From Thioploca sp. (GTDB taxonomy: Bacteria; Pseudomonadota; Gammaproteobacteria; Beggiatoales; Beggiatoaceae), in assembly GCA_030627235.1 (NCBI GenBank), contig DAOUSL010000013.1, positions 1 through 37,909 on the forward strand: DNA of 37,909 bases. The letters run 5' to 3'. This document shows, one piece after another, positions 1-37,909 of this stretch (its first letter is position 1; the number at the start of each line of letters is the position of its first letter). Under the pieces are notes generated by a model that had not been told where the DNA came from, ran no database searches, and saw nothing but the letters and a program-made list of their open reading frames with translations. Both the position numbers and the translations under genes were made by a program.

Positions 1-50
1 ATATCATGCAAATAGTTAAAACCATGTATTGGGTTCTTAACAAGTTGTAT

Positions 51-214
51 TAGACATCTTACCTAAATAAGGTTAAATAAATGTAGGATGCAATGAACGA
101 AGTGAATTGCATCAATCGTGTTAATGTAACTCAAAAGATGTAATTCGTAAACTCATTACATCATACCTAAAGTCAATAATTAGCTATATTTCCTTATTTA
201 GGAAATTATGTCTA
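51..214. repeat. MITE-like element, family 1, complete copy
   Basis: This is a 164-bp element bounded by imperfect terminal inverted repeats of about 22 bp. The left end (51-72) starts TAGACAT and continues CCTAAATAAGG; the right end (192-214) is its reverse complement apart from 4-5 central bases. Inside are two further palindromes, GATGCAAT...ATTGCATC and GATGTAAT...ATTACATC, so the transcript would fold into stacked hairpins. TA at both borders would fit a TA target duplication. A second full copy is at 18029-18198 and a truncated one at 33089-33132. There is no coding capacity, so any movement would need a transposase in trans (inference). Confidence 0.8.
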
Positions 215-234
215 GTAATTGCAACATTGTTAGA

Positions 235-876
235 TCATTCAGTATAATGATTCTCTCCAATTACAATATTTTCCCGTCCTTGTTCTTTACATCTCTGATT
301 TGCTTCACGTAATGAGTGAGTACAGCCACAATATTCTTGTTTATAAAATTGTTCCTGTTTAGCAATTGTCACCATCCGTTGTGATCCTCCTTTTTTTCTC
401 CAATTATAATCCCAATAGGTTAAATTTGGATATTTTTCTGCGGCTCGTTTACCAGCTGTATTAACTTGTTGCATGTCTTTCCAACGTGAAATTCCCATAG
501 AACTGGTAAATACTTGAAAATCATGTTCATGGGCATATAATGATGCTCGTTCAAATCGCATTTCAAAACATATTGTACATCTAGCCCCACGTTCTGGGTC
601 AAATTCTAGCCCTTTAGTACGTTCATACCATTCATCTATATCATAATCAGCATCTATAAAAGGAATCTGGTGTTTTTCAGCAAAACGTTTGTTTTCATCT
701 TTACGAATTTCATATTCTTTACGTGGATGAATATTAGGATTATAGAAAAAAATAGTGTAATCTATATTTATGGCTGATAATGCTGCCATAATTTCACCTG
801 AACATGGAGCACAACAGGAGTGTAATAACACTTGTTTGATATTATTAGGTACAGAAATTATAACTGTTTTAGACAT
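235..876 (-). CDS. queH: Epoxyqueuosine reductase QueH
   Basis: QueH (the former DUF208 family) reduces epoxyqueuosine to queuosine in tRNA, the last step of queuosine synthesis, and is the non-homologous replacement for the cobalamin enzyme QueG. The 213-residue protein has the family's cysteine signature: HSCCAPC near the N-terminus (Cys21, Cys22, Cys25), Cys100 and Cys103 in RCTIC, and YCGC (Cys183, Cys185). In the family these bind an iron-sulfur cluster and a second metal. Length is normal and it has no signal peptide, as expected for a cytoplasmic enzyme. It stands alone: the next gene is divergent, and only a repeat element lies downstream. No preQ1 riboswitch was recognised upstream. 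Confidence 0.93.
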
Positions 877-1063
877 TACTTGAATCTTATAATTATATTC
901 AAATGTGATAGTGGCAATATGAACTAAGGATTAAATTTGTCACTCAACTATATTTTAATTCTTAATTCACATTGGAAGTTATATTAAAAATAATACATTA
1001 TATAATTCTATACTAATTTATCAAAAATGTACTAAATTAAAGTTAATTATCTGAGACTGTTTA

Positions 1064-3730
1064 ATGAAATTTTATCAACATATTCGTACTAAACTTGCCA
1101 TTGGTTTTTTATTGGTTGCATTAATTCCAGTTTTAATAATTGGTATTTATGCAATGCAAACGTCGGTCGAAATATTACACAAACAAGAATTAAATGTTCA
1201 AACTGAAAAGGTTAATACTTTTAAACATGATATTGAGACGTTTTTAATATCTACTAAAAAAGATTTAATGTTTCTTAGTGCTTCATATCCATTGCAAAAT
1301 TATTTACATTTACATCATACTAAAACTGAATTATCAATAACTGCACGACAAGCAATAGAGCAAGAATTTTTAGTTTTTGCGGAAAGTAGGAGTATTTATT
1401 ATCAGATTCGTTATCTAGATGAAACTGGACAAGAAATCATACGAATTAATACTTTTAATAATAAAGCAAGAATAACTAAAGATTTACAAAATAAAAATAA
1501 CCGTTACTATTTTACTGAAACAATATCCTTACCAAAAGGTAAAGTTTTTATATCGTCATTAGATTTAAATAGAGAACATGGCCAAATAGAAATTCCTTAT
1601 AAACCAGTTATTCGTTATGCCACTCCTGTTTTTTATCCAAATGGAGATAAAGCTGGCATAGTTATACTTAATATTGATGCGAACCAATTTTTACAAATAT
1701 TAAAAGAAGTTTCTTTAATTGATCAAAATGGTTTTTATTTGTCTCATGCAAAAGATGTTAATAAATGTTGGGGAGGTTCACGAGACTTAAATACCAATTA
1801 TAATTTTTTGACTCAAGAACACCCAGAATTGGCAGAACAAATTGCTTTAAATATAGAAGGCAATATCAAAACTGAAGACTTTATTATAACCTACTATCGT
1901 GTATCAGTATCAAAAATTGGCTATTGGGTATTAATTGCTAAACAACCAATAAAAAATATTTCAGCTTCCATTAAATCATTTCATAATACCTTTAGCATTG
2001 TTATTACTCTAACAATATTTTTATCTCTAATAATAGCAGTTTTTATTAGTAAAATTATTACTAAACCAATTGAAATACTTACTGATGTAACTAAACAAGT
2101 TAGCGCTGGTAATCGGCAAATTCGTATTCAAGAACGAGAACAAGATGAGATAGGAATATTAGAAAAAGGTTTTAATGCCATGTTAGATTCAATTAATTTA
2201 TATGAAGAAAACTTGCAAAAAATCAAACATGAAGCCCAAGCAGCTAATTTGGCAAAAAGTAGATTTTTAGCTAATATGAGTCACGAATTACGGACTCCTT
2301 TAAATGCAATTATTGGCTATGGTGAAATGTTGCAAGAAGAAATAGCTGATCTTGGTGAAATAGAACTAAGTAAAGATATTGAAAAAATCCACTTAGCCGG
2401 CAAACATTTACTAGCTAATATTAATGATATTTTGGATATTTCTAAGATTGAAGCTGGTAAAATGGAAATTTATGCCGAAACTTTTTACCTATCTAATATG
2501 GTAAACGATGTGGTAAATACGATTCAGCCATTATTAGATCGCAATAAAGATGTTTTAGAAATTTTTTATAGTGATGATTTGGGTGAAATGCACACTGATT
2601 TAACTAAAATTCGGCAAGTTTTATTAAAAATACTCGGCAATGCTTCTAAATTTAGCAATCAACAAAGTACTATATTTTTAGAAGTTATACGAGAAATTGA
2701 TGAATGGATCGTGTTTAAAATTAAAGATTGTGGTATTGGCATGAATGTCGAACAGAAAGACAATTTATTCAAAATTTTTACTCAGGCTGATAATTCTAGC
2801 ACTCGTAAATATGATGGCAGTGGTTTAGGTTTGGCTATTACTAATCATTTTGTGCAAATGATGGGTGGTTCAATCAGTGTAGAAAGTGAATTAGGTAAGG
2901 GTAGTACGTTTACAATTCGATTACCAGCTCGAGTAACTTTAGTGCAGAATAATCCAGATGAAAATTCTTTAGCTGAAGATATGGCAGTATTAGGAGACGG
3001 CGGCACTATACTTGTCATTGATGATGAATTAGGAGTGCGTAAAGTATTACATAACTATTTGACTAAACAAGGTTATCAAGTAGAAATAGCTGAAAGTGGT
3101 GAAGAAGGCTTGCAATTAGCCAAAAAAACATTACCAGATGTAATTATTTTAGATGTTATGATGCCAAAAATGGATGGTTGGGAGGTTTTATCTTATTTAA
3201 AAGCAGATCAAGAACTAGCTTCTATTCCAGTAATTATACTATCCATGATGGAAGATAAAAGCGTAGCATATTCTTTAGGGGCAGCTGATTATTTGATAAA
3301 ACCAATCACCCGTGAGCAATTATTTACTGTTTTGCAGAAATATCATTTTTCTTTAAATGAATCTGCTCCATTGGTTATGGTGATCGATGATGATAAAGTT
3401 AACCGTGATATGATGGAACGTATTATTCGCAAAGCAGATTTTAGAATTTGTAAAGTAGAAGATGGTTGGTTAGCATTAGAATATATTCAGAAAAAACAAA
3501 AACCAGCCGTTATTTTATTAGATTTACAAATGCCAGAAATGGATGGTTTTGAATTTGTAGCTAGATTGCAACAATATACTACTGAATCTATTCCAATTAT
3601 AGTGTTTACTGCTAAAGATATAACTATTGGAGATAGAACTAGATTAGAAAGTGTAGCAACTATTTTACAAAAAGGTTCGTATAGCAATGAAGTTCTAATT
3701 AAAGAAATTAAAAAAGTTATTGTAAAGTAA
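1064..3730 (+). CDS. Membrane hybrid histidine kinase with two receiver domains
   Basis: This is an 888-residue sensor kinase. A membrane segment (about 11-30), an extracytoplasmic sensor region that looks Cache-like (about 35-305) and a second membrane segment (about 308-330) are followed by HAMP (about 331-383). The HisKA domain has phospho-acceptor His407 in SHELRTPLN. The HATPase domain has its N box near 526, then GIGM and GSGLGLAI. Two CheY-like receivers follow, with predicted phospho-sites Asp697 (LDVMMPKMDGW) and Asp820 (LDLQMPEMDGF). There is no Hpt or DNA-binding output domain, so the signal must leave through another protein. The CHAT gene starts 96 bp downstream on the same strand, so co-transcription is possible. 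The ligand cannot be told from the sequence. Confidence 0.92.
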   Translation: MKFYQHIRTKLAIGFLLVALIPVLIIGIYAMQTSVEILHKQELNVQTEKVNTFKHDIETFLISTKKDLMFLSASYPLQNYLHLHHTKTELSITARQAIEQEFLVFAESRSIYYQIRYLDETGQEIIRINTFNNKARITKDLQNKNNRYYFTETISLPKGKVFISSLDLNREHGQIEIPYKPVIRYATPVFYPNGDKAGIVILNIDANQFLQILKEVSLIDQNGFYLSHAKDVNKCWGGSRDLNTNYNFLTQEHPELAEQIALNIEGNIKTEDFIITYYRVSVSKIGYWVLIAKQPIKNISASIKSFHNTFSIVITLTIFLSLIIAVFISKIITKPIEILTDVTKQVSAGNRQIRIQEREQDEIGILEKGFNAMLDSINLYEENLQKIKHEAQAANLAKSRFLANMSHELRTPLNAIIGYGEMLQEEIADLGEIELSKDIEKIHLAGKHLLANINDILDISKIEAGKMEIYAETFYLSNMVNDVVNTIQPLLDRNKDVLEIFYSDDLGEMHTDLTKIRQVLLKILGNASKFSNQQSTIFLEVIREIDEWIVFKIKDCGIGMNVEQKDNLFKIFTQADNSSTRKYDGSGLGLAITNHFVQMMGGSISVESELGKGSTFTIRLPARVTLVQNNPDENSLAEDMAVLGDGGTILVIDDELGVRKVLHNYLTKQGYQVEIAESGEEGLQLAKKTLPDVIILDVMMPKMDGWEVLSYLKADQELASIPVIILSMMEDKSVAYSLGAADYLIKPITREQLFTVLQKYHFSLNESAPLVMVIDDDKVNRDMMERIIRKADFRICKVEDGWLALEYIQKKQKPAVILLDLQMPEMDGFEFVARLQQYTTESIPIIVFTAKDITIGDRTRLESVATILQKGSYSNEVLIKEIKKVIVK

Positions 3731-3743
3731 GATATTTTAAATA

Positions 3744-3766
3744 TAGGGCAACAAGGATTGTCCCTA
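3744..3766. repeat. Short hairpin, GGGCAA...TTGTCCC type
   Basis: This imperfect palindrome reads TAGGGCAA, a 6-nt loop, then TTGTCCCTA (one bulged base), just after the kinase stop codon. It resembles the hairpin at 24257-24278, which suggests a dispersed REP-like unit. It could also act as a weak terminator, although no T tract follows. Confidence 0.45.
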
Positions 3767-3826
3767 CATAAATTAGGATTTATAGTAAATTCCAAAATTA
3801 TAGCATTTTTCGATTAGATAAACATC

Positions 3827-6187
3827 ATGAACTTTAATAAAATTATAATAGTAACAATTTTTATAACCTATTCCACTATTATTCAAGCACAAGATACTAA
3901 TGAGTTTTTTTATACTGGGCATTATGAAACAGCTATTGCAGAATGGGAAGCATTGCCAACACAAGATATTCAAACTTGGATTGGAATAGCGAAAGCTTAT
4001 AGATATTTGGGCTTACCGGATAAAGCTTTAACAGTTCTTACTACAAATCTATCAACAACACAACCAGTTAATCATGCAATATTATTGAATGAATTAAGTC
4101 AGTTGCATTTATCTCAATCCAGAATTAAATCTGCTAAAGTAGCTATACAAAATGCTGTAACAATAATCCGTCCTCTTAATAAACAACTGTTGTTAGCTGA
4201 TATTTTACGACAATTAGGGAATGTGCAAAGTGCCGAAGATGAATATGCAACTGCTATTAAATCTTATACTGAAGCTTTGGACTTAGTAACTAAATCTGAT
4301 TCTATGACAGCTAATTTTTCTAAAGATGATGTGCGGGAATTATATGGAAAAATTTTAGTTAATCAAGCTCAAACATATTTTTGGCTTGATGCAGATAATG
4401 CTTATCAATATTCTGATCCTAAACTTGCATTTAAATCTAGTATAAGAACAATTAAACATGCCATACAAATCACGAAAAACTGGCCAGATGCGTTTAATGA
4501 AGTATTTGCATTAATTGCGTTAAGTAAAGTTATGCAAAATATCCAAGCTAAATTTGCTGAACCAGAATTTAATCAGTTGATTTATCAAGTTCTTAATCAA
4601 GCTAAAGAAGTATCAGAAAGAATCAATAATTATCAGGCCAAAACTAATGCTTATGGATATTTAGGTAAACTTTATGAACAAAATAAACGTTATCCAGATG
4701 CTTTAATTTTAACTAGGAAAGCTCTATTTGCAGCTCAACAGATTCAAGAACAGCTATCTATGTACCGCTGGCAATGGCAATTAGGACGAATTTTTAAGGC
4801 TCAAGGTAAATTTTCAGAAGCAATATCCGCTTTAAAGCAAACAGTAAAAATTATTAATTTGCCAACAATTCGTGAACAAGTTATAGGATTCAATAGTAAT
4901 GATTTCCGGGCTAAAATCTCTCCAGTTTATTTTGCATTGGCAGATTTATTATTACAACAAGAAGATGATGATTCAATTCGAGAAGCTAGAGATACAATAG
5001 AATTTTTTAAACAGGCTGAGTTACAGGATTACTTTCAGAGCGAATGCTTTAATACTCAATGCACTCATTTAGAACAGGCTTTAGATTCTCAGACAGCTAT
5101 ATTATATCCAATTGTATTGCCAGATAGATTGGAATTATTGTTAAGTATACCTAATGTTACTGAATTAATTAAGTTTAAAGTTTTAGTTACTGAAAAAAAA
5201 TTACGCCGAGAAATTGCATTCTTGATTTCGGCTTTACGTAGACATCCTCTTTCTTATTTAGCCACTGCTGACGAAGATGAAGAAGTTATTTGTACACCTG
5301 ATTCATGGCAACAACTTCCGGTAAATATTTCACCGCGTTCTAAAGATTTTTTACCACCTGCTCAAAAATTATATAGATGGTTAATCAAGCCGTTATTAAC
5401 AAGCTTAACTAAATATAATATAAATACATTAATTATAGTACCAGAAGGTGTATTACGAACTGTGCCATTTTCTGCATTACATGATGGTAAGGAATTTTTG
5501 ATTCAAAACTATGCTTTAGCAGCTACGCCTAGCTTATGTTTAACAGATTTGAAAATTCAGCAACGAAATGTTAATAAAATGTTGGTAAGTGGCTTATCAG
5601 AATCGGTGCAAGGTTTTTCTAACTTACCATGTGCTAAATATGAAATAGATACTTTGCAAAAATCATATAATTTATATAATACTGAATATAAACCATTATT
5701 TAATAAAGATTTTACTTATGAAAATATGCAACAAAGAATCAATCAAGTAGAATATTCAATTCTTCATATTGCTTCCCATGGACAATTTAAACCAGATTTA
5801 GCAGATACTTTTTTGCTTACTTATAATAATAAATTAAGTATGGATAAATTGGAAAGTTTAATCAGGCGTACTAATACTCATAAGATTGATTTATTAACTC
5901 TGAGTGCTTGTGAAACTGCGGTTGGGAATGATAGAGCAGCTTTGGGATTAGCTGGAGTTGCATTAAAAGCTGGAGTAAAAAGTGCGTTGGCTAGTTTATG
6001 GAAGGTTGATGATGCTGCTACCCCAGCTATGATTATTGAATTTTATCAACAATTAACTAATACTAAATTAACTAAGGCTCAAGCATTACAGAATGCTCAA
6101 AAAATGATGCTAACCAACGCTAAATATGCTCAATTTCAGCACCCTTATTATTGGTCAGCATTTTTATTAATTGGGAATTGGTTTTAG
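3827..6187 (+). CDS. Exported TPR-CHAT domain protein, caspase-like protease fold
   Basis: This 786-residue protein starts with a hydrophobic signal-like segment (1-21, ending IQAQD). Helical TPR-type repeats follow (about 30-400; AIAEWEAL, NELSQLHLSQSR and similar), then a C-terminal CHAT domain (about 420-786). CHAT is a clan CD cysteine-peptidase domain related to caspases and separase. The predicted dyad is present: His651 in HIASHGQF and Cys695 in SACETAVG, and the family ends AFLLIGNWF. TPR modules usually recruit partners or the substrate, which is unknown here. The signal peptide puts it in the periplasm or outside. It follows the hybrid kinase by 96 bp and precedes the PEGA-PDZ-TPR gene by 117 bp, so the three may work together (inference). 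Confidence 0.9.
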   Translation: MNFNKIIIVTIFITYSTIIQAQDTNEFFYTGHYETAIAEWEALPTQDIQTWIGIAKAYRYLGLPDKALTVLTTNLSTTQPVNHAILLNELSQLHLSQSRIKSAKVAIQNAVTIIRPLNKQLLLADILRQLGNVQSAEDEYATAIKSYTEALDLVTKSDSMTANFSKDDVRELYGKILVNQAQTYFWLDADNAYQYSDPKLAFKSSIRTIKHAIQITKNWPDAFNEVFALIALSKVMQNIQAKFAEPEFNQLIYQVLNQAKEVSERINNYQAKTNAYGYLGKLYEQNKRYPDALILTRKALFAAQQIQEQLSMYRWQWQLGRIFKAQGKFSEAISALKQTVKIINLPTIREQVIGFNSNDFRAKISPVYFALADLLLQQEDDDSIREARDTIEFFKQAELQDYFQSECFNTQCTHLEQALDSQTAILYPIVLPDRLELLLSIPNVTELIKFKVLVTEKKLRREIAFLISALRRHPLSYLATADEDEEVICTPDSWQQLPVNISPRSKDFLPPAQKLYRWLIKPLLTSLTKYNINTLIIVPEGVLRTVPFSALHDGKEFLIQNYALAATPSLCLTDLKIQQRNVNKMLVSGLSESVQGFSNLPCAKYEIDTLQKSYNLYNTEYKPLFNKDFTYENMQQRINQVEYSILHIASHGQFKPDLADTFLLTYNNKLSMDKLESLIRRTNTHKIDLLTLSACETAVGNDRAALGLAGVALKAGVKSALASLWKVDDAATPAMIIEFYQQLTNTKLTKAQALQNAQKMMLTNAKYAQFQHPYYWSAFLLIGNWF

Positions 6188-6304
6188 GTGATTTTTGGAT
6201 AGTCTTAATTATACTTTGAGCCCACAGCACCAAGAAATGCTATTACGTTCTACTTAGCTTATATTATAAGTATTAATAACTTATATTTTTTATCCTACAC
6301 AAAG

Positions 6305-8866
6305 ATGTTTTTTTTAGTCAACTTTAATTACAATCATATGTACACAACTAACAATATTTTTTTATTAGTAATTTTATTAATCACATTTTTCACTCCAGTT
6401 ACTAATGCTGGGGAAAATGAAAAGTATCATCTTACTATAAATGTCACTCCTTCTGATGCCAAAATAAGAGTGATGAATATTAAACCAAAATATCAGCATG
6501 GTATTATGCTTAAATCTGGTAAATATGATATTAAGGTGACTCGTTCTGGTTATGAATCAAAACGGTGGCGGGTAGAAATTGAAGGTGTTGATTTAACAGT
6601 TAATATTGTTCTAAATAAGTTAGGAACAAGAAAAAATATTAATTCTAATAAAGGTGATATAGGTAACTTTGCTTTATGGGAATATGCTTTACAATTACGA
6701 AAAAGTAAGCCAAATTTGTTTGAGGAAGCACAAGGTGTTTTATTGCTGAAAATAGAAGCAGGTTCACAAGCTGAAAAAATAGGATTACGACGTGGTGATA
6801 TTATTATTGCCTACGCTGGGAAAAAAATTAATTCGATTAGTCAACTTAATAATTTAATCCATACTAATGCTGATAAAAAGAGGATAAAATTACGTTTTAT
6901 CCGTGCTAATGCTGTTAAAACTGTAAAGTTAAATGGTGGAAAATTTGGTATTAAGTTAGCAACTAGCATAGGAGAAGATTTTTCTCTGGTTGAGTGGTTT
7001 GAAACAGAATTTCTTATGATTTTACAACAAACTCAAAATGGTGAAAAAATTAATCAATTATTTATAGATAACCCTCATTTAGTTGAATTATATCAAATTT
7101 TATTAACTCGTACAGTTAAAAAAGGTACTAAAGAACAAGCAGAATGGGCTGGTAATATGATAAAAATAATAGAAAACATTTTTAAAAATCTATACTTACC
7201 ACCTCCTTATCTTACTATTGTGCAATTATTTGAAGAAGGTTTGAAAGCATCTCAGTCTGGTAATAATACTATAGCTTTAGAAAAATTTCAATTGGGACTA
7301 AAAAAAGCACAAAAGTTAGGTCATCAATACTATATTGGTCTATTTCTTGAAAAATTTGGCTTATTTTATTACAAACTAGAACAATATCAAAAATCTTTAG
7401 AATATTTTGAACAAGCATCAGTTGTTAGTCGTAATATTGATGATGCAAATGCTTTTGGAAATGCATTATATTTTATTGGTGGTATTTATAAAAATTGGGG
7501 ACAATATCCAAAAGCTTTAGGGTATTACCAACGAGCTTCGGTTATTAAACATCATGTTGGCGACAAATTTATGGAATCATCTTGTTTGACTGGCCTAGGT
7601 ATTATTTATCGTAATTTAAGTAATTATGAAAAAGCTTTAGAATATCTACAACAGGCATTAGTTATTGATCGTGAACTTGAAAATAAACGCAGTGAAAGTT
7701 TCGATTTAAGTGATATTGGTACAGTTTATTATGCTTTAAGTCAGTATCAAAAAGCCTTAGATTATTACCAACAATCTTTGAAAATTATGCGTGATATCAA
7801 GAACCAACATGGAGAAGGAACTTCTTTACATGATATTGGGATGGTATATGTAAATTTAGGTCAATATTTAAAAGCTTTGGATTACTTAGAAAAATCTTTA
7901 AAAGTAAGACGTATTATAAAAGATAAACATGGAGAAGCTACCAGTTTGATTGATATAAGTGCAACTTATGAAAAATTAGCTCAATATGAAAAAGCATTAG
8001 ATTACTCTTTCCAAGCTTTAAATATTAACCGTAAGATTGAATATAAGCTTGGTGAAGGAACTGCTTTAAATGGAATTGGTACTATTTACCAAAGATTAGG
8101 TCAATATCAAAAATCCCTAGATTATTTACAAAAATCCCTAAAAATTGGAACTGATATTAATGATAAAAGTAGTATTGGGCAAACTTTAAGTAATATTGGT
8201 AATGTTTATCTATCATGGAAACAATACCAAGCGGCATTAGGATATTATCAACAGAGTTTAGATATTTTTCGTGAAATTAAAAGCAAGCATGATGAAACAA
8301 TGGTTTTAGGTAATATCGGTGTAATTTACTTAAAATTAGAAAAAACTGAAAAAGCTTTGGATTATTTACAACAAGCTTTGGCTCTTGATAAAGAACTTGG
8401 TGATAGGGCAGGAATTGGTGAAGACTTAATGAATATTGGTATAGCTTATTCCACATTTGGGCAATATACAATTGCTTTAGATTACTTTCAACAGTCTTTG
8501 AAAATTACTCGTGAAGTTGGTAATAAACGAGTAGAAGTACTATGCCTTAATTATATTGCTGGTATTTACCAAAATTTAGGTCAACCTCAAAAATATTCAA
8601 GTTATTATCAACAGGCTTTGGCAATCTATCAAGAAATTGGTAGCCCACACGAAATGGAAAAAGATTTAACTAATATACCTTCTTATAATAGTAATTCTGT
8701 TGATCAAAAAACAGAGAATGATGAGAATACTAATAACATTATAAAGATGTCTCCTAATGAGGAAAATAGTCAAATAAAAAATACCAGAGGAATACTTGCC
8801 TCAATATTTTGGTTAATAATTATCATGGTAATTGTTAGCATTATTTTTATAAACAACAAGAGATAG
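6305..8866 (+). CDS. PEGA-PDZ-TPR repeat protein with C-terminal membrane anchor
   Basis: The protein has 853 residues from the first ATG. Met12 (6338) is an equally good start and gives a tighter signal peptide ending TNAG; neither has a convincing ribosome binding site. In order it shows a signal segment, a PEGA-like domain (about 42-105; LTINVTPSDAKI, GKYDIKVTRSGY), a PDZ-like domain (about 140-215; AGSQAEKIGLRRGDII), a spacer, then about 12 TPR units of 40 residues (about 310-790). It ends in a single membrane segment (about 830-850) followed by NNKR. The TPR units share QYQKALDYYQQSLKI and resemble kinesin-light-chain-type TPRs. It is probably an envelope scaffold for protein-protein contacts. 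Its place behind the TPR-CHAT gene suggests a partner or substrate adaptor, but no enzymatic motif is visible. Confidence 0.85.
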   Translation: MFFLVNFNYNHMYTTNNIFLLVILLITFFTPVTNAGENEKYHLTINVTPSDAKIRVMNIKPKYQHGIMLKSGKYDIKVTRSGYESKRWRVEIEGVDLTVNIVLNKLGTRKNINSNKGDIGNFALWEYALQLRKSKPNLFEEAQGVLLLKIEAGSQAEKIGLRRGDIIIAYAGKKINSISQLNNLIHTNADKKRIKLRFIRANAVKTVKLNGGKFGIKLATSIGEDFSLVEWFETEFLMILQQTQNGEKINQLFIDNPHLVELYQILLTRTVKKGTKEQAEWAGNMIKIIENIFKNLYLPPPYLTIVQLFEEGLKASQSGNNTIALEKFQLGLKKAQKLGHQYYIGLFLEKFGLFYYKLEQYQKSLEYFEQASVVSRNIDDANAFGNALYFIGGIYKNWGQYPKALGYYQRASVIKHHVGDKFMESSCLTGLGIIYRNLSNYEKALEYLQQALVIDRELENKRSESFDLSDIGTVYYALSQYQKALDYYQQSLKIMRDIKNQHGEGTSLHDIGMVYVNLGQYLKALDYLEKSLKVRRIIKDKHGEATSLIDISATYEKLAQYEKALDYSFQALNINRKIEYKLGEGTALNGIGTIYQRLGQYQKSLDYLQKSLKIGTDINDKSSIGQTLSNIGNVYLSWKQYQAALGYYQQSLDIFREIKSKHDETMVLGNIGVIYLKLEKTEKALDYLQQALALDKELGDRAGIGEDLMNIGIAYSTFGQYTIALDYFQQSLKITREVGNKRVEVLCLNYIAGIYQNLGQPQKYSSYYQQALAIYQEIGSPHEMEKDLTNIPSYNSNSVDQKTENDENTNNIIKMSPNEENSQIKNTRGILASIFWLIIIMVIVSIIFINNKR

Positions 8867-8871
8867 CTCAG

Positions 8872-8897
8872 AGGAGTTTCGTAGAAATTTCATGATG
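8872..8897 (+). repeat. Dispersed 26-bp repeat, copy 1
   Basis: The stretch starting AGGAGTTTCGTAGAAATTTC and ending ATGATG recurs with one mismatch on the opposite strand at 30184-30209. Both copies lie beside decayed gene fragments, which suggests a border of a mobile or recombining unit. Confidence 0.55.
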
Positions 8898-8920
8898 CGA
8901 ACGGAATATCCGTATTTACT

Positions 8921-8990
8921 AACACCAATATATACTCAATTCAAACATCCTTATTATTGATTGGGAATTGGTTTTAGGTGGATTTTATAT
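8921..8990 (+). pseudogene. Decayed duplicate of the 3' end of the CHAT gene
   Basis: This stretch is a degraded copy of 6115-6195, the last codons of the CHAT gene. TATACTCAATT..CATCCTTATTATTG matches the codons for YAQFQHPYYW. About 16 bases (those for SAFLL) are then missing, which breaks the frame. The 20 bases at 8961-8980 are identical to 6171-6190, including the TAG stop. A second CHAT-ending gene therefore probably once stood here, or a fragment was copied. It lies directly behind a TPR gene, as CHAT normally follows TPRs. Confidence 0.75.
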
Positions 8991-9011
8991 AGGGATTTAT
9001 TTTTTAAATAT

Positions 9012-9102
9012 TATAGTAAAACCAGTATAAAATGATCATAAAAATTTGTCCGATCTTCGCTAATCAGGCCTACGACTATCAATTTATACTGGTTTAGCTA
9101 TA
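9012..9102. repeat. MITE-like element, family 2
   Basis: This is a 91-bp element with 20-bp terminal inverted repeats that match at 18 of 20 positions. The left arm (9012-9031) reads TATAGTAAAACCAGTATAAA; the right arm (9083-9102) is its reverse complement with two changes. The interior has no ORF. It could be a non-autonomous transposable element or a bidirectional terminator between the convergent genes on either side. Confidence 0.65.
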
Positions 9103-9144
9103 GCATTGATTTAAACAATTAAAAATAAACTATCAATATAAACT

Positions 9145-12117
9145 TCAATCTGTTCCTAAATATAAAACATTATATTCTTTACCATTACCATCAATAACCT
9201 TATAATCTGAATATTTATCACCGTTTATATCATTTTGCAATAAGACGGTTAATACACCAGATAGAGGTAACAAAGGAGTATTACCTTTAAATGAATAGAT
9301 GTGTTGTCCTTTATTCTCAATGGTAATGATGCCAGCGTTACTAATATTTAATGAATTACTTTTTAGTGTTATACCAATAGTAACTCTATCAGGAATTGTT
9401 GCATCAGCTGGTGATTGAGCTTCAATTCCACCAAGATTTAATAATTTAAACTCTCTGGATGCCCCACCATTGGCTGGTTGTTCAATAACTAAATAATCTG
9501 GATAACCATCACCATTAATATCATCAATTACACTTACAGATAGAGATTTATTTGGTAGAGCTGGTGAACCACCTTTAAACTTATAACTATAAACCTTGCC
9601 CTCAAATTGAATAGTAAAGCTGCCATCATTATTTAGTTGTAACATGCTGTTACCTAAGTAATCTCGTAGATTAACAACACTTGGTATTGATGGATCAACA
9701 GGAGGTTCATCTGCTATTGGTTTCTCAATTACACTAGGTTCAACATCTTTTACAATTGGTTCTATTGGTTTTTCAATTACACTAGGCTTAACATCTTTTA
9801 CAATTGGTTCTATTGGTTTCTCAATTACACTAGGCTCAACATCTTTTACAATTGGTTTATCTGCTATTAGTTTCTCAATTACATTAGGCTCAACATTTTT
9901 AACAGTAGTTCCACAAGCATTAGGGTCTCCAATTAAGGTTACTTCATCAGTAGATATTAAGTTACGTTCTTTATCATGTAATTCGACTATATAACTGGTT
10001 GTAACTGAAGTATCGGTTGTAGCAATTCCTGGCCACCAGGCATTAATTTTAAACTGATTGCTAACACTGGTAATAGTTTGCCATTTTTGGCTACAACTAC
10101 CACAAATTGTACATTGATCCGTAACATCAGCAGAACTTACCCAACTAGTTTTCAGATATGCCAAGCTACCATTAGGAATTGTTACTTCACCAGTGACTTC
10201 TATCCATTGTGGATCAGTTAAACAAATTCCTTTTTCACTGCTATCAAATTCATTAAAAGTAACCTTTTCATTAGTTATAGTAGTAGAAAGTTGGCAATTT
10301 AATGGCCAAACTAAAGATTCTATATCAGTATAAGGAGTTGAAGTAGTAAAAGATCGTTGATAAATAACATTACAGCTTTCTGGGTCATAAACATAAGCAG
10401 TATCAGCTTTATTGTCATTAATAGAAAATAGTAACATGCCATCAGCTAGAGTTTCTAAAGCTTCAACTTGTTTACCTGGGAAATTAGCACATTTTAGTTT
10501 AAAACCAGTTTCACAATTCCATTCCCAAAGTTTCCTTCCTTCACTAGCATATAAAGTTGAACCATTACTACTCCAAGCTAATCCTTCAATACCACCTTCC
10601 TTTTTATGGCTAAACATACCTTTTGGCATTGGGTAAATTAATTGGCTAATAGCAGTTACTGGATCAATTAAAATTAAACCTGATTCTTGTGTTCCATCTT
10701 TTGAACCTCCATTAGACCAAGACCATAAAGTACCATCTGAATGAAAAGCTAATGATGCTAATTCACTAAACTTAGTATCACCAATTGGTTCAATATCACC
10801 GTTATTAGGATTTACTCTATATAACCATCCATCAAAGGCCAAAGAATAATCTTTACCAGTTACTCCATATAAGAAATTATGAATTGGATCAATTGCCATA
10901 CCTTCCATATCTAATCCACTATACAAAGGACCGATTGCGATAGACTTATATCCGGCTGGATCGATTGATAACAATTGTGAATCGGCAAAGTTTTTGTCAT
11001 TAACCGCATATATACGACAAGAATTTGTTGACATCTTTTTAAAAATATCATCTTCTTGTACTTCAACTCTAGCAGTATAAGTATCAGAATTTGAAGCATC
11101 TTTTTGGTCAGTTACAGTATAAGAAAAGTTATCATAACCTTTAAAATTAGGATTGGAAAAATAAAATAAAATATCCTTAACCTGTTTTATATAACTGTTA
11201 GTACTGCCATGTATTATCAAAAATTGGGTTCTTCTATCATAATTAGCTGAAATATCGATAGTTAGTAACATTTTACTTCTTACTACTGCTATATGATCAG
11301 CATAAATAAATTGTGGTAGCGGTTCCATGATGGATACTTGTTGCGCACTTATTTCGATCTCAATTATAAAAGTATATTTATCATTTACTTTATAAGAGAA
11401 ACTATCTTTGCCGCTATAATATGGTTCAGAAGTATAAGTTAAAGTACCATTATTATTATTTACTAAATCACCATGATTTGGATTATTAATTGCTAAATCC
11501 TGTTCATCTGGTTTATAATCACCAGCAACTGTAATTAATAATGGTTCACCCGGTTTTGCTGTTGCACTATAGGTAGTTGGAATAATTGGTTCTGGATCAG
11601 GTTCAGGTATAGGAACTACTTCTGATACAGAAAAATCACTAGTTGCATTATCACTAGGCGGCCTAATAAATAGCCTTACTGTTCTTAACTTACCATCATC
11701 ATCTATATAAGTAAAATAGTCTTCACCATAAAAACCAGGATTAGGAGTATAAACTAATTCTCCATTCACTAACGTAACAGTACCATTTTTAGGATGAATA
11801 TTGAGAGATAAAGTTCTAACTTTAGCAATCTTAATCTCATCATTACTTGAGGAAGTTATATCAGTATCTTCATCTAAAATATCATCAGCAATTGAGGAAG
11901 CTATATCAGTATCTTCGTCTAAAATATCATCAGTACTTGAAGAATCTATATCAGTATCTTCATATAAAATATCATCAATTATGTCTGCTACTGTATCTTC
12001 TTCTTCGTAATAACAATAACCATCTTCTCCACAGACTAATATACCTATACCATCTGCATAAGAATTAATTGAAATTATGAATATAGTTATTAATGTTATA
12101 AAATTAAACTTGTTCAT
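9145..12117 (-). CDS. Large secreted protein with Ig-like modules and propeller-like region
   Basis: This 990-residue protein has a signal peptide (1-22). An acidic repeat (about 47-92; DDILDEDTDI about three times) follows. Next are three Ig/cadherin-like modules (about 105-152, 185-257, 265-355) with the NGTLTYTSEPYYSGKDSFSY-type signature. Residues 365-610 resemble a beta-propeller (LYGVTG, GWLYRVNPNNGDIEPIG, LASLAFHSDGTLWSWS), and 625-735 are Cys-rich. A repetitive linker (about 740-805; units of EPSVIEKPIEPIVKDV) leads to a duplicated C-terminal module with DINGDGYPDYLVI and DINGDKYSDYKVI, which look like calcium-binding Asp loops. AGGAG lies well placed before the ATG. It is probably a surface or extracellular adhesin-like or structural protein; no catalytic motif is seen. 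The neighbouring divergent gspC hints at type II export (inference). Confidence 0.8.
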   Translation of the reverse strand: MNKFNFITLITIFIISINSYADGIGILVCGEDGYCYYEEEDTVADIIDDILYEDTDIDSSSTDDILDEDTDIASSIADDILDEDTDITSSSNDEIKIAKVRTLSLNIHPKNGTVTLVNGELVYTPNPGFYGEDYFTYIDDDGKLRTVRLFIRPPSDNATSDFSVSEVVPIPEPDPEPIIPTTYSATAKPGEPLLITVAGDYKPDEQDLAINNPNHGDLVNNNNGTLTYTSEPYYSGKDSFSYKVNDKYTFIIEIEISAQQVSIMEPLPQFIYADHIAVVRSKMLLTIDISANYDRRTQFLIIHGSTNSYIKQVKDILFYFSNPNFKGYDNFSYTVTDQKDASNSDTYTARVEVQEDDIFKKMSTNSCRIYAVNDKNFADSQLLSIDPAGYKSIAIGPLYSGLDMEGMAIDPIHNFLYGVTGKDYSLAFDGWLYRVNPNNGDIEPIGDTKFSELASLAFHSDGTLWSWSNGGSKDGTQESGLILIDPVTAISQLIYPMPKGMFSHKKEGGIEGLAWSSNGSTLYASEGRKLWEWNCETGFKLKCANFPGKQVEALETLADGMLLFSINDNKADTAYVYDPESCNVIYQRSFTTSTPYTDIESLVWPLNCQLSTTITNEKVTFNEFDSSEKGICLTDPQWIEVTGEVTIPNGSLAYLKTSWVSSADVTDQCTICGSCSQKWQTITSVSNQFKINAWWPGIATTDTSVTTSYIVELHDKERNLISTDEVTLIGDPNACGTTVKNVEPNVIEKLIADKPIVKDVEPSVIEKPIEPIVKDVKPSVIEKPIEPIVKDVEPSVIEKPIADEPPVDPSIPSVVNLRDYLGNSMLQLNNDGSFTIQFEGKVYSYKFKGGSPALPNKSLSVSVIDDINGDGYPDYLVIEQPANGGASREFKLLNLGGIEAQSPADATIPDRVTIGITLKSNSLNISNAGIITIENKGQHIYSFKGNTPLLPLSGVLTVLLQNDINGDKYSDYKVIDGNGKEYNVLYLGTD
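9700..9900 (-). repeat. In-gene tandem repeat coding the EPSVIEKPI linker
   Basis: About three to four imperfect copies of a unit coding for EPIVKDVEPSVIEKPI lie within the secreted protein gene. The copies differ by few bases, which points to recent slippage or recombination. The product is a Pro/Val/Glu-rich flexible linker. Confidence 0.7.
11840..11985 (-). repeat. In-gene tandem repeat coding DDILDEDTDI
   Basis: About three near-identical copies of a roughly 54-60-bp unit encode an Asp/Ser-rich segment just behind the signal peptide of the 990-residue protein. The opposite strand shows repetitive ORFs here, which are shadows of this repeat. Confidence 0.7.
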
Positions 12118-12186
12118 AAAAAAACACTCCTAAAATTTAAATTTGTTTCTAAAGTATAGAAGAAAATTCTCCAAACTTTTTATAAA

Positions 12187-13002
12187 ATGCTAAAATTAAT
12201 TTCAGCAAGTATTAATGTTGCCCTTGCGTTTGTACTTGGATATAATTCCATACAATTACTACTACAACTAAATTCTGTACCTTTGGCTTATAATTATACT
12301 GGTCATTTTAATATAGCTGATGAATCACAATTATCAGCATCAGAACTTGATACAACAACTTTAGTTAATGCTCATTTGTTTGGTAATTCTAGTGTATCAA
12401 CAACTCACATTGCAACGCAAATTACAAATACTCCACCAGATACTAAACTCAATCTAAAATTACAAGGGATTTACTACGGTTCTACTTCTTACGCATCGAT
12501 TATAGCTAATAATAGCAATAAATTTTATCGGGTTGGAGATTCCTTGCCAAGTGGTGCTAAACTGCATGCAATTTTTCCTAAGAAAATAATTTTACTTAGA
12601 AATGGAAAGTACGAAACCCTACGTTTCATAGGAAGTAAAGACAATAAAACCAATCGATTTATGGAGAAATATGCAAAAATTAAACCAGAAAAATTATTAG
12701 CAAAATATCAGCGACAATTAAAGCATAATCCCCAGCAATTAACAAAATTGGTTAGGGTGTCTGCTGTAAATAAAGCCGGGAAATTATTAGGATATCGTAT
12801 TAGGCCAAATAAAGATACTAGTTTATTATCACAATTTGATTTAAAATCTGGGGATATATTAACAGCTGTGAATGGTATAAAACTTGACTCTCCTCTAAAA
12901 GCTTTAAATCTTATACAAAAATTGGCTGTAGCTGATAGAGTTGAATTAGAAATATTACGCAATGGACAAGAATTATCTGTGGCTTTTAATGTCGAAAAAT
13001 GA
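12187..13002 (+). CDS. gspC: Type II secretion inner-membrane protein GspC
   Basis: GspC links the inner-membrane platform of the type II secretion system to the outer-membrane secretin GspD. The 271-residue protein has one N-terminal membrane segment (about 7-28), a periplasmic linker, and the homology-region domain (about 90-150; LKLQGIYYGSTSYASIIA, YRVGDSLPSGAKLHAI). A C-terminal PDZ domain (about 190-268) has SLLSQFDLKSGDILTAVNG. This domain order and length are typical. No other gsp gene is in view, although gspD usually follows gspC directly. Here a hairpin and a convergent gene follow, so the rest of the apparatus must be elsewhere. It is divergent from the large secreted protein with 69 bp between, so they may share a control region. 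Confidence 0.87.
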   Translation: MLKLISASINVALAFVLGYNSIQLLLQLNSVPLAYNYTGHFNIADESQLSASELDTTTLVNAHLFGNSSVSTTHIATQITNTPPDTKLNLKLQGIYYGSTSYASIIANNSNKFYRVGDSLPSGAKLHAIFPKKIILLRNGKYETLRFIGSKDNKTNRFMEKYAKIKPEKLLAKYQRQLKHNPQQLTKLVRVSAVNKAGKLLGYRIRPNKDTSLLSQFDLKSGDILTAVNGIKLDSPLKALNLIQKLAVADRVELEILRNGQELSVAFNVEK

Positions 13003-13045
13003 ATTTGTAGTATTGAAGGATCTAAAATATTCGGATTATTAATTT

Positions 13046-13089
13046 TTAACTTGAGTTAGATGTAATCTTTTATATCTAACTCAAGTTAA
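13046..13089 (+). terminator. Perfect 16-bp stem hairpin after gspC
   Basis: TTAACTTGAGTTAGAT (13046-13061) and its exact reverse complement (13074-13089) enclose a 12-base loop. The hairpin begins 44 bp behind the gspC stop codon and lies between convergent genes. It is a likely bidirectional transcript end, although no T tract follows on the plus strand. Confidence 0.6.
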
Positions 13090-13121
13090 TACTAACTTAT
13101 AATTCTAAAATCACTTTATTT

Positions 13122-13179
13122 GGATAAACTACAGCAATATAAGTAATTTATATTTAATTAAGAATTAAGAATTGCTATA
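13122..13179 (-). repeat. Family 3 repeat, copy in reverse orientation
   Basis: Read on the minus strand this begins TATAGCAATTCTTAATT and ends TATTGCTGTAGTTTATCC. It matches the copies at 20420-20481 and 21149-21205, with a small internal duplication of AATTCTTAATT. The outer parts form the inverted repeat TATAGCAAT/ATTGCTRTA. Confidence 0.6.
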
Positions 13180-13182
13180 TAA

Positions 13183-14289
13183 TTACAAACTAGAACGAAC
13201 TTTACCAAACCATTTTTCTTCTAAATCTTCATAACTTCCATCTTCAAATAATTCTAATAAAATTAAATTCACTTTTTCTTTTAAGGCACTACCAGTTGGA
13301 AAAGCTATAGCATAATTTTCCTTTTTGAATACAGGCCCTACAGTCTTCACTGTTTCTTTACCCTTGTTTGATTCGTAATACCATAAAACTGGAGCATCGT
13401 AAACAATAGCATCGACTCGTCCCTCTTCTAAAGCAAGAAATACTTCTTCAATAGTTTTCCTTTTATAAGCCTTTATTCCATTATCTCTTAAGTATTTATA
13501 AGCTGTACTACCACTTACTGTAGCGACTTTTTTCCCAATCAGATCATGAGGACTATTAATAGTCCCTTTTAATTTGTGTAAAGTTAGAGTAGAAGTAACT
13601 GTAGCAGTGAATGATGCGATAAAAAATAGACCGACAAACATCCATAAAAAAGCAACTGAACGACCAAAAAATCCGCGAGGTGCTTGATCCCCATACCCAA
13701 CAGTAGTTAAAGTTACAGAAGCCCACCAAAAACCATCCATAACACCTTTTAAATATTTAGGAGAAAATTCCTCTGGATTTTTATGTCTTTGGGTCAACCA
13801 AACTATATTTCCTACAAGAAATAATGTACTTAATAATATACCGATTACCAATAACATTTTAAGTTGTAAAAAAGATAAAAGTATATCAATCACAACATCA
13901 AACGAAGATTTGTCAGAACTGTTCGAAACCATAATTTGCAAACCAGAATCAAAAAATGAATAAGAAAAATCCATATTTTTCTCCCGATTAGCGGTCATAC
14001 TTATTCCAGCAAGTCCTACATCAACTTTATTATTTTTAATTTCATTTAATAATTTATTTACTGTATCTACTTGTTTTATTTCATAATCTATATTTAATTT
14101 ATCAGCAATTTGTTCCCATAAATCAATACTAAATCCTTCAAATTCATTATTTCCTTTTGGAATAACAAACGGTATTAACGATTTAGTTACTATTTTTAAT
14201 GTTTGTGGAGATTCTGTTTCTATAACCTCTGCTGCATTAGTAATACTGGTCATAAATAATAAGATAAAACTTAACCACCAAACTTTCAT
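13183..14289 (-). CDS. Prokaryotic glutamate-receptor-type potassium channel
   Basis: The 368-residue protein is a GluR0-type ligand-gated channel: a periplasmic amino-acid-binding domain split by a potassium pore. The order is signal peptide (1-19), binding lobe 1 (about 30-125, with Arg102 in TANREK where the family holds the ligand carboxylate), membrane segment M1 (about 143-165), pore helix and selectivity filter TTVGYGD (195-201), M2 (about 208-234), then lobe 2 (about 240-360, with Asp298 in VYDAP). The intact TVGYGD filter predicts potassium selectivity. The ligand is probably an amino acid but cannot be named. It is not linked to transport genes; the MazG-like gene ends about 50 bp upstream on the same strand. 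Confidence 0.92.
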   Translation of the reverse strand: MKVWWLSFILLFMTSITNAAEVIETESPQTLKIVTKSLIPFVIPKGNNEFEGFSIDLWEQIADKLNIDYEIKQVDTVNKLLNEIKNNKVDVGLAGISMTANREKNMDFSYSFFDSGLQIMVSNSSDKSSFDVVIDILLSFLQLKMLLVIGILLSTLFLVGNIVWLTQRHKNPEEFSPKYLKGVMDGFWWASVTLTTVGYGDQAPRGFFGRSVAFLWMFVGLFFIASFTATVTSTLTLHKLKGTINSPHDLIGKKVATVSGSTAYKYLRDNGIKAYKRKTIEEVFLALEEGRVDAIVYDAPVLWYYESNKGKETVKTVGPVFKKENYAIAFPTGSALKEKVNLILLELFEDGSYEDLEEKWFGKVRSSL

Positions 14290-14340
14290 ATATAACTCCT
14301 CATATGTTAAATAATGATTAAATATCTAGTTATTATAACT

Positions 14341-14694
14341 TCAATATTCATTAGCTCTCCGTGCTTTACCTTTAACTTTAGCGATGGGATAACGAGTTTC
14401 ATTAAGCAAAATTTTTGACTCAGCTGCAGCAATTAAATCAACATCAAGCTTATCTGCAATACGAATTAGATAAATTAATATATCAGCTAATTCATGACTA
14501 ACAGCTTGTTGTTTTTCAGGAGATAATTGGGAGCTTTGTGATTCAGTTAACCACTGAAAATGCTCTACTAATTCAGCAGATTCAGCGATTAAAGCCATAG
14601 ATAAATTCTTAGGAGAATGAAATTGATCCCAGTCACGCACAGCCGCAAATTGTGCTAAACGTTGGCGTAACTGTTCCAGTTTATCATTAGTCAT
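14341..14694 (-). CDS. MazG-like nucleotide pyrophosphohydrolase (RS21-C6/dCTPase type)
   Basis: This 117-residue all-helical protein is of the small MazG-like family that hydrolyses nucleoside triphosphates (dCTP and modified forms in characterised members) to the monophosphate and pyrophosphate. The metal-binding signature is complete: Glu38 and Glu41 in AESAELVEH, then Glu68 and Asp71 in HELADILIY. FHSPKNLSMAL before it is typical of the RS21-C6 subgroup. It probably cleans the nucleotide pool. Its start overlaps the end of the DUF2939 gene by 8 bases, so the two are translationally coupled. The exact substrate is not predictable. Confidence 0.88.
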   Translation of the reverse strand: MTNDKLEQLRQRLAQFAAVRDWDQFHSPKNLSMALIAESAELVEHFQWLTESQSSQLSPEKQQAVSHELADILIYLIRIADKLDVDLIAAAESKILLNETRYPIAKVKGKARRANEY

Positions 14695-15157
14695 AAATTG
14701 CGGTTAATCTCCAATACCAATCTTGCATAGTCATTCTGATATGAATAGGATTATGACCTAATTGTCCTAATCTAATTATAAAACTATTTGGGGATTCAAA
14801 AAAAGCAAATGTCATTTGTTCCCATGGCGATCCATCTATAATACGCAATTGTTCTATCAGATTTTTTGGATTAATTTCTGTAGTTTCAGCTGCTAAATTT
14901 CCCAATGCTCCAGCTAATGCTTCAGCACTTCCACGCATTGATTCTGGTAATAAATTACTACTACCACCAACAGTATTATTGACCTTCCATTCAATATTTT
15001 GCTTATAAACCTTATTAACTGATTCAAAATCAATTAATTTTTCCAGGGCTGGTTGATCATTATTAGTTATAGCTGTACTCAGTTGATAAATATGTACATA
15101 AGGCCAAGCTATAAATGCTGCAAATGCAAAAGATAGTAAACTGCTAAAAAATTTCAT
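14687..15157 (-). CDS. DUF2939 family protein
   Basis: This 156-residue protein has one N-terminal membrane or signal segment (about 3-24; FFSSLLSFAFAAFIAWPYVH). The conserved opening of the DUF2939 family follows, YQLSTAITNNDQPALEKLIDF. The remainder is a small soluble domain, probably periplasmic and anchored to the inner membrane. No function is known for the family. It overlaps the downstream MazG-like gene by 8 bases, so the pair is one operon. TTGGAGTA a few bases upstream of the ATG is a fair ribosome binding site. Confidence 0.75.
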   Translation of the reverse strand: MKFFSSLLSFAFAAFIAWPYVHIYQLSTAITNNDQPALEKLIDFESVNKVYKQNIEWKVNNTVGGSSNLLPESMRGSAEALAGALGNLAAETTEINPKNLIEQLRIIDGSPWEQMTFAFFESPNSFIIRLGQLGHNPIHIRMTMQDWYWRLTAIYD

Positions 15158-15247
15158 TAATTACTCCAATATTAAGATTAACCGGTTATTAAAACCGGAA
15201 TTTTCAGTGCTAAGGAATAAGATTTTAATAAAAACCCGAAACTAAAC

Positions 15248-15272
15248 CTTCCAGGTTTTTAAAACTTGGAAG
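15248..15272 (-). terminator. Hairpin terminator behind the carbonic anhydrase gene
   Basis: CTTCCAGGTTTT and AAAACTTGGAAG form a 12-bp stem (one G-T pair) with a one-base loop, about 40 bp past the carbonic anhydrase stop codon. T-rich sequence follows on the minus strand. A second small palindrome, CCGGTT..AACCGG, lies at 15182-15198. Either may instead be a dispersed palindrome of the genome. Confidence 0.55.
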
Positions 15273-15312
15273 ATTTGAACATCAAATTTCGGAGATTATT
15301 AAATCATCATTC

Positions 15313-16068
15313 CTAATTAGAAGAGGATATTTTACGTCCATTTAATGGTTGTAAAGGTCTTACATTATTAGAATATAATTTATTATACTGTTCCAACTGT
15401 GCAACAGAAATTGTCATTGGCTGTTTTAACACAATCCATTTAACTCCTTCAGTACAAGGTGGAGTAGTAAATGAACCATCATAAGTATAATAGTTGCTAT
15501 CTGTTGGCAACATTTTGGTTATATCTATCTGAATATCTTTATGATGTTCTAATTCATTAACTTTTTTTGGTATCATCTTCCATAAAGTAGCAATCAATGG
15601 ATTAGCTTCACCTTTATTAAAATAAATTGCTACCACAGCTATTTTACCAGCATCACTTTTATGCACCAAATGCATTACCATATCAGCATGTTTACCATCA
15701 ATAGCACCTTCACTTAGGGAATGACTATGAAAACCAAGAATTTTATAGCTTTGATCTCCTACTACCAATGAACCAGCAGCATTTTTAGTGCGTATACCAA
15801 TAGTATGACTATTGTTTATAATAGTTAATGGAAATTGTTGATAATTAAATTGCAATTGGGGTAAATCAGTTTTAATGCTATTAATTATATTAATTGGAGA
15901 TTGTTGTTTACCAGAATCACAAGTAGCATATTCTGTAGATAAACTGCCCCAATGTTCAGGACCGGTATCACCAGAATGGCTCCAATGAACACCATGACCA
16001 GAATCACTAGCAAATACTTGAAAAGTTACGATTGTTAAAATTAATACAGCAAGTTTTTTATAAAACAT
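15313..16068 (-). CDS. Periplasmic alpha-class carbonic anhydrase
   Basis: It interconverts carbon dioxide and bicarbonate in the periplasm. The 251-residue protein has a signal peptide (1-20, ending VFAS). The alpha-class signature is present: QQSPINI (55-61), zinc ligands His114 and His116 in FHSHS and His133 in MHLVH, Glu120, and the Thr201-Thr202 pair in SFTTPPCTEGV. Cys50 and Cys205 are placed to form the usual disulfide. Two changes stand out: the common FHFH is FHSH, and the usual SEH is SEG. All catalytic residues remain, so activity is expected. It could serve inorganic carbon supply in an autotroph or pH control (inference). It is monocistronic, with hairpins on both sides. Confidence 0.93.
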   Translation of the reverse strand: MFYKKLAVLILTIVTFQVFASDSGHGVHWSHSGDTGPEHWGSLSTEYATCDSGKQQSPINIINSIKTDLPQLQFNYQQFPLTIINNSHTIGIRTKNAAGSLVVGDQSYKILGFHSHSLSEGAIDGKHADMVMHLVHKSDAGKIAVVAIYFNKGEANPLIATLWKMIPKKVNELEHHKDIQIDITKMLPTDSNYYTYDGSFTTPPCTEGVKWIVLKQPMTISVAQLEQYNKLYSNNVRPLQPLNGRKISSSN

Positions 16069-16112
16069 ATTTCATTTTCTGAAATTATTTACTAAATTAG
16101 CTAATTAATAAA

Positions 16113-16175
16113 GAGTACAAAATGTATTTTACCATGATTCTCAACCCTAAAGATTGCAAAATAAATTTTGTACTC
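16113..16175. repeat. Inverted repeat between malQ and the carbonic anhydrase gene
   Basis: GAGTACAAAATGTATTTT (from 16113) and the reverse complement of 16155-16175 form arms of about 20 bases around a 20-base centre. The right arm, TTGCAAAATAAATTTTG plus TACTCCAAT, recurs with one change at 24995-25020. It is a likely dispersed palindrome that may double as a malQ terminator. Confidence 0.5.
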
Positions 16176-16189
16176 CAATAATTGCTTTT

Positions 16190-17884
16190 TTAAGAAGCTC
16201 TATCATAAAAATTAGCTAAATGACGTACTTTATCATTTACCCAATGTGGTAATTGAGACCATTCAAAACGCCATTGCCAATTACCTTTTACTACTCCTGG
16301 AACATTCATCCGATGTTCGCCATCTAACATTAATATATCTTGCATAGGAACAATAGCTAACTGTGCTACTGAAGCAAATGCAGATTCAACTAATGGCCAA
16401 GGCATTTCATGAGGTGGAACATGCAAATATTCACACATAGAATGTCTAACATATTCTGGTACTTCATGAAACCAACCCAAACTGGTATTGTTATCATGCG
16501 TTCCAGTGTAAACTACACAATTTTCTACATGATTATGTGGCAAATATGGGTTATCAGAACCACTGTCAAAAGCAAATTGCAATATTTTCATGCCAGGTAA
16601 GTTAAATCTATCACGTAATTCATTTACTTCATCAGTGATTATACCTAAATCTTCAGCTACTAATGGTAAGTTAATATCACTTTGTTGCAAAGCTTCAAAT
16701 AAAGCATGGCCAGGAGCTTTAATCCATTCACCTTCCATAGCAGTATCACAACTGGACGGTATCGTCCAACAAGCTTCAAAACCACGAAAATGGTCAATTC
16801 GTACTATGTCAAATAATAGTTTTGCACTGCGTAAACGTTCTATCCACCAGCTAAAACCATTATTCTGCATGTATTGCCAATTATAATGCGGATTTCCCCA
16901 ACGTTGACCAGTTTCAGAGAAATAATCTGGTGGCACACCAGTAACTACAGTAGGACGACCTTGGTCATCTAACAAGAAATTTTCTCGTTCTGCCCACACA
17001 TCCACACTATCATCTGCTACAAAAATTGGTACATCACCAAATAAATATACCTTTTTACTATGAGCATATTCCTTTAAATCTGACCATTGACTGAAAAATA
17101 CAAACTGTTCAAATCTATGCTGTTCAATCTCATCAGCCAAACGTTTTCTAGCTTCTGCTAAAGCATGTGGATCACGATCTCGTAATTCTATCTGCCAACC
17201 CCACCAACCACTGGATTGTCTGATTTCATTAAGACGATCAGATACATTTTCGGGATGTTCCGATAGAATTTGTAAACATTTAGTTTGTAACGCTGTAAAA
17301 TGTTCAGCTTGTAAAGCTCGGAATAAGGCGTAATCTTCCAACCAATCAGCATGAGCTTCGATAAATTCAGCAAAATTAGCTCGATCATCGGTATGAGCGT
17401 TATTCTCAAAACCAGATTTAGCTTCCTTCAAACGAGCATTACGATAACGTATAGCAGAATTTTGCTCAATTGATACACATTGTTCTTTAAATTGACTATG
17501 TTCTAGCTTATGTTTTAATTCAGTTTCTACTGAAGTTTCAGTTAACCACCCATCTTTAGCTAGACGAATTAATTCTGGTTGTAATTCAGATTCTGAAATA
17601 GGAGCTGAATCCTTACTTAACCAAGATTTTTCAACTAAAAAGTCTAAATTAATTAGTAAAGGATTAGCTGCATGGACTGATTGACATTGATAAGGAGATA
17701 AATCTTCATGTGGCGGACCTAAAGGTAACATTTGCCAAATCGAAATATTACAATCCGCAAGAAAATCTATAAAACGATAAGCATGTTGACCTAAATCACC
17801 ATTGCCAGGGCTGCCAGGTAACGAAGTTGGGTGTAATAATATACCACCACGACGTTGTTTAAATAAATCGGTATTAGAACTCAT
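16190..17884 (-). CDS. malQ: 4-alpha-glucanotransferase (amylomaltase, GH77)
   Basis: MalQ moves alpha-1,4-glucan segments between glucan chains or onto glucose, in glycogen and maltodextrin metabolism in the cytoplasm. The 564-residue protein opens with RRGGILLHPTSLPGSPGNGDLG, the family's N-terminal signature (residues 11-32), and LPLGPP. The catalytic triad is visible: nucleophile Asp364 in RIDHFRGF, acid/base Glu411 in AEDLG, and Asp464 in GTHDNNT; the spacing matches characterised amylomaltases. It is somewhat longer than the usual 500 or so residues because of a charged helical insert around 85-170. No other glycogen gene is adjacent, and it appears monocistronic. Confidence 0.95.
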   Translation of the reverse strand: MSSNTDLFKQRRGGILLHPTSLPGSPGNGDLGQHAYRFIDFLADCNISIWQMLPLGPPHEDLSPYQCQSVHAANPLLINLDFLVEKSWLSKDSAPISESELQPELIRLAKDGWLTETSVETELKHKLEHSQFKEQCVSIEQNSAIRYRNARLKEAKSGFENNAHTDDRANFAEFIEAHADWLEDYALFRALQAEHFTALQTKCLQILSEHPENVSDRLNEIRQSSGWWGWQIELRDRDPHALAEARKRLADEIEQHRFEQFVFFSQWSDLKEYAHSKKVYLFGDVPIFVADDSVDVWAERENFLLDDQGRPTVVTGVPPDYFSETGQRWGNPHYNWQYMQNNGFSWWIERLRSAKLLFDIVRIDHFRGFEACWTIPSSCDTAMEGEWIKAPGHALFEALQQSDINLPLVAEDLGIITDEVNELRDRFNLPGMKILQFAFDSGSDNPYLPHNHVENCVVYTGTHDNNTSLGWFHEVPEYVRHSMCEYLHVPPHEMPWPLVESAFASVAQLAIVPMQDILMLDGEHRMNVPGVVKGNWQWRFEWSQLPHWVNDKVRHLANFYDRAS

Positions 17885-18028
17885 GTTATACTGAATAGGT
17901 GTTTTGAGTAATATTGCAATGGATAAAATTATAAATTTATATTAAAATTTTGCAGAACTATTTCCATATAATTAAAATGAAAACTGGATAAAATATTAAC
18001 ATTTCTTGTTTTAATGAGTCAAGAATAG

Positions 18029-18198
18029 TAGATATCTTTCCTAAAATTAAGTATATATAAATGTAGGATGCAATGAACGAAGGGAATTGCATCAATCGTG
18101 TTAATGCGACTCGAAAAGATGTAATTCGTAAACTCATTACATCCTACCTAAAGTCAGTAATTAACTATATTACTTTCGTTATTTAGGAAAGATGTCTA
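18029..18198. repeat. MITE-like element, family 1, second copy
   Basis: This 170-bp copy of the element at 51-214 keeps the core with its two palindromes almost unchanged (ATGTAGGATGCAATGAACGA and onward). The left inverted repeat has drifted, while the right end keeps ATTTAGGAAAGATGTCTA. It ends one base before the stop codon of the MTIP gene, so it forms that gene's 3' untranslated region. It occupies most of the 315-bp gap between malQ and that gene; the rest of the gap shows nothing recognisable. Confidence 0.8.
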
Positions 18199-18199
18199 G

Positions 18200-18940
18200 T
18201 TAATAATCTTGAAGTACTTTTTCTAACAATTGCCGTACATAATCAATTCCCTCAATTAGATTTTCCTCAATTTCTTCCATAGTTATCTGATCATTTCCAC
18301 GTCCTGCTGCTTCATTAGCAATTACTGCACAGGTTGCATAACATAAATCTAATTCTCTGGCTAGAGCGGCTTCTGGCATTCCAGTCATACCCACAATATC
18401 GCAACCATCTTGTTCCATTCGATCTATTTCAGCAATTGTTTCTAAACGAGGGCCTTGTGTTATCCCATAAACTCCTTGGGAAAATACTTTAAAATCAATT
18501 TCAGCAGATACATCTAATAATCTATTTCTTAAATCTTCACAGTATGGATTGGTAAAATCAATATGAGTTACATGACTTAAATCTTCGGCAAAAAAAGTAT
18601 GTTCCCTACCATAAGTATAATCAATAATCTGATGAGGAATTATTAAATCTCCTGGTTGCATATCAGAATGAATACTACCAACAGCCGCAATTGCTATAAC
18701 TGATTCGACTCCTATTTGTTTAAGAGCATGTATATTAGCCCGATAATTGATCTTATGTGGTGGAATCGTATGTTTAGTTCCGTGACGTGCCAAAAATACT
18801 ATTGATTTGTCATCATAAATACCATGAACAATTGGACTGGATGTCTCTCCATATGGAGTTTTTAATACTTGGCGATTAGTGATTTTTAAACCTTCCAGTT
18901 CAGTTAAACCACTGCCACCAATAATTGCTAGTTCAGTCAT
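18200..18940 (-). CDS. S-methyl-5'-thioinosine phosphorylase
   Basis: This 246-residue protein of the MTAP/PNP family cleaves S-methylthioinosine (or a related 6-oxopurine nucleoside) with phosphate, salvaging purine and methylthioribose. Phosphate-site motifs are GGSG (8-11) and RHG (52-54). Further family motifs are YRANIHALKQIGV, GPRLET (163-168) and GMTGMPEAALARE (184-196). At the base-recognition site it has Asn209 in ANEAAG, where adenosine-specific MTAPs carry Asp; this favours a 6-oxopurine substrate, as in the Pseudomonas MTIP. A hypoxanthine phosphoribosyltransferase often sits next to such genes, but none is seen here. The stop codon abuts a MITE-like element. Confidence 0.88.
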   Translation of the reverse strand: MTELAIIGGSGLTELEGLKITNRQVLKTPYGETSSPIVHGIYDDKSIVFLARHGTKHTIPPHKINYRANIHALKQIGVESVIAIAAVGSIHSDMQPGDLIIPHQIIDYTYGREHTFFAEDLSHVTHIDFTNPYCEDLRNRLLDVSAEIDFKVFSQGVYGITQGPRLETIAEIDRMEQDGCDIVGMTGMPEAALARELDLCYATCAVIANEAAGRGNDQITMEEIEENLIEGIDYVRQLLEKVLQDY

Positions 18941-19045
18941 ATTTTAAGTTAAATTTTATTTAAAAAGTAATCAAATATTGTGAGTTAATAGCTAATTCTA
19001 CTAATTTTAATTAACAATTAATAATTCACAGTTAACCATTCACAA

Positions 19046-20305
19046 TTAGTTTGATTTAATATCTTTCGCTAATAAACCATAATCTACTTTTATTGGAATT
19101 GGTGGACGAATGCGTACTGTATGCCCAGAACCAGGAGCAATTTCTATACTATTATTATATTGATCTTCAAGTTGTTCTAATTTAAATCGTTGATTTCCTT
19201 GTGGTGAAATAAGTTCTAAATTATCTCCAAGTTCAAAATGATTCTTTACTTCAATATCTAATAGTTCTCCAGTATAACCTAAAACTTCCCCAACAAATTG
19301 TTGCTGGTTATGGATTGAATTATTAGTTTTATAATTTTGAGGTTCTTCTGGTACATGTCGCCGATAAAACCCCTCGGTATAACCTCTATTGGCTAAATTA
19401 TCTAATTCTTGAAATAATTTCATATCAAAATCTTTATTAGCAACAATATCATCAATAGCTTTTCGATAAATTTGAGTAGTTCTAGCTACATAATAATAAG
19501 ACTTAGTACGACCTTCAATTTTTACCGAGTTAATCCCAATTTCAGCCAAAGTTTTTATATGTTGTATAGCACGTAAATCCTTAGAATTCATGATATAAGT
19601 ACCATTTTCATCTTCAAAAATTGGTAGGTATTGACCTGGTCGTTCTTTTTCTTCCAATAAATGAATTCCAATAGCATCTTCCTTGCCTTCATGTAATTTA
19701 TAATTCCAGCGACAAGCATTGGTACAACTACCTTGATTAGCATCACGATGATTTATATAACCAGACAACAAACAACGGCCAGAATAAGCAATACATAACG
19801 AGCCATGTACAAATACTTCCAGTTCCATATCTGGACATTGTTGCTTGATTTCTGCAATATCTTCTAACGATAATTCACGAGATAAAATAATGCGAGTTAA
19901 TCCTAATTTCTGCCAAAATTTTACTGAAGAATAATTCATGGTATTAGCCTGAACTGATAAGTGAATATCCTGTTGAGGCCAACGTTCCCTAACTAGCATA
20001 ATTAACCCTGGATCAGCCATAATTAGTGCATCTGGTTGCATCGCAATTATGGGAGTCATATCATCCATAAAGGTCTTTAATTTTGCATTATGTGGTAGTA
20101 AATTACAAGCAACGTAGAATTTTTTATTTTGAGAATGTGCTTCTGTAATTCCTTGGGCTAAATTGGCTAACTTATCAAAATCATTTTGCCGTACTCGTAA
20201 ACTATAGCGAGGTTGTCCAGCATAAACGGCATCTGCTCCATAAGCAAAAGCATACCGCATATTTTTTAAAGTACCAGCTGGAGAAAGTAATTCTGGTGGT
20301 TTCAT
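19046..20305 (-). CDS. trhP: tRNA uridine-34 hydroxylation protein TrhP (peptidase U32 family)
   Basis: TrhP (YegQ) makes 5-hydroxyuridine at the wobble position of tRNA using prephenate, a step toward the cmo5U modification. The 419-residue protein has the U32 signature: SPAGTLKNMRYAFAYGADAV near the start, and a cysteine set in HGSLCIAYSGRCLLSG and GSCTNACRW (Cys171, Cys178, Cys194, Cys198) that in the family holds an iron-sulfur cluster. NSKDLRAI and SVKIEGRTKS fit as well. It is slightly shorter than the Escherichia coli protein (about 450) at the C-terminus. It is cytoplasmic and stands alone, about 100 bp upstream of the MTIP gene on the same strand. Confidence 0.9.
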   Translation of the reverse strand: MKPPELLSPAGTLKNMRYAFAYGADAVYAGQPRYSLRVRQNDFDKLANLAQGITEAHSQNKKFYVACNLLPHNAKLKTFMDDMTPIIAMQPDALIMADPGLIMLVRERWPQQDIHLSVQANTMNYSSVKFWQKLGLTRIILSRELSLEDIAEIKQQCPDMELEVFVHGSLCIAYSGRCLLSGYINHRDANQGSCTNACRWNYKLHEGKEDAIGIHLLEEKERPGQYLPIFEDENGTYIMNSKDLRAIQHIKTLAEIGINSVKIEGRTKSYYYVARTTQIYRKAIDDIVANKDFDMKLFQELDNLANRGYTEGFYRRHVPEEPQNYKTNNSIHNQQQFVGEVLGYTGELLDIEVKNHFELGDNLELISPQGNQRFKLEQLEDQYNNSIEIAPGSGHTVRIRPPIPIKVDYGLLAKDIKSN

Positions 20306-20419
20306 GTTGTTAGGTTAATTTTACTTTGGGTTTAATACTATTAATTATAACAGATTGAGTAAAGGGCAACTGTCCTTCGTTAGCATTCTATCAAGCCTAA
20401 AAATTTTTTCCCCTATATA

Positions 20420-20481
20420 TATAGCAATTCTTAATTAAATTCAAAATAAATATCAATTGGTTATATTGCTATAGTGTATCC
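20420..20481 (+). repeat. Family 3 repeat, copy A
   Basis: It begins TATAGCAATTCTTAATTAAA and ends ATATTGCTATAGTGTATCC. The first 30 or so bases are identical to copy B at 21149. TATAGCAAT and ATTGCTATA form an inverted repeat. It is non-coding. Confidence 0.7.
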
Positions 20482-20750
20482 AATCGAAAAATACTATATT
20501 TCAAAGTAATTACTCACCCCTCCACAATCAAGAGAAAATAGAAGTAAGGGGAGAAAGTGCATTTTTGATAGATTAAAAAGCAGATAAACCTTAACGTTAC
20601 CAGTATTGACAACGAACGTATGCGAATTTTACCCCACTACAAGTATTACCTAATGCTTGAATAACAGCCAAGGTAAATGATTAGCTTTTTGAGTATAGCT
20701 AAAAATTGATAATTATACACATTGTGATATTTTAAATTCATGTTTAAAAA

Positions 20751-20782
20751 GGTGCATGATGCTATCGCTTATGCACCCTACC
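20751..20782. repeat. Family 4 hairpin (GGTAGGGTGCATAAGCGATAG type), copy 1
   Basis: On the minus strand it reads GGTAGGGTGCATAAGCGATA followed by GCATCATGCACC. GGGTGCAT pairs with ATGCACC. The same unit recurs at 22897-22928 and 23727-23758. It belongs to the widespread GTAGGGTGC...GCACC type of palindromic repeat seen in many sulfur bacteria and cyanobacteria (from memory). Confidence 0.75.
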
Positions 20783-20825
20783 AAATCATAATTTGTTAAT
20801 TATATACGGCTTACGAGTTGAATTA

Positions 20826-21116
20826 CTAAGTTGGCTTTTTGCTTCGATTCCCCGGTTTGGCCAAAATTTCCAAATAAAAGAATTCGAGCTGTTTTGATTC
20901 GGCCTGAGAAATGTATTTATTAATGTCGGACAAATGAATAACTTCGCTAGTTGCTTCGTCAACACCGAACCGACAGTCAAAATCCCAAGAAACGATATTT
21001 TCGGGTAGAGTCTTTTTACGTTCTCTTTTTATATATTTTTTAACTTCATGCCTGATTCCATCAACAAGCCTTGAAACTTTGATCTTTGGATCGGTTAATT
21101 TAAACGTTTTTTTCAT
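20826..21116 (-). CDS. DUF6172 family small protein
   Basis: This protein of 96 residues starts MKKTFKLTDPKIKVSRLVDG. It continues with a very basic stretch (KKYIKRERKKTLP), then WDFDCRFG (around residues 44-51), and ends in a short helix (QLEFFYLEILAKPG). It fits what I recall of the uncharacterised DUF6172 family by length and motifs. The frame is open 57 bases further upstream, but that part would read into a family 3 repeat, so the start at 21116 is preferred. It may bind nucleic acid, to judge only by its basic character. It is monocistronic, flanked by repeats. Confidence 0.72.
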   Translation of the reverse strand: MKKTFKLTDPKIKVSRLVDGIRHEVKKYIKRERKKTLPENIVSWDFDCRFGVDEATSEVIHLSDINKYISQAESKQLEFFYLEILAKPGNRSKKPT

Positions 21117-21148
21117 AGTGATTCCATAAAAAGTGTGACTGGCATTAT

Positions 21149-21205
21149 TATAGCAATTCTTAATTAAATTCAAAATAAATTACTTAATATTGCTGTAGTT
21201 TATCC
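21149..21205 (+). repeat. Family 3 repeat, copy B
   Basis: TATAGCAATTCTTAATTAAA at the left and ATATTGCTGTAGTTTATCC at the right match copy A and the reversed copy at 13122-13179. It lies directly upstream of the DUF6172 gene and may carry its promoter. The rest of the gap to 21426 shows nothing recognisable. Confidence 0.7.
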
Positions 21206-21426
21206 AGTCTAAAAATGCTATTAATGACATAATACCATTAAAGAACGGTTTCCCAAATTGTTTCTTACATAAATGATCTGATCACCTGAACTATTTTATT
21301 GTCGGCTTCAATGACTGGTTATACTGAGCGTAACCCAATCCATAGTAAATTATAATTTATTAATCATCCACATAAAGATTACGAGTTTATATTGCAGTCT
21401 ATGAGCTACCCGGCTGATGAGTCATA

Positions 21427-22527
21427 TTAAGGCTGTTCAAGTAAAGGGTAATCTGTATAACCAATTGGCCCTGTAGTATAAAACGTATTCTCGTCCCATG
21501 CTGCTGTTTCAATTCCCGTCTTAAATTTTTCAACAAGATCAGGATTTGAGATAAAAAGTTTTCCATAGGCCACAAGATCAGCCAGACCATCAGCAATAAC
21601 TTTATTACCCGTTTCCCTGTTAAAGGCTGTATTTATCATAAGTGTTCCTTTATACATAGGTCTGTAATGTATAGCTATGTTGGGTTCTGCTCCGGGTACA
21701 TCAGTCACATCTGTAAATGGTTCTGAAAGATGCAGGTAAGCCAGATCGTAATTATTGAGTTTCTTTACTATATAGTCAAAAGTGGGGATACTCTCTTCAT
21801 CAAGGGTCATGCCGAAGATACCGTGAAGTGAAGGGTTGAGCCTCACTCCAATACGGTTTTCAGGCATATATTTCTTCACTTCGTCTATTACCTCAAACAA
21901 GATTTTCGCCCTCTTTTCTATTGAACCACCGTATTCATCCGTTCTCTCATTGGAGGTTCTGCTGAAAAACTGATGAAGCAGATAGCCGTTGGATGAATGG
22001 ATTTCCACACCGTCAAATTTTGCGTCCATGGCATTTTTTGCTGCTCTACCGTAATCAGTTATAGTCTCTTTTATCTCATCAATCGTCATGGCCTTGGGTG
22101 TTACAGTATCTTTAAATCCATTAGGAGTATAGGATTTTGAATTCGGATTTATTGCAGATGCTGACAGTGGCAGCTCTCCATTATGAAAATCCGGGTGGGA
22201 CATCCGACCAACATGCCAGAGTTGGATAAATATTTTTCCTTCCTTCGTATGGACAGCAGTGGTTACTTTCTTCCATCCTTCTGTCTGCTCATCTGAATAG
22301 ATACCCGGTGTGTTGATGTATCCAACTGCCCGCTCCGATATTTGAGAACCCTCGGATATAATAAGGCCTGCTGAGGCTCTCTGGGAATAATACTCAGCCA
22401 TAAGATCTGTTGCTATATTGCCGGAGTTATCTGCCCGACTACGAGTCATGGGAGCCATGACCACACGATTTTTAAGTTTCATATCTCCCATAATATAATC
22501 GTTTAAGAGTGCCTGTTTGGTTTCCAT
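21427..22527 (-). CDS. Old yellow enzyme family alkene reductase (NemA-like)
   Basis: This FMN-dependent NAD(P)H oxidoreductase of 366 residues reduces activated double bonds such as enones, maleimides or nitro esters in related enzymes. Family motifs are RVVMAPMTRSRA (21-32), IQLWHVGRMSHP (101-112), and the active-site segment VEIHSSNGYLLHQFFS with His177, Asn180 and Tyr182. NERTDEYGGSIEKRAKIL and GVRLNP follow. The length is normal. AAAGGA lies about 10 bases before the ATG. Base composition is clearly richer in G+C than its neighbours (codons such as CTC, GGC and CGG are frequent), and repeats lie on both sides; both suggest recent horizontal transfer. The physiological substrate is unknown. 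Confidence 0.93.
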   Translation of the reverse strand: METKQALLNDYIMGDMKLKNRVVMAPMTRSRADNSGNIATDLMAEYYSQRASAGLIISEGSQISERAVGYINTPGIYSDEQTEGWKKVTTAVHTKEGKIFIQLWHVGRMSHPDFHNGELPLSASAINPNSKSYTPNGFKDTVTPKAMTIDEIKETITDYGRAAKNAMDAKFDGVEIHSSNGYLLHQFFSRTSNERTDEYGGSIEKRAKILFEVIDEVKKYMPENRIGVRLNPSLHGIFGMTLDEESIPTFDYIVKKLNNYDLAYLHLSEPFTDVTDVPGAEPNIAIHYRPMYKGTLMINTAFNRETGNKVIADGLADLVAYGKLFISNPDLVEKFKTGIETAAWDENTFYTTGPIGYTDYPLLEQP

Positions 22528-23009
22528 CTGTTTTTCCTTTGTTTTAAAATTTATTTCACATATCGAAATTCTTGCTTTATCGGTTACTTAAAAAGTCCAG
22601 ATTCCTTGGCAAATTATTGATTCTCTAAAATACACTACTGAGGATCAAGTCTTCAATTTTTACTAGTTCCATGTTTTCGTATCTTTTGCATATCCGATTT
22701 TATTGATGACCTCAAGCCACATAACGTATTATGTTAATCGGCACTAGACAAGGATGTAAAATGTCTGCTTCAACGCTATCCTGAGTGTAGCCATAGCGAC
22801 TTAGAGAAGCGTAGCAAAGGTGAAACGCTTCATCAGAATAACAACATTCTTACTTAAGCCGTCGAAGATCGGTCTCCAAGATTAATTTATAGATAAGGTG
22901 TATGATGCTATCGTTTATGCACCCTACCAAATTAATTAAACATATACGGCTTACATGTTAAAGAGAGAAACGACTGGCGTAGTATTTAATATCCACATTT
23001 ATGGTTTTG
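22528..23009. other. Intergenic region, repeats only
   Basis: No coding sequence is supported in this 482-bp stretch. A partly palindromic segment lies around 22775-22835 (CGCTAT..ATAGCG and AGCGTAGC..), followed by a long copy of the family 4 repeat (22859-22928). The remainder is unremarkable. Confidence 0.55.
22859..22928. repeat. Family 4 repeat, long copy 2
   Basis: This 70-bp unit starts at GCCGTCGAAGATCGGT, continues TCCAAGATTAATTTATAGAT, and ends in the hairpin GGTGTATGATGCTATCG...GCACCCTACC. It matches 23690-23758 across its whole length with few changes, so the repeat unit is longer than the hairpin alone. Confidence 0.8.
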
Positions 23010-23648
23010 TTATGGCTTACATTTTTTAGCGACCATCAGTATTCCAGGAACAATGTAGCCATCATTATAAACATGTTTCATATCTCTTTCTGGATAACAC
23101 CATGATAATAAATCATGCTTAATATTTGAGCTGACTTCTTGAATTGCAGAATCTAATGCTTTGATAATATCTGAAATAGGGTTTTCTTTTATAAAAAACA
23201 CAATAAAGGCAATGCCTACACCATCTATCTCCCCGTCTCCTCTTGAAAAATTAGCAGCCTCTACGGCATCATCTAGCGTTGATTGAACATTACTCAAATA
23301 GTCACCTTTAATAGACATACGTTTGAATTTTGCTTCAATATACTCTTCAGTGCAATTCTCAGAACAAACCCAAAGATCAATTCGCCCATTTTTCTCATTT
23401 TTACCAGTGCCTTTTATAGCTTGAAACTCCTCTAATGCGATGTTTCCACAACTCCAAGCAGCTCCAGCTAAAAGCCCTACATTAGCTCTTTCATTATTAT
23501 CATAAGGAGCATCACCTAACTCTGTTAGTCTTGTGTAGCGTTCTATATTGAAAATCCATGATTTACACATTGGAATCCAGTGCCTCAATTGCTTATTTGT
23601 CTTTACACCACTAACAGTAGTAGATAAAACTTTCATCCAATTCTCCAT
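23010..23648 (-). CDS. Unrecognised protein with PD-(D/E)XK-like nuclease motif set
   Basis: I do not recognise this 212-residue soluble protein. It has no signal peptide or membrane segment. The centre reads ALEEFQAIKG..NGRIDLWV..EEYIEAKFKR, with Glu73/Glu74, Asp91 on a hydrophobic strand, and Glu105-Ala-Lys107 on the next strand. That spacing and pattern (E...D...ExK) is what PD-(D/E)XK nucleases show, so a nuclease-like fold is a reasonable hypothesis, not an assignment. The second half (GIAFIVFFIKENPISDIIKA) adds a further strand and helix. Family 4 repeats lie on both sides and a VF530 gene follows upstream on the same strand, in what appears to be an accessory region. Confidence 0.6.
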   Translation of the reverse strand: MENWMKVLSTTVSGVKTNKQLRHWIPMCKSWIFNIERYTRLTELGDAPYDNNERANVGLLAGAAWSCGNIALEEFQAIKGTGKNEKNGRIDLWVCSENCTEEYIEAKFKRMSIKGDYLSNVQSTLDDAVEAANFSRGDGEIDGVGIAFIVFFIKENPISDIIKALDSAIQEVSSNIKHDLLSWCYPERDMKHVYNDGYIVPGILMVAKKCKP

Positions 23649-23689
23649 TTCCAGATAGTTTTTAGTGAACTATAACGCTATTCTTGAGC

Positions 23690-23758
23690 CATCGAAGGTC
23701 GGTATCCAAGATTAAGTTATAGATAAGGTGCATGATACTATCGCTTATGCACCCTACC
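23690..23758. repeat. Family 4 repeat, long copy 3
   Basis: GCCATCGAAGGTCGGTATCC through GCACCCTACC repeats the unit at 22859-22928. Copies 2 and 3 bracket the 212-residue protein gene in direct orientation, so recombination between them would delete that gene. Confidence 0.8.
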
Positions 23759-23767
23759 AAAAATTTA

Positions 23768-24160
23768 TTAATAAGACATATCATGATCTCTTTCAGCTGC
23801 TTTCTTTGCACGCTTTTCACGCAACTGCTCGGCATCTTCAAAACTCAGTTCCTTAGGCTTACCTGGTGTTTGACATTCCGGAATAATCCGATCCCTAGGA
23901 GGAAATAAGAACTGTTCGTACGACGCTTTGGGTAAATTTTTAAATTCATACAAATAGAAAGCTTCAACTTTCTCACGCGCCCAGTCCGTTTTTTTAAGAA
24001 ACTTTACACTGGAATCAATGCTTGGGTTGGTCTTAAAACAATTGATATTTAAATAGGCAAAAAGAATCTTAAAACCGTAGTGTTCTATTATTTCAGTCAA
24101 TATGCTTTTTAAACCAACACCATGCAGAGGGTTATTCTTGTAGTCAATCTCAGTGTTCAT
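23768..24160 (-). CDS. VF530 family DNA-binding-like protein
   Basis: The first 75 or so residues of this 130-residue protein fit the VF530 (DUF2132) family. [20 protein letters not shown], then [20 protein letters not shown] and [14 protein letters not shown] are the family's conserved helices. The structure of the founding member resembles DNA-binding helical domains; no biological role is established. After residue 80 comes an extension ([16 protein letters not shown]..) ending in a charged helix ([16 protein letters not shown]), longer than the minimal family. The gene is monocistronic or paired loosely with the gene at 23010. Confidence 0.82.
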
Positions 24161-24256
24161 GCTAATCTCCGGTCAAAGTATTTAAATTGTGATGTTATTA
24201 GCATGTTTGCTCTTGCTCGTACCCATGCTTTTTGCTCAATGCTATTAAATTAAACA

Positions 24257-24278
24257 GGGCGAACACATAGGTTTGCCC
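24257..24278. repeat. Short hairpin, GGGCGAAC...GTTTGCCC
   Basis: An eight-base stem (one G-T pair) surrounds the loop ACATAG. It is of the GTAGGGGCAAAC...GTTCGCCC type of dispersed palindrome, similar in kind to 3744-3766. Confidence 0.6.
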
Positions 24279-24367
24279 CTACCATATTGAAATATATTAT
24301 ATTTTATAGTGGCAGACTTGCTGCCCTTAACTTAATTCCATCCACGCTTTTTAAGTTTCAATCTGTC

Positions 24368-24952
24368 CTACCAAAATTCACCCACATTAATATTTTGCCG
24401 CTCAGGTGCCACAATAGTAAATACTTGTTTGCGTTTTAATCTCATCATGCCGGCGATAATGTTAGTGGGAAACATTTCAACTCCATTGTTGTAATCAGTC
24501 ACGGTGGCATTGTAAGCACGTCTGGCTGCGGAAATTTGTTCTTCGACCTCATTTAAACTCGCTTGTAAGTGCAGAAAGTTTTGATTAGCCTTTAGATCTG
24601 GGTAAGATTCAACTGCTACCATAATTTGGCCTATTGTACCACTTAGCTGATTATCCAAGTCAACCTTTTCTTCATTGGATAAATTACTATGGATTGCTTG
24701 ACTACGCAAACTAGTAATTTTTTCTAGTAATTCTCTTTCATGAATAGCATATTTTTGTACTGTTCTCACTAAGTTAGGTATTAAATCATAGCGTTTTTTT
24801 AACATGACATCCATGCCTCCAAAAGCATAATCTACTTGATTTTTTTTATCGATCAAGCTGTTGTAGAGAATCGCAACTATGATTCCAGTTATAATCAATA
24901 TTCCAAAAAATACTCCAAACACTACTAGTAATATTATTACGGTGCTTGACAT
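24368..24952 (-). CDS. LemA family membrane protein
   Basis: This 194-residue protein has an N-terminal membrane segment (about 5-28) and then the LemA helical-bundle domain. Signatures are YNSLIDKKNQVDYAFGGMDV, LKKRYDLIPNLVRTVQKYA (51-69), ESYPDLKANQNFLHLQASLN and AARRAYNATVTDYNNGVEMF. Length is normal. LemA proteins are membrane-anchored with a conserved but unproven role. They often sit beside a TPM-domain protein gene, which is absent here. AAGGAAC just upstream of the ATG serves as a ribosome binding site. Confidence 0.92.
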   Translation of the reverse strand: MSSTVIILLVVFGVFFGILIITGIIVAILYNSLIDKKNQVDYAFGGMDVMLKKRYDLIPNLVRTVQKYAIHERELLEKITSLRSQAIHSNLSNEEKVDLDNQLSGTIGQIMVAVESYPDLKANQNFLHLQASLNEVEEQISAARRAYNATVTDYNNGVEMFPTNIIAGMMRLKRKQVFTIVAPERQNINVGEFW

Positions 24953-25717
24953 GTTATAGTTCCTTTAAGACAATTTATAGTATTTAAACTAGTGTTGCAA
25001 AATAAATTTTGCACTCCAATTATGTTGTTTGATTATACAATTTTTTATTATGCTAATCAAATATTTTTAATACTAAAGCTCTGATTTAATCCAACGAATT
25101 AATTTGTATTGGGAAATACCGTATGGTAAGTTTATTGATACTATGTGGCGATAGAAAATTTACAGAAAGATAACAACGTAACAAGCCATTTTTACGCAAA
25201 GTAAATACAGCATTATAAAAATATGAAAACTAAAGCAGAAATCATTGCTCATAGGAATTGATACCAAACTTAGGTATGTAAACGTTATTTTTTATATTGA
25301 CAGCAGCTTTATTTATATTTGCATTCTTATCTAAAGTATCGCCATATGCAATATTTGGTTTGTTTATTACTGTTCCTTTATTAATTATATTTGGATCGTA
25401 CCGAGATAATTTGCAAGAGTCTTATATGGTAAAAATTGATAAATAAATAATGTATTTAATAATATTATTACTGATATAAAGTTAGGAGAAAAACCATTAT
25501 CCAGAGAGCTTCCAGTTAATTTTCTTAATCGAAAAATTGATTACCATATGAATCGTTATCTTACTATGGTCAAAATAGATAAAAAGATTTTTGTTGATAA
25601 TCAGTGTAGAATAACTGGGTAGGATATTTACCTAGCTCCTATTTGCCTGAATAGAAATTGAGTCAAGAAACACCATAACTTACTATTACTCTCAATAATT
25701 TGAATTTACTAAATATT
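24953..25717. other. Non-coding region with possible decayed ORFs
   Basis: This gap of about 765 bp holds the palindrome TGCAAAATAAATTTTGCA (24996-25013), part of a repeat shared with 16154-16179. It also holds two protein-like open frames on the plus strand. 25282-25446 lacks ATG and reads ..LTAALFIFAFLSKVSPYAIF.., two membrane-like helices, ending MVKIDK. 25443-25622 reads ..GEKPLSRELPVNFLNRKID and again contains MVKIDK. Neither has a proper start, so they are probably remnants. No retron-type RNA or reverse transcriptase was found next to the Septu genes. Confidence 0.4.
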
Positions 25718-27133
25718 ATGAAAATAAGAAAATTAAAAATTAAAAATTATCAAATCTTTGATGACATAGAACTAGATTTTACTGATAAAGATGGTAAAAC
25801 TTTGAATACTATTGTTTTAGCTGGTATTAATGGAAGTGGTAAAACTACTGTATTGGAATTGTTGACTAAGTTATTTTCTACAACAAGATATAAACAAAGT
25901 ATATACGATTGTTATGCTATGAATAGTTATGATTTTTTTGATATAACTAAAGGAAATTCTTTTGAATTAATTAATTGTGAACAAATTCAACTTGAATTAG
26001 AAATATCTACTGAAACTAAAATTAGTATGATTAATAGAGTTAAAGGAGAATATACTACTATTAGTAAAATGAACAGTAAAAACCAACGTTATAATTGTAC
26101 ATTGGAAATAATTGAATCAGTTATAAAACTGTTAGAAACAAGTAACAATATTTTAAATTTAACATATAAAACTGTGAGAAAAGATGAAAACTGTTTAAAA
26201 CTTGAGATAAATAACTTTATTTTATTTGGTTTTATTCATAGAAATCTTATAAAACCAAAAATATGTTATATTCCTGCCGAAACCTATTTAAACTATTCAT
26301 TACCCTACACAATAACTGAAGAACAATTAGAAAGAAAGGTACAAGAACAAAATGACGGAATTGTTTATCATGTTAATTTTGATGCCCATAAATATATTGT
26401 AGAAAAACATATGTTTAAATTAATAGCTCAGAGTATTGATGAAGATAGAGATAAAAAGATTAATGAAGTTATTGATAATGTGATTAAAAATATTGACAAA
26501 AGCATATCTGATACTAAACTTATTACTAAATTGGTAGATATAAATTTCAGAACAGAAAAACCTATTTTTGAAAGCCCTAATCACAAGCGTATTTCTATTG
26601 ATAACTTATCCAGTGGAGAGAAACAAATATTTTATCAAGCTGTTTATTTGGGTAGTCAAAACTTAAAAAATAGTATTTTAATGGTAGATGAGCCAGAAAC
26701 TTCATTACATCCAACTTGGCAACAGGAAATTTTAAAATTATATCAAAATATTGGAGATAATAATCAAGTCATTGTAGCAACTCATTCACCGCATGTTATT
26801 TCTTCTGTTAAACCAGAAAATTTATTTGTGTTTTATGTTGCTGAGAATAAAGTTAAAGTTTTTAATGCAGAAGATAAAGGTTTACATACGAAAGGCAATG
26901 AACCAAATGATATTTTGGATGAAATCATGGGAACTCCTCTAAGAGATTTTGAAACTCAAAACAGAATAGATGAATTGTCAAAACTTCTAAGTCTTTATCC
27001 TGATAAATATAATAAACCAGAGGCAGAAAATCTTATTGATAGTTTAACAGAGGATTTAGGAAAACGTGATCCTTTTATTATGAGACTCAAACACCAATTA
27101 ATGATGATAAAAAGAAAAATATCAAATAAATGA
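25718..27133 (+). CDS. ptuA: Septu system ATPase PtuA
   Basis: This 471-residue AAA/ABC-like ATPase is of the PtuA type, the sensor/regulatory half of the Septu anti-phage system. Visible motifs are KIRKLKIKNYQIFDDIELDF at the start, Walker A AGINGSGKTT (about 35-44), the signature LSSGEKQIFY, Walker B ILMVDEPETSLHP, and the H-loop ATHSPHVISS. The last part, after ILDEIMGTPLRDFETQNRID, fits the PtuA C-terminus. An in-frame TTG at 25700 would add six residues, but the ATG at 25718 matches the usual family start. The stop overlaps the ATG of the HNH gene by four bases. There is no reverse transcriptase, so this is a plain Septu, not a retron. Its DNA is as AT-rich as the host. Confidence 0.88.
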   Translation: MKIRKLKIKNYQIFDDIELDFTDKDGKTLNTIVLAGINGSGKTTVLELLTKLFSTTRYKQSIYDCYAMNSYDFFDITKGNSFELINCEQIQLELEISTETKISMINRVKGEYTTISKMNSKNQRYNCTLEIIESVIKLLETSNNILNLTYKTVRKDENCLKLEINNFILFGFIHRNLIKPKICYIPAETYLNYSLPYTITEEQLERKVQEQNDGIVYHVNFDAHKYIVEKHMFKLIAQSIDEDRDKKINEVIDNVIKNIDKSISDTKLITKLVDINFRTEKPIFESPNHKRISIDNLSSGEKQIFYQAVYLGSQNLKNSILMVDEPETSLHPTWQQEILKLYQNIGDNNQVIVATHSPHVISSVKPENLFVFYVAENKVKVFNAEDKGLHTKGNEPNDILDEIMGTPLRDFETQNRIDELSKLLSLYPDKYNKPEAENLIDSLTEDLGKRDPFIMRLKHQLMMIKRKISNK

Positions 27134-27795
27134 TATATATAGATAAATCAAATCGTTGTACTGAATTTGATGAGTATGTAAACAATGATTCTCTTTCAGA
27201 TTGGGTAGAATGTAAAACTGAAATCAAACTTAAATTACATCAACATTTATGGAGTGAACAACAAGGACTTTGCATTTATTGTCAACAAGAAATACCTAAA
27301 AAAAAGCAGACTGAAGCATCATCTGAAATTACTTCTCATATTGAACATATTCGTCCTCGTCGTGGTGTTAATAGTAATAAATATGCTCATTTGCAATTTT
27401 GCTATAATAATTTATCAGTTTCTTGTGAAGGTTTTGATTGTAAATCAGATGAACGGAAAAAAGAATTTTGTGAACATAGGAAAAATAATGAATATGATGA
27501 AAGTAAATTTTTAAACCCAGTAGAATGCAGTAATATTGAAGATTATTTTATATATGATATTAATGGCAATATTCATCCGAATCTAAGTAAAAATCAAGAA
27601 TCTATAGATAAAGCTGAATACATGATAAAAAAAGTTTTGCATTTAAACAATCCAATATTAAAAAAGATGCGGCAAAGACAATATGATTTAGTTATGGAAG
27701 AACAATTACTTGGAATTAATATTGAAGAATATTTAGAACCAGATTATGATTTATTACCATCTTTTTATTCTATGTTAAAACAATTATTTCTCTAG
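27130..27795 (+). CDS. ptuB: Septu system HNH endonuclease PtuB
   Basis: The 221-residue HNH nuclease is the effector of the Septu pair. The motif is complete: Cys48 and Cys51 in LCIYCQ, catalytic-type His70/His73 in SHIEHIRPR, NNLSVSC (Asn93, Asn94, Cys99) and Cys104. This is the arrangement of the TIGR02646-type HNH proteins that accompany PtuA and retron ATPases. The ATGA overlap with ptuA indicates coupled translation and a fixed stoichiometry. In studied Septu systems PtuA and PtuB form a complex whose nuclease is released by infection; that it protects this host is inferred from homology. Confidence 0.88.
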   Translation: MIYIDKSNRCTEFDEYVNNDSLSDWVECKTEIKLKLHQHLWSEQQGLCIYCQQEIPKKKQTEASSEITSHIEHIRPRRGVNSNKYAHLQFCYNNLSVSCEGFDCKSDERKKEFCEHRKNNEYDESKFLNPVECSNIEDYFIYDINGNIHPNLSKNQESIDKAEYMIKKVLHLNNPILKKMRQRQYDLVMEEQLLGINIEEYLEPDYDLLPSFYSMLKQLFL

Positions 27796-27876
27796 TAAGT
27801 CAATTTGTTTATAATTTTAATTAAATAATAAAAAACTAACTTAAAAGTAGATTTTTTGTTTACTATAAAAAAAACC

Positions 27877-29256
27877 ATGAAAGAATACCGAATGGCTTCA
27901 GCAGTGCGAGACGCACTATTATTTTTAAAAGGTGTACCTAATATCGCATTAGGCGACCGAGTATTAGTCCAAGACCACAATGGCAATAAACGCAATGGTC
28001 AAGTTATTCAAACCACTAAAGAATTAGTATTAGTACAAGTGTTTGAAGGTACAGCCGACCTTGATATAGAAAATACCTGGGTACGTTTCTTAGAACAACC
28101 ATTTGAACTCCCATTATCACCAGATTTACTCGGTCGAATATTCAATGGAATTGGTCAGGCCAGTGATGGAAGACCACATATAATCTCCAGTTTAAAACGT
28201 AACGTCAATGGCTCTTCAGTAAACCCAATTGCTAGAGCCTATCCAAGCGAATTTATTCAAACTGGTATTTCCACCATAGACGGCTTAAATTCCTTAGTCC
28301 GAGGCCAGAAACTTCCCATATTTTCCGGTTCTGGTTTACCGCATAATCGATTGGCAGCCCAAATTGTTCGTCAAGCAAGATTGCCTGGTAAAGAATCCCA
28401 ATTTGCAGTAGTCTTTGCCGCAATGGGAGTATCTTATGCTGATGCTAGATTTTTCCAAGACGAGTTTGAAGCTAGTGGCGTATTGAATAACGTAGTAATG
28501 TTCATAAACCATGCTGATGATCCACCGATGGAACGGCTGATTTTACCACGTACTGCCCTGACTGCGGCTGAATATTTGGCCTATGATTTAGACCTGCACG
28601 TACTAGTAGTGATTACTGATATGACCAACTATGCAGAAGCTCTGCGGGAAGTTGCCACAGCTAAAGGTGATGTGCCAGCTCGGAAAGGTTATCCAGGTTA
28701 TTTGTATTCTGATTTAGCTGAAATTTATGAAAGAGCTGGTCGTATTAAAAATAGGCATGGTTCTATTACTATGGTTCCGGTTGTTAGTATGCCAAGTGAT
28801 GATATAACTCATCCGATTCCAGATTTAACTGGTTATATTACTGAAGGACAAATTGTTCTTAGTCGGGAATTGCATAATCAAGGCATTTATCCACCAGTTA
28901 GTATTCCACCTTCATTATCTCGTCTGATGAAAGATGGTATTGGTAAAGGCCATACTCGTGAAGATCACGCAAGAGTTGCTAACCAAATTTACGCGGCTTA
29001 TACTAAAGCTTTAGATGCTCGAAATTTAGCTTCTATCATTGGAGCGGAAGAACTGTCAGAATTAGATCAACAATACTTGGAATTTGCTCAAGGTTTTGAA
29101 GAAAAATTTGTTGGACAAGGTGAGACAGTAAATCGTGATATTACTGAAACTTTGGAATTATCTTGGGAATTATTGTCTATCTTGCCAAAAGATACTTTGA
29201 CTAGAGTTAGTGAAGAAGATATAGCTAAATATTATCTGGAACAGGAAATAGTATAA
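27877..29256 (+). CDS. atpB: V-type (A/V-type) ATPase subunit B
   Basis: This is the non-catalytic nucleotide-binding subunit of the V1 head of a V/A-type rotary ATPase, 459 residues, a normal length. Family motifs are [38 protein letters not shown] (degenerate P-loop, as expected for B, not A), [40 protein letters not shown], and [19 protein letters not shown]. The start is set at the ATG at 27877 (MKEYR); an in-frame TTG at 27856 adds an unlikely prefix. Its partners A, D, E, I and K are absent from both sides. It follows ptuB by 81 bp and overlaps rsxE by one base (TAATG). In this organism type such an ATPase could energise a vacuole or the cell membrane (inference). Confidence 0.93.
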
Positions 29257-29882
29257 TGAATGAATACGCAAAAATTACTCGTGATGGTTTGTGGGATAAT
29301 AATCCTGGCTTAGTTCAATTACTAGGATTATGTCCATTATTAGCCGTAACCGGAACTATTGTGAATGGTATCGGCTTAGGAATAGCGACCACTTTAACTT
29401 TGGTAACTTCCAACGTTACTGTTTCTTTGATTCGTAACATCGTGCCGAATGAAATTCGTTTGCCGGTATTTGTATTAATCATCGCATCATTTGTTACCAT
29501 TATCGAAATGATGTTGAAAGCTTTTTATTACGATTTATATCTAGCATTAGGTATATTCATTCCATTGATAGTTACTAACTGTTCTATTATCGGTAGAGCA
29601 GAGGCATTTGCTTCCAAACAACCGATGGACAAAGCTTTTTTAGATGGATTAATGATGGGAATTGGTTTTACAATTGCATTGGCAGTATTAGGTGGAATGC
29701 GAGAATTATTAGGTTATGGAACTTTATTTACTCAAGCAGAATTAATGTTTGGCCAAGCTTGGATGACAATCACTGTATTTGAGAACTATCACAGTTTTTT
29801 ATTAGCAGTATTGCCACCAGGAGCATTTTTTGGCTTAGGTTTATTGATTGCGTTTAAAAATGCTATGCAAAAAACTTCCTAG
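29256..29882 (+). CDS. rsxE: Electron transport complex subunit RsxE/RnfE
   Basis: The 208-residue protein with about six membrane helices is the E subunit of the Rnf/Rsx complex (NqrD homologue), which couples ferredoxin-NAD electron transfer to ion movement. Conserved segments are the start [30 protein letters not shown] with Cys26, [14 protein letters not shown] with Cys109, [13 protein letters not shown], and GMRELLGYG. Cys26 and Cys109 match the residues that in this family help bind the iron-sulfur cluster shared by subunits A and E inside the membrane. Other rnf genes (A, B, C, D, G) are not present, although rnfE normally closes that operon. Its ATG overlaps the stop codon of atpB, so the two are co-translated. 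Confidence 0.92.
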
Positions 29883-29893
29883 GTTGTTTAATT

Positions 29894-29916
29894 GTTCCCA
29901 AATAATATTTGGGAAC
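29894..29916 (+). terminator. Perfect palindrome behind rsxE
   Basis: GTTCCCAAATA and TATTTGGGAAC form an 11-bp stem around a single base, 12 bp after the rsxE stop codon. No T tract follows, so it may be a dispersed palindrome that ends the transcript only weakly. Confidence 0.55.
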
Positions 29917-29951
29917 ACACTGCTTCAGAAGCTCAGTTTTGAATTAATAAT

Positions 29952-30229
29952 ATGGTAGTCTTGCACAAAGGAAAAATTGAATTAATCCTCGGAATAAAGT
30001 GTGATGGATATGTTTTGTCTGATGGCACTGCCTGTCTAAGTGAACGTGGGACTGCTGATCTTTTAGATATAGATCATAAATCTTTAAGAAACATGGGGGC
30101 TAAATTGGTAAAGCAATGAAAGATACTGGTTTAATTTCCTCAATAGGCAACGATACTTATACCAAGAAAGACATAACTAACTACATCATGAAATTTCTGC
30201 GAAACTCCTTAGAATTAGAAGAATTATGA
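29952..30229 (+). pseudogene. Broken short ORF pair, phage or accessory-like
   Basis: A 55-codon frame (29952-30119) contains GYVLSDGTACLSERGTADLL and then DIDHKSLRNM. A second frame, overlapping it by ATGA (30116-30229), contains DTGLISSIGNDTYTKKDITN. The two read like one protein split by a frameshift. The DG..LSERG pattern resembles the N-terminus of phage-associated P63C/antirepressor-like proteins, but this is a weak likeness. The end of the second frame lies in the 26-bp repeat and the sigma-54 remnant of the other strand, so the original 3' end is lost. Confidence 0.4.
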
Positions 30230-30333
30230 AATCTCAAATGTTCTAGAGTAATGTTTTTATCAGATAAAATTATCACCCGTTCAATAATATTTTTTAGGCC
30301 TCGAATATTTCCTGACCAATCATTTGCGATCAT
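30181..30333 (-). pseudogene. C-terminal remnant of a sigma-54-dependent activator
   Basis: The minus strand reads NDWSGNIRGLKNIIERVIIL then SDKNITLEHLRF. This matches the end of the AAA+ domain of NtrC-type activators, normally WPGN(V/I)REL.N.IERAVIL, with the arginine of GNIR kept. Upstream there is an in-frame stop, and the rest of the ATPase domain is missing. At the other end it runs into the dispersed 26-bp repeat, which supplies an artificial stop. It is a dead fragment. Confidence 0.75.
30184..30209 (-). repeat. Dispersed 26-bp repeat, copy 2
   Basis: On the minus strand this reads AGGAGTTTCGCAGAAATTTC then ATGATG, one change from 8872-8897. It forms the junction of the sigma-54 regulator remnant. 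Confidence 0.55.
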
Positions 30334-30855
30334 TCACATATTCCTTGGAAAAATATAAATTTATTCTCATTAACTTTAATTTATTCTGCATGATATTAAT
30401 GTTTTGAGAAAGAATTTTAAATTCAGTAATGTTTGATTTCTGATGTTTAGTGATATTTAGTAATGGTTAATTTTATTTTGACCACAGGGGTAAAATAAAT
30501 TACATTGGCAACTTGATGTTATTTTCAAAGAAGATGCTAACACGTAAGAGCAATTCTCCTTATGACTAGTATACGACATCTATGTATGGGGCTTTTTGAC
30601 ATTAATATTACTATTTATGGTAGTCTTGCTAAGAAACCTCGTAAGACTATTTGGAGTGATGATTACCGTGCTAAACTATTTATTATATTATAATTTTAAT
30701 GCGTTCGACCTGTGGAGAAATACTATTAAGTTGATTTAAAAAAGTACATATGTTCTTTTTATAAGCTGAATAAAGATATATCTACATAATTTAATGGTAT
30801 TTTTATATAATATACTTATAATGTAGTATATATGTAATAAAACTGAATAAAAATA
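30334..30855. other. Intergenic region, nothing firm
   Basis: One 43-codon open frame at 30562-30693 (plus strand) reads ..GLFDINITIYGSLAKKPRKT and IWSDDYRAKLF. It has no ribosome binding site and no family likeness, so it is not called as a gene. The region just before 30856 is very AT-rich and probably carries the promoter of the next gene. Confidence 0.4.
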
Positions 30856-33009
30856 ATGAACTATTTACCTGAAATTACTTCTTCTAGAGTTTTGATAGTT
30901 GATGATGATGAAATTAACCGTTTATTAATTCGAGAAACTTTACAACAATCTGGATTATTAGTTGAGGAAGTTGAGAGTGGTGAAGAAGCTATCGAACATT
31001 TCCGTAAAAGTCCTTCAGACATTGTGTTGCTTGATGTGATTATGGATGGAATAGATGGATTTGAAACTTGTAGTTTATTACGTCAATTACCGGCGGGTTT
31101 ACATGTGCCAATAGTAATGATGACAGGATTAAATGATATTAAATCAATCACATATGCTTATGAATCAGGTGCTACTGATTTTATCACTAAACCGATTAAT
31201 TATACTATACTGGCTTATCGTATGCGTTATATGTTACGTGCTAGCCAAGTATTTACTCGTTTGTATAGTAATGAAACCCGTTTGCGTAAAACTCAAGAAA
31301 TAGCCAAGCTTGGTTATTGGGAATGGAATATAAAACAAGATACTTTATATGTTTCAAAACAAGCTCTCAAAATTTTAGGACTATCAGATTCAGCAAATTT
31401 ACAACATCCCCAAGAATTACTTAATTTTATTTTACAAGAAGAACGTGATTCGATTCATACCTATTTTTCTGAAGCTCTACACAGTAATAAAGATTTTGTG
31501 ATTGAACATAAAATTATTACCTCAGATAATATCGTCAAAAATATTTATCAAGAAGCAGAATTGCAGCAAGATAGCAATGGACAGGAACAATGGATAGTTA
31601 CTATTCAAGATATTACTGAACGTAAAAAAACGGAAGCAAAAATTATTCGACTAGCTTATTACGATCATTTAACTAGTCTTCCAAATAAAGTTTTTTTTAC
31701 TGAATATCTCAATAAAATTATTGACCAATCTAAACGTTATAATCGAATATTTGCTATATTATCCATAGATATAGACCATTTCAAACGAATTAATAACTCT
31801 TGGGGACAAAAAACTGGTAATGAATTATTACAACAAGTTGCCGCAAGAATAATTAAATGTATTCGTACCAATGACTATTTAATGCCTGGAAATTTACCAT
31901 TGCCAGAACAAGTCTGTTCTCAGTCAAATGATGAGAGTGATACTTTGGTTAGATTAGGTGGAGATGAATTTGGATTGTTATTAACGGATATTAACAACCT
32001 GACTGAAGTACAAATTATTACACAGCGTATCTATAAAATACTCCAAGAACCTTTTACCACTAAAAAAGAAAATTGCTATCTCACTGTAAGCACTGGAATT
32101 GCAATGTTCCCTAATGATGGGCAAGATACTGATATTTTATTAATGCGTGCTGAAATGGCAATGCATAATGCCAAACAACAAGGACGTAATATTTTCCAGT
32201 TTTTTCATCAATCTATGAATATTCAAGTACGCCAACGTCTAACCTTAGAAAATGAATTGCATAGAGCTATAGAACATGAAGAATTAGAAGTTTATTATCA
32301 ACCAAAAATAGAATTAACAGAATATAAAACAGTTGGTATGGAAGCATTAGTACGCTGGAATCATCCAGAAAAAGGCATAATTTCTCCAGCAAATTTTATT
32401 CCATTGGCGGAAGAGACAGATTTGATTTGTATATTGGGAGAATGGGTATTACAACAGGCATGTAAAGATACTAAACATTGGCATGAACAAGGTTTTAAAC
32501 TTAAAGTTGCAGTGAATATATCTACCGTTCAATTAAAAAAATCTAATATATTGGATAATATCCTGCAAGCTCTTAAAAATAGTGATTTGCCAGCAAAATA
32601 TTTAGAACTAGAAATTACTGAAGGAGTATTAATGGAAGATTATGAAACTAGCTATGAAATTCTATCAAAAATTAAAGAAATAGGAGTATATATTGCGATG
32701 GATGATTTTGGTACTGGTTATTCTTCATTAAGTTATCTGAAAAAATTTCCTTTCGATACTTTAAAAATTGATCAAAGTTTTGTACGTGATTTAGATACTG
32801 ATCCAGATAGTTATGCCCTAACTTCCGCTATTATTGCATTGTCCACTTGTCTTAATTTGAAAGTTGTAGCAGAAGGAGTGGAAACCAAGGCTCAACTAGA
32901 TTTTATGAAAAAACATAAATGTGATGAAATTCAAGGTTATTTGTTTAGTAAGCCTTTAGCTTATAAAGATTTTGATAATTGGTTAAGAAATCCTTACCAT
33001 CCTGATTGA
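30856..33009 (+). CDS. REC-PAS-GGDEF-EAL cyclic-di-GMP signalling protein
   Basis: The 717-residue cytoplasmic protein has a receiver domain (about 12-130, phospho-site Asp60 in LLDVIMDGIDGF, Lys in ITKPI) and a PAS-like sensor (about 145-265; AKLGYWEWNIKQDTLYVS). The GGDEF domain (about 275-440) keeps an intact RLGGDEFG (GGDEF 368-372) but carries an insert before it. The EAL domain (about 460-705) has EAL 496-498, EITEG, DDFGTGYSSLSYL, KIDQSFV and VAEGVET. Both catalytic motifs look intact, so it may make or break c-di-GMP depending on its state. It stands alone between two decayed regions. The kinase that phosphorylates it is unknown; the orphan hybrid kinase at 1064 is only one of many possibilities. 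Confidence 0.93.
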   Translation: MNYLPEITSSRVLIVDDDEINRLLIRETLQQSGLLVEEVESGEEAIEHFRKSPSDIVLLDVIMDGIDGFETCSLLRQLPAGLHVPIVMMTGLNDIKSITYAYESGATDFITKPINYTILAYRMRYMLRASQVFTRLYSNETRLRKTQEIAKLGYWEWNIKQDTLYVSKQALKILGLSDSANLQHPQELLNFILQEERDSIHTYFSEALHSNKDFVIEHKIITSDNIVKNIYQEAELQQDSNGQEQWIVTIQDITERKKTEAKIIRLAYYDHLTSLPNKVFFTEYLNKIIDQSKRYNRIFAILSIDIDHFKRINNSWGQKTGNELLQQVAARIIKCIRTNDYLMPGNLPLPEQVCSQSNDESDTLVRLGGDEFGLLLTDINNLTEVQIITQRIYKILQEPFTTKKENCYLTVSTGIAMFPNDGQDTDILLMRAEMAMHNAKQQGRNIFQFFHQSMNIQVRQRLTLENELHRAIEHEELEVYYQPKIELTEYKTVGMEALVRWNHPEKGIISPANFIPLAEETDLICILGEWVLQQACKDTKHWHEQGFKLKVAVNISTVQLKKSNILDNILQALKNSDLPAKYLELEITEGVLMEDYETSYEILSKIKEIGVYIAMDDFGTGYSSLSYLKKFPFDTLKIDQSFVRDLDTDPDSYALTSAIIALSTCLNLKVVAEGVETKAQLDFMKKHKCDEIQGYLFSKPLAYKDFDNWLRNPYHPD

Positions 33010-33088
33010 TTTTAATATTAAATCAACAGTTGCCAAAATATTATTCACTAAATTTAAATCCGACATCTTTATTAGCGTGTACAGATAT

Positions 33089-33132
33089 TAGACATCATTC
33101 CTAAATAAGGTTATATAAATGTAGGATGCAAT
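33089..33132 (+). repeat. MITE-like element, family 1, truncated left end
   Basis: TAGACATCATTCCTAAATAA, GG and GTAGGATGCAAT match the first 44 bases or so of the element at 51-214. The rest is missing. The sequence passes straight into the cytochrome c remnant at 33129. Confidence 0.75.
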
Positions 33133-33354
33133 TAGCTGGTTTACATCTGGACTATATTATCAAGCAATTACAAGATTATAATCGTGATCCATTGCAAACT
33201 GGCGTTAAATTAGAACTTATTGCCAAAGATTATAATAAAACTTCCTGTATTTACTCCCGGTAATGGTATTGCTAAAGTGTTAACTCCAACTGATAGAAAA
33301 AATTTGGCAACTTATTTTAGTAATTTATCATTTCAAGCAACTTCACCTTATTAA
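33129..33354 (+). pseudogene. Frameshifted C-terminal remnant of a cytochrome c
   Basis: The first frame reads QLAGLHLDYIIKQLQDYNRD and stops soon after. The other frame continues LPVFTPGNGIAKVLTPTDRK then NLATYFSNLSF. Helices of the form AGQHxxYxxKQL and LTxxDxxxLAxYFSxL are typical of the C-terminal half of class I cytochromes c of the c4/c553 type. The heme-binding CxxCH half is missing, replaced by the truncated repeat. One frameshift lies near 33235. It is a non-functional fragment. Confidence 0.65.
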
Positions 33355-33386
33355 CATATAATTTGGCAATGAAATATAAATTTCTG

Positions 33387-33560
33387 TCAAACAATCAATG
33401 AACCGGTGGAGGGTATAGATTCAAATTGGTCTTCCAACATTCTACAGTTTAACCAAGCTTTGTCCCATTGAAATTTTGATTGGTAATTGTAAAGCAGAGT
33501 TATACCATGGTGGGCATTACCAATCCAATCCATGAAGCGTAAGGTTGGTATTGCAAACAT
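33387..33560 (-). CDS. Small hypothetical ORF, 57 residues
   Basis: From ATG at 33560 the minus strand encodes MFAIPTLRFMDWIGNAHHGI and TLLYNYQSKFQWDKAWLNCR.., ending SIPSTGSLIV. The residue mix (several Trp, Tyr, Phe, His) looks coding rather than random in such AT-rich DNA. There is no clear ribosome binding site and no family is recognised. It lies 55 bases downstream of the methyltransferase gene on the same strand. It may be a small gene or a fragment of a lost one. Confidence 0.35.
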   Translation of the reverse strand: MFAIPTLRFMDWIGNAHHGITLLYNYQSKFQWDKAWLNCRMLEDQFESIPSTGSLIV

Positions 33561-33615
33561 ATTATCTGTGGATAGTTTTTATAAGTTTCATCTAAATAAA
33601 TTCAATTCTGAATTA

Positions 33616-34284
33616 TTATTTTGTACCATATAAAATGAGATTAGATGGTAATCCAAATAATCTATATTTGTATAGTGTGCTAGTCTGAGATGGAAATAGA
33701 TTTAGTAAAGTTTGTGGAGTTAATAAATTAAGGTTTTCAGTTTTTGCCCAAAAATCATATCCTAATTTCGATAGTATCCACTGATGTTTTGACTGCGGTA
33801 ACCAATGTATTATTGGAAGCATAGTATGAAAATCAATTGGAAATTGCCTGTTTGGTGTGGTAAAAAAGAACTTTTTTGATACTCTGAGTGCTTCAGTCAC
33901 GAATGCCTGTTGTGTGTTTTGATCACCAACATGTTCAATGACAGCCGAACAAAATACAATATCAAACTCGTTATCTTCAAAAGGAAGAGAGCTGTCAGTT
34001 ATTTGAACAAATTTCATTCCAGAATAAATATCTTCTAGAAAATAAGCATCTTCAATACTAGCAGCAGTTATATTGTGCTTATATGGATAAAGACTTTCAA
34101 ACAGGTTTGATTCTGGAAGCGTTTGTTCAGGCGTAACTCCTAAGTCAAGGATACGAGAAGTTGCAGTAGGTTGAATAACTTGATTAAATAGATCAAACAT
34201 TTTTTTACGTGCCTCAATTGCAAAATGACTACGAATTTTAATTAGAGGGCTACTGAGACGGTTGAGGGAAAAGTAATCTAGCAT
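33616..34284 (-). CDS. Class I SAM-dependent methyltransferase
   Basis: This 222-residue protein has the Methyltransf_11 pattern. Motif I is RILDLGVTPEQTLPE (lacking the usual GxGxG), an acidic loop follows around ITDSSLPFEDNEFD, and FDIVFCSAVIEHVGDQNTQQ is the conserved strand and helix. FFFTTPNRQFPIDFHTMLPI is seen in methyltransferases of cell-surface glycan loci. It starts 6 bases after the stop codon of the polytopic membrane protein, so it is in the same operon. The likely target is a glycan or lipid intermediate; this rests on the context. It is soluble and cytoplasmic. Confidence 0.8.
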   Translation of the reverse strand: MLDYFSLNRLSSPLIKIRSHFAIEARKKMFDLFNQVIQPTATSRILDLGVTPEQTLPESNLFESLYPYKHNITAASIEDAYFLEDIYSGMKFVQITDSSLPFEDNEFDIVFCSAVIEHVGDQNTQQAFVTEALRVSKKFFFTTPNRQFPIDFHTMLPIIHWLPQSKHQWILSKLGYDFWAKTENLNLLTPQTLLNLFPSQTSTLYKYRLFGLPSNLILYGTK

Positions 34285-34290
34285 AATTTA

Positions 34291-36117
34291 TCAATTCTTA
34301 AGTTCTATAGGATCAAGTTGAAACCATTCCACTTCAATACCAAGTCTTTTGTTATAAGGAACTGGATTTTGCCCTACTTTAGCTACCCAAGGGATTTTGG
34401 GAATAATTTCCACAGTATTTTGATACTTAATTATTGAGGCTGGTAATGTTATTGAATGTATTTTGAACGAAGTCCCATAACTAGTGAATGTTGTAATAGA
34501 TTCGCCATTAAATCGCAATTCAATTAATTGAGAATCATAGATGCCTTGCGTTAAAAATGAAGCTAATTTGATTCGAAAAACCAAACTCTGAATTTTTTCC
34601 AATTTAAACCTAATTTGACTACATTCACTTTCTGTCCATCTATATTGTGGTTTAATCGGTTCCCATTTTTTTAATAAATATTTATTAACCTCTGGTGATG
34701 AGAATTTAATTTGTTTACCAACATCATAAAAAGATGATTCAGATTCAGTGGTATTCTTCACACAATCCTGCAAACCAGCAAAAAACTGTGGTGCTTTCCA
34801 ATCCCAAACTCGGTATGAACTTTTATTTATATTACGTGGATAAGCATCATTCCACCAAATTGTTTCCCAATAAAATGCCCCTCTAAAATGAATCCAAAAA
34901 CTAAATATAATCATCATTGCACTAAGCGTTAATATAAATCCTCTTTTTGGAGTAAGAAGAAAGCTGTCTGAATTATTCAAATCAGTTGTAAAAGCATAAA
35001 TACTTAAAATAGATAACAAAACAAGCCAAGGTACAATATCAGTAATAAAACGATAACCATAGGAATGTCCTGCCCACCAAATTGAAAAGTTTGATATAGC
35101 ATATAAATGCAGCAGTATCAATAATATGCTGAAAAATATTAACCCAGTGTATTCTTTAAGATAATACATATATTTCCACAGTAGGAAAGCCACCATAATA
35201 AAAAAAGGTGAAAAAATTAATAATCCACGAGAAGGGCTAATCAAATTACCAATAAAAGGCATTAAGAAAGATTGAGGATTGGACAAACGGGTTGGGAAAA
35301 AATATTGAGGTAAAAAAGTATCAAAATGATATAGCGAATAACCAACAAATAAAGCAAACCAGATGATACCAGTGAACATATAGCGAATAAATAATGAGCG
35401 ATGATACCACAAAATATAAAAAGTGATTACAATAATACTAATGCTGTTCGTTGGTCGTACAAAATACATCCATGATAATAAACTGGCTAATAAAATCGGG
35501 TTTACAGCTTGTTGTTTTAATTTAACCAACAAATAAATTACAATTCCTAATAAAAATACACTCCAAGTATGAGACCATAATGCACGAGTTGCGGTACTTA
35601 AAATAGATGTCCCAAAACAACTAGTCAGGGCAATAAACCAACTCCAACCTAAAGGTAAGAATAATCGTGCAGTCATAAAAAACACACAAGCCAAAGCTGC
35701 CATTAATAATGCAGCAATTACATGTTGAATAATTACTTCATTTTGATAGTTATAACTACCATCTGGAGAAATGATTGAAATACCAGCTAAATTCATCAAT
35801 GCTACAAAAGGAGCTGAAAGGACTGAAGTACCAGGTGGAAAGAAATAATAAACATTACCGTTAGTTTTTCTAAGTTGATAAGGATATTTTTGGATGGTCT
35901 TGCCACGTCTTGTAACGGTAACTAAAGGAATTTCATAATTATCATCAAGCTTGAAACTAGCATGTTCAACCAAGCTTTGGCTTAATAACATGGAATATTT
36001 GGTATCATATATTACATAACTAACTGAAGCTAACAAAAATATAGTGATAGTTATCAAAAAAATTCCAATTACAGAAGCTGTATTGGTTAATAATATTGAT
36101 TTTATTGGATGAGTCAT
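34291..36117 (-). CDS. Polytopic membrane protein, GT-C glycosyltransferase-like
   Basis: The 608-residue protein has about ten membrane helices in the first two-thirds and a C-terminal soluble, beta-rich extracytoplasmic domain (about 410-600). After the first helix comes an external loop with LDDNYEIPLV and YYFFPPGTSVLSAPF, which resembles the acidic and YPPG features of GT-C type lipid-linked sugar transferases. ATRALWSHTWSVFLLG is also typical of such membrane proteins. No specific family can be named. It probably uses a polyprenyl-phosphate sugar on the outer face of the inner membrane (inference). Its gene precedes the methyltransferase gene by 6 bases and follows another membrane protein gene by 130 bp. 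Confidence 0.65.
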   Translation of the reverse strand: MTHPIKSILLTNTASVIGIFLITITIFLLASVSYVIYDTKYSMLLSQSLVEHASFKLDDNYEIPLVTVTRRGKTIQKYPYQLRKTNGNVYYFFPPGTSVLSAPFVALMNLAGISIISPDGSYNYQNEVIIQHVIAALLMAALACVFFMTARLFLPLGWSWFIALTSCFGTSILSTATRALWSHTWSVFLLGIVIYLLVKLKQQAVNPILLASLLSWMYFVRPTNSISIIVITFYILWYHRSLFIRYMFTGIIWFALFVGYSLYHFDTFLPQYFFPTRLSNPQSFLMPFIGNLISPSRGLLIFSPFFIMVAFLLWKYMYYLKEYTGLIFFSILLILLHLYAISNFSIWWAGHSYGYRFITDIVPWLVLLSILSIYAFTTDLNNSDSFLLTPKRGFILTLSAMMIIFSFWIHFRGAFYWETIWWNDAYPRNINKSSYRVWDWKAPQFFAGLQDCVKNTTESESSFYDVGKQIKFSSPEVNKYLLKKWEPIKPQYRWTESECSQIRFKLEKIQSLVFRIKLASFLTQGIYDSQLIELRFNGESITTFTSYGTSFKIHSITLPASIIKYQNTVEIIPKIPWVAKVGQNPVPYNKRLGIEVEWFQLDPIELKN

Positions 36118-36247
36118 TAGTTTCCCTATAATTAGTGCTGAGGAAGATTGTGTTGATATTTTATAATTATCAAAAGTATAATCAATAGCTTATTATAAAT
36201 ATGTTAACATAATATTAAGAAAAACCTATCATAACCTCAAAATAATT

Positions 36248-37909
36248 TTAAGGTATATTTTTAACTTTAAACCAAATATTATGATATTGCAAAATATCAA
36301 CTATAGCCAGTACTGAGAAAATTATTAATAGTGGAAACAAAGGAGCCATATATGCAAATTTAATAGCTGGAAATGAAGCAGCATCAATAACAGCGAGAAT
36401 AAGTAACCGTGCTACAATTGCACCTATGATAGCTGTATTTAATATAAAAATAAATGTAAACTTGCGATATAAAATAACAATAATGAAACTAATTATATAA
36501 GCTATAATAGCTAAACTGCGGAGCCAAGGAACTGTGATTTGGTAAATATGTGCAATATTTTGTAATATATTAATTTTAAATCTATTTAAACTATTTTGCA
36601 TTGGTGATTGTTTGTAATTTCCTATTGTTATATTGTCAATAGAAAGCATTAAATCGTTAGAGAACACTTTTCTCTCTTTAGTATCCAAATTTATAATCGC
36701 TAATACTGATTGGTCATCAAATACAAATAAATCACAAGACTCCACACAAGATGATTTTATAGAAAACCCAGAATTTTTTGCTTGTTCATAGTTTACTCCA
36801 GTCTTATTTTTTACATGTGAATGAACATCAGGACGCAACACATTAGACAATTTTTCTAATTCCAAAGAATCGGTTTGTTGTGATGTTACTTGAAAATGAA
36901 TTTTTTTACCTTTAAGACTAAAAGCCCAACCATGTATTGTCATTGCTTGGGTAATTTGAGATGGTAATGGTGCTAATGTTCCCCAAGTTATCTCACGAAA
37001 CAATACTAATGATTCCTCTGTTCCTCTACTAACAAGATTATTATTAATACGATACTCAAAACCAGTAATAAGGAGTTTACTTCCTTGCCAAAATGCTTCT
37101 ATGCTTGGTTTAAAATGTTTTTGTGTCAATGGTGGCATCAAAGTCGCACGTTCAGGTAAACAATCTAAAGAACCTAAAACACATGCTGTATTTATTTCTT
37201 TAGCAAGCCGTGTATAGTATTGATTTGCCAGTTCTCCAGATTTATAATAACCAGCTAAAGCAACAGCATTACGCAATGCCCATATAAACCACCCTCCGGG
37301 AATGTCACCACAGGGTTCAGGATGACGTAGACACTCAGGTTTTTGCCAACCTTTGAGTCGTTCTTCAAAAATATATCCTAATTCTTTAAATGCTGGGCTT
37401 ACTTTATAAATTGATTGCCGAACTTCTTTTGGTACTGGAATATAACGTTTCCAATTGGGATGTTTTACCCGTGATAATGCACCATAAGCAGATAAAAATG
37501 ATTCTGATTTAACATCTACAACAGTGTAAGTATTGTAGTATATCTTGTTAATAAAGGAAACAAATTGTAAATTTCCAAATAATATTAGCAATGGTAACAA
37601 GCAAATGGCAGTTCTTGTAAAAAAGACAGAAGACAACTGTTCAGTTTTATAGGTTAAAAACACCACATAAGCAATAATTAGAACGATTGATGGTATTATC
37701 CATATACCTTCTTCACGTGTTAACCAAATAGCGGTCAAAGAGAATCCTAAAAATACTGCCCACAACCCAAAATTGATTAGCTTATTAGAACGATTTGTAT
37801 ATAGCTGTATTAAACCAGCGAAAACCAATATGGATAAAGCTGGATATATATTATGTCTTGATACTCTTGTAATTCCATCAAAATGTGGGCTAAAAATAAT
37901 TAGTGCATA
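36248..37909 (-). CDS. Polytopic membrane protein, 5' end beyond the window
   Basis: The reading frame stays open to the window edge (37909), reading YALIIFSPHFDGITRVSRHN before the TTG at 37828, which is therefore not the true start. The visible 553 residues show several N-terminal membrane helices, a large extracytoplasmic region (about 150-420 of the visible part), and a C-terminal group of three or four helices. I do not recognise the family. The segment DGITRVSRHNIYPALSIL with following REEGIW recalls GT-C or similar envelope glycosylation proteins. It belongs to the same-strand cluster with the 608-residue membrane protein and the methyltransferase. Confidence 0.7.
   Translation of the reverse strand, partial: YALIIFSPHFDGITRVSRHNIYPALSILVFAGLIQLYTNRSNKLINFGLWAVFLGFSLTAIWLTREEGIWIIPSIVLIIAYVVFLTYKTEQLSSVFFTRTAICLLPLLILFGNLQFVSFINKIYYNTYTVVDVKSESFLSAYGALSRVKHPNWKRYIPVPKEVRQSIYKVSPAFKELGYIFEERLKGWQKPECLRHPEPCGDIPGGWFIWALRNAVALAGYYKSGELANQYYTRLAKEINTACVLGSLDCLPERATLMPPLTQKHFKPSIEAFWQGSKLLITGFEYRINNNLVSRGTEESLVLFREITWGTLAPLPSQITQAMTIHGWAFSLKGKKIHFQVTSQQTDSLELEKLSNVLRPDVHSHVKNKTGVNYEQAKNSGFSIKSSCVESCDLFVFDDQSVLAIINLDTKERKVFSNDLMLSIDNITIGNYKQSPMQNSLNRFKINILQNIAHIYQITVPWLRSLAIIAYIISFIIVILYRKFTFIFILNTAIIGAIVARLLILAVIDAASFPAIKFAYMAPLFPLLIIFSVLAIVDILQYHNIWFKVKNIP

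Follow-up and report, generated by a model that had tools for sequence, protein, structure and literature searches.

To our knowledge, the substrates of bacterial CHAT proteases are mostly not known. Proteins that combine a CHAT domain with TPRs have been described as the TPR-CHAT type (PF12770); as Csx29, the TPR-CHAT protease of Craspase in type III-E CRISPR; and as HetF of filamentous cyanobacteria, a putative protease that needs its active site and carries CHAT within residues 1–555, followed by a transmembrane segment and TPRs (PMC8406250). MacGregor (2016) described a T. ingrica locus in which a receiver-domain kinase is preceded by a hypothetical protein and adjoined by a CHAT-TPR gene; it is related by rearrangement to a locus in Maribeggiatoa, and these two genomes were presented as a case of gene rearrangement, with no module proposed (PMC5108060). 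Those loci resemble the CHAT neighbourhoods described below and may hold the same genes.

Here we analyzed a 37,909-nt stretch of a Thioploca sp. genome (GCA_030627235.1, contig DAOUSL010000013.1; hereafter the window), in which a hybrid sensor kinase, a TPR-CHAT protein and a PDZ-TPR protein (the scaffold) are encoded in a row. The genome (4.58 Mb, 471 contigs, approximately 99% complete) belongs to a genus that includes Ca. Halobeggiatoa sp. HSG11 and Thioploca-labelled MAGs, and the names of these members suggest that the organism is a Beggiatoaceae-type filamentous sulfur bacterium. The relatives compared are mostly MAGs, in which contig ends hide some neighbours. An earlier note on this DNA had tentatively read the three genes as one envelope protease circuit. 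This attractive story appears to rest on a local rearrangement, and the real signal, which lies mostly outside the window together with what is new here, is a recurrent neighbourhood in which CHAT adjoins a propeller kinase and an exported protein specific to the family.

Gene content of the window

The features relevant to this analysis are as follows.

235..876, − strand: queH (epoxyqueuosine reductase; PF02677, 212.8 bits), divergent from the kinase gene
1064..3730, + strand: hybrid sensor histidine kinase, 888 aa (domain matches)
3827..6187, + strand: TPR-CHAT protein, 786 aa, signal-peptide-like N-terminus (PF12770, 208.7 bits)
5777..5779, + strand: codon of the predicted catalytic His651, invariant in 39/39 aligned CHAT proteins
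5909..5911, + strand: codon of the predicted catalytic Cys695, invariant in 39/39 aligned CHAT proteins
6305..8866, + strand: scaffold, 853 aa, PEGA-like, PDZ, about 12 TPRs and a C-terminal transmembrane segment (domain matches, periodicity, hydropathy)
8872..8917, + strand: 46-nt repeat; the copy in G004 (85%) begins 10 bp downstream of the CHAT stop
8930..8992, + strand: degenerate second CHAT 3' end with bases past the stop, matching 6124–6202 in two pieces (83–86%, 16 bp missing)

The kinase, TPR-CHAT and PDZ-TPR ORFs are all open and intact and follow one another in this order on the same strand, separated by 96 and 117 bp. Between the three genes, no terminator-like site was found and promoter matches were at chance level. 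A hairpin-like sequence in the first gap (3744–3767) was considered as a dispersed repeat, but with a single other copy carrying three mismatches it does not represent a repeat family. While the domain scores of the three genes are far beyond chance, there is nothing special in their adjacency.

The domain content read earlier for the kinase was borne out: a sensor domain (HK_sensor_dom_bact) with one transmembrane stretch on each side is accompanied by HAMP, HisKA, HATPase_c and two receivers, and there is no output domain. The second gene is predicted to encode a cysteine protease of the TPR-CHAT type. Its TPRs lie upstream of a CHAT domain at residues 510–784 (cut-off 24 bits), the match spans profile positions 2–289 of 289, and the His-Cys dyad consists of His651 in the motif HIASHG and Cys695 in LSACET. 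The claim of an intact dyad thus stands, and so does its conservation among orthologues, as both residues are invariant and C407 is nearly invariant in the 39 CHAT proteins compared. The N-terminus resembles a signal peptide by eye and no 19-residue window exceeds a hydropathy of 1.7; judged by these two means, the protein is probably exported. In an AlphaFold model built from eight sequences, the TPR half was good and the CHAT domain was largely below 50 pLDDT, and a sequence search with the CHAT domain found no solved CHAT structure.

The order of TPR and CHAT, the dyad and the full-length domain match are common to the window protein and the TPR-CHAT type, while the signal-peptide-like N-terminus and the neighbours of its relatives set it apart. 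TPR and CHAT are also shared with Csx29; however, the C-terminal half of the window protein gives a weak match to NF041237 (24.7 bits against a cut-off of 300), the examined neighbours of the window CHAT gene are not CRISPR genes, and the window protein is probably exported whereas Csx29 is cytosolic. PADLOC returned weak matches and no defence system. The likeness to HetF lies in a protein with CHAT and TPR in a filamentous bacterium, but the window protein has its TPRs before CHAT and no internal transmembrane segment was seen, which is not the order of HetF.

For the scaffold, the approximately 12 TPRs, the PDZ domain and the membrane anchor proposed in the earlier note were recovered, as a 40-residue period over residues 331–790 (about 11–12 TPRs), one PDZ match (PDZ_6, 32 bits, cut-off 27) and a hydrophobic stretch around residues 826–852 that we read as the anchor, whereas the PEGA match is sub-threshold (PF08308, 17.2 bits, cut-off 20.8). 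An AlphaFold model from one sequence (mean 45.5) was usable only for part of the TPRs.

Linkage in relatives and the origin of the gene order

The kinase-CHAT-scaffold order is absent from every relative examined. In Ca. Halobeggiatoa HSG11 (G004), the orthologues of the three genes are located on three contigs (C315, C298 and C257). Because this genome is 99% complete and each orthologue is flanked by other genes within its contig, their separation is not an assembly gap; the contig with the kinase orthologue ends 351 bp away, on the queH side. In G002 (84% complete), which yielded no scaffold orthologue, CHAT and the kinase are on separate contigs (C84 and C231). CHAT orthologues share 72–85% identity within the genus (G001–G004) and approximately 43–62% in other genera; the one in G003 adjoins an 1839-aa propeller kinase, and those in G001, G002 and G004 adjoin unrelated genes. 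Orthologues of the kinase occur in G002 (82%), G004 (80%) and five further cases at 43–56%, and none of the seven has a CHAT gene next to it. The constant neighbour of the kinase across genera is divergent queH, a pair present in G000, G002 (QueH at 84%) and G006 (QueH at 66%), which represent two genera. The scaffold has a single full-length orthologue, on C257 of G004 (64% over 809 aa), without a CHAT neighbour.

The DNA behind the scaffold gene carries a rearrangement scar. Positions 8930–8992 repeat the last codons of the CHAT gene, its stop codon and the first bases after it, and just before this copy lies the 46-nt repeat, of which further similar copies exist elsewhere. The scaffold gene is thus bracketed by two CHAT tails, a layout that fits an insertion and a duplication with later loss equally. 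On contig C290 of the window genome lies another scaffold gene copy, decayed and interrupted by stops. Outside the genus, the closest relatives of the PDZ-TPR protein are fusions with a C-terminal CHAT domain, of 1056 aa (G007) and 1683 aa (G022); the window scaffold, which ends in a membrane anchor, and its G004 orthologue have no CHAT part. Most simply, the scaffold is a CHAT-less relative of such fused proteins; a tie by descent to some CHAT protein, not specifically to that of the window, is plausible.

We consider it probable that the window order is a recent rearrangement in one Beggiatoaceae lineage of the Ca. Halobeggiatoa/Thioploca kind, bringing together separately inherited genes that form no conserved circuit; this judgement covers the whole explanation, including the proposal for the CHAT neighbours in the next section.

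Neighbours of the CHAT clade

In the CHAT tree, the window protein groups with 28 other TPR-CHATs in a Beggiatoaceae-wide clade (29 members, many genera; 97/100). At the 28 clade loci outside the window, two neighbours recur: S, an exported protein of approximately 180 aa, and K, a hybrid kinase with a Reg_prop beta-propeller and Y_Y_Y domain. S was found within two genes of CHAT in 15 of the 28 loci (seven genera) and K, assigned by a motif rule, in 8 of 28 (six genera), counts that are not independent as the clade loci are related; a convenience set of control neighbourhoods (271 genes) contained one S and no K. A ninth locus, in G022, has K beyond S. S is usually directly upstream of CHAT on the same strand and sometimes overlaps it, while K is divergent from CHAT, follows it or, in G020, precedes it with a 4-bp overlap. 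Neither S nor K adjoins CHAT in G001, G002, G004, G014, G041, G052 and others, some of which are cut by contig ends, and neither is next to CHAT in the window.

S has no match in Pfam or NCBIfam. S or a relative of it is present in 39 of the 42 genomes of the family; in a sample of the class (274 genomes), only three had a match, all three of them family members. No S was found on plasmids. Of 36 S proteins, nearly all have a conserved basic tract between the signal peptide and a folded W...C domain (RPRKRS, RRRG, RQRT, RPRKR-like). The K proteins combine the propeller, Y_Y_Y, HisKA, HATPase and REC with cyclase, GGDEF-EAL or SpoIIE domains at their ends. They are the frequent kinase neighbours of the clade and differ from the window kinase, whose sensor domain is dCache-like. 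The link between a kinase and a CHAT protease claimed earlier therefore holds at the level of the clade, across six genera, but with kinases of the Reg_prop type rather than that of the window, which makes a kinase-protease link plausible for the clade. The S-CHAT-K partnership looks functional.

S-K pairs without CHAT occur at nine loci, including C260 of the window genome. At C260, S (L190:6029-6550) lies upstream of K (L190:141-5495), a Reg_prop hybrid kinase whose outputs are GGDEF and EAL, and G002, G003 and G004 have the same pair; one TAG falls within the longer S match at C260. The K on C272 of the window genome clusters in the K tree with kinases that flank CHAT in G003 and G049 (96/93), and for this reason the linkage of CHAT to K appears to predate the window order. 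As the genome keeps both the S-K pair and a K whose close relatives flank CHAT elsewhere, parsimony suggests that CHAT once lay beside a C272-type kinase and probably moved away in the window lineage.

Among caspase-like enzymes, those of the separase and metacaspase kinds cleave after Arg. This specificity, together with the basic tract, makes S a natural candidate substrate. CHAT would be an exported cysteine protease that cuts after Arg, S would be its partner or substrate, processed at the conserved basic tract, and the periplasmic propeller of K may report the processed state of S or control the CHAT-S pair. The window protease would work in trans, on S whose gene lies at another locus. 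The basic tract could also have another role, e.g., in membrane or polymer binding. In its full form, the proposal is that filamentous and giant sulfur bacteria have an envelope module, so far undescribed, that couples proteolysis to signalling: CHAT would cut the pro-protein S at the Arg tract, and the propeller of K would sense the product and drive outputs of the cyclase, GGDEF-EAL or SpoIIE type; we put this forward tentatively, as a possibility that we regard as rather unlikely. S is a concrete and testable candidate substrate for a CHAT protease.

Other readings of the locus were weighed against the recent rearrangement of separately inherited genes. The new neighbourhood may be functional although recent, with the queH-linked kinase now partnering CHAT in place of a propeller kinase and the PDZ-TPR protein serving as an anchor. 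Although its three genes are intact while some relatives in the same genome are broken (the frameshifted TPR-CHAT gene at C225 and the C290 scaffold copy), the order is found in one genome only, selection for it is not visible, and relatives without an adjoining CHAT have an equally intact kinase; we regard this reading as unlikely. Equally unlikely, in our judgement, is that the clade serves two-partner-secretion (TPS) adhesins rather than a signalling kinase. TPS-domain proteins do lie near CHAT in 5 of the 28 clade loci, one ORF of G020 joins an N-terminal TPS domain to a C-terminal CHAT domain, and a CHAT paralogue in the window genome is followed by a TPS protein, but S and K are commoner neighbours and no TPS gene is near the window CHAT. 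The conserved circuit, with the kinase as sensor, CHAT as the cutting enzyme and the TPR-PDZ protein as the dock for substrates, is very improbable: the shared strand, short gaps and lack of a terminator-like site, the envelope features of all three proteins, the association of CHAT with hybrid kinases in the clade and the PDZ-TPR-CHAT fusions speak for it, but the order recurs in no relative, the kinase goes with queH, the G004 scaffold has no CHAT neighbour, the scaffold gene is followed by the scar, and hybrid kinases are so numerous that chance adjacency to one is not rare. A docking role for the scaffold is likewise unsupported; the CHAT genes of the clade mostly adjoin the small exported S rather than a PDZ-TPR scaffold.

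Other CHAT loci and minor observations

The window genome contains 17 CHAT matches in total, and its TPR-CHATs on C222, C469, C323 and C267 fall outside the clade of the window protein. At C225, an apparent split operon (TPR, 773 aa, and CHAT, 382 aa) looks, by comparison with C444, like one TPR-CHAT gene broken by a frameshift into two ORFs (L096:4112-7591). The paralogue on C469 precedes a TPS-domain protein (L101:1780-6145), and other CHAT genes of the family are also near TPS genes. The fused ORF of G020 (C62, L046:1267-6054) encodes 1595 aa with TPS at 27–307 and CHAT at 1326–1593, that is, a TPS passenger joined to a caspase-like domain. A protein of approximately 337 aa follows a CHAT gene on the same strand in two genomes (L102:2478-3494, on C323 of the window genome, and L040:6709-7722), and the copy in L040 shows protein-kinase-like motifs by eye. 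Within the window, positions 9145–12117 encode an exported protein of 990 aa that is Big_9/cadherin-like and has a phytase-like match; one homologue adjoins the decayed scaffold gene on C290, and another is near CHAT in G049.
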